From contig CALCCB010000054.1 of NCBI GenBank assembly GCA_937899625.1, positions 1-53,528 on the forward strand: a stretch of 53,528 nucleotides of DNA, given 5' to 3'. A model generated the notes under the pieces. The model searched no databases. It saw nothing but the letters and a program-made list of their open reading frames with translations, and was not told the DNA's origin. Origin of the DNA: an uncultured Bacteroidota bacterium (lineage in GTDB: Bacteria; Bacteroidota; Bacteroidia; Flavobacteriales_D; Crocinitomicaceae). Numbering within the stretch: the first letter of the stretch is position 1; every line of letters starts with the position of its first letter. Position numbers and translations under genes: made by a program. Positions 1 to 53,528 of this stretch are shown in pieces.

Positions 1-1
1 C

Positions 2-409
2 ACAGCTACTTTACAAAATGCCGCTATTATTGAACCTTGCTATATCGGAAATAATGTGCTTATAAACAATTCAGTTATAGGTCCGCACGTTTCTATAGGT
101 GATGGTTCTACTATCGAAAATAGCGTACTTAGTAATAGTATTATCCAAACAAAGGTGGTTATAAAAAATAAAATTATTTACTTTATATTTTATGCACATT
201 TCTCCAATCATAATATTAGGAAGTGTATACACAAATACTGCTGGACTGGGCAAGTCATCCATGCTTCTATGATGAATCTATCTGCAAATGAAGCATCACA
301 TAAAAAGGTTATCAGAATTCTAACTCATGGAGGAATGGTTGATGTTACTGATGATCATTCTTTACTAAAATTAGATAAAACTGAAATTTCTCCAAAATTA
401 GATAACTGA
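2..409 (+). CDS. Sugar-phosphate nucleotidyltransferase C-terminal fragment with aberrant tail (5' end outside window)
   Basis: The frame is open from the left edge to a TGA at 407-409. The first ~55 codons read as left-handed beta-helix hexapeptide repeats ([35 protein letters not shown]). This is the C-terminal domain typical of long glucose-1-phosphate thymidylyltransferase-like enzymes that activate sugars for surface glycans. After about base 165 the similarity stops: the expected next helix turns are replaced by an aromatic, AT-rich stretch and then by an intein-like segment. The catalytic N-terminal domain lies outside the window. The stop overlaps the 3' end of the convergent M23 gene by 55 bases. 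This looks like a broken or chimeric gene rather than an intact enzyme. The family call for the first part is fairly safe; the function of the tail is not known. Confidence 0.55.
299..394 (+). other. Intein block-B-like segment (Hint-type TxxH motif)
   Basis: In the frame of the preceding fragment, residues encoded at 299-394 read [18 protein letters not shown] followed by DHSLL and a lysine-rich stretch ending ISPK. A beta-strand pair leading to VDVTxDHSLL is, from my knowledge of the family, characteristic of block B of inteins in family B DNA polymerases of large DNA viruses; the TxxH motif here is T at 347 and H at 356. No splice-junction Cys/Ser, homing-endonuclease motif or C-terminal HN dipeptide is visible. 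At most it is a fragment. Identification is by recalled motif only. Confidence 0.4.
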
Positions 410-1764
410 GATGTGCACGACTTTGAAAAACAATGTAGTGGAAATTGTTTTTTCTTCCCCTTGTAAGTACTAACCTCAACATAAGTTTTTGGATCTGGCT
501 CATCGATGAATTCAAGGTGAATTGGTTCTTCTATTCCCTGGTATTTGTCTCCAAAGTTGAACGTTTCTCCAGTTGTTGAGGTCGAAATGACTTGTGGTTG
601 ATATAGTGATCCTTTTTTCACAAGTATATGGTATCCAGGACCTTTGAAAAAATGATCTTTTCCCGGATAATTAGAAATAGGAGGGGTCAGAAATTTTCCA
701 GTGTTTTCAAATTTGAGGTCAAAGGACAATCGTGATGAATTTCCAGCGTGGTCCTTTGCAATGTAATCGACGTGTTTGATCCCTTGCTCAAATGGAATAA
801 AGCCAGGTATATTAGACTTGTATACAGAAAGTTCATTGCTGGGAGATCGAAACATTTTCTGAAAATGATCATTGGAGCGTTGATATGCGGCATGATCTTT
901 CAATTCATTGACCATTCTGGTTTCTTCAAACGGTATTCGATCGATGGTGTAATGAAAATTCTCTTTTTTGTTTATGGTTGAGATGGCTTCATATATTCCA
1001 CAGGAATTATTTGCCATGTCGTAACGATCCTCTACCTCTACGGCATATCCAATGCCTCCATTTTTGGGAACAAATGATCTGTTCACTTCGATGATTCCAT
1101 TCTCAACGGAATATTTCCCTTCCTTTTTCTTGACCTGAAATTCTTTTTGTTGACCCGGTACGCAATAATGGTTGGAGTCCAGTGCATAGATGAGTAATTT
1201 ATTGATTTCAGGAGCACGATGATCGGCAACGGCAAACCCAAAATTCAAAGGATTCAAGGCTGCTTCAGTCTCTGTGTCACGTATTTCGAAATGTAAATGC
1301 GGACCGGTAGAACCGCCTGTGTTTCCTGATATCGCAATTCCATCTCCTCTTTTTACGGGGAATTCGTCTGGAGTGAAAAAGATATCGATCTCATAACTTT
1401 CATTCGAGCTCTGGATTTGCTTTACCTTTTCATCGATCTTTCCATAAAATTTCTGGCAGTGTGCGTAAACACTGGTGTTTCCGTCGGGATGGTTGACGTA
1501 AATGACCTTTCCATAGCCATAGAATTCAACCTTTATTCTTGAAATGTATCCCTCCTCAACAGCACGCAGCACATATCCTTCTTTGGCATTGGTCTTAAAA
1601 TCAAGCCCCATATGAAAGTGATTTGGCCTGAGCTCACCGAAATTGGCTGCTAAAACCAACGGAATGTCAAGAGGGGAACGATAATTCATTGCTCTTTGTC
1701 CTTGTCCTGAGCTGGAAAAGCAAGTAAGGATCGAAATCAGAGCTGAATAAAGAGTTAAACGCAT
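355..1764 (-). CDS. M23 family metallopeptidase (secreted peptidoglycan endopeptidase)
   Basis: This 469-residue protein starts at the ATG at 1764, which opens a clear signal peptide ([16 protein letters not shown]). The upstream in-frame extension is rejected because it would run through the promoter. The LytM/M23 zinc ligands are present: H51 and D55 in HMGLD, and H156/H158 in GPHLHFE. The catalytic domain is N-terminal (about 25-190). The long C-terminal part is beta-rich and probably an accessory domain found in Bacteroidota homologues. The likely role is cleavage of peptidoglycan cross-bridges in the periplasm during growth. It is divergent from the ZapB/ZapA/RNase Y genes. The last ~25 residues overlap the odd left-edge sequence, so the natural C terminus may have been altered. 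Confidence 0.85.
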
Positions 1765-1767
1765 TAT

Positions 1768-1799
1768 CAAAAATACGCTTTTGAAAAAAAAAATGACAA
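1768..1799 (-). promoter_or_regulatory. Promoter of M23 peptidase gene
   Basis: On the minus strand TTG (1797-1799), a 21-base spacer and TATTTTTG (1768-1775) match the Bacteroidota sigma-ABfr layout of TTG and TAnnTTTG. The -7 box ends only three bases before the ATG at 1764, so transcription would start at or next to the start codon (a leaderless or nearly leaderless mRNA). Confidence 0.5.
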
Positions 1800-1815
1800 G
1801 ATGGGTTGTTTTTTG

Positions 1816-1845
1816 TTGCCAGTCTGAATCACAATAGTAACTTTG
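1816..1845 (+). promoter_or_regulatory. Promoter of zapB-like/zapA/rny group
   Basis: TTG (1816-1818), a 19-base spacer and TAACTTTG (1838-1845) fit the Bacteroidota vegetative promoter consensus. The next ATG in a good frame is 1861, giving a leader of roughly 10 bases. The TTG at 1843, in frame upstream of the gene, overlaps this -7 box and is therefore not a credible start. Confidence 0.55.
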
Positions 1846-1860
1846 TATAAAGTCGAGAAA

Positions 1861-2175
1861 ATGTCTGATAAAGCACTGCAACTTATTGATGAAATTCGCT
1901 TCAGATCCCTTGAGATCAAAGGAAAACTGGATGAAGAGCGTCAGAACAATGCAGTGCTGACCAATACGATTGCAGACCTGGGAAAAGAGCTTGAACAGAG
2001 AGAGTTGGAACTTTCGGAAGTAAAGACAAAGGTTGCAGAATTGGAAAAGGAAGTTTTAACGGCTAAAGAACAGGTCATTAATCCGGTTATTTCTTCAGAG
2101 AGAAATGATGAGGAGATCGATGAACTGGTGAAAGAGATCGAATACTGTATCAGTCAGCTAAAAAATAACAAATGA
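1861..2175 (+). CDS. Small coiled-coil protein, ZapB-like
   Basis: This 104-residue protein is rich in Leu, Glu and Lys, with heptad spacing over about residues 5-70 (IKGKLDEERQNN, then LGKELEQRELELSEV). There is no signal peptide or membrane segment. The ATG at 1861 was chosen because the longer version begins at a TTG inside the promoter. Its stop overlaps the zapA start (ATGA at 2172-2175). By position and architecture it is likely a cytoplasmic divisome-associated coiled coil working with ZapA at the FtsZ ring. That role is inference, since short coiled coils carry little family signal. Confidence 0.65.
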   Translation: MSDKALQLIDEIRFRSLEIKGKLDEERQNNAVLTNTIADLGKELEQRELELSEVKTKVAELEKEVLTAKEQVINPVISSERNDEEIDELVKEIEYCISQLKNNK

Positions 2176-2456
2176 GCAAATTAGCGCTAAAGGTTGTCGT
2201 TGCAGGTCGCACATATCCACTTACGGTAAATGCCAGTGAGGAGGGGAAAGTTACCAAAGCAGCAGAAGAGATCAATAAAGCGATCAAAATGCTCCAGGAA
2301 AATTACGCGGTGAAGGACATGCAGGACTTGTTGGCGATGACAGCCTTGCAGCTTGCAACGAGATCCGGACAACCGTCTAATGGGAAAAATGAAGCTGATT
2401 ACTCCGATATTGAAAATGCTCTGAAGAAACTTTCAGAGGATTTGAACAGTAAATGA
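2172..2456 (+). CDS. zapA: Cell division protein ZapA
   Basis: This 94-residue protein has the usual ZapA length. It begins with a beta-hairpin (KVVVAGRTYPLTVNASEE), followed by a helix carrying AAEEINKAI and a C-terminal coiled-coil helix. ZapA binds FtsZ and promotes bundling of protofilaments at midcell. It is translationally coupled to the upstream coiled-coil gene by a 4-base overlap and lies 55 bases before rny, an arrangement widespread in Bacteroidota. The 55-base gap is too short for a 6S RNA gene, which sits near zapA in some other bacteria. Confidence 0.85.
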   Translation: MSKLALKVVVAGRTYPLTVNASEEGKVTKAAEEINKAIKMLQENYAVKDMQDLLAMTALQLATRSGQPSNGKNEADYSDIENALKKLSEDLNSK

Positions 2457-2511
2457 TCCCTTGAATCAGTTTTGGAAATGACCTTTTGTTGAACATTCAA
2501 TAATAAGGTAA

Positions 2512-4044
2512 ATGAATTTAGTAATAGGTTTACTTGTTGGATTGGCCGGAGGAGGGGTAGCTGCCTTCATTCTCCAGAATGTCATCCTTAAGAGCAAGAA
2601 GGATCAATTGATCCGAGAAGCAGAGCTGGAAGGTGAGAATATCAAAAAAGAAAAGATCCTTCAAGCAAAAGAGAAATTCCTGCGATTGAAAGAAGAACAT
2701 GAGCAGGCAATGAAAGAAAAGGAGCGTCGCTTACAATCGACAGAGGATAAAGCAAGAGCAAGGGAAAAGACGCTTTCTCAGAAGATCGAAGAAGTTAGCA
2801 GAAAGGAAAAGGAGCTTGAGAAAAACCAGGCTGATCTGGAAGCGAAAGTTCAAGTGGTTGAGTTAAAGCATCAGGAACTTGAAAAGATCCAGGATAAGCG
2901 AGTGGCTGAACTATCGAAAATTTCGGGTTTATCTGTTGACGATGCCAAGAATCAATTGATGGAGGCATTGAAAGATGAGGCAAGAACTGGTGCTATGACG
3001 CACATCAAGGAAATCGTTGAGGAGGCTAAATTAAATGCGAACAGAGAAGCGAAGAAGATCGTGATCCAGAGTATTCAGCGTGTTGCGACGGAGCAGGCGG
3101 TGGAGAATGCAGTTTCTGTATTTAATATTGATTCTGACGAAGTAAAAGGAAGGATCATCGGTCGCGAAGGTCGAAATATCCGTGCGTTGGAAGCAGCGAC
3201 AGGAGTAGAGATCATTGTGGATGATACTCCTGAAGCCATCATCTTATCTTGTTTCGATCCTGTAAGAAGAGAGATCGCTCGTCTTGCTTTACACCAGTTG
3301 GTAACGGATGGAAGGATCCACCCGGCGAGAATCGAAGAGGTGGTTGCGAAGACAAGAAAACAACTGGAAGAAGAAATTGCAGAAACGGGAAGAAGAACAT
3401 GTATGGACCTTGGAATTCATGGATTGCATCCTGAATTGACAAGAATGGTAGGGAGAATGAAATATCGTTCTTCTTACGGACAGAACTTGTTACAGCACTC
3501 TAGAGAAGTTGCCAATCTTTGTGCGATCATGGCGGCAGAGCTTGGTCTCAATGTTAAGTTGGCGAAGAGAGCAGGTTTACTTCACGATATTGGTAAAGTT
3601 CCGGATGAGGAACCAGAATTGCCACATGCTATTCTGGGGATGAAGCTTGCTGAAAAGTATGGTGAAAAACCGGATGTATGTAATGCGATCGGAGCTCACC
3701 ACGACGAAGTAGAAATGACAACATTGATCTCACCGATTGTCCAGGTTTGTGATGCCGTTTCAGGTGCACGTCCAGGAGCAAGACGCGAGATCGTTGAAGC
3801 CTATATTAAGCGTATCAAAGAATTGGAAGGATTAGCATTGTCTTATGACGGTGTGTCTTCGGCATATGCGATCCAGGCTGGTAGAGAATTGAGAGTGTTG
3901 GTAGAAGCTGAAAAAGTAACTGATGCCAAAGCGGATGAACTTTCTTTCACGATCTCACAGCGAATCCAGACAGAAATGACTTATCCTGGTCAGGTGAAGG
4001 TTACGGTGATCAGAGAAAAGAGATCAGTTAACTACGCGAAATAA
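2512..4044 (+). CDS. rny: Ribonuclease Y
   Basis: This 510-residue protein has the standard RNase Y architecture. There is an N-terminal membrane anchor (about 1-22), a long charged coiled coil (about 25-190), a KH RNA-binding domain with [10 protein letters not shown] near residue 213, and an HD phosphohydrolase domain with the metal-binding pair H358/D359 in LLHDIGK. It initiates mRNA decay by endonucleolytic cleavage at the inner face of the cytoplasmic membrane. It lies downstream of zapA and only 6 bases before the polysaccharide locus, so readthrough from the zapA promoter could reach that locus. Confidence 0.95.
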
Positions 4045-4050
4045 GACCGA

Positions 4051-5025
4051 ATGGACTTCAAAGGGAAAAAGATTCTTGTAACAGGTGGGGCCGGTTTCAT
4101 CGGCTCTAACCTTGCAGGGACTTTACTTTCTTTAGGTGCGAAAGTTCGTGTGCTGGACAACCTGGAAACAGGAAAAAAAGAAAACATCCTGGAATTTCTG
4201 GATCATCCTGATTTTAGCTTCATTGAAGGAGATATTACCAACTTGACTGATTGTGAAAAGGCAGTTGCAGGAATAGATGGAGTTTCTCATCAGGCAGCGC
4301 TTGGTTCCGTTCCGCGCTCGATCGCTTTTCCGCATAGAACTCATGATATCAATGCAACCGGATTTCTGAATATGCTACATGCGACCAAGGAGGCAGGGGT
4401 TAAACGATTTGTTTATGCCTCTTCTTCTTCAGTGTACGGTGATAGCGCGATTTCTCCGAAAACTATTGGAAGTGAAGGGAATTTATTGAGTCCATATGCA
4501 GTGACCAAAGCATTGAATGAACAATATGCTGGGGTATATGCTCGTTTACATACAATGCAGACGATCGGACTACGATATTTTAACGTATTCGGACCAAAAC
4601 AAGATCCTTTTGGTGTATATGCCGCTGCCATCCCAAAGTTCATCCAAAAGATGAGAACTGGAGAGGAAGTGATTATCAATGGTGATGGTGAACAGACCAG
4701 AGACTTTACATTTGTAGAGAACGCTGTACAGGCGAATCTCCGTGCTTTATGTACTGATAATCAGAATGCCTACGGACAGGTTTATAATGTTGCTTGTGGT
4801 GAGTATTACACGTTGAATCAGGTGGTGGAAGAGATCAAAAAGAATCTATCTCTAATGGGGCAATTGAATCCGAACTCAGTGATCGTTCACGGGCCAGACA
4901 GACCAGGTGATATAAGAAACTCTCTGGCTGATATTTCCGAAACTACCAGAGATCTCAATTACATAGATCCTGTACCATTTGAAAAGGGTATGACATTGTA
5001 CCTGAAAAACCTACTTGATCATTGA
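4051..5025 (+). CDS. NAD-dependent UDP-sugar epimerase/dehydratase (WbpP-like)
   Basis: This 324-residue extended short-chain dehydrogenase has the Rossmann motif GGAGFIG at 12-18 and the catalytic Tyr149/Lys153 in SPYAVTK. Its SSSSVYG and RYFNVFGPKQDP segments are typical of UDP-GlcNAc/GalNAc 4-epimerases of the WbpP type. It likely interconverts UDP-N-acetyl hexosamines for the glycan built by the downstream genes. It opens the polysaccharide locus, and the next gene overlaps its stop. The exact sugar specificity cannot be read from sequence. Confidence 0.85.
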   Translation: MDFKGKKILVTGGAGFIGSNLAGTLLSLGAKVRVLDNLETGKKENILEFLDHPDFSFIEGDITNLTDCEKAVAGIDGVSHQAALGSVPRSIAFPHRTHDINATGFLNMLHATKEAGVKRFVYASSSSVYGDSAISPKTIGSEGNLLSPYAVTKALNEQYAGVYARLHTMQTIGLRYFNVFGPKQDPFGVYAAAIPKFIQKMRTGEEVIINGDGEQTRDFTFVENAVQANLRALCTDNQNAYGQVYNVACGEYYTLNQVVEEIKKNLSLMGQLNPNSVIVHGPDRPGDIRNSLADISETTRDLNYIDPVPFEKGMTLYLKNLLDH

Positions 5026-6296
5026 AAATAAAGAACAATGAATTTCTGAAGTCTGTAATGGTTCTCACTTCAGGGACCGTTATTGCTCAGATCATTAGTT
5101 ATTTGATCACACCATTGCTTACGAGGATCTATTCCACAGAAGAAATGGGAGATCTTGGTGTTTATATGCGTGCTGTGGGGTTTATTTCAGCTTTAGCAAC
5201 TGCTCGTTACGAACTTTCCTTGCCTTTACCTAAAAACGACAAGCATTCCTTCATTCTATACAGGCTATCATTAAAGATTGCATCATATATTTTATTGGCA
5301 TGTGCCTTTATTGGAATTATCTATATCCTGGCTCGACCTTTCAGTTGGGATGAGGTGATCTTTGTCAGTATCACACTATTAAGTTCGGTCTTTCTGATCA
5401 TGATCAATCTAGGTACGAATTGGTCGATTAGAATGAAGCAATTCAATAAAATTTCTTACTCAAAGATTTCAAATTCATTGTCCTCGAATTTACTGAGATG
5501 GATATTCGGATGGTTCGGTTGGGGGAGTTTTGGTTTGCTCTTCGCTACTTTGATCGGTTTCTTTTTATCCAGTTTGTCCTTTGTGAAAGAATTGCTTCAG
5601 TTGTCAAAAGGTCATGGAAGCATTTCCAAAAAGAAAATGTATGTTCTAGGTCGAGAATACCGGCAATTTCCATTTGTAAGTTTACCTCACACGTTGATTG
5701 ATCTTGGAAGAGACCTACTCGTTGCAACATTGATCATTTCGTTTTTCTCAAAAGATATATTTGGATCTTTTAATCATTCGTATACCATTTTGCGTTTGCC
5801 ACTGATGGTGATCGGCGCATCCATCGGCCAAGTGTTCTTTAATCGTTGTTCGGTGATGATCAATGAAGGTAAAGAGATTTATCCGCTGCTAAGGAAGACC
5901 ATGATTATATTGTTTGCACTTTCAATAATTCCTTTTGGAATGATCTTCTTTATAGGAGAACCACTTTTTGCATTCGTCTTTGGTTCGGAATGGGGTGTTT
6001 CTGGATACTATTCTGAGATTATGTCTATATGGTTGATGTTCAATTTTTTGATCTCACCTGTGTCAAATATTCCAATTATATTAAACAGACAAAAAGAGTA
6101 TTTTATTTTAGGACTCGTTGGAACTGCAATGCAACTTTTTTGTTTTGGTGTTATGCCTTTGATAATAGGAACTACGTCACAGGATTTTATAACTATCTTA
6201 TGGGCTGTGTCATTTTCTCAATCTGCATATCTTGTTTTTGGAGTGTTTTATGCTCTTTATATTTCGAAGAAGGGGCGTAAGAAATTGGTAACTTGA
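5022..6296 (+). CDS. Polysaccharide flippase (Wzx/MATE-like)
   Basis: This 424-residue integral membrane protein has about 12 hydrophobic helices from residue 10 onward and belongs to the oligosaccharide flippase (MVF/Wzx) type. It would move lipid-linked repeat units from the cytoplasmic to the periplasmic face. The start is a TTG at 5022 overlapping the epimerase stop by 4 bases; an in-frame ATG at 5058 is the alternative. The AT content rises from here on, as is common for Wzx/Wzy genes. The sequence supports the fold class but not the substrate. Confidence 0.8.
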   Translation: MKIKNNEFLKSVMVLTSGTVIAQIISYLITPLLTRIYSTEEMGDLGVYMRAVGFISALATARYELSLPLPKNDKHSFILYRLSLKIASYILLACAFIGIIYILARPFSWDEVIFVSITLLSSVFLIMINLGTNWSIRMKQFNKISYSKISNSLSSNLLRWIFGWFGWGSFGLLFATLIGFFLSSLSFVKELLQLSKGHGSISKKKMYVLGREYRQFPFVSLPHTLIDLGRDLLVATLIISFFSKDIFGSFNHSYTILRLPLMVIGASIGQVFFNRCSVMINEGKEIYPLLRKTMIILFALSIIPFGMIFFIGEPLFAFVFGSEWGVSGYYSEIMSIWLMFNFLISPVSNIPIILNRQKEYFILGLVGTAMQLFCFGVMPLIIGTTSQDFITILWAVSFSQSAYLVFGVFYALYISKKGRKKLVT

Positions 6297-6339
6297 AACG
6301 CTTATTTTATGTCTTTCTTTAAACTATGATTGAAAAGAG

Positions 6340-7608
6340 ATGGATTCTATAAATACATCTAAAGAGTTAAACAAATATTCAGGAATGGTATTAGTCTTTC
6401 TTTGTGGATTGACTTTCTTTTCAGTTTGTTTTGTTCCGTATTTTCCAATTGCCGATCAACTTAGTATTCGACTAGAAGATATCATTCTTCCATTTGCTGT
6501 TTTCCTGGTATTACCACACTATAAATCAATATTTCATTGGTATTTTTTAATATTGATAATTTGGGGTGTTTGGGGAGTTGTAACAATGGCAGTGAATGTT
6601 AGAAGCAACGTTGTCAACGATTATTTTGAGTTATATAAGTTGTTTAAATTTTTCGTTTTTACATTAATGTTTGCTCTTCTGTTTAAGCGAAAGACAGATG
6701 TTTTTGGGTTTATATCAGTCATTTTTTTGTTTTTGGTAATGTTCAACATGATGCATTATTTCAACTTGTTCGATTTTAACAAGAAAGTGATGCCTTTATA
6801 TTGTCCGAATTCAATGCAATTGGAGTATTTTGGAAGAAATTCTCTTGGAGGAGTTGCTACCAAAAGAATTCTTGGGACTGTGGGGAATCCAAATATTAAT
6901 GCCATTCTATTTTCATTTTTCATGGTCTATTTCATTTCTTTCTTACGTCGAAAGACCTGGCATTTGGGGAAACTATATTTTTTCATTTCAATAGCGATGA
7001 TATTGTATACACAATCGAGAACGAGTATGGCATCGACTGCGATTATCATTGCCTTGTTTATACTGTTCACAAAACCAGATAAAAAACAGCTATTACAGCT
7101 AAGCATTGGTATTACTCTTGCATTTGGTCTGGTCTGGTTTTCAGATTTATATTCCTTACAGTATATTACTGGAGCAAAATGGAATGTAGAACAAAACGGT
7201 TCTTTAAGGGGAAGGCTTGAGGTTTGGAGAGAGCTATTGGGTATGATTGCCAAAAGCCCCATTTTCGGATATGGGATTAACAAGAATTACTTTTATGAAC
7301 ATAATCTGTTTTCAGAAAATGAATACATATTGGTAATGTGGAGGTACGGAATACCAGGGCTATTTTTTTATGGAGTCATGTTATTTGGTTGGATTTGGGA
7401 TGGAAGAAAAACATTACTTAAATCATTTTCTGATGAGTCATTAGCGTATTTATTAGCAGTAGTTATGATTGGTTTCAATGCTTTAACGAACAACCCACTT
7501 TCTAGTCCGATGATCATGGTTTTGTTTGCAGCTATTACAGGCTTCTACATTTCAAATAAGCTAGAAACAAAAGCTAAAACATTGAACAACAATAAATTAG
7601 TTTCTTAA
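6340..7608 (+). CDS. O-antigen polymerase/ligase-like membrane protein (Wzy/WaaL type)
   Basis: This 422-residue protein has about 10-12 predicted membrane segments. A large periplasmic loop around residues 270-330 contains RGRLEVWRELLGMIAKSPIFGYGIN, the pattern seen in the Wzy_C/O-antigen ligase family. The role is polymerisation of lipid-linked repeats or ligation to a lipid anchor. It is flanked by the flippase (43-base gap) and a FemAB-like protein (5-base gap). It is AT-rich relative to the ends of the locus. A second protein of this class at 11354-12613 suggests that one is the polymerase and the other the ligase, but which is which is not decidable here. Confidence 0.75.
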   Translation: MDSINTSKELNKYSGMVLVFLCGLTFFSVCFVPYFPIADQLSIRLEDIILPFAVFLVLPHYKSIFHWYFLILIIWGVWGVVTMAVNVRSNVVNDYFELYKLFKFFVFTLMFALLFKRKTDVFGFISVIFLFLVMFNMMHYFNLFDFNKKVMPLYCPNSMQLEYFGRNSLGGVATKRILGTVGNPNINAILFSFFMVYFISFLRRKTWHLGKLYFFISIAMILYTQSRTSMASTAIIIALFILFTKPDKKQLLQLSIGITLAFGLVWFSDLYSLQYITGAKWNVEQNGSLRGRLEVWRELLGMIAKSPIFGYGINKNYFYEHNLFSENEYILVMWRYGIPGLFFYGVMLFGWIWDGRKTLLKSFSDESLAYLLAVVMIGFNALTNNPLSSPMIMVLFAAITGFYISNKLETKAKTLNNNKLVS

Positions 7609-7613
7609 GTAAA

Positions 7614-8522
7614 ATGAAAGAGTATAATCCTAGTATCGAAATTTTTAGTGAAGATCTCTTTCGAGAACATGTTGTTAGCCAACATTCAAATTTGAAACTG
7701 ACTACCGTTCAAGGTGAAGGAAGTTGTTTTTCCCTATTAACACAGCATAAGGGAATTTTTAAATACATCTGGAACCTTCCTTTTGGCTTGTATCATCCTG
7801 AGCAAGATAAAAATAAGCTTGAGAAGTTGTTGTCAGCCCTGGCAAAATTGAGATCAAGTCAAAAGGTTATCAACGCAGGTCCATTAAGCGGAATCAACAA
7901 ATCAGAGGCTTCTGGTTTGGCCCGTAAATACGGTTATAATCTTAAGATCGGTAGATGCCATGTAATCAATACTCAGTTTGATATAGATCATATCTTTGAA
8001 GGATTCAATTCTACTCGGAAAAAACACATTCGGCGCTATCAGAAAGCGGGAGAGGTGAAAGTCTTTAAGACAAAAGAACCAATTTACTTTTCTAGATACT
8101 TTGCTTTGTATGAAGATTCAGTAGAACGATGGGGGACCAAGACGGCGTACGAAAAAAAATTCCTCGAACGTTTACATGAGGTGCCTGGAATTTATATTTG
8201 GGTTGCTGAAAAAGAAGGAGAAGTATTGTCAGCAATGATTTGCATTTATAGTGATAATACAGTTTTTGATTGGTTAGCAGCTTCAATTATAAACCAAGAT
8301 GTAAAAAAACTTTATGCGGCGGCGGCCGTGCAGTTTGAAGTGATTAAAGATGCTGCAGAAAGAGGATTGAAGCAAGTAAATATGGGAGCGAGCAAAGATC
8401 TGGAAGGAGTGAGCGATTTCAAAGACTCATGGGGCGCAGAGGAACATGAAACCTATACCTTCGTAAAAAAATCAGGTATTTTTGCTTTATTGAAAAAGAT
8501 TCGTGAGTTGATAAGAAAATAA
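7614..8522 (+). CDS. FemAB/GNAT-fold aminoacyl- or acyltransferase
   Basis: This 302-residue soluble protein matches the FemAB-like GNAT superfamily. It has a basic STRKKHIRRYQKAG segment (about 130-145), a central YEDSVERWG helix region, a beta-strand block with YIWVAEKEGEVLSAMI, and a C-terminal VQFEVIKDAAERGLKQVNMGAS motif. FemAB proteins attach amino acids to peptidoglycan precursors, and relatives in polysaccharide loci are thought to acylate or aminoacylate glycans or lipids. Given its place between a Wzy-like gene and a hexapeptide acyltransferase, modification of the exported glycan is the best inference. The donor and acceptor are unknown. Confidence 0.7.
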   Translation: MKEYNPSIEIFSEDLFREHVVSQHSNLKLTTVQGEGSCFSLLTQHKGIFKYIWNLPFGLYHPEQDKNKLEKLLSALAKLRSSQKVINAGPLSGINKSEASGLARKYGYNLKIGRCHVINTQFDIDHIFEGFNSTRKKHIRRYQKAGEVKVFKTKEPIYFSRYFALYEDSVERWGTKTAYEKKFLERLHEVPGIYIWVAEKEGEVLSAMICIYSDNTVFDWLAASIINQDVKKLYAAAAVQFEVIKDAAERGLKQVNMGASKDLEGVSDFKDSWGAEEHETYTFVKKSGIFALLKKIRELIRK

Positions 8523-8528
8523 TGACTT

Positions 8529-9095
8529 ATGGTGAAACTATTATTCTATCATTTCAAACTTTACTGGGCGGCTTATCGAGGAATGTCAAAAGTTCTGAAA
8601 AGGCATCCCACAACTGTTTTTGGCAAAAGGGTTGAGATTTATAACCAGGAAAAGCTCTTTCTTGGTGAGAAGGTTTCAGTTCAAAATAATGTAATTCTTC
8701 ATTGCGGAGGAGCAGCTTGGTGTAATTATGAAGGTTCAATTTCGATTGGAAGTCAGTCAGTGATTTCACCCAATTGCGTCTTTTGGGGTTGCGGTGCCAA
8801 CATAGTAATTGGTAATAATTTCGATTGTGCACCAGGTGTAAAGATTTATGCCTCAAGAACAAAGTATGAGGATCGAATAGAATATCCAGCTTTGAATCCT
8901 CATGTTTTTCAAGATGTCAAGATTGGTAACAATGTCGTTTGCTTTACGAATGTTGTTATTAGTCCAGGGGTTACCATAGGAGATGGTGCTGTTATTGGAT
9001 CAAATAGTCTTGTCCTTGAAGATGTACCATCAAATACTCTGGTAGCTGGAACACCAGCTCGAATCATAAAAAACTTGAAAGACCATGAACGCTGA
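8529..9095 (+). CDS. Hexapeptide-repeat acyltransferase (WcaF/Xat-like)
   Basis: This 188-residue protein has a left-handed beta-helix of hexapeptide repeats, seen as IGSQSVISPNCVF, IGNNVVCFTNVVISPGVTIGDGAVIGSNSLV and the closing VAGTPARIIKNL, which is diagnostic for O-acetyltransferases of the maltose/galactoside family. The N-terminal helical part (1-40) is typical of surface-glycan members. It probably O-acetylates a sugar of the repeat unit using acetyl-CoA in the cytoplasm. Its 3' end overlaps the next glycosyltransferase start by 11 bases, indicating one transcript. Confidence 0.8.
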   Translation: MVKLLFYHFKLYWAAYRGMSKVLKRHPTTVFGKRVEIYNQEKLFLGEKVSVQNNVILHCGGAAWCNYEGSISIGSQSVISPNCVFWGCGANIVIGNNFDCAPGVKIYASRTKYEDRIEYPALNPHVFQDVKIGNNVVCFTNVVISPGVTIGDGAVIGSNSLVLEDVPSNTLVAGTPARIIKNLKDHER

Positions 9096-10161
9096 ACTAA
9101 ATCGGCCTCTGAGAGTCATGGTGTTAGGTACTTGTAGTCCTCATGTAGCAAATCATATTCGAAGGATATCTGGAGAAACCATTGTTGTTGAGGTCATTTC
9201 GAATGGCACAGATCATTTTGACAATGACACTAAGATTCACTTAGTTGATTTCTCCTTGGTTAAATTTTGGAATATGATTTTGACTACGAATAAAATAAGG
9301 AGAATCTTTCGTTCCTTTAATCCGGATGTCATTCATATCCATCAAGCAAATTCAGTTGCTTTTTATGCTGTACTGGCAAATCGGAAATTAAAATACCCTT
9401 CTGTTTTAACGGCCTGGGGAAGTGATGTTCTTCAAAATCCAGAAAATAGTTTTCTTCTTAAATGGATGGTTCGTTTTGTACTGAAAAGAATTGAAGTCTG
9501 TACTTCAGATGCAGAATATATGGCTAAAGAAATGAGAAAATTGGTTCCTGAAAAAGAACTTGATATTGTCATTTGTAACTTTGGGGTGAAGGAGACAAAA
9601 ATACCTATCAAAAAAGAGAAAATTATTTATTCAAATCGTAATCACAATCCTTTGTATAGAATTGATATTATCCTAAGAGGATTTCAACGTTTTGTGACCT
9701 CAGAAGATGGGAATGATTGGAGAATGATTATAGCAGGACGTGGTTCTCAGACTGAATCTTTGAAAGATTTATCATATCAACTTGGAATTAATGACAAAGT
9801 CGAATTCATAGGTTTTGTAGACCAGGAAACGAACAATTTGAACTATGCCAGATCAACTTTTTATGTTTCACTTCCAGAATCAGATGCCACAGCCGTTTCA
9901 CTTCTGGAATCCATGTACTACGGTTGCATTCCAATTCTATCCGATCTTCCAGCGAATAAGGAATGGGTACAAAATGATATTAATGGAATTATTGTGAGTG
10001 ATCTATCTTCAGCCTATTATCAAGATGCTCTAAAAATTGATACGAATGTTGGCGCTGAGATGAATAGGTCGATCATATTAGAGAAAGGAACCGAATCGCG
10101 AAGTCGCGAATTATTTCTTCTTACTCTTGATAAAGCCATTCAAAAGAAAATTGATAAGTAA
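9085..10161 (+). CDS. Glycosyltransferase family 4
   Basis: This 358-residue GT-B fold protein has an N-terminal Rossmann-like half with HIHQANSVAFYAVL and TAWGSDVL. The C-terminal half carries the nucleotide-sugar site (IAGRGSQTESLKDL, VEFIGFVDQETN, then PESDATAVSLLESMYYGCIPIL). The E-x7-E-like motif falls in the last of these. It transfers a sugar from an activated donor onto the growing lipid-linked oligosaccharide at the inner membrane. It overlaps the acyltransferase gene by 11 bases. Donor and linkage cannot be predicted. Confidence 0.8.
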   Translation: MNAELNRPLRVMVLGTCSPHVANHIRRISGETIVVEVISNGTDHFDNDTKIHLVDFSLVKFWNMILTTNKIRRIFRSFNPDVIHIHQANSVAFYAVLANRKLKYPSVLTAWGSDVLQNPENSFLLKWMVRFVLKRIEVCTSDAEYMAKEMRKLVPEKELDIVICNFGVKETKIPIKKEKIIYSNRNHNPLYRIDIILRGFQRFVTSEDGNDWRMIIAGRGSQTESLKDLSYQLGINDKVEFIGFVDQETNNLNYARSTFYVSLPESDATAVSLLESMYYGCIPILSDLPANKEWVQNDINGIIVSDLSSAYYQDALKIDTNVGAEMNRSIILEKGTESRSRELFLLTLDKAIQKKIDK

Positions 10162-10192
10162 TCAAATAAAATTCTTTTCGGCTTATTTAAAG

Positions 10193-10200
10193 TAACTTTG
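10193..10200 (+). promoter_or_regulatory. -7 promoter box (TAACTTTG) inside the polysaccharide locus
   Basis: A perfect TAnnTTTG box lies in the 52-base gap before the second family 4 glycosyltransferase (ATG 10214). No convincing TTG element is seen 19-21 bases upstream. It could give a second transcript for the distal half of the locus. Confidence 0.35.
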
Positions 10201-10213
10201 AGCTAATTTGTTA

Positions 10214-11353
10214 ATGACACCGAAAAAGATCAAAATAGTACATATGAGCAGTGCTCATCCCGATAAGGATGTGCGGATCTTCTTCAAGGAATGTGTGTCA
10301 CTGGCCAATAACTTTCATCCCGAAGGTTTTGATGTGGAGGTTCATTTGATCCTTTCCGGAGCTGAAGAAAGAACGGATCAGAATGTTAGGATCCATAGTG
10401 TTGAGCATCATGGAGGCTCTCGATTGAAGAGGATGTGGAGTACGGTGAATGCAGTTTATCGCAAAGCGATCGAGCTTGATGGAGATATCTATCATTTTCA
10501 TGATCCTGAATTACTTAGGATCGCCCTTAAATTGAAAAGAGCAGGGAAGAAAGTAATCTATGATGTACATGAAGATGTTCCCAAACAAATCATGGACAAG
10601 CATTGGATTCCAAAATGGTTTAGAGGTTTTGTTTCCAATATATATGGATTATTTGAAAACAAAAGAGCTAATAAACTTAATGGAATTGTCACTGTAACAC
10701 CAATAATTGAAGAGCGTTTTCAGAAAGTAAATGAAAATGTACAGATGGTAGCAAATTATCCTTTGCTGTCAGAGAAGAATAAAATCAATGATCTAAGTGT
10801 TCCTAAGAAAAAAAATCAGATCTGCTATGTTGGAGGTTTGTTTCCCACTCGTGGTGTAAAAGAGTTGATTCAAGCTTTGGAATTTACAGACGCTCAACTG
10901 ATTCTCGCAGGCACATTTTCACCTGCGAGTTTTGAAAATGAAGTTAAGAAATTGAAGGGTTGGTCTAAAGTTTCCTATTTAGGTCAAATTGAACGAGACC
11001 AAATTGCTGAAGTACTAAAAAGTTCTGTTGCCGGTATAGTTACATTGCATCCAACAAGATCTTATAAGGAGTCTCTTCCGATAAAAATGTTTGAGTATAT
11101 GTCTGCAGGAATCCCTATGGTCGCGTCAAATTTTGAATATTGGAAGGAAATTATTGATTCTTCTGAGTGTGGTGTCTGTGCTGATCCATTAAATCCTAAG
11201 GATATAGCTGAAAAAATTCAAGATTTATTGAGTGATCCAGAGAAGTCTAATCGTTTAGGTAGTAATGGATTAAAAGCATTTCATGAAAAATACAACTGGA
11301 ATGCTGAGGAAAAGAAACTCTTTACCTTGTATGAAAAGCTCATTCATCAGTAA
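10214..11353 (+). CDS. Glycosyltransferase family 4
   Basis: This protein has 379 residues from the ATG at 10214; a TTG two codons upstream is less likely. It is GT-B, with an acceptor half containing YDVHEDVPKQIM and a donor half with CYVGGLFPTRGVKELIQA, LILAGTFSP, and a terminal ESLPIKMFEYMSAGIPMVAS segment bearing the conserved Glu residues of family 4. The HSVEHHGGSRLKRM region resembles capsule glycosyltransferases of Bacteroidota. It acts on lipid-linked intermediates. The next gene starts directly after its stop. Confidence 0.8.
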   Translation: MTPKKIKIVHMSSAHPDKDVRIFFKECVSLANNFHPEGFDVEVHLILSGAEERTDQNVRIHSVEHHGGSRLKRMWSTVNAVYRKAIELDGDIYHFHDPELLRIALKLKRAGKKVIYDVHEDVPKQIMDKHWIPKWFRGFVSNIYGLFENKRANKLNGIVTVTPIIEERFQKVNENVQMVANYPLLSEKNKINDLSVPKKKNQICYVGGLFPTRGVKELIQALEFTDAQLILAGTFSPASFENEVKKLKGWSKVSYLGQIERDQIAEVLKSSVAGIVTLHPTRSYKESLPIKMFEYMSAGIPMVASNFEYWKEIIDSSECGVCADPLNPKDIAEKIQDLLSDPEKSNRLGSNGLKAFHEKYNWNAEEKKLFTLYEKLIHQ

Positions 11354-12613
11354 ATGAAATTCAAGTTTGCGGACATATACAACGTTTACCTGGGACTGTT
11401 CGCAGGATTGTTTTTCTTTCTTCCTAAAATGGTCGGTTTTCTGGTTGTTTTGTTGGTCCTGCTTACGCTGCATGGTGGCATCAAAAAAGAATTGAAATTC
11501 AAGCTGACACCCTTATTCTTTTTCCCTGCATTGCTGTATCTTGCTTACTTGACAGGGATTTTGTTTACCGATCACATGAATCTGGCAAAGGGATATGCAG
11601 AAAACAAGCTGGCCTTTCTGATCCTCCCATTGATCTTTTCGTTTCGACCTCAATTTGAGTATAGGATCTCTTTTCCTTTGATTGGAGCCGCCGCAGGTAT
11701 TGTGATCTCGTCGGTCATGGGAATTGGGAATGCGTTCTTGTGTTTGAATGATGGAGGCTTACTCATGAACTGTATTACGAGTGTAAACATTTCACCAATT
11801 CATCATCCAACCTATTATGCAACCTTTATTCTTGTCATAACTTTTGGGATCTGGTGGGCGAGAAAGAGAGAAAAACCTTATTTGGATCTAAGATGGGTAA
11901 TTCCATTCACGATATTCGCAGCGATTATATTCATTCTTTGTATGTCACTGGCAGCCATGCTATGTTTGGCGATCTTGATTTGTGTACTTGTGTTAAGATG
12001 GATCAAGAATCGCTTTGGTAAAAAGGTATTTTGGGTAAGCACCATGCTGAGTCCGATCGTTTTGATTTTCTTTTTATCGAATTTCCCGGTGATCAAAGAT
12101 GAAGTGAATTACACAAAAGGTTCGATAGCGGCCTTCTGGAAAGATCCTGTAGCCTGGGTAAATTCTAAACCTGGCTATAAAACCGGAAACGAGGTAAGAT
12201 TGGTGATGTGGACTGTTACTGTTTTGGAGATCGTTGATCATCCATTCGGAGTAGGAACAGGAAATGTAGATGAAGTTTTAAGCGATCGCTTAACCCGACA
12301 TGGACAGCTTGAGCTGGCAAAACAGGATGATAGTGGCTCGATCCGGTATAATCCACACAATCAATTTCTTCAGACCGCTTTGGAATTGGGAATTCTTGGC
12401 GCACTTTTGTTGATCCTTTTCATAGCAGGAGCGATCAGAATGGCTTCCATTTACAGAAATTCGTTCCTAATGGTAATAGGAATCAGTCTGGTGGTCAATG
12501 CAGTTTTTGAATCCATGCTGCAAAGGCAATCGGGAATTATATTTTACATGTTCTGGATCTGCTTTATGGTGATTTTTGCAATGACAGATCAAAAAAGGAG
12601 TGAAGCTCGATGA
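11354..12613 (+). CDS. O-antigen ligase/polymerase family membrane protein
   Basis: This 419-residue multi-spanning protein has about ten hydrophobic segments. A long periplasmic loop around residues 270-340 contains GVGTGNVDEVLS and NPHNQFLQTALELGILGALL, the Wzy_C hallmark with the conserved H-N-Q/H arrangement of WaaL-type ligases. It would ligate or polymerise the exported glycan at the periplasmic face. It is less AT-rich than the similar gene at 6340-7608, so the two are probably not recent duplicates. Its 3' end overlaps the next gene by 4 bases. Confidence 0.8.
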   Translation: MKFKFADIYNVYLGLFAGLFFFLPKMVGFLVVLLVLLTLHGGIKKELKFKLTPLFFFPALLYLAYLTGILFTDHMNLAKGYAENKLAFLILPLIFSFRPQFEYRISFPLIGAAAGIVISSVMGIGNAFLCLNDGGLLMNCITSVNISPIHHPTYYATFILVITFGIWWARKREKPYLDLRWVIPFTIFAAIIFILCMSLAAMLCLAILICVLVLRWIKNRFGKKVFWVSTMLSPIVLIFFLSNFPVIKDEVNYTKGSIAAFWKDPVAWVNSKPGYKTGNEVRLVMWTVTVLEIVDHPFGVGTGNVDEVLSDRLTRHGQLELAKQDDSGSIRYNPHNQFLQTALELGILGALLLILFIAGAIRMASIYRNSFLMVIGISLVVNAVFESMLQRQSGIIFYMFWICFMVIFAMTDQKRSEAR

Positions 12614-13605
12614 AAATTTCCGTTGTCATACCGTGTCGAAATGAAGTGAGATACATCAGTGGATGTGTGCATTCATTGCTTGAAAATGGATTTGATCCAG
12701 AGCTGCTGGAGATATTGGTTGTTGACGGAATGAGTGACGATGGAACGATCGATAAAGTTCAGGAGCTGAATTCAAATTATCCTCAGGTAAAGCTTGTCCC
12801 TAATCCTAAACGAGTTACTCCTGTTGCACTTAATTTGGGAATTGAAAACGCTTCAGGTGACTACATTCTGATCGCCAGTGCACATTCATCCTTCGACAAG
12901 GGATATATTTCTACGCTAGTAAAGAAGATCCAATCTCTGGAGAATGCGATTGCGGTTGGAGGAGTAATGCGGACTGAAGTCAAAAATGAAACACCGATAT
13001 CCTTGGCGATCAAAGCAATTCTGGCACATCGATTTGGCGTTGGAAATGCCATGTTCAGGATCGGAACGGATGCTGATCTGAAAGTGGATACCGTTCCCTT
13101 TGGCTTATATCGTGCAGACCTTTTAAAGGCAGCGGGAGGATACGACATCAGATTGATTAGGAATCATGACATAGAACTTTCAAAAAGATTGTTGCGAGAT
13201 GGAGGAAACATCTATCTCACACCTGTGGCACAATGCACGTATTACGCCCGAGAGAAATTTGGAGCTCTGGCTAAGAACAACTATAACAATGGAAAATGGA
13301 ATATCCTGACCGTCTTCATTACTAAGAATTTTAGTTCATTGAGTATTCGCCATTTTATTCCTCTGATCTTTTTGATGTCATTGATTTTACCGCTTGTTGC
13401 AGGACTGATCTGGTGTCCATTGTCCTATTTGAGTGCAATAAGTTTGATTACATATACAATAGCGGTCACTTATTTTGCGACAACTTCAGTGCCTAAAGGA
13501 ACGACGATCTTTCATATGATCTACGGTTTTTTTGTCTTGCATCTGGCATATGGTCTGGGATCATTGTTAGGCCTGTTAATTCTGCCTAAATTTGCGTTGA
13601 AGTGA
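12610..13605 (+). CDS. Glycosyltransferase family 2 with C-terminal membrane segments
   Basis: This 331-residue protein has an N-terminal GT-A domain with VVIPCRNEVRYI, the nucleotide-binding VVDGMSDDGT, and a later NHDIELSKRLLRDGG segment corresponding to the catalytic ED/xDxE region. It is followed by two or three C-terminal hydrophobic helices (about 235-325). This matches ExoA-like membrane-anchored glycosyltransferases in exopolysaccharide synthesis. Both ends overlap neighbours by 4 bases, so it is firmly within the operon. Confidence 0.8.
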   Translation: MKISVVIPCRNEVRYISGCVHSLLENGFDPELLEILVVDGMSDDGTIDKVQELNSNYPQVKLVPNPKRVTPVALNLGIENASGDYILIASAHSSFDKGYISTLVKKIQSLENAIAVGGVMRTEVKNETPISLAIKAILAHRFGVGNAMFRIGTDADLKVDTVPFGLYRADLLKAAGGYDIRLIRNHDIELSKRLLRDGGNIYLTPVAQCTYYAREKFGALAKNNYNNGKWNILTVFITKNFSSLSIRHFIPLIFLMSLILPLVAGLIWCPLSYLSAISLITYTIAVTYFATTSVPKGTTIFHMIYGFFVLHLAYGLGSLLGLLILPKFALK

Positions 13606-14750
13606 GTGTAGAACCGGTATATAAAAAGTCTCTTTCCGAATTTATCGGGTGTTCGCCTGATCAATTTTTTCTATACTGGAAGGGCAGAGTTGCCTTGTAT
13701 GCTGCATTAAAAGCAATGGGAATAAAAGAAGGGGATGAAGTCATCGTACCTTCTTTCACTTGTGTGGTTGTGCCTAATGCGATCATGTATCTGAGGGCTC
13801 GCCCGATCTACGTGGATATCGATACGAAAACGTTGAACACGACATTGGAGTTGATTCAGGCTGCAGTTTCAGAGAGAACAAAGTGTATCCTGATTCAAAA
13901 CACATTTGGTTTGTCATCTCAGGTTGATGAGATAATTGATTTTGCTAAAGAAAAGGGAATAACGACGATAGAAGATTGTACCCACGGGTTTGGCGGAACG
14001 TATCAAGGAAAACCGAATGGAGTGAGAAGTGACTTTTCTTTTTTCTCATCTCAATGGAATAAACCATTTTCGACAGGTTTAGGAGGTATTCTACTAGTCA
14101 ACAACAATGATTATCTGGAAAAGGTGAAGCAGGTGAACACAGATCTGATTTATCCTGGATTCAAATCACGAGTAATGTTGAAGCTATTGATTCTGTTCAA
14201 TAAGTTTTTCATCACCGATAGAACCTACTGGTTACTTGTTCGTCTGTATCGTTTCTTGAGTAAAACAGGATTAGTGATCGGTTCTTCTTCAGACGATGAA
14301 TTGAATAGCCCAAAGAAGCCGGAAGGTTTTTTCATGGGTGGTTGTAACGTCCAGTACAGAGAAGGAGTTAGGGCAATGAATAAGTTGAAAGGTCTTATTG
14401 ATCTGCGCAAAAAGAACGCATTGCTATACACGTCATTCCTCAAGGACAATGGTAAATACTTTGTTGATCCTTCGTTGGAATCAGACCATTCATTTTTAAA
14501 GTATCCATTTCTCGTGAAGGACAGAATCGCTTTCATGAAAAAAGCAGAACAATCCTCGATTCGACTGGGAGAATGGTTTGAATCTCAGATCCATCCGGTT
14601 CATGAACATTTTGAGCTTTGGGAACTCGAACCAAAGAATTTCCCTGTTTCGAAGGAAATGAGTTCGCATATGTTAAATTTACCAACGGAGATCAAGAATC
14701 CACATAAGGTTATCCAGTTCCTTAAGAAGAATCTGGATGATCTGATTTAA
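13602..14750 (+). CDS. DegT/DnrJ/EryC1/StrS-type PLP aminotransferase, divergent
   Basis: This 382-residue protein has a GTG start at 13602 overlapping the previous stop by 4 bases. The family pattern is clear: EGDEVIVPSFTCVVVPNAI, PIYVDIDTKTLNTT, TTIEDCTHGFGGTYQGKP and the PLP-binding Lys154 in SSQWNKPFSTGLGG. The usual SFHxxK is replaced by SSQWNK, marking a divergent subgroup. An amphipathic basic stretch around residues 190-225 (KLLILFNKFFI) is unusual for a soluble member. It likely transaminates a nucleotide-linked keto-sugar for the glycan, but the substrate is not assignable. Confidence 0.8.
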   Translation: MSVEPVYKKSLSEFIGCSPDQFFLYWKGRVALYAALKAMGIKEGDEVIVPSFTCVVVPNAIMYLRARPIYVDIDTKTLNTTLELIQAAVSERTKCILIQNTFGLSSQVDEIIDFAKEKGITTIEDCTHGFGGTYQGKPNGVRSDFSFFSSQWNKPFSTGLGGILLVNNNDYLEKVKQVNTDLIYPGFKSRVMLKLLILFNKFFITDRTYWLLVRLYRFLSKTGLVIGSSSDDELNSPKKPEGFFMGGCNVQYREGVRAMNKLKGLIDLRKKNALLYTSFLKDNGKYFVDPSLESDHSFLKYPFLVKDRIAFMKKAEQSSIRLGEWFESQIHPVHEHFELWELEPKNFPVSKEMSSHMLNLPTEIKNPHKVIQFLKKNLDDLI

Positions 14751-14766
14751 TGAATACTAACGAATT

Positions 14767-15978
14767 ATGATACCTTTTTCACCTCCCCGAATTGATCAGA
14801 AAGTAATTGATGAGGTTACTGCAGCACTGCAAAGTGGATGGATCACTACTGGACCAAGAACCAAAAAATTCGAAAAGGAGATCACAGAATATTGTGGTTG
14901 TAAAACCACCGTAGCTGTCAATTCCTGGACCATGGGGATGCAAGTGTTTTTGTCCTGGTGGGGAATCGGAGAAGGGGATGAGGTGATTCTTCCTGCATAT
15001 ACGTATTGTGCAAGTGCAAACGTGATCGTTCATTCTGGTGCAAAGCCGGTAATGGTAGATATTGACCCGAAGGATTTTAATATTTCGGTTCAAAAGGTAA
15101 GCGAAGCCATTACACCGAGAACCAAAGCGATCATCGCGGTCGATTTAGCAGGTTTTCCATGTGATTATGATCAGCTGAATGCTTTGGTTGCATCACCTGA
15201 AATGGTCGCTCAATTCAAACCATCGAATGACATTCAAAAGCAATTGGGAAGAATCTTGGTAATCAGCGATGCTGCGCATAGCTTTGGGGCGATCATGGAT
15301 GGAAAAAGATCAGGTGCTTTAACGGATGTAACCAGCTTCTCATTTCATGCAGTGAAGAATCTAACGACTGCTGAAGGTGGTGCTTTGTGCTTCAACCTTC
15401 CTGAAGGATTCGATCATGACGCGATCTATAAAGAGTTTTGTACCCTGATCCTTCACGGACAGAATAAAGATGCACTGGCAAAAACGCAGAAAGGGAACTG
15501 GCGCTATGATGTTGAGGAACCAGGGTTTAAATGTAACATGACCGATCTTCAAGCTGCAATTGGTTTGATCGAATTGGAGCGTTACCAGGAGAATCTTGAT
15601 CGTAGGAAATCGATCTTTACTCAATACGATGAGGCTTTCGGAAAAGAAGATTGGGCGATCCTTCCAGTTCATACGACAGAAAGAAAGACCAGCTGCTACC
15701 ATTTATATCAATTAAGGATCAAAGGAGCAACAGAGCCTCAGAGAGATGCTATCATGCAGGCTATTTTTGATCAGGATGTTTCAGTGAACGTTCATTTTCT
15801 TCCGTTGCCTACGCTAACGGCCTACAAGAAAAGAGGGTACTTGATTCAGGATTATCCTGAAACATGGGCCAAATACCAGAATGAGATCTCATTGCCGGTC
15901 TATTTCGATCTAAGCGATGAACAAGTTCGTACTGTTATATCCGCTGTTACATCTGCTGTTCATAAGGTGCTTGGGTGA
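14767..15978 (+). CDS. DegT/DnrJ/EryC1/StrS aminotransferase (UDP-4-keto-sugar aminotransferase-like)
   Basis: This 403-residue canonical member of the family has SGWITTGPRTKKFE, GDEVILPAYTYCASANVIVHSGAKPVMVDID, VISDAAHSFGA and the Schiff-base Lys197 in SFHAVKNLTTAEGGAL. Such enzymes convert UDP- or dTDP-4-keto sugars to 4-amino sugars. It sits directly before the phosphoglycosyl transferase (4-base overlap). That position is typical for bacillosamine-like pathways (PglE-PglC), in which the first sugar loaded on the lipid is an amino sugar. The first-sugar assignment is inference from this order. Confidence 0.88.
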   Translation: MIPFSPPRIDQKVIDEVTAALQSGWITTGPRTKKFEKEITEYCGCKTTVAVNSWTMGMQVFLSWWGIGEGDEVILPAYTYCASANVIVHSGAKPVMVDIDPKDFNISVQKVSEAITPRTKAIIAVDLAGFPCDYDQLNALVASPEMVAQFKPSNDIQKQLGRILVISDAAHSFGAIMDGKRSGALTDVTSFSFHAVKNLTTAEGGALCFNLPEGFDHDAIYKEFCTLILHGQNKDALAKTQKGNWRYDVEEPGFKCNMTDLQAAIGLIELERYQENLDRRKSIFTQYDEAFGKEDWAILPVHTTERKTSCYHLYQLRIKGATEPQRDAIMQAIFDQDVSVNVHFLPLPTLTAYKKRGYLIQDYPETWAKYQNEISLPVYFDLSDEQVRTVISAVTSAVHKVLG

Positions 15979-16562
15979 AAAGGATCTTTGACATAATCGT
16001 CAGCTTGGTCATTCTCTTGATCTTTCTGCCATTCGGAATCCTGATCGGTCTCTGGATCGCCTTGGAATCAAAAGGTGGGATTTTCTATCGTCAGGAAAGG
16101 ATCGGGAAGAATGGAGTTCCGTTTTACATGCTGAAGCTTCGTTCAATGAATGTGAATGCGGATAAAGAAGGGAAGTTGACTGTTGGTATGAGAGACCCGA
16201 GGATCACTAATTCAGGAGCGTTTATCCGAAAATTCAAGCTGGATGAATTTCCTCAATTTATCAACGTGTTGAAGGGAGAAATGAGCATTGTAGGTCCGAG
16301 ACCGGAAGTCAAGGAATATGTAGATCTCTATTCTGAGGAGCAACGTGAAATACTGACGGTATTGCCTGGGATCACAGACTATGCGTCCATCGAATATTTT
16401 AAGGAAAATGAGCTGTTGGGGAATGCCAATGATCCTGTTCAAACGTATGTAAATGAGATCATGCCTGCTAAGATCGAGCTCAATAAAAAGTACTTGAGTA
16501 ATCCTGGATTGTCTCAGGATCTCAGAATTATGTGGAAGACATTCCTACGAATGATCTCCTGA
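15975..16562 (+). CDS. Initiating sugar-1-phosphate transferase (PglC-type monotopic phosphoglycosyl transferase)
   Basis: This 195-residue protein starts with GTG at 15975, overlapping the aminotransferase stop. An N-terminal re-entrant hydrophobic helix (about 3-27) is followed by KLRSM (about 53-57), LDEFPQFINVLKGEMSIVGPRPE and the tail typical of the short PglC class. It lacks the extra membrane helices and CoA-binding-like domain of WbaP. It transfers a phosphosugar from a UDP-sugar to undecaprenyl phosphate and so starts repeat-unit assembly. It is the last gene of the locus. The 3' end overlaps the convergent ATP-grasp gene by 18 bases. Confidence 0.9.
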   Translation: MKRIFDIIVSLVILLIFLPFGILIGLWIALESKGGIFYRQERIGKNGVPFYMLKLRSMNVNADKEGKLTVGMRDPRITNSGAFIRKFKLDEFPQFINVLKGEMSIVGPRPEVKEYVDLYSEEQREILTVLPGITDYASIEYFKENELLGNANDPVQTYVNEIMPAKIELNKKYLSNPGLSQDLRIMWKTFLRMIS

Positions 16563-17462
16563 GTGGAAATCATATACTTTCTTTAATTCATTCGCGAAGA
16601 GAACTGCACTTTCAGGTCTTCTCCTGAACCAAAGCTCGGGTTCGATCAATTCAAGTTCTCCCAAGGCAATTTTACCATTGTTATCGTAAAACAGGTCAAC
16701 TCTAGCATAAGAGGGTAGCACAGGACATGCCTTAAGACAAGCCTGTGCAAATAAGATTTCTTCATCAGAAGCATCATGATCGTGCAGCGTTCCGCCATGG
16801 TCATCCTGAACCCTGAAATCTCCTGATTTCGCTTTTTTCCTTACAGCGTGACTATAATTTTCACTAAACATGATCAATGAAACTTCTCCGTACGTGACGA
16901 TCTTATCCTGAAATTCCTGGATCATCATTGCTTCCTTTCGAAGAAGATCATTCAGTATATCATTAACATCATCAATGTTATTTTCATCTACTAGGTAAGT
17001 ATGTCTAGCGGCACCTGATATACAAGGCTTAACGATCAATTTTTCCCAACCTTCTTCCTTTAGAACGGATTTGAGATCAACTGAATTGCCTGTTTCCAGG
17101 AAATGCGTTTTTGGAATGTTAATTCCTTTTGCTTCTAAATCTGCCAAATAGTGTTTATCAACGTTCCATCGGATGAGCTCCTCACTATTGATCAGAATCG
17201 TTTCTTTGGAAACTTTGTTCAACCACGTACTAAATTCTTCAAATCGATCAAAGTAATCCCAAGTGGTTCTGAACACAATAAATTTGGTCTGTTTCCAGTC
17301 CATGTGCTTATCATCCCAGCTGATCCTTTGAACGTTAAATCCTTTTCTTCCGAGTGCTTTTTGAACGAGTTGATCTTCGGTCAGAATATTCTCCACATAA
17401 GGACTCTGGTCTGAGGGGTCGACATATCTGTGATCGGTAAGTATGGTAAAATCGAATTCCAT
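16545..17462 (-). CDS. ATP-grasp domain protein (RimK/GshB-like ligase)
   Basis: This protein has 305 residues from the ATG at 17462, which overlaps the stop of the upstream ZIP gene. ATP-grasp features run in order: an N-terminal pre-grasp region with FRTTWDYFD, a KLIVKPCISGAARHTYLV ATP-binding strand-loop, VTYGEVSLIMF, the FRVQDDHGGTLHDH loop, and the metal-binding YARVDLFY plus ELELIEPELWFR. Members ligate carboxylates to amines via acyl-phosphates. No substrate is known for this orphan group, which is often labelled only as an ATP-grasp or glutathione-synthetase-like protein. It is the last gene of a leftward three-gene group with a metal transporter and a methyltransferase. Confidence 0.75.
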   Translation of the reverse strand: MEFDFTILTDHRYVDPSDQSPYVENILTEDQLVQKALGRKGFNVQRISWDDKHMDWKQTKFIVFRTTWDYFDRFEEFSTWLNKVSKETILINSEELIRWNVDKHYLADLEAKGINIPKTHFLETGNSVDLKSVLKEEGWEKLIVKPCISGAARHTYLVDENNIDDVNDILNDLLRKEAMMIQEFQDKIVTYGEVSLIMFSENYSHAVRKKAKSGDFRVQDDHGGTLHDHDASDEEILFAQACLKACPVLPSYARVDLFYDNNGKIALGELELIEPELWFRRRPESAVLFANELKKVYDFHSGDHS

Positions 17463-18199
17463 CAATTGATAAATATGGCCAGAGCACAGCCCACGAAAAT
17501 GCTGATGAGCTTTAATAAATTGAACTTGTGGTTTTCGGAAGTTTCAAAAATGATGGTGGTTGAAATATGAAGGAACATCCCGACCACAACTGCGAGGATC
17601 ATGTGAAAATCCAGAGAATCGATACCTGGAATTTCCATTGCGCCCATGAAAACACCAAGTGGTGTCATTAGCCCAAAAAGAATCAAAACCAACCATGCTT
17701 TTGATTTACCAATACTTGTATTAATCAACAGTGTCATTAAAGCAATGGATACAGGAAGTTGATGAAAAAGAATCCCTAAAAGCAATGAATCATCATTGTG
17801 GTGATGGTGATCTGATGCTAAGATCTCATGGCCTGTAAGTTGATTTCCCAGAGGAATTCCTTCAAGAATAGAGTGGACGGATAATGAGATGAACAGTCCC
17901 CATGGTAATTTTTGTCCCTTGTGCACGTGAACATGACCATGCTCAATACCTCCTGAGAAGAATTCAAGGATCAATTGAATAAGGAATCCCAGAAGGATAT
18001 ACATTCCGATGGAAGCAGATTCGTCGGCGTACAGATCAGGAATAAAATGGAGAAATGCGATGGACAATAAAAAACCACCACTGAAAGCCAGTAGTAATTT
18101 GATCGTCTGTGTTTTGTTGGTCGCTTCCAGTTTGGTTACCATTACACCACCGATGATCACCGATAACAAGAGACTACTATATACCCAGATACTTTCCAT
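17462..18199 (-). CDS. ZIP family divalent metal transporter
   Basis: This 245-residue protein has about eight membrane helices. The ZIP signature in helix 4 reads HSILEGIPLG (near residues 107-116) and the helix 5 motif reads FHQLPVSIAL. Two His-rich cytoplasmic stretches, HGHVHVHKG and DHHHHNDD, are typical metal-sensing loops. It mediates uptake of zinc or a related divalent metal across the inner membrane. It abuts the methyltransferase gene (no gap) and overlaps the ATP-grasp gene, so the three are probably co-transcribed. Confidence 0.9.
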   Translation of the reverse strand: MESIWVYSSLLLSVIIGGVMVTKLEATNKTQTIKLLLAFSGGFLLSIAFLHFIPDLYADESASIGMYILLGFLIQLILEFFSGGIEHGHVHVHKGQKLPWGLFISLSVHSILEGIPLGNQLTGHEILASDHHHHNDDSLLLGILFHQLPVSIALMTLLINTSIGKSKAWLVLILFGLMTPLGVFMGAMEIPGIDSLDFHMILAVVVGMFLHISTTIIFETSENHKFNLLKLISIFVGCALAIFIN

Positions 18200-18931
18200 T
18201 TATTTCTTTGCGATGATGATCAGTCGATCTGAGTTTTCTTCGTTGAATAGCTCAAGATCAAAGTTTCCAAAAGTATGAATTATAGTTAAGCCTTCTGCAA
18301 GCAACAACTGTTCAAAGTCATTTTTGAAAAGGGCTTGTACTCTTTCTGTATAGTGGTATTCAAAACCGTCATCAATAAATTGGATGTCCTTAAAAATGTG
18401 TTTTCCGTCGTATCTTCTTGAAATGTTAAAATCGATATTTCCTGCTCTCTTGACTTCATCCTTGACCAAATGGTCGATCACTTTTCGGGCATTCATGAAA
18501 TCAATTACGAGCAATCCGTCTTTTTCAAGCATGGATGAAATACTTTGAATTACCCTTGCGTTATCTGAAATTCCGTCAAAGTACCCGAAGCTTGTGAATA
18601 GGTTAAAAACAACATCATACCTTCCTTCCGGAATGATTTCCCTCATGTCATGAACCACATAACGTATTTCTGTGGGCCCTTCATGAATGGCTTCCTTGAT
18701 GCTGTTACTTGAAAGATCAGCTCCAGTAACCTTGAACCCAAGTTTATTCAAGGTTCGAGAATGCCTTCCTTTTCCGCAAGCCAAATCCAGAACAGCTGAT
18801 CCACTTTCTATATTCAGATAATCACAGAGGTTTGAAATAAAAACTTCTGCTTCTTCGTCATTGCGGTTTGCGTATAGTAAATGGTAATATTCAGTATCGA
18901 ACCAATCCTTGAACCACTCTGTTTTGTTCAT
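18200..18931 (-). CDS. Class I SAM-dependent methyltransferase
   Basis: This 243-residue protein has the SAM-binding motif I VLDLACGKGRHSRTLNKLG, an acidic motif II region (KVTGADLSSNSI), and the YDVVFNLFTSFGYF and LVIDFMNARKV strands of the Rossmann-like methyltransferase fold. Homologues are widespread small-molecule methyltransferases of unknown substrate. It is the first gene of the leftward group with zip and ATP-grasp and is divergent from siaB. Minus-strand TATCTTTA just before the ATG is a 7-of-8 match to the -7 box. Confidence 0.8.
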   Translation of the reverse strand: MNKTEWFKDWFDTEYYHLLYANRNDEEAEVFISNLCDYLNIESGSAVLDLACGKGRHSRTLNKLGFKVTGADLSSNSIKEAIHEGPTEIRYVVHDMREIIPEGRYDVVFNLFTSFGYFDGISDNARVIQSISSMLEKDGLLVIDFMNARKVIDHLVKDEVKRAGNIDFNISRRYDGKHIFKDIQFIDDGFEYHYTERVQALFKNDFEQLLLAEGLTIIHTFGNFDLELFNEENSDRLIIIAKK

Positions 18932-19000
18932 GACGTAAAGATAAAAACAAATGTCTGTCTAATCTTCAAATACAGTATTAATAGAATTCACTCAATTGGT

Positions 19001-19008
19001 TATATTTG
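19001..19008 (+). promoter_or_regulatory. -7 promoter box of siaB-siaC (TATATTTG)
   Basis: A perfect TAnnTTTG box ends nine bases before the ATG at 19017, giving a leader of only a few bases. No strong TTG is seen 19-21 bases upstream. Confidence 0.4.
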
Positions 19009-19016
19009 CTTTAGAC

Positions 19017-19547
19017 ATGTCACTTCAAAAAGTATATAGCCTTTATAAATCAATGGATGAGGAGAATGTGATCCTCTCCTTCAAGGGTGTTGTTACTGCA
19101 GATCTACTCACTTCGATCTTACAGATCATGGAGTCCAGAATGGAGTCATCCAACGAATCTCCACGAGTTAGAAAGAAGGTCTTTAATGTTCTTGTAGAGT
19201 GCCTTCAGAATCTGTACCATCATGCTGATGATTATCCGGATGGAAGAACTGCATTGGTAATGATTGCCAAAGAAGGAAATGCATTTACGGTAAGAACAGG
19301 GAATTATATTGACAATGAACGTGCAGAAGACCTTAAAGAGCGTTTGAAGATCATCAATACAATGGACAAAGAAGGATTGAAGGAATATTACCAGAATTCA
19401 CTTGAGTCGTCTGTTGTTTCTTCAAAAGGAACCGCTGGTCTTGGTATGATAGATATTGCCAGAAAATCAGGAAATAAACTGGATTTTGAATTTTTAAATA
19501 TTGATAATGAGCGAAGTTTCTTTTGTCTCAATGTAAAAATAGATTAA
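19017..19547 (+). CDS. siaB: SiaB-family GHKL-type protein kinase
   Basis: This protein has 176 residues from the ATG at 19017; the upstream TTG frame lies in the promoter. It has the SiaB/DUF6272 layout: an N-box helix VFNVLVECLQNLYHHADD, a central strand with GNAFTVRTGNYI, and a glycine-rich GTAGLGMIDIARKSG loop like the ATP lid of GHKL kinases. In Pseudomonas the kinase SiaB phosphorylates SiaC and is opposed by the phosphatase SiaA to control diguanylate cyclase activity and aggregation. Here siaC follows directly, but no phosphatase or cyclase is adjacent. Its partners in this organism are therefore open. Confidence 0.8.
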   Translation: MSLQKVYSLYKSMDEENVILSFKGVVTADLLTSILQIMESRMESSNESPRVRKKVFNVLVECLQNLYHHADDYPDGRTALVMIAKEGNAFTVRTGNYIDNERAEDLKERLKIINTMDKEGLKEYYQNSLESSVVSSKGTAGLGMIDIARKSGNKLDFEFLNIDNERSFFCLNVKID

Positions 19548-19557
19548 GTATAAGCGT

Positions 19558-19944
19558 ATGTTAGAAATGTTAGTCCTTGAACCTTCAGCGAAAACACCGT
19601 CCATCACTTTTAATGGAGAAAACGGTAAGCTTGAATTACGCGGTCGTTCAATCCCTGAGAATTCGATAGAATTCTATAAGCCATTGATTGACTGGGTGGA
19701 TCAATATGGATCTTCACCAAATCCGACTACTGTGGTTGAAGTGAAACTAGAGTATTTCAATACTTCTTCCTCAAAATGTATCCTTGATCTGTTCAAAAAA
19801 CTGGAAAAGATCAATGGGTCAGGAACTGAAGTGAAAGTGAACTGGTATTATGAAGAAGACGATGAAGACATGATGGAAGCCGGGGAAGATTACCAGGCGA
19901 TCATTAAGCTTCCGTTCACCATGATCGAAGTTGAAGAGATCTGA
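19558..19944 (+). CDS. siaC: SiaC-family regulatory phosphoprotein (DUF1987)
   Basis: This 128-residue protein shows the SiaC/DUF1987 pattern: TPSITFNGENGKLELRGRSIPEN near the start, VEVKLEYFNTSSSK in the middle and VNWYYEEDDEDMMEAGEDY at the end. Thr69 in YFNTSSSK corresponds to the threonine phosphorylated by SiaB in the Pseudomonas system. The STAS-like fold suggests a partner-switching role, in which the unphosphorylated form binds a target. It sits 10 bases after siaB, and its 3' end overlaps coaE by 14 bases, which couples the three genes. Confidence 0.85.
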   Translation: MLEMLVLEPSAKTPSITFNGENGKLELRGRSIPENSIEFYKPLIDWVDQYGSSPNPTTVVEVKLEYFNTSSSKCILDLFKKLEKINGSGTEVKVNWYYEEDDEDMMEAGEDYQAIIKLPFTMIEVEEI

Positions 19945-20542
19945 TCAAATAAAAGTTGGAATTACCGGAGGAATTGGTTCCGGTAAGAGTATTGTGTCCA
20001 GGGTAATCGAGGTGATCGGTTACCCTGTTTATTATTCTGATGCTCGAGCAAAGAAATTACTCCATGAAGACAACGATCTAAAAGAAGGACTGATTGCTCT
20101 GCTAGGGGAAGAAATTTATCAGTCCGGAATTCTTAACCGGGTTGAAATGGCTAGTAGGATCTTTGCTGATCCTGAATTAAGGAAAAGCGTAAATGAATTG
20201 ATCCATCCAGTGGTTCGAAGTGATTTCGACCAATGGTCTAGTTTGCAAAAGGGTTCGCTTGTCTTTAATGAGGCGGCCATACTTTTTGAGACTGGCGCCT
20301 ACAAACGAATGGATCTGAATGCCTTGATCACGTGTCCGGTAGATCTTCGTGTACAACGTGTAATGAGAAGAGACAATGTTTCTAAAAAGGAAGTTGAAGC
20401 AAGGATTGCTGTTCAGATGACTGACGAAGAAAAAAAGCCGTTGGCCGATTTTGTGATCATCAATGATGAGGTACAACCATTGATCGGTCAGGTAGAAAAA
20501 ATGATCGAGGATCTGAAAATTAATCTAGCTTCTCAGCTATAA
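19931..20542 (+). CDS. coaE: Dephospho-CoA kinase
   Basis: This 203-residue protein has the P-loop VGITGGIGSGKS at about residues 9-20 and YPVYYSDARAKKLL and FNEAAILFETGAYKRMD, the CoA-binding and lid signatures of CoaE. It catalyses the last step of coenzyme A synthesis, ATP-dependent 3'-phosphorylation of dephospho-CoA. The start is a TTG at 19931 inside the siaC coding region. No ATG is available before the P-loop, so the unusual start seems forced. The 3' end overlaps the convergent methyltransferase gene by 23 bases. Confidence 0.92.
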   Translation: MKRSDQIKVGITGGIGSGKSIVSRVIEVIGYPVYYSDARAKKLLHEDNDLKEGLIALLGEEIYQSGILNRVEMASRIFADPELRKSVNELIHPVVRSDFDQWSSLQKGSLVFNEAAILFETGAYKRMDLNALITCPVDLRVQRVMRRDNVSKKEVEARIAVQMTDEEKKPLADFVIINDEVQPLIGQVEKMIEDLKINLASQL

Positions 20543-21326
20543 TTGAGTATACCATCGGTATACGCTTTTCAATGTGTTTAAATCGGAATCGTTTGTGTTG
20601 AAATTCTTCAACATTCGGAAAGCATGGATAGGGTGAATAATCGAATTCCTTGAAATGTTGAATTGAAAATCCGTTGGACAACAAAGATCCGATCACTTCG
20701 TCAAGTGAATGATTCCATGATACGGTTTCTGTTTTGATCGGAGCGTTTCTATCGGTATACGTACCTTCTGTAATCTCTACGATCTCCTCTTCATTGAAAT
20801 AATGATAAGCGATCGTTTTCATTTGATCATCGAATGTCCAGATAAAAGGATGAAATTCAACCAGGATCAGTTTACCCCCAGGTCTCAGCATTTGCTTTAC
20901 GACTTTGGCCCATTTGTCCATATCCGGAAGCCAGGTAATTGTACCATAGGTAGAATATACCAGATCAAATGAAGTCTGTGGTATTTTGTCCTGAACTGTG
21001 TAAATATCTGATTCAATAAAATCGGCAGGTGTATCAAGTTGAGAGCTCAACTTACGTGCTTCCTCGATAGCCTTATTTGAAAGATCTACACCTGTAACTT
21101 TGGCTCCCATTCGAGCTAAAGAAAGGGTATCCTGTCCAAAGTGACATTGCAGATGCAGAAGATCTTTATTCGCGATGTTTCCTAAAAGATCCAATTCGAT
21201 CTCATTCAGACTACTTTTCCCTTTTTTGAAATTTTCGACATCATAAAATGACGAATGAATGTGTTCTCCCGTTTTTTTATTCCAGGCGTCCTTATTCAGC
21301 TCCAGATAATCACTCGATTTCTTCAT
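20520..21326 (-). CDS. Class I SAM-dependent methyltransferase
   Basis: This protein has 268 residues from the ATG at 21326, chosen because the family typically begins near KSSDYLELNKDAWN. The SAM motifs are LLHLQCHFGQDTLSLARMG, KVTGVDLSNKAIEEAR and MLRPGGKLILVEFHPFIW. It resembles Bacteroidota class I methyltransferases of unknown substrate, with a C-terminal part conserved in that subfamily. It overlaps the upstream membrane-protein gene by about 17 bases, suggesting coupling. Its final codons contain the hairpin that probably terminates coaE on the other strand. Confidence 0.8.
   Translation of the reverse strand: MKKSSDYLELNKDAWNKKTGEHIHSSFYDVENFKKGKSSLNEIELDLLGNIANKDLLHLQCHFGQDTLSLARMGAKVTGVDLSNKAIEEARKLSSQLDTPADFIESDIYTVQDKIPQTSFDLVYSTYGTITWLPDMDKWAKVVKQMLRPGGKLILVEFHPFIWTFDDQMKTIAYHYFNEEEIVEITEGTYTDRNAPIKTETVSWNHSLDEVIGSLLSNGFSIQHFKEFDYSPYPCFPNVEEFQHKRFRFKHIEKRIPMVYSIIAEKLD
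20547..20569 (+). terminator. Candidate coaE terminator inside the opposing gene
   Basis: GTATACC (20547-20553), loop ATC and GGTATAC (20557-20563) form a 7-bp perfect stem beginning five bases after the coaE stop, followed by GCTTTT. The T-run is short, so termination strength is uncertain. The hairpin lies in the last codons of the convergent methyltransferase. Confidence 0.4.
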
Positions 21327-21954
21327 AATCATCAAATTGCTGATCATTTTCTTTCGACTCAGGGTTTGTCGCTTTTGTAAATGCTTTTCCCGATAAAAGA
21401 AAGGTAAATGAAGAGAACAATCGAATCAAGATCGTTAACATAAAAAAGAAACCGATCACTTTAAAAATAAATCCAAATACTGGTGTATCCTGAATATCGA
21501 CGATGCTCTCATGGAACCAAAGGGAAGCACTATTAGAGGCTAGCTCTGGAAAAAAGAACAATGCTCCAAATACGGCCATTGATAAGGCAATGATAAAGAT
21601 CTCTGCTTTAATATTGAAGGCTTTTTTTTGTTGAAACATGGCATTTCCCATCATCTGAAACATTACCATTCGTTGCTGCTGACTCTGAATTTTTCCGATG
21701 AAATAGATCGTTAAGATCAAAGCTGTCAAAATCCCATTGTACATCGACAATTGGGCGCCTGAGATGTCGTAGCAAAACAGAAAAGACACGTTCACTAAAA
21801 AGAGGTACTTGATTCCTTTGATCAAATATTCTTCTACATCGCTTTTAGGCCTCGCACCACGTAAAATGGAAAGTCCGATCTCAAAAAGCCCAAATAAAAA
21901 TCCAAAAATGGCAATGACTACACCCAGTCTAAAAATAAGATTCAAAAGGTCCAT
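21310..21954 (-). CDS. Membrane protein of unknown function
   Basis: This protein has 214 residues from the ATG at 21954. It has four or five hydrophobic segments: about 2-30, 48-65, 72-88, 118-140 and 170-195. A central cytoplasmic QSQQQRMVMFQMMGNAMFQQKK stretch is unusually rich in Met and Gln, and the C-terminal tail is acidic (NDQQFDDYEEIE). I do not recognise the family. It precedes and overlaps a methyltransferase gene, so the two may be co-expressed. It has no signal peptide cleavage site and no catalytic motif. Confidence 0.65.
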   Translation of the reverse strand: MDLLNLIFRLGVVIAIFGFLFGLFEIGLSILRGARPKSDVEEYLIKGIKYLFLVNVSFLFCYDISGAQLSMYNGILTALILTIYFIGKIQSQQQRMVMFQMMGNAMFQQKKAFNIKAEIFIIALSMAVFGALFFFPELASNSASLWFHESIVDIQDTPVFGFIFKVIGFFFMLTILIRLFSSFTFLLSGKAFTKATNPESKENDQQFDDYEEIE

Positions 21955-22045
21955 ACACAAAAGTGTTCATTTTATTTGAATCAATAAATGAATTAAAGTT
22001 AAAACCTGATGTGATGACCGGTCAGGTTCTTTTTGGCAGAATGGT

Positions 22046-22053
22046 TATTTTTG
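22046..22053 (+). promoter_or_regulatory. -7 promoter box of S46 peptidase gene (TATTTTTG)
   Basis: A perfect TAnnTTTG box lies 20 bases before the ATG at 22074. The upstream element is not clear. Confidence 0.4.
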
Positions 22054-22073
22054 GAACACTTGAAAAAATAAAT

Positions 22074-24206
22074 ATGAAAAAGAACATAGGATTGATCCTG
22101 ATTTTTGCGTCCCTGTCCTTCAGAATGCTGGCCGAAGAGGGAATGCTAATTCCGTCTTTGATCGCTGCTTTTGAAAGCGACATGAAAGCGAAGGGAATGA
22201 AATTAAGTGCGAGTGATATCTACAGTGTAAATAACTCGAGTTTAAAGGATGCGATCATGCATTTCGGAGGAGGTTGTACTGCTGAACTTGTTTCATCAAA
22301 GGGATTATTGTTAACGAATCACCACTGTGGATATTCACAGATCCAGAGTCATTCATCTCTTGAGAAAGATTACCTGAAATATGGTTTCTGGGCAAAGGAT
22401 CTTTCAGAGGAGCTGCCAAATCCTGGTTTAACAGCGTCAAGAATGGTGCGTATAGATGATGTGACAGATGCTGTCATGTTTGGTCTGGAAGGTGCAACGG
22501 ATAAAGCGAAGATCGAAGCTGCAATGAGAAAAAACATTGAACAGCTGATCAAAGATGCAACGAATGGAACACACTATGATGCCGAAGTGAAACCTTTCAA
22601 CTATGGAAATGATTACTATATTATTGTCAAAGAAGTGTTCAAAGACGTACGTTTTGTTGGAACACCTCCGAATTCAATCGGTAAGTTTGGTGGAGATACT
22701 GATAACTGGGTGTGGCCAAGACATACTGGTGATTTCTCAGTATTCAGAATATATGCTGGACCGGATAACAAACCTGCAGATTTTTCAAAAGACAATCAGC
22801 CTTATTCACCACTTCATTTTTTGAAGATCTCATTTAAGGATCGCAAGCCAAATGACTTCACGATGGTGTATGGGTTTCCGGGAACAACCGAGCAACATGT
22901 TTCCTCTGGATATTTAAGTTTCATCATCGAAAAGGAAAGACCTGCACGTATCAAAATGAGAGAGAAATCACTGAGTGTGATCGATGCGGCAATGAGAGCC
23001 TCTGATGAAGTGCGTATAAAATATGCGGCTAAGCAAGCCAGTATCGCAAATGCTTATAAGAAATGGATCGGACAGATCGATGGACTAAAAAGGCTGGATG
23101 CAATTCAGATCAAGTTGGAAAGAGAGAGTGCTTACAATTCGAAAGCTGCTGAAAAACCCGAATGGAAAAAGGCGTACGGATCGGTGATTGAAGAAATGAA
23201 TAAACTAGCGAAAGATAATGTTCAATGGGAGTTCAAGTATTCAATGGCGATTGAGTATTTGTATGTTGGTCCTGAGTTGTATAAGCTTGCAAGGAACATT
23301 GATGATCTGGTAAAGAATTACACGACTTATTCTGAGAAAGGGACATTGAATGCTCAGATCGATAAATTGATCAATGGTGCAGATGGATTCTTTAAAAATT
23401 ATGACGCGGATGTGGATCAGAAGATCTTTGAGTTGCTGACTGAAGAATTTTTGAAACAATGCGAAAATGAAGAGTTGAGCAAATTGATAGGTGATGTTTC
23501 AGCCATGAGTAAATTGATCTATTCAAAATCAATTTTGACTAACAAGGATCGTTATGTTGCGTTTTTAAAGAAGTTCAAAGGAACATCAGTCAAAAAAGTA
23601 CAAAAGGATGCAGGTTACAGACTTTTTAGTGCTTGCATTACAGATTTTAGAAATGCTGTAGTTCCTTCTTACTATGCCTATAACGATAAGATGACCGAAT
23701 TACTTAAGGTTTATGTTGCGGGTAAATATGAGATGTTCCCGGATGCAAAGCACTGGGCAGATGCGAACAGTACCCTCCGTGTGACTTATGGTCAGCTGGA
23801 AGGGTCAGCTCCTGCTGATGGAATGATGTATACAGAGCATACTACACTTGATGGGATTATTGCGAAATACAATACGGGTAATTCTGATTTTGAGCTTTTG
23901 CCAAGAATGATCGATCTACATAAAAAGAAAGATTATGGGAAGTATGCTCAAAACGGAGAATTGTGGGTATGCTTCACAGGATCCAATCACACAACCGGAG
24001 GTAACTCCGGATCACCTGTTTTGGATGAAAATGGATATCTGATGGGATTGAATTTTGACCGAACTTGGGAAAGTACAATGAGCGATTATATGTTCGACCC
24101 GAATCGATGCAGAAATATTGTGGTGGATATCAGATATGTGATGTGGGTGATGGATGTCTATTCAGGTGCAGGACATCTGGTGGATGAAATGGTAATGGGA
24201 TATTAA
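22074..24206 (+). CDS. S46 family dipeptidyl-peptidase, DPP11-like (Asp/Glu-specific)
   Basis: This protein has 710 residues from the ATG at 22074, which opens a signal peptide (MKKNIGLILIFASLSF); the upstream in-frame extension lacks one and spans the promoter. The S46 catalytic triad is visible as His84 in LTNHHCGY, Asp220 in RHTGDFS and Ser645 in GGNSGSPV. Arg663 in NFDRTWE lies 18 residues after the serine, the spacing of the specificity Arg in Porphyromonas DPP11 (Ser655/Arg673); DPP7 has Gly there. A periplasmic exopeptidase releasing acidic dipeptides is therefore expected. A strong terminator follows. Confidence 0.9.
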   Translation: MKKNIGLILIFASLSFRMLAEEGMLIPSLIAAFESDMKAKGMKLSASDIYSVNNSSLKDAIMHFGGGCTAELVSSKGLLLTNHHCGYSQIQSHSSLEKDYLKYGFWAKDLSEELPNPGLTASRMVRIDDVTDAVMFGLEGATDKAKIEAAMRKNIEQLIKDATNGTHYDAEVKPFNYGNDYYIIVKEVFKDVRFVGTPPNSIGKFGGDTDNWVWPRHTGDFSVFRIYAGPDNKPADFSKDNQPYSPLHFLKISFKDRKPNDFTMVYGFPGTTEQHVSSGYLSFIIEKERPARIKMREKSLSVIDAAMRASDEVRIKYAAKQASIANAYKKWIGQIDGLKRLDAIQIKLERESAYNSKAAEKPEWKKAYGSVIEEMNKLAKDNVQWEFKYSMAIEYLYVGPELYKLARNIDDLVKNYTTYSEKGTLNAQIDKLINGADGFFKNYDADVDQKIFELLTEEFLKQCENEELSKLIGDVSAMSKLIYSKSILTNKDRYVAFLKKFKGTSVKKVQKDAGYRLFSACITDFRNAVVPSYYAYNDKMTELLKVYVAGKYEMFPDAKHWADANSTLRVTYGQLEGSAPADGMMYTEHTTLDGIIAKYNTGNSDFELLPRMIDLHKKKDYGKYAQNGELWVCFTGSNHTTGGNSGSPVLDENGYLMGLNFDRTWESTMSDYMFDPNRCRNIVVDIRYVMWVMDVYSGAGHLVDEMVMGY

Positions 24207-24210
24207 TCAA

Positions 24211-24231
24211 AGCGGCTTAGGCCGCTTTTTT
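24211..24231 (+). terminator. Rho-independent terminator after S46 peptidase
   Basis: AGCGGC, loop TTAG, GCCGCT, then a T-run. It ends eight bases before the next gene's start, so the GH1 gene must have a promoter overlapping this site or depend on readthrough. Confidence 0.8.
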
Positions 24232-24239
24232 CTTGAGGT

Positions 24240-25634
24240 ATGAAACGAACGCTAATTGTATTTATCTGTTTGAGTTTTGGCTTATCAGCTCAAAAGGATA
24301 CCATCCTTCTTTCTGATTTTGGAGATGACTTTTTATGGGGGGCTGCATGCAGTGCATTTCAAATAGAAGGAGCAACAAGAGAGGGAGGAAGAGGTCCTTC
24401 AGTCTGGGATACATTTGTCGCTACAAAAGGAAAGGTAAAAGATGGTTCCAATGCGGATACCTCAGTCGATTTTTATCACAGGTATGGGGAAGACATCGCA
24501 CTCTGCAAACAGTTAAATTTTAAGGTCTTTCGTTTTTCCATTTCATGGTCAAGGATTTACCCGGAAGGTACGGGAAAGGTGAACCCTGAGGGAATTGCAT
24601 TTTATCACAGGGTTATTGACGAGTGTTTAAAACAAGGTCTTGAACCCTGGGTAACGGCGTATCATTGGGATCTGCCTCAAACTTTGGAAGATCGCGGTGG
24701 CTGGACCAATCGCGAAGTGATCAATTGGTTTGGTGATTATACTGAGACGTTAGGAAAAGAATATGGCTCAAAGGTGAAACATTGGATGGTGATGAATGAG
24801 CCTGCTGCTTTTGTTAGTTTGGGATACATGGTAGGATATCATGCTCCAGGAAAGAAAAGTCCGAGAAAATACCTGAAAGCCATTCACCATGTAAATTTGT
24901 CGATGGCAGAAGCAGGTAGAAGATTGCGAAAGGTCGTTCCGGATGCAGAAATTGGCACTTCTCTTAGTTGCTCTGTTGTGCATCCTTACCAAGGGAAACA
25001 AAAGAATGTAAAAGGGGCAAAAAAAGCTGATCTTCTATTGAATAGATTGTTTCTTGAACCAAACCTTGGCATGGGCTATGATACAGAGACTCTGAATTTT
25101 CTGAGACGTTTGAACAAGTATATCCTTCCTGGGGATGAGGAAGCTATTAAATTCGATTTTGATTTTATAGGTATTCAGAATTATTTCAGAGTGGTAGTGA
25201 AAAGAACTCCGTTTATTCCGATTCTTTGGTTTAAGGAAGTTTCAGCTGAGAAGAGAGGCGCTCCGGTAAATGAAATGGGCTTCGAGATCTATCCTAAAGG
25301 CATCTATGAGATCCTTAAGCAGTTCGGGGAATATGATCAGGTCAAACGAATAATTGTCACAGAGAATGGAGTATGTGTTAAGGATGAACTGAAAAATGAT
25401 GCCGTTCATGATCCTGAACGAACTGAGTTCTTTATCAATTATCTCAATTACGTCAAAAAAGCAAAAGAGGAGGGAGTACCGGTTGAAGGTTATTTCGTCT
25501 GGAGTTTGACAGATAATTTTGAGTGGAGTGAAGGATATCAACCTCGATTTGGATTGGTCTACGTAGATTTCCCAACACAAAAAAGAGTGGTGAAAGAATC
25601 TGGATACTGGTTCAGAGATCAGTTAAAGAAATAA
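24240..25634 (+). CDS. GH1 family beta-glucosidase, secreted
   Basis: This 464-residue protein opens with a short signal peptide (MKRTLIVFICLSFGLSAQ), so the enzyme is periplasmic or exported, unlike most cytoplasmic GH1 members. The GH1 landmarks are FLWGAACSAFQIEGA, the acid/base Glu187 in MNEP, the nucleophile Glu375 in VTENG, and WSLTDNFEWSEGY in the aglycone region. It hydrolyses beta-linked glucosides or related oligosaccharides from the non-reducing end. No SusC/SusD partner is adjacent, so it is not in a classic polysaccharide utilisation locus. A hairpin terminator shared with lpdA follows. Confidence 0.92.
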   Translation: MKRTLIVFICLSFGLSAQKDTILLSDFGDDFLWGAACSAFQIEGATREGGRGPSVWDTFVATKGKVKDGSNADTSVDFYHRYGEDIALCKQLNFKVFRFSISWSRIYPEGTGKVNPEGIAFYHRVIDECLKQGLEPWVTAYHWDLPQTLEDRGGWTNREVINWFGDYTETLGKEYGSKVKHWMVMNEPAAFVSLGYMVGYHAPGKKSPRKYLKAIHHVNLSMAEAGRRLRKVVPDAEIGTSLSCSVVHPYQGKQKNVKGAKKADLLLNRLFLEPNLGMGYDTETLNFLRRLNKYILPGDEEAIKFDFDFIGIQNYFRVVVKRTPFIPILWFKEVSAEKRGAPVNEMGFEIYPKGIYEILKQFGEYDQVKRIIVTENGVCVKDELKNDAVHDPERTEFFINYLNYVKKAKEEGVPVEGYFVWSLTDNFEWSEGYQPRFGLVYVDFPTQKRVVKESGYWFRDQLKK

Positions 25635-25636
25635 AA

Positions 25637-25658
25637 AAAAGCGGCTACTGCCGCTTTT
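25637..25658. terminator. Bidirectional terminator between GH1 and lpdA
   Basis: AAAAGCGGC, loop TACT, GCCGCTTTT. A-run and T-run on either side allow use by both the rightward GH1 gene and the leftward lpdA gene. The stem is the same GCGGC/GCCGC as in the terminator at 24211-24231. Confidence 0.8.
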
Positions 25659-25662
25659 CGAT

Positions 25663-27066
25663 TTATACGTGTAATGCTCTTTTCTCGGTGGCATCTAGGG
25701 CTGCTTCTTTCACAGCTTCTGAATACGTTGGGTGTGGGTGACAGATTCTGGCGATATCTTCTGCAGAAGCTCTGTACTCCATCGCAGTTACTGCTTCCAT
25801 GATCAGATCGGCCGCTCTTGGTGCTATCATGTGAACGCCAAGCACTTCATCTGTTTCAGTCGAAGCCAGGATCTTAATAAGTCCGGCAGTATCCATTGAT
25901 GCACGTGCTCTACCTAAGGCCTTGATCGGGAACGAACCTACTTTGTAGTCAACACCTGCAGCTTTTAATTCTTCTTCGGTTTTACCAACAGCTGCTACTT
26001 CCGGCCATGTATACACAACGCCAGGGATCAAATTGTAGTTCAGGTGAGGCTTTTGACCAGCCAAAAGCTCGGCAACATAAACTCCTTCTTCTTCCGCTTT
26101 ATGTGCTAACATTGCACCGCGTACAACATCACCGATCGCATAAATATTAGGTACAGAAGTCTGAAGGTGATCATTAACGTCGATCTGACCTCTTTGATTT
26201 ACAGATAAACCTGCTTCTTCAAGATTCAATCCTTCAGTATATGGCTTTCTACCTACAGCAACCAGACAGTAATCCGCTTCGAATGTTACTTCTTCTCCTT
26301 TTTTATTCAGTGCTGTAAGGACTACAGATTTTCCTTTGTTTTCAACTTTCTGTACTCTGTGATCAAGGTTGAATTTAAATCCTTCCTTTTTAAGCACTCT
26401 CGTCAATTCTTTTCCAAGTGTCCCATCCATGGTAGGGATAATCGTTGGGGCAAATTCAATGACTTCGATCTCAGAACCTAATCGAGCATATACTGATCCT
26501 AATTCCAATCCGATTACTCCACCACCAATCACCAGCATCTTTTTAGGAATTTCTTTCAGGTTCAGCGCCTCAGTAGAAGTGATAATTCTCTTCTTATCCG
26601 GTTCCATTCCAGGGAAATAATTCGGTTTTGAACCAGTTGCTATGATTACATTTTTCGCATTCAAAGCAGTTGTTTTTCCCTCGCTGTCCTTCACTTCAAT
26701 GGTATTCTTGTCTTTGAAGGATCCAACACCTGCATGCACGTCGATCTTGTTCTTGTCCATCAGGAATTTTACTCCTGCACAAGTTTGAGAAACGACATCG
26801 TTCTTACGGTTTATCATCTGTTGCAGGTTCGCTTTCAAACCCTTCACTTCAATTCCATGTTCGCCAAAATTGTGAACAGCATTGTGATAATGCTCAGAGG
26901 AATCCAGAAGTGCTTTTGAAGGAATACATCCGACATTGAGGCATGTACCACCTAACGTATTATATTTTTCAATGATCGCCGTTTTCATTCCAAGTTGTGC
27001 GCAACGGATCGCTGCAACATATCCACCTGGTCCTGAACCTATGATTACTACGTCGTAAGAACTCAT
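25663..27066 (-). CDS. lpdA: Dihydrolipoyl dehydrogenase
   Basis: This 467-residue FAD/NAD disulfide oxidoreductase has the FAD motif IIGSGPGGYVAA (8-19), the redox-active Cys42/Cys47 in GGTCLNVGCIPSK, the NAD motif GGGVIGLELGSVYARLG, the second FAD motif YAIGDVV, and the C-terminal His-Glu pair in CHPHPTYSEA. It reoxidises dihydrolipoamide in the pyruvate and 2-oxoglutarate dehydrogenase complexes and the glycine cleavage system. Lipoyl synthase lies about 3.4 kb away on the same strand, separated by the T9SS protein gene. It has its own promoter (27083-27090) and stands alone transcriptionally. Confidence 0.96.
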   Translation of the reverse strand: MSSYDVVIIGSGPGGYVAAIRCAQLGMKTAIIEKYNTLGGTCLNVGCIPSKALLDSSEHYHNAVHNFGEHGIEVKGLKANLQQMINRKNDVVSQTCAGVKFLMDKNKIDVHAGVGSFKDKNTIEVKDSEGKTTALNAKNVIIATGSKPNYFPGMEPDKKRIITSTEALNLKEIPKKMLVIGGGVIGLELGSVYARLGSEIEVIEFAPTIIPTMDGTLGKELTRVLKKEGFKFNLDHRVQKVENKGKSVVLTALNKKGEEVTFEADYCLVAVGRKPYTEGLNLEEAGLSVNQRGQIDVNDHLQTSVPNIYAIGDVVRGAMLAHKAEEEGVYVAELLAGQKPHLNYNLIPGVVYTWPEVAAVGKTEEELKAAGVDYKVGSFPIKALGRARASMDTAGLIKILASTETDEVLGVHMIAPRAADLIMEAVTAMEYRASAEDIARICHPHPTYSEAVKEAALDATEKRALHV

Positions 27067-27082
27067 CTTTATTTGTTTTTTA

Positions 27083-27090
27083 CAAATGTA
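27083..27090 (-). promoter_or_regulatory. -7 promoter box of lpdA (TACATTTG)
   Basis: A perfect TAnnTTTG on the minus strand lies 16 bases before the lpdA ATG. No clear TTG element is seen upstream. Confidence 0.4.
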
Positions 27091-27126
27091 TTATTAATCT
27101 CCTTTTAAGGGTTAATGAAGGGGTAT

Positions 27127-27150
27127 AAAAAAAGGCTGCCGAGGCAGCCT
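27127..27150 (-). terminator. Terminator after the T9SS beta-propeller gene
   Basis: A-run, GGCTGCC, loop GA, GGCAGCC, TTTTAT. On the minus strand the stem is followed by a run of seven T, ending the transcript of the 1032-residue protein before lpdA. Confidence 0.8.
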
Positions 27151-27169
27151 TTTATATTCTATTGAAAGG

Positions 27170-30100
27170 TTACATTTTAATGAACTTCACTGTATCATTC
27201 TGCTTGCCAGCGATGAATTTAACAATGTAAGTTCCTTTTTGAAGATCATCTCCATCAATTGTAAGAGTTTGAGCACCTGCTGCCATATTCTTACGAGTGA
27301 TCGTCTTCATCAACTGACCTGAGATTGAATACACATAAACATTAACTGTTGAAGTTTCAGACAAGTTGAACGTAAGTGTTGTATTATCCGTTGTAGGGTT
27401 CGGATAAGTCTTCAATTTAGTTTTGAAGGTATCGTTGCTTGGAGTTCCATCTGCATCAGAAATACCTAGGTAAGCCGCAGAACTCCAAATTCCACGACCA
27501 AAAGTACCGATGTAAATTTCACCAGGTCTTTTTGCACCTTCATCCCAAGTTCTCCAGTTCTGACGAACTTCGTATACAGGTACTCCTTCGAATCCTGTAG
27601 ATGAATTCTGCCAAGAAGCTCCGCCATCTTCAGATACAAAAGCACCATTTGAAGTACCTACTACCAGGATATCAGGATCATTTCTGTCAATGATTCCATC
27701 GTAAACTGCAACTGCAGGATTCGTGATACTAGTCAATGAAGTCCATGTAGGTGCTCCAGCAGTAGCATTCAATGATCTTCTCATCTGACCACTAAAGCCA
27801 GGGAATAATACAACGTCATCCGGGTTATTAGGGTTAACCGCTAAACCTTCATAGTTCGTTGTTGAAATTTTTGTGATCGTAGTTGCTGTCGGAGGAGTAG
27901 CAACCGGAGTTCCAACATAACCTACTTTTTGAGCAAAGTTTGGATCAGAAGTATATACGCTACCCAGACCATCTAACCTCCAAACACCGTTAGTGTTGGC
28001 AGAGATATAGCAATGATCCAAATCTCTGGAGAATTCAACATCGATTGATCCGTAAAGACCGCCACCAATTCCTCTTGCAATATTAACCCATCCAGCATTT
28101 TGAACAGAAAGTCTAAGTGCATTACGAGTTCCCCAAAGTTCTCCGCCGTTAGCGTTAACGTACATTAGGAACCAAGATTGGAATGGATCCTGAATACGTA
28201 GGGTATCCCAAGAAATATTGTATAATTCTGTTTCTACACCCATTGAAAAAGGTTGTCCTGTTGAAGGGTTAGTAGCATAATAGTGATCATAAGTTCCTAA
28301 ACTTTGAACTACCACCGTATCGGCTCCACTAGGGAAATCTACCATCAATGAATCACCAATCGTTGGAGGGTTTGTTCCTGAAGCTGATGGGAACGGAGTC
28401 CAAGAATAATTTCCTAAGAATACAGTCTGACCATTCACCTCATTAACAACACTTACGTCCTGCACAGTAAGTGCTGGATCGTAAAACAATGTATCAGTGA
28501 AATAAAGGGCAGTAGGAGTAACGTAAGTCATACTGTCACCTGTCGATAAACTTGAAATTTTAATTGAAGTTCCTGCAGCGTAATTCTTGGTAGGAATGAA
28601 TGTTACCGAATCTTCTGAATTAAGATCGTAGTATTCTGCAAGGAAGATCTCTGTATGGAACGGGTGGAAGTTACCTGAAGTTCCTGCTGGATCGTATGTG
28701 CCCGGGAAAGTTGGTACGAATGAACTCCAAGTTTGTCCTCTGTCACCTGATCTTGAAAGACTGTTGTTGTAAACAGTAGAAAACATAACGTTAGCGTTGA
28801 AGAATGATATTTCACATTCAAATCCATCACCACCATTTACTTCACGGAATTCCTGGAAAGTAGATAAAGAGTGGTCGTTATATAACGTACCATTATCCTG
28901 TGTACCACCCATAACATTTCCGTGTGTATCGAAGGCGATTCCATAGAATTGAGTTACGTTGTAACCTCTGTTCGCTGGATACCAGTTTTCACCCATGTCA
29001 TTAGTGATCCCAATACCACCATCATTCCCTAGATACAAACGATTTAGAGCATCCCATTTCATTTCATGGTTGTCTGCGTGCGCATACTTTGAAGAAGAAG
29101 GAGATAAGAACCACTCCGTTAACTTTTCGAATCCACCAGAAGGAGGGTTGTTTACAGTTTGCTTCCACTGCCAGATATCGATACCACCGATCAAAATCTT
29201 TTCTGGATCATTAGGGGCAACAGTTAAAATTGAATTGTAAGTTCCCTGGTCACGGTAGATGTCAAGGTTACTTGGTGTTCCTGAAGCTCCAACAAACTGA
29301 CTCCAAGTATTTCCGTTGTCATGAGACACAGACATACCTAAAAGGTTTGCGTTTGTTCTCACCGCGTAAAGAGAGTAGTTGTTTGAACTGTTCTTCGTTG
29401 GAGAAATAGAATATTCTATTCTTGGAGAACCTGTTGGAACTAATCCTGCACCAGAACCTGATTTGTCCATCCAGTTATTACCACCATCTGTCGAAACGAA
29501 TGTCTTATTTGAACTTAGTGCAGCTACGATAACGGATCCATCTAATGAAATTTTCAAAGCTGTACAAGCTCCTGAAGTAACTGAAACAGTAGTTAAAGAT
29601 GGGTCACCTAATTTCCATTTTCTCAAACCTGATGAAGTCGCTAGCCAGACATAGTTGTCTGCATTAGAAGAAACTATCTCAGTACAGTTTGCAGTTCCAG
29701 GAACAGTAGCCCAAGTCTCTCCAAAATCTTGAGAATACCAAACACCGTTACCATTCCAAGCTTCCTGATTTGAACCTGTTGCAACAAAGATTGTCCCATC
29801 AGGGGTTTGCGTCATACTTGAGATATAAGGATTTCCACCCGCATCCGCGTAAGACTCTACGCGAGTCCAGGTATTAGCACGATCCGTTGAGACAAATAAT
29901 CCTCCGGATACACCACCAGCCCAAAGTCTGTTGTTATTTGTTCTGTCTACTTGAATTGCTCTTGTACGACCTCCAATATTATCAGGACCTTGTTCGATAA
30001 AAGTGATAGCTTTACTTTTTGGAAGTTTAGCAATTTGCTTTCTTATCAACGTTAATTTTTCGGCAGTAATTTTTTGACCAGTCTCCTGATCAATATATCT

Positions 30101-30268
30101 TGCCTCGATCCATTTCTCATAGTCATCAACACTCTGACTCTGAATAAAACTCAGATCACGTTCTTGATACAAACCAACTGTTTTACCCAAGTCCGATGTT
30201 GAAGTAACCACAACTGCTGCAATTGCAATGATTCCTGCAGTTCCGAAGATTATTTTATTTCGTTTCAT
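27170..30268 (-). CDS. T9SS-exported sortilin/BNR-repeat beta-propeller protein
   Basis: This 1032-residue protein has an N-terminal hydrophobic export signal (MKRNKIIFGTAGIIAIAAVVV). A large central region contains repeated sialidase/VPS10-type blades (DRANTWTRVES, DFGETWATVPG, DNGNTWSQFVG, DMGENWYPANRG, DRGQTWSSFVP, DGGASWQNSSTG). A type A T9SS sorting domain follows at the C terminus: LKTYPNPTTDNTTLTFNL, NVYVYSISGQLMK, GTYIVKFIAG. The Asp-box-like blades suggest a surface or secreted binding protein or hydrolase scaffold; no catalytic residues can be assigned. It has its own promoter, leader and terminator, so it is an independent unit, probably well expressed. Confidence 0.9.
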   Translation of the reverse strand: MKRNKIIFGTAGIIAIAAVVVTSTSDLGKTVGLYQERDLSFIQSQSVDDYEKWIEARYIDQETGQKITAEKLTLIRKQIAKLPKSKAITFIEQGPDNIGGRTRAIQVDRTNNNRLWAGGVSGGLFVSTDRANTWTRVESYADAGGNPYISSMTQTPDGTIFVATGSNQEAWNGNGVWYSQDFGETWATVPGTANCTEIVSSNADNYVWLATSSGLRKWKLGDPSLTTVSVTSGACTALKISLDGSVIVAALSSNKTFVSTDGGNNWMDKSGSGAGLVPTGSPRIEYSISPTKNSSNNYSLYAVRTNANLLGMSVSHDNGNTWSQFVGASGTPSNLDIYRDQGTYNSILTVAPNDPEKILIGGIDIWQWKQTVNNPPSGGFEKLTEWFLSPSSSKYAHADNHEMKWDALNRLYLGNDGGIGITNDMGENWYPANRGYNVTQFYGIAFDTHGNVMGGTQDNGTLYNDHSLSTFQEFREVNGGDGFECEISFFNANVMFSTVYNNSLSRSGDRGQTWSSFVPTFPGTYDPAGTSGNFHPFHTEIFLAEYYDLNSEDSVTFIPTKNYAAGTSIKISSLSTGDSMTYVTPTALYFTDTLFYDPALTVQDVSVVNEVNGQTVFLGNYSWTPFPSASGTNPPTIGDSLMVDFPSGADTVVVQSLGTYDHYYATNPSTGQPFSMGVETELYNISWDTLRIQDPFQSWFLMYVNANGGELWGTRNALRLSVQNAGWVNIARGIGGGLYGSIDVEFSRDLDHCYISANTNGVWRLDGLGSVYTSDPNFAQKVGYVGTPVATPPTATTITKISTTNYEGLAVNPNNPDDVVLFPGFSGQMRRSLNATAGAPTWTSLTSITNPAVAVYDGIIDRNDPDILVVGTSNGAFVSEDGGASWQNSSTGFEGVPVYEVRQNWRTWDEGAKRPGEIYIGTFGRGIWSSAAYLGISDADGTPSNDTFKTKLKTYPNPTTDNTTLTFNLSETSTVNVYVYSISGQLMKTITRKNMAAGAQTLTIDGDDLQKGTYIVKFIAGKQNDTVKFIKM

Positions 30269-30360
30269 AAGTTAAGTTTCCTTAAATTTTGCACTAAGCG
30301 ATTGCCAAATTAATAATAATTATTCTAAATCAGAACTAATGTTAAAATTCACCAAGCATA

Positions 30361-30392
30361 CAAATATACGACACAGAATATCGCCGTGTCAA
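30361..30392 (-). promoter_or_regulatory. Promoter of the T9SS beta-propeller gene
   Basis: Minus-strand TTG (30390-30392), 21-base spacer, TATATTTG (30361-30368). The -33 part reads TTGACAC. The spacer holds GACAC (30370-30374) and GTGTC (30386-30390) in inverted orientation, a possible operator. The implied leader is about 90 bases; the rest of the 166-base gap shows nothing else. Confidence 0.5.
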
Positions 30393-30434
30393 GTTATCTA
30401 AGTTACATTTTGAAGAATTTATACATGTCTAAGC

Positions 30435-31310
30435 TTAAAATAGATGTTTTTCTGCATGATAACTGGATCTCACTAGAGGTCCACTTTCCACATATCTGAA
30501 TCCCATTTTCATTCCCTCGTCCCTGTATTTATCAAATTGTTCAGGAGTAATGAATTCGGCTACTGGCAGGTGTCTTGGTGTTGGCTGAAGATATTGTCCG
30601 AGAGTTAGAATATCGCAGTCGACACTTCTAAGATCCTCCATGGTTTCGATTACCTCATTTTCAGTTTCACCAAGACCTAACATAACCCCACTTTTTGTTC
30701 TCATTCCTCCTTTTTTTAGTCGGAAGAGTACTTCAAGACTTCGATCGTATTTTGCTTGAATACGAACTTGCTTTGTCAATCGTCTTACCGTCTCAAGATT
30801 ATGTGAGACAATCTCAGGAGCGACATCTATGATCTGTTGAAGATTTTCCCATTTTCCGGCAAAATCAGGAATCAATGTCTCCAAAGTCGTAATTGGCGAT
30901 TGATGTCGGATCGCTTTAACGGTTTGTACCCAAATTCCTGCACCTCCGTCCTTCAGGTCATCCCTGTCAACTGAAGTGATCACTGCGTGCTTTACCCCCA
31001 TAATCTTGACACTATTGGCTACTCTGCCAGGTTCGAATTCATCTACATCATCCGGTCGACCCGTTTTTACAGCGCAGAATCCACATGATCTCGTACAGAT
31101 ATTTCCGAGGATCATGAAGGTGGCCGTTCCTTCGCCCCAACATTCTCCCATGTTTGGACACGAACCACTTTCGCAGATCGTATGTAATTTGTGCTCATCA
31201 ACCAGAGAACGAACTTTTTTATAATTCTCTCCGGTTGGGAGCTTTACCCGAAGCCATTTTGGCTTTTTAATTCTAATCTCAGCGTTGTCTTTATTTATGA
31301 TCTCGCTCAT
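30435..31310 (-). CDS. lipA: Lipoyl synthase
   Basis: This 291-residue radical SAM enzyme has the auxiliary cluster cysteines C46, C51 and C57 in [12 protein letters not shown] and the radical SAM cysteines C72, C76 and C79 in CTRSCGFC. The C-terminal RSSYHAE carries the serine that ligates the auxiliary cluster. It inserts two sulfur atoms into octanoyl groups on the E2 and H proteins, making the lipoyl cofactor that the nearby lpdA product reoxidises. It is read leftward from a promoter about 100 bases upstream. Length and motifs are those of the family. Confidence 0.97.
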
Positions 31311-31411
31311 CTATCTCTTGCTCTGTGAATTGAACTATAAACATTTCTTCATGGGATAAAGTTTACCGCCCACGAAAAAACCTACTTTTACAATCTGAAT
31401 TGTCTTTGAGA

Positions 31412-31419
31412 CAAAATTA
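31412..31419 (-). promoter_or_regulatory. -7 promoter box upstream of lipA (TAATTTTG)
   Basis: A perfect TAnnTTTG on the minus strand about 100 bases before the lipA ATG, in the gap shared with the divergent OsmC gene. No good TTG partner is seen, so confidence is low. Confidence 0.3.
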
Positions 31420-31437
31420 CAACAAAAAGAAAAGAAG

Positions 31438-31842
31438 ATGATCACTGCGAAAGTCGAATATCTTGGAGGGCTAAGGACAAAATGCACGCATGTAAGGTCT
31501 GGTAATGAGATCATAACAGATGCACCGGTTGACAATAATGGGAAAGGGGAGTATTTTTCCCCAACGGATCTCGTAGCAACTGCTTATGCATCTTGTATGA
31601 TCACCATCATGGGGATTTATTGTAATGAACATAATTATCCATTTGAAAAGGCCACAGCCGAAGTGATTAAAATCATGAAAAGTGGACCTAGGAGGATTGG
31701 TGAATTGCAAATAAAAATCGATCTCTCAGGAAATGGTTGGACAGATGAGGTGGCTGAAAAGGTAATTAGGGCAGGAAAAGCTTGCCCGGTAGCAAATTCA
31801 GTTCACGAAGAAATGATCATTGAATTTGATTTACATTATTAG
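31438..31842 (+). CDS. OsmC family peroxiredoxin-like protein
   Basis: This 134-residue OsmC/Ohr fold protein has the two redox cysteines Cys53 in AYASCMI and Cys116 in GKACPVANS. The family's N-terminal strand (VEYLGGLRTKCTHVRSG) and SPTDLVATAYASCM helix are clear. Members reduce organic or lipid hydroperoxides in the cytoplasm. The CPVANSV signature places it in the OsmC-like group common in Bacteroidota rather than Ohr itself. It lies 2 bases before rlmB, so the two are likely one transcript. Confidence 0.9.
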   Translation: MITAKVEYLGGLRTKCTHVRSGNEIITDAPVDNNGKGEYFSPTDLVATAYASCMITIMGIYCNEHNYPFEKATAEVIKIMKSGPRRIGELQIKIDLSGNGWTDEVAEKVIRAGKACPVANSVHEEMIIEFDLHY

Positions 31843-31844
31843 AA

Positions 31845-32612
31845 ATGGATAGACCAAAATTTGAAAGAAAAAAGACACCTGAAGATATCATCTTTGGTGT
31901 AAGAGCAGTTATTGAAGCAATCAAGGCCGGAAGAGAGATCAACAAGATCATGATTCAGAAAGGAATGGATAATGATTTGTTCCGGGAGCTAAAAGAAGCT
32001 TTGCAAGGACAACAGTTTACACTTCAGTTTGTGCCAATTCAAAAGATCGATTCTTTGGTTCAGGGAAATCATCAGGGTGTTGTTGCTTTTGTTTCTCCAG
32101 TTGAATATGGCGTGATAGAGGATTTGATCGATACGATGTTAGCGGAAGGTAAAAAACCGACTATCCTTGTTTTGGATCGAATTACTGATGTAAGAAATTT
32201 TGGTGCTATCGCGAGAACGGCGGAATGTCAGGGTGTAGATGCTATTCTGATCCCTTCAAAAGGTTCAGCTTTGGTTACTCCTGATGCTGTTAAGACCTCT
32301 GCAGGAGCTTTAAATAGATTAAAAGTTTGCAAAACAAGCGATTTGAAGAATTCACTGTTCTATATGCAGCAATCTGGACTGAGGATCGTTTCTTGTACGG
32401 AAAAGTCTAAAATTCCAATGTATGAGGTGAATTTAAGAGGATCAGTTGCGATTATCCTTGGTTCAGAGGAAAGTGGGATCAGCAATGATCTATTAAATAT
32501 GTCAGATATTAAGGCAAGAATTCCGATGAAAGGGGAAATAGCTTCACTGAACGTGAGTGTTGCAGCCGGAATGGTGCTTTATGAAAAAACTCGTCAGGAA
32601 CTATACGGTTGA
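31845..32612 (+). CDS. rlmB: 23S rRNA (guanosine-2'-O)-methyltransferase RlmB
   Basis: This 255-residue SpoU-family protein has an N-terminal substrate-binding domain (IIFGVRAVIEAIKAG) and a C-terminal SPOUT knot domain. The latter carries motif 1 LDRITDVRNFGAIARTAE, motif 2 IILGSEESGIS and motif 3 IPMKGEIASLNVSVAAGMVLYE. It 2'-O-methylates a guanosine (G2251 in E. coli numbering) in 23S rRNA at the peptidyl transferase centre. Its stop overlaps the next gene's ATG at 32612. Confidence 0.93.
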   Translation: MDRPKFERKKTPEDIIFGVRAVIEAIKAGREINKIMIQKGMDNDLFRELKEALQGQQFTLQFVPIQKIDSLVQGNHQGVVAFVSPVEYGVIEDLIDTMLAEGKKPTILVLDRITDVRNFGAIARTAECQGVDAILIPSKGSALVTPDAVKTSAGALNRLKVCKTSDLKNSLFYMQQSGLRIVSCTEKSKIPMYEVNLRGSVAIILGSEESGISNDLLNMSDIKARIPMKGEIASLNVSVAAGMVLYEKTRQELYG

Positions 32613-34417
32613 TGATCCAATGGTTAAGATCCAATAAGGAGTTTCTTTTTGTTCTCATAGCAGGACTAATACTACGTTTTTACTTTATTTCAACCAACGG
32701 TCTTAGTAACGATGAATTATCAGCATGGTTAAGGACTGATTATGATTCATTTTCTGAATTGATCCAGTTCGGGATTAAAGAAAATGACATGCATCCGATC
32801 TTTTATCAATCGCTTTTGTGGCAATGGTTGAATTGGTTTGGACAATCCGAATTTTCGATTCGTGCTTTGTCAATGCTATTTTATGTTGGTGATCTGGTGC
32901 TTATCTATGCAATTGGGAAAAAATATTTTTCGAACACATCGGCTATCCTGACAATATGTTTCTTCTCTTTCCTTGGGTTTAATTTGCTGAACACAACGTT
33001 TTCCAGGCCCTATGCTTCTGGAACGTTCTTTCTTTTGTTGGCCTTTTATTCGTCACTAAAAATCTCAAGTTCTTCAACAGACAAGCAGAAATGGAAGTTT
33101 ACATTGCTTTTGTCAATAGGGTTTATAAGCGCCATTTTATCCCATTACTTCTGTATTTTTCCTGCCACGGTTATTGGCATATTGGGATTGGTTAAGACTC
33201 GTTTTTCTGAATGGAAGTATCTAATTGTAGCTGGAGGGATCACTGTTTTGGGTTTTCTATCGAATTGGTCGATCACATCATTTCATCTCTCTCAGGGTGG
33301 ATTAGGTTGGCTAGACAAGCCTGACTGGGATTGGATACTCACATTTCTCTTTCAGCTATTTAATTCTTCATGGATCCTCATCAGTGGAACTTTGACTTTT
33401 TTAATCTGGGCAAGATGGCAAAAGAGAACAATAATATCATCTAATGCATGGATGTCCTTGTTGATATTTCTAGGAGTAGTTATTGTCGGAATGATGGTGT
33501 CTCTTTTCTACACACCTGTCATGAGGGAACCTGCGATGTTGTTCATTTTGCCTTTTCTATTCTTGTTTGTCTTTTCAGTTGTGGATCTCTCCTTTTTGTC
33601 TGAAGTGAAGTTTTTTATGATTGTTATCGCGACATCTCTTGGCCTAATAGTTAACACTGTCTATTTCTATGATTTGGCACCTTCAAAACACTATGCTGAT
33701 TTTAGACAGCAGACTCAATTTATTGCAGCGAATCAGGATGAAAATGTTCATATTGTTTCGATGACCAATAATGTCGCTTATCTGAACTTTTATCTCGACA
33801 ACAAGTTGGTTGAAAAAGAGAAGGATTGGGATGATGGAGAGGCAATTTATCGTTTGAGTGAGAGAGTGAGAAATACCAGAAGGTCGAATTTAATGTATGT
33901 CGTAAATTATCCTTCTAATACGGTTATGCATGAAGAGATCATAAAAAGATATTATCCTTCAATTAAAAGAAACTTGATCACAGAATTTTCCGCCGTATTT
34001 CTATTTGACTCATTACAAAACAGAGCGGAAAAGACCCTGATAAAAACCATGGACGGAATTGATTCAAATGATGAGTTTTTAGGAGAGATCATTTTTAATC
34101 CTGGAAACCTGAAATTTGAGGGAGATAGATATTACGTTTTGGAAGCAAAGCGTTTCTCAGAACTTGGTGAAGAGTTGTATTGGGTGGTAAGCCTTGAAGA
34201 AGAAGGGCAGATGAAAATGAAGGCAGAGCAACCGGAATATTATCGAGCTTACAACCAGTCGAAGTTGAATGACCCCAAAGAAAAGATGTTTGTGGCATTC
34301 TCTTTGCCTAGAGAATTGAAGGAAAATGAACGATTGAAGATCTATCTTTGGAATCCGAGGAAGGAGAATGTAAAAACAGATAAAATTAAGTTGTATGAGA
34401 GTAAAAGATATCATTAG
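32612..34417 (+). CDS. GT39-like membrane glycosyltransferase (dolichol-phosphate-mannose mannosyltransferase type)
   Basis: This protein has about 601 residues from the ATG at 32612. It has eight to ten membrane helices in the first ~350 residues and a soluble C-terminal domain. The first periplasmic loop contains STNGLSNDELSAWLR with the acidic pair typical of GT-C enzymes (GT39/GT83/ArnT), followed by DMHPIFYQSLLWQW. It likely transfers a sugar from a polyprenyl-phosphate carrier to a lipid or protein acceptor in the periplasm. It overlaps both neighbours. The acceptor is unknown, and protein O-glycosylation, known in Bacteroidota, is one possibility. Confidence 0.7.
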   Translation: MIQWLRSNKEFLFVLIAGLILRFYFISTNGLSNDELSAWLRTDYDSFSELIQFGIKENDMHPIFYQSLLWQWLNWFGQSEFSIRALSMLFYVGDLVLIYAIGKKYFSNTSAILTICFFSFLGFNLLNTTFSRPYASGTFFLLLAFYSSLKISSSSTDKQKWKFTLLLSIGFISAILSHYFCIFPATVIGILGLVKTRFSEWKYLIVAGGITVLGFLSNWSITSFHLSQGGLGWLDKPDWDWILTFLFQLFNSSWILISGTLTFLIWARWQKRTIISSNAWMSLLIFLGVVIVGMMVSLFYTPVMREPAMLFILPFLFLFVFSVVDLSFLSEVKFFMIVIATSLGLIVNTVYFYDLAPSKHYADFRQQTQFIAANQDENVHIVSMTNNVAYLNFYLDNKLVEKEKDWDDGEAIYRLSERVRNTRRSNLMYVVNYPSNTVMHEEIIKRYYPSIKRNLITEFSAVFLFDSLQNRAEKTLIKTMDGIDSNDEFLGEIIFNPGNLKFEGDRYYVLEAKRFSELGEELYWVVSLEEEGQMKMKAEQPEYYRAYNQSKLNDPKEKMFVAFSLPRELKENERLKIYLWNPRKENVKTDKIKLYESKRYH

Positions 34418-34856
34418 TATTGTTTTAATTGGATTCTCTTTTCTAGGAAGTGCTCAGATCAAAGGCAAGGCGAAAAATTTAGTCGGAACTTGGCAATACG
34501 AAAGTGGAGGTGGATTCGAAGTATGGAAAATGGAAGGCGATGATTTGATTGGACATGGATACAGAACAACAAAATCTGGAGATACGGTCAAAGTAGAGGA
34601 TCTAAAGATCAGTCGCGTAAATAAAAACCTGGTATATACTTTATTGACCCGTCAGAATACAGAGACAGGAATCAAAGTGAATAATTACAAATTCGTTGGT
34701 AATCGAAATAAACTGTATTTCGAGAATGTCGATGACGAAATCCCTGTATCTGTGAAATACACCTTTGGTTTATTCTCGAAACAAAAATTGAAGATCGTTA
34801 TTAAGTACTCTGATAAGGACAAACCATTGAAACTCAAATTGAGAAAGGTTTCGTAA
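34395..34856 (+). CDS. Secreted small protein, DUF6265-like
   Basis: This 153-residue protein has a signal peptide (MRVKDIISIVLIGFSFLGSAQ) and then a beta-rich domain starting LVGTWQYESGGGFEVWKMEGDDLIGHG. This resembles the lipocalin-like DUF6265 pattern of a GTW motif followed by FEVW. The start codon lies inside the GT39-like gene, with a 23-base overlap. It is probably periplasmic. Function is unknown; small barrels of this type may bind lipids or small ligands. It converges on the HAD gene with only a 4-base gap and no visible terminator. Confidence 0.65.
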   Translation: MRVKDIISIVLIGFSFLGSAQIKGKAKNLVGTWQYESGGGFEVWKMEGDDLIGHGYRTTKSGDTVKVEDLKISRVNKNLVYTLLTRQNTETGIKVNNYKFVGNRNKLYFENVDDEIPVSVKYTFGLFSKQKLKIVIKYSDKDKPLKLKLRKVS

Positions 34857-34860
34857 TTCT

Positions 34861-35559
34861 TTAAAGTAGCACTGGGATGAGTTCTGTCAATTGAGGAAGT
34901 GATTTGATCTTGACAATATTTTCTTCTAGTGTATAATGATCGTGTGGGTCAAATAGAATCCCCTTCATTCCAGCGTTGTTGGCTCCTATAATATCGACAT
35001 CTAGATCGTCTCCAATCATTAATGAACGATCTGCTCTTGCCCCGGCAAGTCCCATAGCGTGATGAAAAATGTCTGGTGCGGGTTTGTTTTTTCCAACTTC
35101 TTCAGAGCAAACAATAATCTTGAAGAAGTCTGACAAATTGCTGTTTTCCAGCTTGATATATTGCACTTCCTTAAAACCGTTGGTGATGATGTGCATCAGA
35201 TACCCTTTCTCTTTTAGTTCCTGAAGTGTTTCAATCGCTCCTGGAAACAATTCGGTCTGACGTGGAGAAATGTCAATGTATCCCTGGGATATTTTTTCAA
35301 TGATACTTTCATCTTGAACACCAAAGGATTCTAAAGTGATTCTGAATCTGCCGGATCTAAGATCTTGCTTACTCATTTTACCTGAACCATACAATTTCCA
35401 TAACTGCGCGTTCTTATCCTTATAGAGGGCATGGAAAGATTCAAAGGAAGGAATGTCGTTATCTAACCCCAGCTCATGAAAAAGTATATGTAACGCTTTT
35501 TCAGAATTTTTTTCAAAATCCCAAAGCGTTCTGTCAAGGTCAAAAAAGAGATGTTTCAT
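34861..35559 (-). CDS. HAD family phosphatase, YjjG-like nucleotidase
   Basis: This 232-residue haloacid dehalogenase protein has the nucleophile motif FFDLDRTLWD (Asp7, Asp9, Thr11), motif II MHIITNGFKEVQ and motif III-IV GKNKPAPDIF plus MIGDDLDVDIIGANNAG. The cap domain is helical (C1). The Trp after DxDxTL and the overall pattern match the YjjG group, which removes phosphate from non-canonical pyrimidine nucleotides. It lies directly before a small membrane protein and downstream of upp, another pyrimidine-related gene, which fits a nucleotide housekeeping role. Confidence 0.85.
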   Translation of the reverse strand: MKHLFFDLDRTLWDFEKNSEKALHILFHELGLDNDIPSFESFHALYKDKNAQLWKLYGSGKMSKQDLRSGRFRITLESFGVQDESIIEKISQGYIDISPRQTELFPGAIETLQELKEKGYLMHIITNGFKEVQYIKLENSNLSDFFKIIVCSEEVGKNKPAPDIFHHAMGLAGARADRSLMIGDDLDVDIIGANNAGMKGILFDPHDHYTLEENIVKIKSLPQLTELIPVLL

Positions 35560-35560
35560 T

Positions 35561-36022
35561 CTAAAAAATAAAGTAAACGAGTGCGCTCAGAACGAAACTA
35601 TTCACAAATACTCCTAAAACAATAAGTGGAAAGGTTTTTTTCTCATTCCCATAGAATTTAGCAACAATCATACTGCCAATCGGGATAGATAATAACAACG
35701 GAACCCAAAAAGAAATCCCAACGATCCCGACGGTTCTTTTCACTCTGATGATGAGTCTGTTGGTGAAGGTAAATTTCCGTTTGTTTACCCATTGCAGCCC
35801 TTGTTCCAGGGCTTTTTTCTTGCGTTCAGCCAATTTCCTTTTGCTTCTTTTCTGTAATAGGTCAGCTGAAAAATAAAAGATTACTGCACTAAGTGTGCCT
35901 CCAGCTGAACAGAGTAAGAATGTTTCAAGAAAAGACAAGCCAAATGCGGGCCCGCTTAGAGGTGCGAACAGAAATTTGAAAGTCGAAAGAAAGAAAACAG
36001 AAATATATGCTCCGACATTCAT
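35561..36022 (-). CDS. Small membrane protein of unknown function
   Basis: This 153-residue protein has four hydrophobic segments (about 5-25, 30-55, 98-118, 128-150) separated by a strongly basic loop with KRSKRKLAERKKKALEQG. There is no recognisable catalytic motif. The layout is loosely like SNARE-associated/DedA or small multidrug export proteins, but the support is weak. It lies between upp and the HAD phosphatase with gaps of 1 and 3 bases, so the three are almost certainly one leftward operon. Confidence 0.6.
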   Translation of the reverse strand: MNVGAYISVFFLSTFKFLFAPLSGPAFGLSFLETFLLCSAGGTLSAVIFYFSADLLQKRSKRKLAERKKKALEQGLQWVNKRKFTFTNRLIIRVKRTVGIVGISFWVPLLLSIPIGSMIVAKFYGNEKKTFPLIVLGVFVNSFVLSALVYFIF

Positions 36023-36025
36023 CGA

Positions 36026-36673
36026 TTAACATTTTTCACCAAAAGCGAGGTCACCCGCATCACCAAGTCCTGGAACAATGTAGGATTGCGCAGTTAACTC
36101 GTCGTCAATTGCACCGATCCAGAATTCTGTATTATCTGGTAAATGCTCCCTGACATAATCAAGAGCCTGAGGAGTGGCAATAGCAGAAACAATGATCGTT
36201 CTTGATGGTTTTCCTTGTTTCAGCATAGCTTTATAAACCAAAACCATTGAAGATCCTGTAGCCAGCATGGGGTCAGATAGAATAAGGACCTTGTTATCAA
36301 TTTTTGGAGAGGCAAGGTATTCTACATGGATATCAAAGTCTTCAGCAGTTTTGTGTTTGCGATAAGCAGAAACAAATGCACATTCAGCCTTATCAAAGTA
36401 ATTCAACAAACCCTGATGCATTGCGAGTCCGGCACGCAAGATAGTCGCCAAAACGGGTTGATCTTTGAGAATTGCTGTCTCGGCTTGACCAAGAGGAGTT
36501 GTGATAGAGACGTTTTTAAACTCAAGAGTTTTCGAAAGTTCGTAAGCCATTATTTCAGATATCCTCTCCATGTTCTTTCTGAAGCGCATAGCATCTTTCT
36601 GAATTTTTGCATCTCTGATTTCACTCAGGAAAACATTAAAGATCGAGTTTGTTTTGGATAAATTATGAATCAT
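36026..36673 (-). CDS. upp: Uracil phosphoribosyltransferase
   Basis: This 215-residue PRTase type I protein has the PRPP-binding loop LILSDPMLATGSSMV, the LRAGLAMHQGLL segment and the C-terminal GAIDDELTAQSYIVPGLGDAGDLAFG, the uracil-recognition part of UPRT. It salvages uracil to UMP using PRPP. Minus-strand TAACTTTA upstream is a 7-of-8 match to a -7 box. It is first in the upp / membrane protein / YjjG-like operon. Confidence 0.95.
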   Translation of the reverse strand: MIHNLSKTNSIFNVFLSEIRDAKIQKDAMRFRKNMERISEIMAYELSKTLEFKNVSITTPLGQAETAILKDQPVLATILRAGLAMHQGLLNYFDKAECAFVSAYRKHKTAEDFDIHVEYLASPKIDNKVLILSDPMLATGSSMVLVYKAMLKQGKPSRTIIVSAIATPQALDYVREHLPDNTEFWIGAIDDELTAQSYIVPGLGDAGDLAFGEKC

Positions 36674-36785
36674 ATTTTGGCCTTTGGTCTAAAGTTAAAT
36701 CAAAAAGAGAACAAATTCATCGATGATTTGTAAATAAACTATAAAACTAATTGTTTCAAGCTGGTTTTCAAGCTTTAAAATTGGG

Positions 36786-36793
36786 TAAATTTG
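36786..36793 (+). promoter_or_regulatory. -7 promoter box of ABC exporter operon (TAAATTTG)
   Basis: A perfect TAnnTTTG ends six bases before the ATG at 36799, so the transcript would be nearly leaderless. It also rules out the longer in-frame start at 36751. Confidence 0.45.
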
Positions 36794-36798
36794 CCCTG

Positions 36799-38565
36799 AT
36801 GTCAGAAAAAAAAGGACTTAATACGCTTGTCTTTCGAAGATTGCTCTCGCATGCTAAACCATATAGAGGTTTATTTGCGCTTGCCGTATTTTGTACCATA
36901 ACTCTTTCATTTATAGGGCCACTTCGACCAAAATTGATCGGTGAAATGGTTGATAAGTACATTGTGAAGTCACAGGACAGTGTTCAATTGTTGAACTGGA
37001 CCCTTGTGATTATCGCTCTTCTAGTGATTGAAGGATTACTTCAGTTTGCCGGCTCTTATCTTTCAAATCTCCTTGCCCAGAATATTATCAGGGATATTCG
37101 TAAAAAACTAGTGGGGCACGTACTAAGTTTCAGGATGAGGTACTTCGATCGAACACCTATCGGAGCATTGGTGACGAGAGTGGTGTCGGATCTTGAGGCC
37201 ATTACTGAGGTGTTTTCGTCAGGTTTGATGGATATAGTAGGAGATATGATCTCTTTGATCTTTGTATTGATCCTGATGTTCGTTTCGAATTGGGAATTGT
37301 CATTAATGACATTAGTGCCAATCCCACTTTTGATCATTGCAACGCGAATATTTGCTAAGGCAATGAGAAAATCTTTCCAGCTGGAAAGGGCTCAGGTTAC
37401 AAAATTGAACACTTTTGTTCAGGAAAGGATCTCGGGAATGTCTATCGTGCAGATGTTTAATCGTGAAAAACAGGAATACAAGAAATTCGAGGAGATCAAT
37501 AAAGGACACAGACAAGCGCATGTCAACGCAGTTTGGGCAAACTCCATTTTCTTTCCTGTGGTGGAGATGTTGAGTTCATTATCAATTGCTCTTTTACTCG
37601 TTTGGGGTGCTCTGAAAGTGGAAGGTAAAACCAGCGAAGAGATTCGCAATATGTACGGTGAGATCATTGCGTTTACGCTATGGATCTATCAGCTTTATAG
37701 ACCGATCCGACAATTGGCAGATAAGTTTAATGTGCTGCAGAGAGGAACAGTTCGGGCTGAACGAGTTTTTGAAATTCTCGATCATCAGGAGAATATTCAA
37801 AACAAAGGACAAATCGCAGATTGTAACTTTAATCAGGACATAAGATTTGATCATGTAAGTTTTGCGTATATCGATGATCAATTTGTTCTAAAGGATATCA
37901 ACTTGACGATACCTGCTGGTAAAATAGTAGCTTTTGTTGGGGCCACTGGAGCAGGAAAGTCCACGATAGTCAATTTATTGGGAAGATTTTATGAATTCCA
38001 GGAAGGAACGATCAGTATTGGAGATACATCGATCAATGATATTGAACTGAATTATTTGAGAAAAAACATAGCCATCGTTCTTCAAGATGTCTTTTTATTT
38101 TCTGATACGATTCACAACAACATCACTTTGGGAGACCCTGCCATTTCCAGAGAAGAGGTGATTCAGGCAGCCAAAGAAGTTGGCGCTCATGATTTCATTG
38201 AAAAACTACCAGGCGGATATGATTATCAAGTAGGGGAAAGAGGAGTAGTTCTATCAGTGGGTCAGCGACAATTACTTTCATTCATCAGGGCTTATGTTTA
38301 TAATCCTCATATTCTCATCCTGGATGAAGCTACGTCAAGTATTGATAATGAATCTGAGGAATTAATACAGAAAGCAACTGCAAAATTAACGAAAGGCAGA
38401 ACCAGTATAGTAATCGCACACAGACTCTCCACAATCCAACAAGCCGACATGATCGTGGTTCTTGAAAGAGGAGAGGTGATGGAGAAGGGAACTCATCATG
38501 AGTTATTAAAATCAGGAGGATATTACAGGAAGTTGTACGATATGCAATTTATAGAAAAGAAATGA
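36799..38565 (+). CDS. ABC exporter, MsbA/MdlB-like half-transporter
   Basis: This protein has 588 residues from the ATG at 36799. A six-helix transmembrane domain (about 20-310) is followed by a nucleotide-binding domain with Walker A GATGAGKS (from residue 381), the Q-loop VLQDVFLFSDT, Walker B ILILDEATSSID and the H-loop AHRLSTIQQ. The signature motif reads LSVGQ instead of LSGGQ, a tolerated but uncommon change. Half-transporters of this type dimerise and export lipids, glycolipids or drugs. It overlaps the next gene by 4 bases. The substrate is not evident. Confidence 0.9.
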   Translation: MSEKKGLNTLVFRRLLSHAKPYRGLFALAVFCTITLSFIGPLRPKLIGEMVDKYIVKSQDSVQLLNWTLVIIALLVIEGLLQFAGSYLSNLLAQNIIRDIRKKLVGHVLSFRMRYFDRTPIGALVTRVVSDLEAITEVFSSGLMDIVGDMISLIFVLILMFVSNWELSLMTLVPIPLLIIATRIFAKAMRKSFQLERAQVTKLNTFVQERISGMSIVQMFNREKQEYKKFEEINKGHRQAHVNAVWANSIFFPVVEMLSSLSIALLLVWGALKVEGKTSEEIRNMYGEIIAFTLWIYQLYRPIRQLADKFNVLQRGTVRAERVFEILDHQENIQNKGQIADCNFNQDIRFDHVSFAYIDDQFVLKDINLTIPAGKIVAFVGATGAGKSTIVNLLGRFYEFQEGTISIGDTSINDIELNYLRKNIAIVLQDVFLFSDTIHNNITLGDPAISREEVIQAAKEVGAHDFIEKLPGGYDYQVGERGVVLSVGQRQLLSFIRAYVYNPHILILDEATSSIDNESEELIQKATAKLTKGRTSIVIAHRLSTIQQADMIVVLERGEVMEKGTHHELLKSGGYYRKLYDMQFIEKK

Positions 38566-39428
38566 CAACTGTAGGTTTAAAGATAGGAGGGGTGCCAGAG
38601 CATTTCAATTTGCCTTGGAGACTGGCAATTGAAGAAGGTAGATTTAGAGAGATTGGTCTTGATCTGCACTGGAGCGATATGGGTGGTGGTACAGGACAGA
38701 TGATCAGAGGACTGGAAACTGGTTCACTTGATATTGCAGTACTTTTGACTGAAGGGATAACGAAGGCGATCTTAGAAGGTCTAGACGCAAAGATCATTCA
38801 GGTTTATGTTACTACCCCATTACACTGGGGAATTCATGTGCCCGCAAATTCATCGATCAAAAAGGTGGATGAGCTAAAGGATAAAACGTTTGCCATATCG
38901 CGTGAAGGCTCAGGGTCTCATCTTATGACTTTTGTCAAAGCTTCTCAGGAAGGATGGGAGACAGCCAATCTTCGATTCAATGTAGTTGGAGATATTTATG
39001 GTGGGCTCTGGGCACTTGAGAATAATGTAGCCCAAGGCTTTCTATGGGAAAAATATACCACCTTTCCGTATACAGAGCAGGGTAAATGTAAGTACATTGA
39101 TGAGGTGGTAACACCTTGGCCTTGTTTTGTGATCGCAGTTAGAAATGAGGTATTGGAAAAGCATGGGGATCTTTTGAAAAGAATGTGTGAGATCGTTAAT
39201 AAGAAGGCCCTTGAAGTAAAGAAAGATGAAGATTCGGTGGAAGTGATTTCATGGAGATACAATCTTCGATCCGGACAAGTCGAGAACTGGCTGATCGAAA
39301 CAGATTGGAACTATGATGGAATTGAATATCCACTGGCCTTTGATAAAGTGATAAGATATCTGACAAAATTGGACTTGCTGAAGGAAGAAGATGCGGATAT
39401 GTGGCAGAAAAAATTATTCTATTCATGA
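38562..39428 (+). CDS. NMT1/solute-binding-like protein without signal peptide
   Basis: This 288-residue protein has the periplasmic-binding-protein type II fold of the NMT1/SsuA group: LKIGGVPEHFNLPWRLAIEEGRFREIGLDL at the start and GGGTGQMIRGLETGSLDIAVLLTEGI after it. The lobe crossing follows at KKVDELKDKTFAISREGSGSH. Unlike true solute receptors it has no signal peptide or lipobox, so it is predicted to be cytoplasmic. It overlaps the ABC exporter by 4 bases and hemH by 4 bases. It may be a small-molecule sensor or an enzyme related to pyrimidine-synthase-type proteins. Function is unknown. Confidence 0.7.
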   Translation: MTTVGLKIGGVPEHFNLPWRLAIEEGRFREIGLDLHWSDMGGGTGQMIRGLETGSLDIAVLLTEGITKAILEGLDAKIIQVYVTTPLHWGIHVPANSSIKKVDELKDKTFAISREGSGSHLMTFVKASQEGWETANLRFNVVGDIYGGLWALENNVAQGFLWEKYTTFPYTEQGKCKYIDEVVTPWPCFVIAVRNEVLEKHGDLLKRMCEIVNKKALEVKKDEDSVEVISWRYNLRSGQVENWLIETDWNYDGIEYPLAFDKVIRYLTKLDLLKEEDADMWQKKLFYS

Positions 39429-40450
39429 AAAAAACAACAGGCGTACTTTTGATTCAACTTGGAACTCCTGATAGTCCAAGCGTTTCAGATGTCAGAAGAT
39501 ATTTAAGTGAATTTCTGAATGATCCAAGGGTGATCGATATCCCATGGTTACCAAGAAAACTTCTTGTAAACGGAATCATTGTTCCGTTCAGAGCTCCAAA
39601 GTCAGCAAAAATCTATAAAGAGTTATGGGACTTAAGCGATAATAAGTCGCCATTATTGACGTATACTGAGAAGTTGGTAGAACTTGTTCAGCAGCGATTT
39701 CCGGATGAAGATGTCCATGTTGAATTTGCAATGAGATATCAGAATCCTTCTTTGGATGATGTTTTGGAACGAATGAAAAAGATGAATTTTGATCAATTGA
39801 TCATTGTTCCGTTATTTCCACAATACGCAAGTGCTTCGACGGGTTCTGCAATCGACAAGGCCATGAAGATCATTTCAAAATGGTGGGTGATTCCAGAAGT
39901 AAAGATCGTAAGTCAATTCTGGGATCATGAAGGTTACATTGATTCGGTGGTCGATCGTTCCAAGGCCTTTGATCTGTCATCATTTGATCACATCCTTTTT
40001 TCATATCACGGATTACCTGAAAGACAGGTGGATAAAGTATATGAAGGAGATGATTTTTGTGAAGATCAGCCATGTGAAACTGAAGTTAATCAGAAGAATA
40101 AGTTTTGCTACAAGGCTACATGTTTTGCAACCACCAGGTTGATTGCTTCTAAACTTGGCTTATCTGAAAATGATTATACAGTTTGTTTTCAGTCAAGACT
40201 GGATAAAAAATGGCTTATGCCGTTTTCAGACAAAGTTGTTGAAGAACAATCAAAGTCAGGTGCTAAAAAACTTCTAGTGTTTTCTCCGGCATTTGTTGCT
40301 GATTGTTTAGAGACGTTGATAGAAATAGGAGAGGAATACCAGGAGATCTTTGAAGAACATGGGGGGGAGAAAGTGCAATTGGTCCCAAGTTCTAATGATC
40401 ATCCGCGATTCGTGGATTGCATGGAAGATCTGATAAGGAAACGATTATAA
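39425..40450 (+). CDS. hemH: Ferrochelatase
   Basis: This protein has 341 residues from the ATG at 39425, whose first base overlaps the preceding stop region. The family signatures are present: LLIQLGTPDSPSVSDVRRYL, LFPQYASASTGS, the metal-binding His195 in FSYHGLPERQ, and Glu296 in VFSPAFVADCLETLIEI. It inserts ferrous iron into a porphyrin to complete haem (or coproporphyrin to coprohaem). Four cysteines, C212, C217, C228 and C233, lie just after the His motif. They could bind an iron-sulfur cluster, as some bacterial ferrochelatases do, though usually at another position. Confidence 0.95.
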   Translation: MKKTTGVLLIQLGTPDSPSVSDVRRYLSEFLNDPRVIDIPWLPRKLLVNGIIVPFRAPKSAKIYKELWDLSDNKSPLLTYTEKLVELVQQRFPDEDVHVEFAMRYQNPSLDDVLERMKKMNFDQLIIVPLFPQYASASTGSAIDKAMKIISKWWVIPEVKIVSQFWDHEGYIDSVVDRSKAFDLSSFDHILFSYHGLPERQVDKVYEGDDFCEDQPCETEVNQKNKFCYKATCFATTRLIASKLGLSENDYTVCFQSRLDKKWLMPFSDKVVEEQSKSGAKKLLVFSPAFVADCLETLIEIGEEYQEIFEEHGGEKVQLVPSSNDHPRFVDCMEDLIRKRL

Positions 40451-40516
40451 TTTTTTATTCAAAAGGGAGTTTCGTAATTTTACACGCTTTAACAAATTAG
40501 AGAATTACAAATAAAT

Positions 40517-41830
40517 ATGAGCAATACAACAGAAAGATTGGCCTACAAGGTGAAAGACATTAGTCTGGCAGAGTGGGGTCGTAAGGAAATCAAACTGGCA
40601 GAAGCAGAAATGCCAGGGTTAATGTCACTTCGTGAAGAGTATGGAAATTCAAAGCCATTGGCAGGAGCAAGAATTGCAGGTTGTCTTCACATGACAATTC
40701 AAACGGCGGTGTTGATTGAGACACTTGTAGAGCTTGGTGCTGATGTTACTTGGTCATCATGTAATATCTTCTCAACTCAGGATCATGCAGCGGCAGCAAT
40801 AGCAGCAGCTGGAATTCCAGTTTATGCATGGAAAGGAATGAATGAAGAAGAATTCGATTGGTGTATTGAGCAGACAATTTTTGCATTCAAAGATGGACAG
40901 CCGTTGAATATGATCCTTGATGATGGTGGAGATCTTACAAATATGGTGTTTGATCGTTACCCTGAATTGACTAAGGACATCAAAGGACTTTCTGAAGAAA
41001 CTACAACCGGAGTTCACCGTTTGTACGAAAGAAAGAAGAACGGAACACTTGTGATGCCTGCGATCAACGTAAACGATTCAGTAACCAAGTCGAAGTTTGA
41101 TAACAAGTACGGTTGTAAGGAGTCTTTGGTAGATTCAATCCGTCGTGCAACTGACGTGATGATGGCTGGAAAAGTAGCAGTTGTTTGTGGATACGGAGAT
41201 GTTGGTAAAGGATCTGCAGCTTCTTTGAGAGGTGCAGGAGCAAGAGTGATCGTAACTGAGATCGATCCGATCTGTGCGCTTCAGGCAGCAATGGATGGGT
41301 TCGAGGTGAAGCGTCTGGATTCAGTGGTTCATTTAGGTGACATTATTGTAACAACTACAGGAAATAAAGACATCGTAGTTGGACGTCATTTCGAAAAAAT
41401 GAAAGATAAAGCGATCGTTTGTAATATCGGACACTTTGATAACGAAATCGATATGGGTTGGTTGAACAAGAATTATGGTTCATCAAAATATACTGTTAAA
41501 CCACAGGTTGACATTTACAATGTAAAAGGAAATGAGATCATCATCCTTGCAGAAGGTAGACTTGTGAATCTTGGTTGTGCAACTGGTCACCCTTCATTTG
41601 TGATGTCGAATTCATTTACAAACCAGACTTTGGCTCAGCTGGAGTTGTGGCAGAATAGTGCAAATTACGAGAATGATGTGTATATGCTTCCTAAGCACCT
41701 TGATGAGAAAGTAGCAAGATTACACCTTGCGAAGATCGGTGTTGAACTTGAGACATTATCTCAGGATCAGGCAGACTATATCGGTGTTCAGGTAGAAGGT
41801 CCTTTCAAGGCAGAACACTACAGATATTAA
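40517..41830 (+). CDS. ahcY: S-adenosylhomocysteinase
   Basis: This 437-residue protein is typical of the enzyme: [23 protein letters not shown] at the start, [28 protein letters not shown] (substrate and NAD contacts), the NAD Rossmann motif [18 protein letters not shown], and the C-terminal PFKAEHYRY that reaches the neighbouring subunit. It hydrolyses S-adenosylhomocysteine to adenosine and homocysteine, relieving product inhibition of methyltransferases, of which this window encodes several. The 66-base upstream gap has a near-match -7 box (TAATTTTA). A strong terminator follows. Confidence 0.97.
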
Positions 41831-41850
41831 TAATTCCCTTTTTAAAGGAA

Positions 41851-41877
41851 AAAGCCCCGTATTCCGGGGCTTTTTTT
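41851..41877 (+). terminator. Rho-independent terminator of ahcY
   Basis: AAAGCCCCG, loop TATT, CGGGGCTTT and a run of seven T. It is the strongest intrinsic terminator in the window. Confidence 0.9.
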
Positions 41878-41930
41878 ATATGTTGTCGTTTCTGCTATCC
41901 GAATCAGATCGGGAAACAGAAATCGAGAAA

Positions 41931-41948
41931 GAGTTCCGTCTGGAACTC
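41931..41948. repeat. Unassigned hairpin between ahcY and groL
   Basis: GAGTTCC, loop GTCT, GGAACTC: a 7-bp perfect stem with no T-run directly after it. It sits between two clear terminators in the 200-base gap. It is not explained by either neighbour and could be a remnant, a small RNA stem or chance. Confidence 0.4.
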
Positions 41949-41979
41949 TATAGTTTTACAAATTTACTTTAATTCGACA

Positions 41980-42013
41980 AAAACAAAAGGGGGATCTAAA
42001 TCCCCCTTTTTTT
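41980..42013. terminator. Bidirectional terminator at the 3' end of groL
   Basis: A-rich run (41980-41988), GGGGGAT (41989-41995), loop CTAA, ATCCCCC (42000-42006), T-run (42007-42013). On the minus strand the stem is followed by TTTTGTTTT, suitable to end the groES-groEL transcript. Confidence 0.85.
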
Positions 42014-42030
42014 ATTTATCCGAATCGATA

Positions 42031-43665
42031 TTACATCATTCCTGGCATACCTCCTGGCATACCTCCGCCCATTGCTGCACCTGGTTCCTCAGGTTGATCA
42101 ACAATAACACATTCAGTTGTCAATAGCATAGAAGCGATAGACGCAGCATTTTCAACCGCAATTCTAGTCACTTTAGTTGGGTCAATAACCCCCGCTTTGT
42201 ACAACTTCTCATATACTTCAGTTCGTGCATTGTACCCAAAGTCGTCTTTACCTTCTTTCACTTTCTGGACGATGATCGCACCTTCTCCTCCGGCATTTGC
42301 TATGATCTGACGAAGTGGCTCCTCAGCTGCGCGTTTAACGATCTGAATTCCTGTAAGTTCATCATCATTCTCACCTTTCAATTTGTCAAGCGATTCAATT
42401 GCTCTGATCAATGCAACACCTCCACCAGGAACAATTCCTTCTTCCACAGCAGCTCTCGTTGCCGCTAGAGCATCATCAACTCTATCTTTCTTTTCTTTCA
42501 TTTCAACCTCAGTAGGTGCTCCAACATAAAGCACAGCAACACCACCTGCAAGTTTGGCAAGACGCTCCTGAAGCTTTTCACGATCGTAATCAGATGTTGT
42601 AGCCTCGATTTGAGTTTTTATCTGAGCAACTCTCGCTTGAATATCTGCCTTTTTACCGGCTCCATTGATGATCGTTGTATTGTCTTTGTCAATTTCGATC
42701 TTCTCAGCGGTACCGAGCATATCAAGCGTTGTGTTTTCAAGAGTCATTCCTCTCTCTTCAGAGATCACTTGTCCACCGGTTAAAATAGCGATGTCTTCAA
42801 GCATAGCTTTTCTTCTGTCTCCAAATCCTGGAGCCTTCACAGCAGCCACTTTCAAAGAACCTCTTAGTCTGTTAACCACAAGTGTTGCTAAAGCTTCTCC
42901 ATCAACATCTTCAGCGATGATCAATAGACTTCTTCCGTTCTGAACAACTGGCTCAAGAACGGGTAGAAGTTCCTTCATATTTGAGATCTTCTTTTCACAG
43001 ATCAAAATGAATGGCTTTTCCATTTCAGCGATCATTTTGTCTGTATTTGTAACAAAATAAGGGGATAGATATCCTCTGTCGAACTGCATTCCTTCCACTG
43101 TTTTTACTTCAGTTTCAGTGCCTTTCGCTTCTTCCACAGTGATTACACCATCGTTTCCAACTACCTTCATCGCTTCTGCGATCAATGTACCGATCGTTTC
43201 GTCATTGTTCGCAGAGATCGTAGCGATCTGTTTGATCTTATTATTGTCAGAACCTACTTCTTTCGAAAGCTTCTTCAAGTTTTTAACTACTTCAGAAACC
43301 GCCTTATCGATTCCTCTTTTCAGGTCCATCGGATTCGCTCCAGAAGCAACATTCTTCAAACCTGCGCTGATAATGGCTTGTGCCAGTACAGTCGCAGTTG
43401 TTGTCCCATCACCTGCAATATCTGCGGTTTTAGCAGCGACTTCCTTCACCATTTGAGCACCCATGTTCTCAACCGGATCAGATAATTCAACCTCCTTCGC
43501 AACTGTAACACCATCTTTGGTTACATGAGGGGCGCCGAATTTTTTACTGATTACAACATTACGACCTTTAGGCCCTAAAGTAACCTTTACTGCATTCGCC
43601 AATGCATCAACTCCTTTTTTTAATTTGTCTCTTCCTTCAATGTCGAAATAAAGATCTTTTGCCAT
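42031..43665 (-). CDS. groL: Chaperonin GroEL
   Basis: This 544-residue 60-kDa chaperonin is full length. It has [17 protein letters not shown] and the nucleotide-binding [12 protein letters not shown]. The apical domain carries [13 protein letters not shown], followed by [22 protein letters not shown] and the flexible GGM-rich tail ([12 protein letters not shown]). It folds client proteins in an ATP-driven double ring closed by GroES. It follows groS by 22 bases and shares its promoter region, which contains a sigma-54-type site. Confidence 0.98.
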
Positions 43666-43687
43666 AACTCAATAATTTTAATTGTCT

Positions 43688-43963
43688 TTAAAAAATTCCG
43701 TAAATATCAGACTCTCGCATGATCAGATAAGTGTTTCCGTCAAGCTTGATCTCTGTTCCCGAATACTGACCGTAAAGTACTGCATCACCAACTTTTACCG
43801 TCATGGGCTCGTCTTTTTTCCCGGCTCCAGCAGCCACTACCTTACCTTGAAGGGGCTTTTCCTTTGCTGTGTCCGGAATGATTATACCACTAGCTGTTTT
43901 TTGTTCTGCCGGCGCAGGTTCGATCAGAACTCTGTCTGCCAAAGGTTTAAACTTTACTGACAT
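43688..43963 (-). CDS. groS: Co-chaperonin GroES
   Basis: This 91-residue protein has the 10-kDa chaperonin pattern: [33 protein letters not shown] (mobile loop within TASGIIIPD), then [30 protein letters not shown]. It caps GroEL. It is first in the groES-groEL operon. The upstream region has no CIRCE element and no TAnnTTTG box, but has a TGGCAC/TAGCA site with GG-N10-GC spacing. Confidence 0.97.
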
Positions 43964-43997
43964 ATGTATTTATTTAAATTAATTTCTGTTCGCCGAT

Positions 43998-44014
43998 TTG
44001 CTAAATCTGTGCCA
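43998..44014 (-). promoter_or_regulatory. Candidate sigma-54 (-24/-12) promoter of groES-groEL
   Basis: Minus strand reads TGGCAC (44009-44014), AGATT, TAGCAA (43998-44003). The invariant GG and GC are exactly ten bases apart, and only one base differs from TGGCAC-N5-TTGCA. Transcription would start about 12 bases past the GC, near 43989, leaving a leader of about 26 bases to the groES ATG at 43963. No vegetative -7 box is found in the gap. Motif reading only. Confidence 0.5.
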
Positions 44015-44047
44015 CTCGATTTTTTAGGACAATTTTTCGTTTTAGAG

Positions 44048-44083
44048 AAAAAAAAATGTCAGTATGTGTGACATACTGACATT
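44048..44083 (-). terminator. 13-bp perfect inverted repeat: secG terminator and possible enhancer site for groES
   Basis: AATGTCAGTATGT (44055-44067), loop GTG, ACATACTGACATT (44071-44083). On the minus strand the stem runs into a T-run (from the A-run at 44048-44056), right for a terminator of the miaB-secG operon. It also lies about 80 bases upstream of the predicted sigma-54 start of groES, where an activator would bind. Stem perfection and length are greater than needed for termination. Confidence 0.6.
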
Positions 44084-44104
44084 CAATATTGATATTTTCT
44101 CAGA

Positions 44105-44428
44105 TTATCTGCTTTGGTTTTGCTGGCCTCCCTGACCTTTCTGTCCACCTTGCTGACCTCCTTGTTGTTCAGTTCCCTGGATCTCTTCTTGTTGAGTAAG
44201 ATCCGGTGTCTTAGAACGGATCGTTAAGATAATACTCAAAACCATGATCACTCCGGCTAACGTCCATGTAGCCTTGTCAATGAAGTCATTTGTTTTTTGA
44301 ACTCCTCCAAGCTGCTGAGCCGCACCAAAATCTGAACTTAGTCCACCACCCTTCGGATTCTGGATAAACACAACGATGATAAGCAATACTGCAGCTATAA
44401 TAATGATACTTGAAAACAGGATATCCAT
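44105..44428 (-). CDS. secG: Preprotein translocase subunit SecG
   Basis: This 107-residue protein has two membrane helices (about 3-22 and 53-72) with the conserved [19 protein letters not shown] loop between them and a polar C-terminal tail. SecG assists SecYEG-mediated export. The tail is a low-complexity Gln/Gly run ([18 protein letters not shown]), longer than usual and probably disordered. It is the last gene of the miaB operon and is followed by the 13-bp inverted repeat. Confidence 0.92.
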
Positions 44429-44431
44429 TGT

Positions 44432-45484
44432 TTACGTATTAAGTTTTTTCTTTAATTCTTTAATTTGGGTTGCAAAGAAAGTCTTTTTTTCTGGATTTGT
44501 CAATATTAATTGCTCATAAGCTGAAATTGCTTTCGGATAATTTCCCTGAGCGGCAAAAATCTTCGCTAAAGTTTCGCTTACAGGCATAGCGGTGGGGTCG
44601 ATACTTTCTTTTGCTTTTTGAGCTGGAGAATAAAATTCCTTTTTAGGTCGATCGATCTGTATTGTGCTTTTTGTTGGTCTCGAGATCGACGGTTCTTCAC
44701 TGATGAATTTATCGAGAATTGCTTCTATCCTTGCCTTTTCAGGGTCAATTGATAAATGAATTTCGTTTTCATTCGATCTTAACCATCCGGTAAAAGTTCT
44801 CGCTGAATCATCTTCATTGGAAGTTGAAATATCTTCAAATTCTTCCGCAATAGTTGATGGTTCTATTGTCTCCTTATCAGACTCCATTAATAAACTGTCA
44901 GAAGACCCGTCTAGTATTTCTTCCGGTATGCTTTTCTCTTTAGATGCATCATCAAAAGATTCATCTTCGACAAGATCGTTGAGATGGTCCATATCGTAGT
45001 TCTGGTTGATCGCCTCCGCTAAAAGTTCCTTATCGAAACTGGTATTTGTTTCAGCTACCTCGGTTTCTGAATGAACTTCTGTCTCATCAATGACAGGGGT
45101 TAACGGAATGTTCTCTTCAATTTTGGGTTCTTCAATAACAGGAGGTACCGGATGTTCGATCTCTTCTACAATTTTTTCCAGAATGACCTCTATATTTTGA
45201 TCTTCAGGTTCCTTGGTGGCAATTATCTCCGCAGGTTGTTTACTATCCGCTTTGTGGATCAGATTGAATAGTTGATTTCTATCAGTGATCCTAAAGGCAT
45301 GTTTTTGAAGCTCTTCTTCAAATTTTACATGGCCATTTGCTGCCATTGTTCGAAGATATAATATTGAGAAGATCTGAGTATAAGGGTAATCTTGAGTCAA
45401 TGACTGCAGCTCACTTAGTTCACTCAAGGAACAAAGTGACGGATTTTCAATACGATCTGCTATATCTTTTGTGCTCAATATCAC
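44432..45484 (-). CDS. Acidic protein with C-terminal TPR-like repeat
   Basis: This 350-residue protein has no signal peptide. The N-terminal helical part (about 1-85) contains LQSLTQDYPYTQIFSILYLRTMAANGH. A long Glu/Asp/Ser-rich central region (about 90-270) is likely disordered. The C-terminal TPR-like motif reads VSETLAKIFAAQGNYPKAISAYEQLILTNPEKK. Such proteins are conserved between lptE and secG in Bacteroidota, but no function is known to me. It overlaps lptE by 4 bases and lies 3 bases before secG. A scaffold role in envelope assembly is a guess from context only. Confidence 0.7.
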   Translation of the reverse strand: MILSTKDIADRIENPSLCSLSELSELQSLTQDYPYTQIFSILYLRTMAANGHVKFEEELQKHAFRITDRNQLFNLIHKADSKQPAEIIATKEPEDQNIEVILEKIVEEIEHPVPPVIEEPKIEENIPLTPVIDETEVHSETEVAETNTSFDKELLAEAINQNYDMDHLNDLVEDESFDDASKEKSIPEEILDGSSDSLLMESDKETIEPSTIAEEFEDISTSNEDDSARTFTGWLRSNENEIHLSIDPEKARIEAILDKFISEEPSISRPTKSTIQIDRPKKEFYSPAQKAKESIDPTAMPVSETLAKIFAAQGNYPKAISAYEQLILTNPEKKTFFATQIKELKKKLNT

Positions 45485-45990
45485 CAGTTCGAATTTAACT
45501 TATTTATTACATCCTGAACGATCTGTCTACTAATCTCTTCCAATAATTGATTTTCTACCGAAGCAAGATCTGTATTCGAGTCATAATCGATGAAACGCGT
45601 ACTTGTAAGGTTCATTTGGTCTTCTTCGGGCGCACTAACCTCTATGGTAAATTGCGCTGATATAGTTAATCTGTTTTTCGATGCGTTATCTCCTTCTTGA
45701 ACTGCGACGGGTATAACTGTGTAACTTTTGATCGTGCCTTCGATAACAATTTCTCCTTTACCGGTCTCAGGGTTGAGCAACAATTTAGTATTTGTCTGAA
45801 CGCCGTCTTTTAAGCTTTCAGAAAGCACACTTGCATAATTTAGCGGAGCATTTGCCGCATCACTGTTTAGGTTAATAACAGAAAATGTTTTCCATTCTTC
45901 AGGCATTCCACCCTTATCAATAAATGATACGCTTGTCGGCCAACAAGAAGTAAGGATAAGAATAACGAGAAAAGGTAAGATCACTTTCAT
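45481..45990 (-). CDS. lptE: LptE family lipoprotein (LPS assembly)
   Basis: This 169-residue protein has a lipoprotein signal peptide ([16 protein letters not shown], lipobox ILTSC with Cys16). The mature part has an LptE-type alpha/beta pattern: FSVINLNSDAANAP and NTKLLLNPETGKGEIVIEGTIKSYTVIPV. In Bacteroidota LptE-like lipoproteins plug the LptD barrel that delivers lipopolysaccharide to the outer leaflet. It starts at the stop of the sigma-54 activator gene (TAATG, 1-base overlap). Confidence 0.85.
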   Translation of the reverse strand: MKVILPFLVILILTSCWPTSVSFIDKGGMPEEWKTFSVINLNSDAANAPLNYASVLSESLKDGVQTNTKLLLNPETGKGEIVIEGTIKSYTVIPVAVQEGDNASKNRLTISAQFTIEVSAPEEDQMNLTSTRFIDYDSNTDLASVENQLLEEISRQIVQDVINKLNSNW

Positions 45991-47237
45991 TAATCGGTCA
46001 GGTTATATTCCTTGATTTTTCTGTATAACGTGCGCTCTGAAATACCAAGTTCTGCTGCTGCATATTTTCTCTTTCCCTTGTGTTTTTCAAGTGCCTTTTT
46101 GATCAGCTCCTTTTCACGATCTTCCAGAGATAACGATTCTTCAACCTCTTCATGAGACTCATAAAAATGATCCTCAGTTTCTTCAGGATAATTGATGGAA
46201 GGGCCTTCATTACTTGCTGGTGGCAGAATGCGTGAAGGAGTAATTTCTGGTCCCACTTCCTGATATAGTCTGCTCATTACGGCAGATTGATCGGCATCCA
46301 GAGAAATGTTACCGCCTTGCTTAACTATTTCAACGACAAGTTTCTTTAATTCGGTCAAGTCTTTTTTCATATCGAAAAGGAACTTGTACATGAGCTCTCT
46401 TTCTGAGAAATTCTCGGCTGATTTTTCCGATCCAAGAATAGCAGGCACTTTTTCAGTCTCTGCCGGAAGATATTCTGCAAGCGTTGGACCGTCAATGTCT
46501 CTCTGGGTCTCAATTACCGAGATCTGTTCGACCACGTTTTTCAATTGACGAATATTTCCTGGCCATGAATATGAATTTAGGACATGCACTGCATGGTCAT
46601 CCAGTTTTACTGCCGGCATTCTGTATTTGTCGGCAAAATCATTGGCAAATTTTCTGAACAGCAAATGAATATCCTCCTGACGGCCCCTCAATGGTGTTAA
46701 GGAGATCGGAACTGTATTCAATCGGTAGAAAAGATCATCTCTGAATTTTCCTGTGGCAATTGCCTTCTGCATGTTCTCATTGGTGGCTGCAACCACTCGA
46801 ACATTTGTTTTAAAAACTTTTGAGGATCCAACTCTCATGAATTCTCCCGTTTCCAATACTCTCAGTAATCTAACCTGAGTTTGCATTGGTAATTCTGCAA
46901 CTTCATCAAGAAATATGGTGCCTCCATCGGCGACTTCAAAATATCCTTGTCTGCTTCCATGCGCACCGGTAAAAGACCCTTTTTCGTGACCGAACAACTC
47001 TGAGTCGATCGTTCCTTCAGGAATGGCTCCGCAGTTTACAGCAATATATTCTCCATGCTTTCTAGAACTTAGATGATGGATAACTTGAGGTATGATTTCT
47101 TTTCCGGTTCCACTTTCTCCGGTCACCAAAACAGAGATATCTGTAGGTGCCACCTGCATTGCTACTTCAAGCGCACGATTGAGTCCTGGAGAGTTTCCAA
47201 TGATGCCAAAACGTTGTTTTACTTGCTGTAAATTCAT
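45990..47237 (-). CDS. Sigma-54-dependent transcriptional activator (AAA+ / Fis HTH, no N-terminal sensor domain)
   Basis: This 415-residue protein starts almost directly with the AAA+ domain: Walker A GESGTGKE at 40-47, the sigma-54 contact loop GSFTGA at 87-92 (GAFTGA variant), and Walker [13 protein letters not shown]. It ends with a Fis-type helix-turn-helix ([21 protein letters not shown]). No receiver, GAF or PAS domain precedes the ATPase, so control must come from a partner protein, the linker (about 245-370) or expression level, as in PspF. It binds enhancer-like palindromes and remodels sigma-54 polymerase. It lies between miaB and lptE, overlapping both. Confidence 0.92.
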
Positions 47238-48694
47238 GATACAGTAGATGGTGCTGATTCACATTTTTCAACAACTTCACCCAAGAGGGTCGCTGATGTA
47301 CAATCCGTGATTTTAACCATGACGTATTGCCCTTTTTCCAGATCTTTCCTATCGAATACGACCATAGAGTTTCGACCATTTCTTCCGCATAGTTGATCTT
47401 CCGATCTTTTTGAGGGGCCTTCGATCAAAACCTTTTGAATTTTGCCTATCTGTTGTTGATTTGATTCCAGTGAATGTTTCATCTGAAGGTCGATGATCTC
47501 TGTTAATCTTCGCCCTTTAACATCCTCAGGCACGTCATCTTCAAATCTTCTTTCAGCCAGTGTTTTTGGACGTTCTGAGTATTTGAACATGTATGCAAAA
47601 TCATACTTTACCATCTCCATTAAGCTAATGGTTTCCTTGTGTTCCTCTTCAGTTTCTCCGCAAAAACCGGTGATAACATCTGTAGATATTGCACAGTCTG
47701 GAACAATTCTTTTGATCGCTTCAATTCGCTGCAAGTACCATTCTCTGGAATATCCTCTGTTCATGCGATATAGAACTTCAGTATTACCCGATTGAACAGG
47801 TAGGTGAATGTATGGGCAGATATTTTCATATTTGGCCATGATTTCCAGCACATCATCCGTCATGTCTTTTGGATGAGAGGTGGAAAAACGCACTCTCAGA
47901 TCAGGTGAAACAAGCGCAACCATTTCCATCAACTGAGCGAAGTTAGTAGTCGGCAAATTCTCATCCTTGATCTCTCCTTTACTGGTCAGATTCCATCGAT
48001 AACTATCAACATTTTGCCCCAGTAAAGTAACTTCTCTATAACCTAGATTGTAGAGTTCTTTACATTCCTGAACGATCGTGTAAGGATCTCTCGATCTTTC
48101 TCTACCTCTGGTAAAAGGTACCACACAAAATGAACACATGTTATCACATCCTCGCATGATAGTTACAAAAGCAGTAATACCACCTTGATCCAGTCGAACA
48201 GGGGAGATATCTGCATAAGTTTCATCTCTCGATAGAAGTACATTTACGGCCTTCTGACCGGTTCCAACTTCTTCCACAAGATTAGGTAGGTCTCTATAGG
48301 CATCAGGTCCTGCAACAAGATCAACCAATTTCTCTTCTTCTAGGAGACTTTTTTTCAATCTTTCCGCCATGCATCCAAGGATACCTACGACCAATTCAGG
48401 ATTATCTTCTTTTTTCTTTTTGAATTCAGTCAGTCTGTTTCGAACTCTGGTTTCAGCATTGTCTCGTATAGAACAAGTATTGATCAAAACGATATCCGCC
48501 TCTTCAATATCGCGTGTTGTCGAGTAGCCATTTTCATTCATGATTGACGCAACCACCTCACTATCAGAGAAATTCATCTGACATCCATAACTCTCCAGGT
48601 AAAGTTTCTTTCCAGTGCCATTATTCTCTCGCTCCATGACTACCGCCTCTCCTTGTCTGCTTTCGTCGATCACTTTATTTGGTCCCGTTTCCAT
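47234..48694 (-). CDS. miaB: tRNA-2-methylthio-N6-dimethylallyladenosine synthase MiaB
   Basis: This protein has 486 residues from the ATG at 48694; the upstream TTG at 48724 overlaps the promoter. The methylthiotransferase domain has [24 protein letters not shown] and GCMAERLK (auxiliary cluster cysteines). The radical SAM domain has [22 protein letters not shown], and a TRAM domain is at the C terminus. It adds a 2-methylthio group to i6A37 of tRNAs reading UNN codons. It is first in the leftward miaB / activator / lptE / TPR / secG operon. Confidence 0.95.
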
Positions 48695-48721
48695 TGATTC
48701 TTTAGTTAAAAAGTAAGCGGA

Positions 48722-48753
48722 CAAAATTAACCAAAAAAGCAGAAAGGTGTCAA
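48722..48753 (-). promoter_or_regulatory. Promoter of the miaB operon
   Basis: Minus-strand TTG (48751-48753) in the context TTGACAC, 21-base spacer, TAATTTTG (48722-48729). The leader to the ATG at 48694 is about 25 bases. An AAAATGTCAGT 11-mer (48752-48762, plus strand), identical to part of the groES-upstream inverted repeat, overlaps the -33 element. The rest of the 230-base gap to topA is AT-rich with one more TGTCA at 48857 and no clear topA promoter. Confidence 0.55.
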
Positions 48754-48924
48754 AATGTCAGTGTTAATTTTCGCCAAAGATTTTGAAGCAGAAAAAAACT
48801 ATTGAAATTTTTAAAAATTCTTTAACCTATGGTTAAAAGATATAATAATATAGAAATGTCACTTTGAAGGGTAAACAAGTTTCATGAATTAGCGTTTATT
48901 TTGCGGCTCATAATTGCTGATCAA

Positions 48925-51243
48925 ATGGCTAAAAACCTCGTTATCGTTGAGTCCCCTGCAAAAGCAAAAACCATTGAAGGTTATTTGGGGAAAGACTTTG
49001 TTGTTAAATCAAGTTTCGGACATGTCAGAGACCTTGCTTCCAAGGGACTTGCGATTGATCTTGAAAATAATTTTGAACCTCAGTATGAAGTGTCCAGTGA
49101 TAAGAAACAGGTTGTCTCTGAGCTGAAGAAATTAGCGAAGGAAGCCGAGACGGTTTGGCTCGCTACCGATGAAGACCGCGAAGGAGAAGCGATTTCATGG
49201 CATTTGTATGAAGCGCTTGGACTACAGAAAAAAGATACAAAACGAATCACGTTCAACGAAATTACCAAAGGCGCAATTCTGAAAGCTATTGAGAATCCGA
49301 GAACAATCAACAAGGAATTAGTAGATGCTCAACAGGCAAGAAGAGTATTGGACAGAATAGTTGGTTTTGAATTATCACCGGTTCTATGGAGAAAAGTTAG
49401 ACCAAGTTTATCGGCAGGGAGAGTTCAATCGGTAGCTGTTAGACTGATCGTTGAAAGAGAAAAAGAAATTGAAAAATTTACTCCTTCGACATTTTTCAGA
49501 GTGACAGGTGAGTTTGCAGCTACAAATGGCAAATTCAAAGCAGAACTCAATTCGAATCTCTCCTCGAAAGAAGAGGCACAATCGTTAATGAACGGATTAA
49601 CAAGCGCATCTTTCAAGGTGAGCGATGTGGCTCAAAAACCGGCAACTAAATCTCCTTCAGCACCATTTACAACATCGACGCTGCAGCAGGAAGCCAGTTT
49701 GAAGCTTGGTTTTTCGGTTTCAAGAACAATGAGTGTTGCTCAGAAACTTTACGAATCGGGTAAGATCACCTACATGAGAACTGATTCAGTTAATCTATCT
49801 CAAACGGCGATCAATGGAGCAAAAGACGAAATTCTAAGGGCATATGGGGAGCAATATTCCAAGCCAACAAAATATACAACCAAAAGTTCTGGTGCTCAGG
49901 AGGCTCACGAAGCAATTCGTCCAACAGATTTTGGGGTTCATTCGATAAGTGGTGAAAGAGATGAAGAAAAACTATACGATCTCATCTGGAAAAGATCCAT
50001 AGCTTCACAAATGTCACATGCCCAATTGGAAAGAACAACAATCGATATTGAGATTTCCGACAATTCAAAAAATCATTTCGTCGCGAAAGGAGAAGTTATC
50101 CGTTTTGATGGTTTTCTAAAAGTATACCTTGAGTCAAATATTGATGACGAAGATGAAAGCGAACAGGAAGGATTACTGCCGGCAATGAAAGTGGGAGAGG
50201 AGATCTCTCCTTTAGAAATCAATGCAGTTCAACGTTTTACCAGACCACCAGCACGTTATGTAGAAGCATCGTTGGTGAAAAAGCTGGAGGAGTTGGGCAT
50301 AGGTCGTCCGTCAACGTATGCACCAACGATTTCTACAATTCAGAAGCGAGGGTATGTTGAGAAGAGAGAAAAGGAAGGTGATGAACGTAATTATGATGTG
50401 ATCAAATTGGTTGCAGGAAAAATCTCGGAAGAAACAAGAACTGAAATTACAGGAAGGGAAAAGAATAAACTTTTTCCTACTGATATTGGTGTTTTGGTAA
50501 CAGATTTCTTAAGTGAACACTTCAGTCGCATCATGGATTATCATTTCACTGCTGCAGTTGAAGCTGAGTTTGATCAAATCGCTCAGGGATTGGTTCAGTG
50601 GACAGAAATGATCAGGAAGTTTTACACTCCGTTTCATTCCAATGTTGAAGAGACACTAGAGCATTCGGAAAGAGTGACTGGTGAAAGAGTGTTGGGGGTT
50701 CATCCTGAGAATGGAAGAAAGGTAATTGTGAGAATCGGAAGATTTGGACCTATGGCACAAGTTGGTGATGAGCAGGAAGATGGTCAAAAGCCAGTTTTTG
50801 TTTCACTGCACAAAGATCAATCTATTTCGACAATAACGCTCGATGAAGTAATGGAGCTCTTCAAATTACCACGTGTGCTTGGAGAGAGTGAGGGGCAGGT
50901 CGTTAAGGCAAATTTAGGAAGGTTTGGTCCATATGTTCAGGTAGGAAAAGAATTCGTGTCTATCCCTAAAGGAGAAGACCCAATGACGATCACACTCGAA
51001 AGGGCTCTTGAGCTTTATGTTGTCAAGAAGACGGAAGATGCGAATAAGTTGATCAAGTCGTTTGATGGCCGGGAAGATGTACAATTACTAAATGGAAGAT
51101 ATGGTGCCTATCTTAAAATTGGAAAAGACAATTTCAAGCTTCCAAAAAATACCAAGCCTGAAGAGTTGACTTTGGAGGAATGCTTGGAGATAGCTGCTTC
51201 TCAACCAAAAACAAGTGGTAAAAAGCGTTCGGTAAAAAAATAA
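48925..51243 (+). CDS. topA: DNA topoisomerase I
   Basis: This protein has 772 residues from the ATG at 48925 (MAKNLVIVESPAKAKTIEGYLG, the TOPRIM start). TOPRIM acidic residues lie in TDEDREGEAISWHL. The catalytic Tyr283 is in YMRTDSVN. SAGRVQSVAVRLIVEREKEI is also typical. Instead of C-terminal zinc fingers, the tail carries three glycine-rich repeats (GRFGPMAQVG, GRFGPYVQVGKEF, GRYGAYLKIGKDNF) and ends in a basic stretch. It relaxes negative supercoils. It starts the rightward group that continues with the arginase-like and PorP-like genes. Confidence 0.97.
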   Translation: MAKNLVIVESPAKAKTIEGYLGKDFVVKSSFGHVRDLASKGLAIDLENNFEPQYEVSSDKKQVVSELKKLAKEAETVWLATDEDREGEAISWHLYEALGLQKKDTKRITFNEITKGAILKAIENPRTINKELVDAQQARRVLDRIVGFELSPVLWRKVRPSLSAGRVQSVAVRLIVEREKEIEKFTPSTFFRVTGEFAATNGKFKAELNSNLSSKEEAQSLMNGLTSASFKVSDVAQKPATKSPSAPFTTSTLQQEASLKLGFSVSRTMSVAQKLYESGKITYMRTDSVNLSQTAINGAKDEILRAYGEQYSKPTKYTTKSSGAQEAHEAIRPTDFGVHSISGERDEEKLYDLIWKRSIASQMSHAQLERTTIDIEISDNSKNHFVAKGEVIRFDGFLKVYLESNIDDEDESEQEGLLPAMKVGEEISPLEINAVQRFTRPPARYVEASLVKKLEELGIGRPSTYAPTISTIQKRGYVEKREKEGDERNYDVIKLVAGKISEETRTEITGREKNKLFPTDIGVLVTDFLSEHFSRIMDYHFTAAVEAEFDQIAQGLVQWTEMIRKFYTPFHSNVEETLEHSERVTGERVLGVHPENGRKVIVRIGRFGPMAQVGDEQEDGQKPVFVSLHKDQSISTITLDEVMELFKLPRVLGESEGQVVKANLGRFGPYVQVGKEFVSIPKGEDPMTITLERALELYVVKKTEDANKLIKSFDGREDVQLLNGRYGAYLKIGKDNFKLPKNTKPEELTLEECLEIAASQPKTSGKKRSVKK

Positions 51244-51315
51244 TACAAGTCGTTATTCACGATGAGGTATTGAAAGTTATTGCTTCGTGAAGTAAAAGCT
51301 GGATGAACTAATGGT

Positions 51316-51323
51316 TAGTTTTG
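51316..51323 (+). promoter_or_regulatory. -7 promoter box of the arginase-like gene (TAGTTTTG)
   Basis: A perfect TAnnTTTG lies 14 bases before the ATG at 51338. Upstream, TTCACGA (51256-51262) and TCGTGAA (51285-51291) form an inverted repeat after topA, without a T-run. No clear TTG partner is seen. Confidence 0.4.
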
Positions 51324-51337
51324 ACTAAAATTAAGCC

Positions 51338-52495
51338 ATGAAGGACATTTCCATCTACTTTTCATCAATTGAAGAATTCAAAGATTACTCTGAATTACAA
51401 CTTGGAGGTCGATTGATCAAGCATACCGAAGGGAATTTCCCGGAAATAAAGTCCAAAGGGATTGCCATTTTTCATGTTCCGGAATATAGAGGGTCAAAAT
51501 CAAACGCTGATCAGATCCAATCAGAAAAATTTAGGAATTATCTGTACGAGTTGAATTTTGGGATCGGTTGGAGCATGCCGGTGTATGATCTTGGAAATAT
51601 CCTCCCCGGTGCAGAAATAAAGGACACCTTTCATGCGATAAAAAATGTGGTCACAGAGTTGGTCAAACAAAATGTTATTCCGGTTATCATTGGAGGGACT
51701 CAGGATTTGACCATGGCAATGTATAAGGGCTATGAAGGTTTAGAGCAGATGGTAAATCTATGTTCGGTTGATTATTCATTCGATCTTGGCGAACCTGAAA
51801 GTGATATACATTCAGAGGGATATTTGAGTCATTTATTGTTACAACGACCATGCTATTTGTTCAATCATTCGAATATTGGACTTCAGGCACCATTTGCTTC
51901 CAAGGCGGAATTTGATTTATTCGAAAAATTGTATTTCGACGTGTGTAGACTTGGAGAGTTCAATGCGGATTTCAAGAAGGCTGAACCTCATTTAAGGAAT
52001 AGCGATCTTTTAAGTATTGATTTGAGAAGTATAAGGTCGAGTGAATTAGCATCAGCGGACTATTTTCAGCCAAATGGATTTTATGCTGATCAGATCTGTC
52101 AGATAGCGAAGTACGCAGGAATCAGTGATAAATTAACTTCTTTAGGACTCTTTAATTATTTCCCTGAAAAGGAATTGGGCAGTCTTTCCGCGTTGGTTGG
52201 CCAAATAATCTGGTATTTTATGGATGGTGTTTCCCAGCGAAAAGCTGACTTTCCAATTGGAAGCAAAAAGAATTACACAAAATTTGTCGTTTCATTCGAT
52301 GACTTTAAAGATACTTTGGTTTTTTACAAAAGTGATAAATCGGATCGTTGGTGGTTGGAGGTTTCTTATCCTGAAGCCATGGGGTCTAAATACGAAAGAC
52401 ATCACATGGTTCCGTGTGATAAAGAAGATTATGATCGGGCAATGAATAATGAAGTGCCTGATTTGTGGTGGAAGACATATCAAAAGTATGTTTGA
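51338..52495 (+). CDS. Arginase/formimidoylglutamase-fold protein with degenerate metal site
   Basis: This 385-residue protein has the ureohydrolase fold, recognisable from VIPVIIGGTQDLTMAMYKGY, LCSVDYSFDLGEPESDI and DLLSIDLRSIRSSE. In active arginases these read GGxH, DAHxD and DxDxxDP. Here the first His is Gln122, the His of the second motif is missing (D145-Y-S-F-D149), and the second Asp of the third motif is Arg230. A working two-manganese centre is therefore unlikely, and the usual database label of arginase or formimidoylglutamase is doubtful. In related genomes it lies next to topA and the T9SS gldKLMN genes, suggesting a structural or regulatory role there. Confidence 0.8.
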   Translation: MKDISIYFSSIEEFKDYSELQLGGRLIKHTEGNFPEIKSKGIAIFHVPEYRGSKSNADQIQSEKFRNYLYELNFGIGWSMPVYDLGNILPGAEIKDTFHAIKNVVTELVKQNVIPVIIGGTQDLTMAMYKGYEGLEQMVNLCSVDYSFDLGEPESDIHSEGYLSHLLLQRPCYLFNHSNIGLQAPFASKAEFDLFEKLYFDVCRLGEFNADFKKAEPHLRNSDLLSIDLRSIRSSELASADYFQPNGFYADQICQIAKYAGISDKLTSLGLFNYFPEKELGSLSALVGQIIWYFMDGVSQRKADFPIGSKKNYTKFVVSFDDFKDTLVFYKSDKSDRWWLEVSYPEAMGSKYERHHMVPCDKEDYDRAMNNEVPDLWWKTYQKYV

Positions 52496-52659
52496 TCAAT
52501 TTTTAATGATTTGAAGGATTGTGTGAATATCATAACATGATGTGAAGATTAAGGAGAAAAAAAATTTCGATTATTAATTAAAATATTTATTTTAGCCGCT
52601 AATTGCAAGGACTGTAATGTCAGTTGCTTGACCTAATTTACTAGTGTAAAGCTGTGTTT

Positions 52660-53528
52660 ATGAATAAAAAGCTATTGCTTGCCGCTTCTTTTTCAGTGCT
52701 CTGTTCGATTTTTGGTATATCGCAACAGGATAAACTGACCACTAATTTCATTTATGATAAAATGAGCCTTAATCCTGGGTCTACTGGTTTAGATGAAGGG
52801 ATTTGTGGGACAACGATCTATCGTAATCAGTGGGATAGAATTAATGGAGCGCCGAATTCTGCTATTTTTAATTTGGAGGCGAACATGAACCGCTTCTTTC
52901 CTGGAGGAATTGGTCTATCATTTTATCATGATGCAATTGGATTCAACAGACAGAACAATGTATTGTTGAATTACTCTTATCCGCTTGAAATTGGTGGAGC
53001 AGGTAAGTTGGGCATAGGTTTAGGAGTTGGAATTATCAACTTTGGAATGAATCCTGAATGGGTGCCGCCCACAACCGCTGTTGATAACTCGTTGCCTGTA
53101 GGATGGAATTCGACTAACCTTGATTTAAATTTTGGTTTGTACTTCAAAGGAGAATCTGATTACTATTTCGGATTGTCTTCAACACATTTAAGTGAAACAT
53201 TGTTAAAGCAAAGTGTTGGGGGTATTGATTACCAGTATCAGACGAAAAGACACTACTACATCATGGGAGGTAAAAAGTTCTCTCAGATTGGACCTGGAGA
53301 TATTGATGCACAAGTTCTTTTAAAGACTGAGCTTGTTAAATTTCAAGCGGATGTTATGGTTCGATACATGTACTCTCAAATGTTGAATGGTGTTTACGGA
53401 GGATTATTGTACCGTAGTTCAGATGCGATCTCTTTGGTTTTAGGATGTTCTCCTATTCCAAACTTTACTGTAGGTTATTCTTATGATGTTAATACTTCAA
53501 AATTAGGAAATGGTCAAGGTGTACACGA
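52660..53528 (+). CDS. PorP/SprF family type IX secretion membrane protein (3' end outside window)
   Basis: The open frame runs from the ATG at 52660 to the window end (289 codons). A signal peptide (MNKKLLLAASFSVLCSIFGISQQ) is followed by the family start FIYDKMSLNPGSTGLDEGI, TIYRNQWDRINGAPNSAIFNLEA, and beta-barrel-like strands such as GIGLSFYHDAIGFNRQNNVLLNYSY and YYIMGGKKFSQI. PorP/SprF proteins are outer-membrane partners in T9SS secretion and gliding and often precede gldK. The 164-base gap before it is AT-rich and lacks a clear -7 box. It contains AATGTCAGT at 52616-52624. The C terminus is not visible. Confidence 0.88.
   Translation, partial: MNKKLLLAASFSVLCSIFGISQQDKLTTNFIYDKMSLNPGSTGLDEGICGTTIYRNQWDRINGAPNSAIFNLEANMNRFFPGGIGLSFYHDAIGFNRQNNVLLNYSYPLEIGGAGKLGIGLGVGIINFGMNPEWVPPTTAVDNSLPVGWNSTNLDLNFGLYFKGESDYYFGLSSTHLSETLLKQSVGGIDYQYQTKRHYYIMGGKKFSQIGPGDIDAQVLLKTELVKFQADVMVRYMYSQMLNGVYGGLLYRSSDAISLVLGCSPIPNFTVGYSYDVNTSKLGNGQGVH

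Follow-up and report, generated by a model that had tools for sequence, protein, structure and literature searches.

Comparison of related genomes reveals a predicted sigma-54 promoter upstream of groES-groEL together with an enhancer in helical phase with it, an operator of the same kind as this enhancer at the operon of a sigma-54 activator, and mutual exclusion of the sigma-54 site with HrcA/CIRCE. In all probability these are parts of one circuit, in which the activator encoded in the window (the whole 53,528-nt stretch of DNA analysed here) acts at the phased enhancer, regulates its own operon and stands, together with sigma-54, in place of HrcA/CIRCE. In the proposed mechanism, RNA polymerase with sigma-54 would transcribe groES-groEL from the –24/–12 promoter at 44014–43999, and an activator dimer at TGTCAGTATGTCA (44069–44081), aided by proximal half-sites, would contact it by looping, enhancer and promoter being separated by an integral number of helical turns. 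The dimer would most likely be formed by the enhancer-binding protein encoded 2–3 kb upstream (45990–47237), which would also bind a 13-bp element of this kind, overlying the –33 region in front of miaB, and thereby limit its own synthesis. The same sigma-54/activator system would run dnaK and grpE-dnaJ and replace HrcA/CIRCE, which the class lacks, and in the window the enhancer would be folded into the secG terminator stem.

The window belongs to a 2.93-Mb draft genome (171 contigs) of a freshwater, flavobacterium-like bacterium, whose closest named relatives are metagenome-assembled Crocinitomicaceae; the labels of kinship (order, class) used for relatives are those of the search tool. The genes of the locus are as follows.

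42031..43665, minus strand: groEL (Cpn60), PF00118 E=1.2e-77
43688..43963, minus strand: groES (Cpn10), PF00166 E=1.5e-32
44105..44428, minus strand: secG, PF03840 E=1e-18
45481..45990, minus strand: lptE, PF04390 E=4.6e-12
45990..47237, minus strand: sigma-54 enhancer-binding activator, proposed for groES-groEL, PF00158 E=1.5e-67, HTH_8 E=8.4e-15
47234..48694, minus strand: miaB, first gene of the miaB-activator-lptE run, PF00919/PF04055

The start of miaB was set at the ATG at 48694, not at the TTG at 48724. The activator gene, described in an earlier note as lying 2 kb upstream of groES on the same strand, is found exactly there, 2.0 kb away by its 3' end and 3.3 kb by its 5' end; its neighbours in the Pfam search are miaB, lptE, an ORF without a Pfam match, and secG.

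Sigma-54 promoter of groES-groEL

43999..44014, minus strand: predicted sigma-54 (–24/–12) promoter of groES-groEL, TGGCAC-AGATT-TAGCA, based on the motif and on conservation in relatives

The sigma-54 site reported earlier in front of groES has the exact GG-N10-GC spacing ascribed to it and one mismatch to TGGCACN5TTGCW. Transcription is predicted to start at about 43988, so that the leader ahead of the groES ATG (43963) would measure 25 nt. On the window alone the promoter is within chance, and it rises beyond chance because it is conserved among relatives: the window contains 20 matches to the sigma-54 consensus with at most two mismatches vs 20.0 expected, and genome-wide search for TGGCACN5TTGCW with one mismatch allowed gives 64 matches vs 42 control matches.

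Among 149 relatives searched, groES was present in 142, and the promoter comparison set comprised 143 groES upstream regions, representing 58 genera within the order of the source. The pattern TGG[CT]A[CT]N7G occurs 20–150 bases upstream of groES in 135 of these 143 loci (shuffle mean 2.1, maximum 5) and in 56 of the 58 genera. Conservation of GG-N10-GC in close relatives, the lack of which the earlier note had named among its refuting conditions, is thus observed as far as G(–13), with C(–12) variable. Across the 56 site-bearing genera T-G-G, A and G(–13) are invariant, C is present in 55, and the 10-base spacing is exact; as these letters, with the exception of the C, are mostly set by the search pattern, it is the count against shuffles that constitutes the test, and not the invariance of letters. 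The position of C(–12), left free by the pattern, is occupied by C in 13 genera, A in 34, T in 7 and G in 2, and therefore the –12 element differs from the consensus of proteobacteria. The TAnnTTTG box is not enriched upstream of groES (10 of 143 loci; shuffles, 16), and the secG-groES gap of the window contains none, as had been stated before. The rpoN gene is present in the source genome (PF04552, E=2.1e-53) and in 295 of 297 genomes of the phylum.

It is scarcely credible that the conserved TGGCA element serves some other sigma factor as its promoter or is a protein-binding site instead: such a reading would account for the –12 element being unlike the textbook TTGC in most genera, but not for the GG-N10-G spacing, exact in nearly all of them, the near-universal rpoN, the enhancer in helical phase with the promoter, the background level of TAnnTTTG boxes, and the TSS-based sigma-54 motif at the syntenic locus of F. 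psychrophilum, as given in the relevant passages of PMC9723704. A non-sigma-54 element had also been suspected from the T[CG]G-N form seen in relatives, and this candidate was set aside in view of the constant GG-N10-G spacing.

Some loci deviate from the common pattern. In two loci of family f15 (L245, L410) the groES upstream region has TGGCAT followed by TTTAC, with A for G(–13) and GTACC directly after, which possibly reflects a change of promoter type. Genome G261 has TGGCAT without the standard –12 G, and its sole match among enhancer-binding proteins is of the window type. Separately, some genomes of family f10 carry a second groES (L144, L158, L160), and these copies are without the 13-bp enhancer, L160 also without the promoter.

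Upstream element, helical phasing and the secG terminator

44069..44081, minus strand: predicted enhancer (upstream activator site) TGTCAGTATGTCA, based on conservation and phasing; distance to the –24 box 67 bp
44028..44031, minus strand: proximal half-site, TGTC, 17 bp upstream of the –24 box
44055..44083, minus strand: inverted repeat with 13/13-bp arms, a 3-nt loop and a T-run after it, the predicted secG intrinsic terminator, overlapping the enhancer

The source genome has a single exact copy of TGTCAGNNTGTCA, namely the groES enhancer. The TGTCA palindrome whose presence in relatives the earlier note had proposed to check is recovered as TGTCA-N3-TGTCA upstream of groES in 105 of 143 relatives (shuffles, 0.02), with TGTCA repeats at other spacings found in 0–2 of 143 loci. 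Its distances to the –24 box fall into narrow intervals of 56–57, 66–70, 76–79 and 86–89 bp, and the two outliers, one each at 35 and 108 bp, are both in phase. For 45 values, one per genus, the Rayleigh statistic peaks at 10–10.75 bp, with R=0.84 at 10.5 and p about 1e-14, the latter indicative only, since the genera count as only partly independent; in 20,000 uniform draws the observed phasing was never attained. The distances correspond to whole helical turns, as expected for an enhancer. Moreover, proximal TG[TAC]C half-sites in relatives form clusters at 14–17, 25–28 and 35–37 bp, sharing the phase of the distal site.

The perfect 13-bp inverted repeat noticed earlier (arms 44055–44067 and 44071–44083) folds with –17.2 kcal/mol (z=–6.2 vs shuffles), and the 14-pair stem 44084–44054 with the T-run behind it corresponds to an intrinsic terminator; the suggestion that the repeat doubles as the secG terminator agrees well with these values. 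In the window one and the same sequence is both the predicted secG terminator stem and the predicted enhancer. Among relatives, 83 of 115 enhancer copies reside in a T-tailed hairpin, and in the other 32, not scored so, the phasing is unchanged; since the criterion is strict, with L026, L089 and L102 visibly keeping hairpins with T-runs, the number 32 is an upper limit for hairpin-less enhancers. A terminator role is clearly missing from the elements of five loci: in L024 and L025 the terminator is separate and precedes an intact TGTCA-N3-TGTCA, and in L139, L140 and L135 the direct repeat is present without the matching arm. Of 20 groES copies not situated behind secG, 19 have the promoter and 14 have TGNCA-N3-TGNCA.

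Were the inverted repeat the secG terminator only, with the groES sigma-54 promoter having no specific enhancer there, the strong stem with its T-run and the terminator-like hairpins of 83 of 115 scored copies would be explained. We consider this very unlikely, as the phase to the downstream promoter is strict, whereas terminators need none, the element is intact behind the separate terminators of L024 and L025, it is kept at groES copies away from secG, and a similar one is found at the miaB promoter. The palindrome as a mere terminator was set aside after the phasing and groES relocation tests. The comparison supports TGTCA-N3-TGTCA, not the hairpin as such, as the likely functional core, over which the hairpin would be laid as a terminator; it likewise supports the upstream element behaving as an enhancer, phased to the promoter and kept where groES has left secG.

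The activator, its own operon and other chaperone genes

The window activator consists of an AAA+ domain with the GSFTGA loop (GxFTGA is kept in 87 orthologues) and a C-terminal Fis-type helix-turn-helix (PF02954, HTH_8, E=8.4e-15) with a conserved 13-residue stretch. The Pfam search found in it neither a PF00072 receiver domain, which sets it apart from NtrC-type response regulators, nor a recognised sensory domain, and no pspA-type partner was identified among the neighbouring genes (Pfam). An orthologue is present in all 74 class genomes (E<=8e-126, the best match elsewhere having 1.2e-113), and the class orthologues are full length among the matches listed, save one alignment covering residues 2–310.

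Between the AAA+ lid and the helix-turn-helix, the linker sequence varies among the 87 orthologues, save for conserved Yk.LFdm..d...lK at residues about 285–300 (window 46338–46385), possibly a contact site for a regulator. As for database records, a complete chromosome with a 75%-identical activator (L349, CP034120.1) is titled Glaciecola amylolytica, a gammaproteobacterial name, and is probably misnamed, and titles of some metagenome-assembled genomes, such as Kuenenia (L322) and Actinomyces (L354), look wrong.

48748..48760, minus strand: predicted operator TGACA-TTT-TGACA, TGACATTTTGACA, a 13-bp element of the groES enhancer type that overlies –33 of the miaB-activator promoter
48722..48729, minus strand: predicted –7 box (sigma-A) TAATTTTG for the miaB-activator operon, fitting TAnnTTTG and located 31 nt past the start of the operator

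Of 86 relatives, 78 have TGNCA-N3-TGNCA at the miaB-activator-lptE promoter (shuffles, 0.3), compared with 0–3 for the repeat at different spacings or in mirrored form. A TAnnTTTG box follows the operator in 77 of the 78 and lies 28–33 nt further in 74 of these 77. In the wider class the operator is present at the miaB-activator promoter in 17 of 19 genomes, the remaining two being one base off, and of 30 activator loci inspected, 29 have a miaB match on the upstream side. The miaB and dnaK elements of the window genome are variants of the groES element, not identical copies. An element common to a target and to the regulator's own promoter is a usual sign of autoregulation, and therefore the element common to the groES and activator operon promoters points to autoregulation by the encoded activator. 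The position of the operator over the –33 region suggests repression, so that the activator may autorepress its miaB-activator-lptE operon. In F. psychrophilum, according to the passages of PMC9723704 on this locus, the activator-lptE pair has its own mapped start with a sigma-A-like motif (SM5), and thus the pair may have a promoter besides that of miaB.

The window-encoded enhancer-binding protein is very probably the activator of groES-groEL. The claim of the earlier note that the nearby activator drives the chaperonin operon finds support in the phasing and in the presence of the same element on the activator's operon, from which binding may be surmised. On the other side of the balance, the activator gene is usually near groES simply as a result of conserved gene order.

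The source genome encodes two further convincing PF00158 proteins. One of them (contig C157, L031) combines a receiver with an AAA+ domain, has GAFTSA, not GAFTGA, and no helix-turn-helix, and is encoded about 11 kb from dnaK on the same contig; it may lack the usual capacity for activating sigma-54. In the other (C125), a receiver is accompanied by a weak, non-Fis helix-turn-helix match, the Fis-type HTH_8 match being confined to the window activator among the three. Given these two proteins, and as binding by the window activator is deduced from comparison, TGNCA-N3-TGNCA might be bound by the C125 receiver-type activator or by some unrelated global regulator with the miaB operon, too, under its control, the promoter and enhancer being real; F. 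psychrophilum, too, has three such activators, none of them assigned by its authors in the passages concerned (PMC9723704). We regard this alternative as unlikely, though deserving attention: 78 of 86 relatives and 17 of 19 wider-class genomes have the element at the operon of the window activator itself, the C157 protein has no helix-turn-helix and that of C125 is weak and non-Fis, and the orthologue of the window activator is class-wide.

With the window activator as the preferred regulator, other chaperone genes are its candidate targets. Of the 64 genome-wide TGGCACN5TTGCW matches, 30 were examined for regulon members, and groES alone was convincing, most of the matches lying inside genes; chaperone genes were therefore examined directly. 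In the source genome dnaK has TGGCACAGTGATTGAC (a TGGCA...G site) with a cluster of TGTCA/TGACA sites, and grpE-dnaJ has TGGCAGTATCTTTGTC (also a TGGCA...G site) with TGACA repeats. The dnaK upstream site is present in 29 of 30 relatives, the thirtieth being one base off (CGGCAC), and TGTCA-type sites lie near 89, 77, 36 and 27 bp in this set. The dnaK evidence is weaker than that for groES, since these 30 relatives are mostly of one genus and closely related in sequence.

Replacement of HrcA/CIRCE and comparison with known systems

No HrcA (PF01628) was found in the 74 class genomes sampled, the source genome included, and 174 of 223 genomes from other classes of the phylum have it. Upstream of the window groES there is no CIRCE (TTAGCACTC-N9-GAGTGCTAA), as had been noted previously, the best match having 9 mismatches of 18; in the order set there is none either, the best matches having at least 5 mismatches of 18. 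Among 79 groES upstream regions, with HrcA status assigned by family, 45 from HrcA-less families have the sigma-54 site without CIRCE, 30 from HrcA-bearing families have CIRCE without the site, four have neither, and none has both. Three HrcA-less genomes (two of family f31, one of f15) lack the standard sigma-54 site. In families f34 and f23, HrcA-less and outside the class, TGGTAYRG...TTGC or TGGCACR...TTG sites occur at groES; as a side observation, the TGGTAYRG-N-TTGC of f34 (L265–L270) is closer to the textbook sigma-54 consensus. The replacement of HrcA/CIRCE, proposed before from a single locus, is borne out by HrcA being found in 0 of 74 class genomes and by CIRCE and the sigma-54 site never occurring together, and these patterns support the sigma-54 circuit standing in place of HrcA/CIRCE in the class.

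The signal may be heat or envelope stress, as the earlier note had suggested, or, as we would expect, protein-folding stress. Alternatively, the circuit could operate as described and yet not respond to stress, a constitutive activator setting a steady chaperone level by autorepression; the lack of a receiver or other recognised sensory domain and the probable self-limitation of the activator agree with this. Such a possibility, about a one-in-four prospect in our estimate and thus improbable rather than negligible, is opposed by F. psychrophilum, where sigma-54 promoters including those of chaperone genes vary with blood agar, osmotic pressure and plasma (according to passages of PMC9723704), and by the conserved linker segment, which could bind a regulator.

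A stress-responsive circuit may be taken further: one orphan enhancer-binding protein with sigma-54 could be the class-wide master chaperone regulator, replacing HrcA/CIRCE, autorepressed via the same 13-bp operator and probably controlled by chaperone availability via the conserved linker. We propose this tentatively, putting its chances slightly below even. If it is true, sigma-54 and the activator would be essential in these bacteria, as groES/EL are essential (for Porphyromonas gingivalis, see PMC3547785), and this could explain why rpoN is kept by reduced flavobacterial endosymbionts. The rpoN gene is retained in some insect endosymbionts (PMC3971599), and sigma-54 control of chaperones would offer a reason for that, as well as a concrete reason for the near-universal rpoN in the phylum. 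Control of chaperones without HrcA in this large and common class has been largely open so far; the promoter, phased enhancer, probable activator and autoregulatory site can each be tested directly in cultured Flavobacterium, and the locus illustrates how an enhancer may be incorporated in the stem of a terminator.

Several known systems are comparable. HrcA is a repressor that acts on the CIRCE inverted repeat at housekeeping promoters and controls the groESL and dnaK operons in many bacteria; the circuit described here would have the same targets, but HrcA and CIRCE themselves are absent. PspF of enterobacteria is an orphan receiver-less enhancer-binding protein that activates the sigma-54 stress operon psp and binds near its own promoter. 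The window activator is likewise orphan and receiver-less, with the same element near its own promoter; it differs in having no PspA neighbour, in its predicted cytosolic chaperone targets and in the location of its gene in a miaB-lptE operon. In Myxococcus, an NtrC-family activator, HsfA, has reportedly been described for a heat-shock gene; it differs in being of the response-regulator type and in its target.

The closest counterpart is F. psychrophilum, where passages of PMC9723704 report mapped starts with a sigma-54 motif (SM4) at groES-groEL, dnaK, grpE-dnaJ, lon, htpG and clpB. The sigma-54 motif at groES-groEL and other chaperone starts is shared with the present system, as is the position of the activator-lptE start about 3.3 kb from the groES start; these passages differ in assigning no enhancer, phasing, autoregulatory operator or cognate activator and in making no comparison with HrcA/CIRCE. 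A matrix-based survey of sigma-54 regulons predicted enrichment at the GroES, GroEL, GrpE, DnaJ and DnaK families in Bacteroidota, with reference, as regards GroES and GrpE, to a Blattabacterium genome paper of 2009 (PMC12316311); as far as its relevant passages go, this is a promoter-level prediction, without an enhancer, an activator or HrcA exclusion. Hence sigma-54 dependence of groESL is not new, as it has been mapped in F. psychrophilum (PMC9723704) and predicted in the survey (PMC12316311). In the passages retrieved by text searches of the open-access literature, neither the enhancer and its phasing nor the autoregulatory operator, the activator assignment or the HrcA exclusion was found to be reported. 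Compared with these systems, the predicted enhancer and its phasing, the likely cognate activator and its autoregulation, the overlap with the terminator, and the apparent class-wide exclusion of HrcA are what the present analysis adds.

Follow-up and report, generated by a model that had tools for sequence, protein, structure and literature searches.

A putative pseudo-formimidoylglutamase of Bacteroidia that lacks the metal ligands exclusive to site B and is encoded, in most families, between topA and the T9SS core genes

An arginase-fold protein of 385 residues, nearest to formimidoylglutamase (HutG) and lacking the ligands exclusive to metal site B, was identified in a 53,528-nucleotide contig of an uncultured Bacteroidota bacterium of the Crocinitomicaceae, the whole of which is hereafter called the window. 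Its designation as a pseudoenzyme, in the sense of a protein without normal ureohydrolase activity, is well supported by the alignments described below. We give about even chances to the reading that it is a putative cytosolic binding protein, derived from formimidoylglutamase and repurposed for a housekeeping role that is not specific to T9SS. The class surveyed here is, by our reading, Bacteroidia, and the nearest named relatives are Crocinitomicaceae and Flavobacteriales MAGs. The following features were located in the window.

48901–51243, forward strand: topA, the upstream neighbour (94-nt gap), named by sequence and conserved place
51338–52495, forward strand: putative pseudo-formimidoylglutamase gene, 385 aa (ORF, Pfam, model and structure match)
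51548–52174, forward strand: arginase-family domain, residues 71–279 (Pfam PF00491)
51701–51703, forward strand: codon of Gln122, which replaces the site-A His of GGxH (sequence; alignment to 3m1r/2a0m)
51770–51784, forward strand: D145-Y-S147-F-D149, with the bridging Asp kept, the site-B His changed to Ser and the site-A Asp kept (sequence, alignments)
52019–52027, forward strand: D228-L-R230, with the bridging Asp kept and the site-B Asp changed to Arg (sequence, alignments)
52154–52156, forward strand: codon of Asn273, at the position of the back-wall Glu of the ureohydrolase pocket (alignment)
52238–52492, forward strand: family-specific C-terminal domain, residues 301–385, containing RWW, RHH.VPC and PDLWWKTYQK (alignments, searches)
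52654–53526, forward strand: gene of the PorP/SprF family, truncated where the contig stops (PF11751, 7e-46; TIGR03519, 2.3e-48)

The open reading frame starts with ATG and contains no internal stop, which confirmed the coordinates and the intact frame given in the original prediction. The protein had also been regarded as otherwise full length; it is indeed intact, but it is longer than a ureohydrolase by approximately 85 C-terminal residues. Likewise, the placement at the edge of a T9SS locus holds for the PorP-like gene but not for gldK–N, which are absent from the window. Since the PorP-like gene runs off the end of the contig, the T9SS locus of the window is inferred from its relatives. 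A scan for promoters and terminators gave matches no more numerous than those in shuffled sequences.

The window protein scored 30.7 bits against the arginase-family model PF00491, above its curated cut-off of 22, and 34.6 bits against the hutG model TIGR01227, below its equivalog cut-off of 229.15; two positive controls scored 288.8 (L197) and 264.7 bits (L198) against the latter. The hutG model was the best family model for all 20 members of set A1. When a profile of 20 relatives was compared with solved structures, the top matches were the formimidoylglutamases 3m1r (1.4e-08) and 2a0m (3.1e-08). An AlphaFold2 model built with 56 sequences had a mean pLDDT of 89.1 and a pTM of 0.90, and its best solved match was the Trypanosoma cruzi formiminoglutamase 2a0m (Z = 32.5, 2.4 Å over 273 residues, model range 16–302). 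In a tree drawn open and containing five long branches, the orthologues formed one side of a branch against the HutG-like rows, with an SH-aLRT value of 93. Among arginase-fold proteins, the window protein is nearest to HutG, and when its own genome was searched with this single sequence, allowing E values of up to 1, no second arginase-family match appeared.

According to a study of plant arginase (PMC7370999), one Mn ion is held by H157, D181, D185 and D266 and the other by H183, D181, D266 and D268, of which D181 and D266 are bridging. Residue alignments to 3m1r and 2a0m showed that Gln122, Ser147 and Arg230 of the window protein fall on ligand columns. The three losses originally proposed were correct: the His of GGxH is Gln122 (motif GGTQD), the absent His of DAHxD is Ser147, and the second Asp of DxD is Arg230. 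The survival of D145, D149 and D228 completes the list and gives a ligand set of QDSDDR, which differs from the six-ligand, two-metal set of HutG. Mapped through the alignments, both bridging aspartates (D145 and D228) are kept, one of the two ligands exclusive to site A is lost (Gln122) and the other kept (D149), and both of those exclusive to site B (Ser147 and Arg230) are lost.

The alignment check at the metal motifs, proposed together with the prediction, was run on 214 non-identical orthologues, many of them from the window's own family; identical sequences were merged (255 to 221), and the short rows L181, L182 and L196 were dropped before the ligands were counted. H147 occurred in 6 and D230 in 7 of these orthologues, and the two never occurred together. 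We also sought gldK neighbours that keep all ligands, and found the full six-ligand set in none of the 60 gldK-linked copies; it was equally absent from the 31 copies not linked to gldK. The HutG-like controls retained H147 and D230 in 7/7 cases and had no C-terminal domain. Without the two site-B ligands the protein would be unable to hold the two-metal cluster, the source of the attacking hydroxide, and so is not expected to be a normal ureohydrolase. What the original prediction called a dead ureohydrolase thus appears to be a conserved arginase-fold protein other than a ureohydrolase, with site B lost clade-wide. For conservation, 84 representatives of less than 65% identity were used, from which the long-branch rows L172, L179, L180, L183 and L050 were left out. 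D145 was conserved at 100%, D228 at 99% and D149 at 94%, and positions 147 (33%) and 230 (40%) ranked only 289th and 250th of 385. In the tree, the outer lineages (L184–L186, L162, L166, L168 and L170) keep His at position 122, which suggests that site B was lost first and the site-A His later, the root being uncertain. Real enzymes tolerate the loss of this His: the printed alignment shows Asn at that position in 3m1r, and 4myn is the T. cruzi enzyme with the substitution N114H. Conserved core residues lay at strand ends in 12 cases against 8.6 expected, a value equalled by 32 of 260 circular shifts and not significant, so it is the aspartates that carry the idea of a conserved pocket.

The C-terminal domain contains F329, W338, W339, C360 and Y365, each at 100% in the 84 representatives. 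Searches with residues 301–385 found no Pfam family even with E values of up to 10, and nothing below E 0.4 among PDB sequences. Modeled separately, the domain reached a pLDDT of about 72 (72.1); comparison of this model gave no Foldseek match with E below 0.001 and, with VIA-align, a highest Z of 5.1. Assignment to a known fold was hence set aside, as Pfam, PDB sequences and fold comparison gave no confident match; such absences do not establish a new fold.

It is possible, though doubtful, that the protein is a working enzyme of new chemistry, in which the kept aspartates and the C-terminal domain serve a hydrolase or transferase reaction with one metal (site A) or none. This would agree with the counts of D145 (209), D149 (201) and D228 (207) in the 214 orthologues, all three being present together in 201, with the full site-A quartet H-D-D-D found in 15, with the invariant W, C and Y of the C-terminal domain, and with a gene that is near-universal in the class. 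A catalytic site is less easily reconciled with position 122, which is Q in 186 and H in 16 orthologues and otherwise N and other residues, or with the back-wall Glu position, which is Asn in 107/214 and Glu in 86/214. Constant metabolic neighbours are also missing: in families without the topA link they differ, such as an AhpC/TSA thioredoxin-like protein in f14 and polysaccharide genes in f16.

The genomic neighbourhood was examined in 91 loci from 44 families, which include the very divergent and partly truncated f18 orthologues (L179–L183); L278, having no copy of the gene, was not counted. The gene topA lies just upstream in 63 loci and gldK just downstream in 60, and both hold in 57 loci and 33 families, so that the predicted order topA–gene–PorP–gldK is conserved. 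Counted by family, gldK lies downstream on the same strand in 34 of the 44. Upstream genes were MiaB-, sigma-54 activator-, LptE- and TPR-like, the names being assigned by sequence and place. In family f15 (L166, L168 and L170), an S13 D-Ala-D-Ala carboxypeptidase (PBP4-like) follows the gene on the same strand. The f18 orthologues (L181, L182 and L183) have diverged strongly, and a good match is confined to the C-terminal half; beside them are encoded a Mur ligase and a GldK-like protein with an FGE domain, the families of which were read on L181. The gap to an adjacent topA had a median of 17 nt and was 60 nt or less in 49/61 cases; the gap to PorP/gldK had a median of 139 nt and was 60 nt or less in 5/59. 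This spacing makes co-transcription with topA likelier than with gldKLMN, although an operon-like gap could reflect place rather than function.

The distribution of the gene was compared with that of T9SS markers in a class survey of 326 genomes with a completeness of 95% or more. The gene was present in 306 and SprA in 318 of them; crossing the two gave 302 genomes with both, 4 with the gene only (G061, G404, G532 and G327), 16 with SprA only and 4 with neither. In a wider phylum sample of 392 genomes, SprA was detected in 319, and the profile of the gene matched 176 at E below 1e-5. Outside the class the matches were weaker, at most 123.5 bits among the matches listed, and those inspected were HutG-like; SprA-bearing genomes of other classes gave such weaker matches or none. 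The genus g33, to which G061 belongs, proved informative, as the gene was detected in all 40 genomes, GldL in 37 and SprA in only 11. All 29 SprA-less members kept the gene and 26 of them GldL, and GldM was present in all 11 GldL-bearing SprA-less genomes tested (ten of g33, plus G327). Most SprA-less members of g33 appear to carry a GldLM motor without its translocon. Where three of them were viewed (L279/G061, L281/G473 and L284/G486), the cluster was rearranged, with gldN/gldK-like genes divergent or not nearby, in comparison with the ordinary gldKLMN of SprA-bearing members (L280/G480 and L282/G454).

These data bear on whether the protein assists T9SS and gliding from the cytosol in a non-catalytic way, perhaps by regulating the GldLM motor, which we consider unlikely. 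The gldKLMN neighbourhood and the presence of SprA in nearly all orthologue-bearing class genomes are what such an accessory would show, and the 26 SprA-less genomes with GldL leave room for a tie to the motor. However, both the gene and SprA are near-universal in the class, so their co-occurrence says little. A T9SS component should be lost with the rest of the system, but the gene persists throughout g33, including G404, G484 and G479 (completeness 99, 95 and 85%), from which SprA, GldL and GldM are all absent. Conversely, the gene is missing from the 16 SprA-bearing class genomes mentioned above, of which six were checked for GldL and all were positive. Neither topA nor gldK was found nearby in 25/91 loci within the limits used, and the operon-like distance is to topA, not to PorP/gldK. 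The T9SS-tied role in the original prediction was hence not borne out by either distribution or spacing. A more elaborate idea is that this class-wide pseudo-ureohydrolase, with its new C-terminal domain, senses a metabolite or cation and is expressed with topoisomerase I; in most of the class it would link cytosolic conditions to the T9SS/gliding motor encoded by its neighbours, and where T9SS was lost it would retain a second, older partner. We regard this as a long shot.

A very improbable alternative is that the protein is a true HutG with an odd metal setting, filling in for the missing formimidoylglutamase of a scattered histidine pathway. Of the 60 relatives examined, 55 had the orthologue and 55 had HutU (urocanate hydratase), so a histidine role is not dismissible by absence of the pathway. 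In one stretch of the own genome (L289, 8291–10309), urocanate hydratase lies apart from recognisable hut genes, which would suit a scattered pathway, and the rank of hutG as best family model would suit a true HutG. Against this stand the TIGR01227 score far below the cut-off and a relative, G439, that has hutH, hutU, hutI and a HutG with six ligands (L197, the control above) and also keeps the gene (L189), sited between topA and gldK. Moreover, no HutU match was obtained in G034 (99% complete) or G041 (91%), both of which have the gene. The replacement of HutG was thus lowered by the coexistence of an intact HutG, and the HutU survey itself gave no exclusion.

Comparison of the window gene with its two nearest relatives gave dN 0.024 with dS 0.90 and dN 0.031 with dS 0.49, indicating purifying selection. 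Among SprA-less g33 members (17 of the 29 genomes), 31 of 136 pairs had a dS below 2, and for these dN/dS had a median of 0.021 and a range of 0 to 0.098; saturation prevented an estimate for G404/G484. The frame is intact in the genomes without SprA, GldL and GldM. Chance decay or an artefact is ruled out by these values together with the ligand conservation.

The repurposed, housekeeping binding protein favoured here would be a class-wide, vertically inherited cytosolic descendant or sister of formimidoylglutamase, in which the ligands exclusive to site B (His147 and Asp230) were lost before the family radiated. D145, D228 and D149 were kept and position 147 is K or R in 117/214 orthologues, as if a side-chain cation had replaced metal B. 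The most likely ligand of the old pocket would be one cation or a positively charged small molecule; the pocket and the added C-terminal domain may jointly offer a surface for regulation or assembly in a core process of the cytosol. A cytosolic place is consistent with the sequence, in which no signal peptide was seen by eye. That the gene is sited between topA and the T9SS core genes in most families would then not imply a T9SS-specific role. Nearly all surveyed genomes of a major bacterial class carry this gene, which encodes the fold of a catabolic enzyme without its catalytic site, and the loss of site B with retention of the other aspartates provides a natural experiment on how two-metal hydrolases change into something else. 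The gene is probably named after formimidoylglutamase in genome annotation, and through such an enzyme-derived name pathway reconstructions can report a lone formiminoglutamase. Section 3.2 of a Mariniflexile genome paper describes the histidine pathway as missing except for formiminoglutamase (PMC11278836), and this lone enzyme is probably the present protein under a misleading name.

In the literature covered, with most subscription journals outside its scope, nothing was found on this gene; within the same scope, no paper combined gldK with formimidoylglutamase, and one mentions both T9SS and arginase. Four systems can be compared with the window protein. In an arginase-like protein of the eukaryote Trypanosoma brucei, the arginase fold reportedly evolved with no two-metal cluster. 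HutG (TIGR01227; 3m1r, 4mxr/2a0m and 1xfk) shares the arginase fold and is the best match in both sequence and structure, but the window protein lacks the site-B His and Asp, carries an extra C-terminal domain and is encoded outside a hut operon. PorP/SprF and the gldKLMN T9SS core are genomic neighbours in most families, although the distribution of the gene is not tied to theirs. MetCb, described in PMC11271267, is a published pseudoenzyme: in metformin hydrolase this metal-free subunit binds MetCa as its partner. The paper also describes MetCb homologues with three to five of the six ligands replaced, and notes that both eukaryotes and prokaryotes have arginase proteins that lack a two-metal centre and whose functions are elusive. 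With this ureohydrolase subunit already published, the original description of a new kind of component was too strong (PMC11271267). The window protein resembles MetCb in its ureohydrolase fold and in having three of six ligands replaced, but MetCb itself has lost five of six, whereas the window family keeps three aspartates; MetCb has an adjacent active MetCa, whereas the window gene is not so paired and its neighbours are topA and PorP; and the window family is spread class-wide with an added domain.
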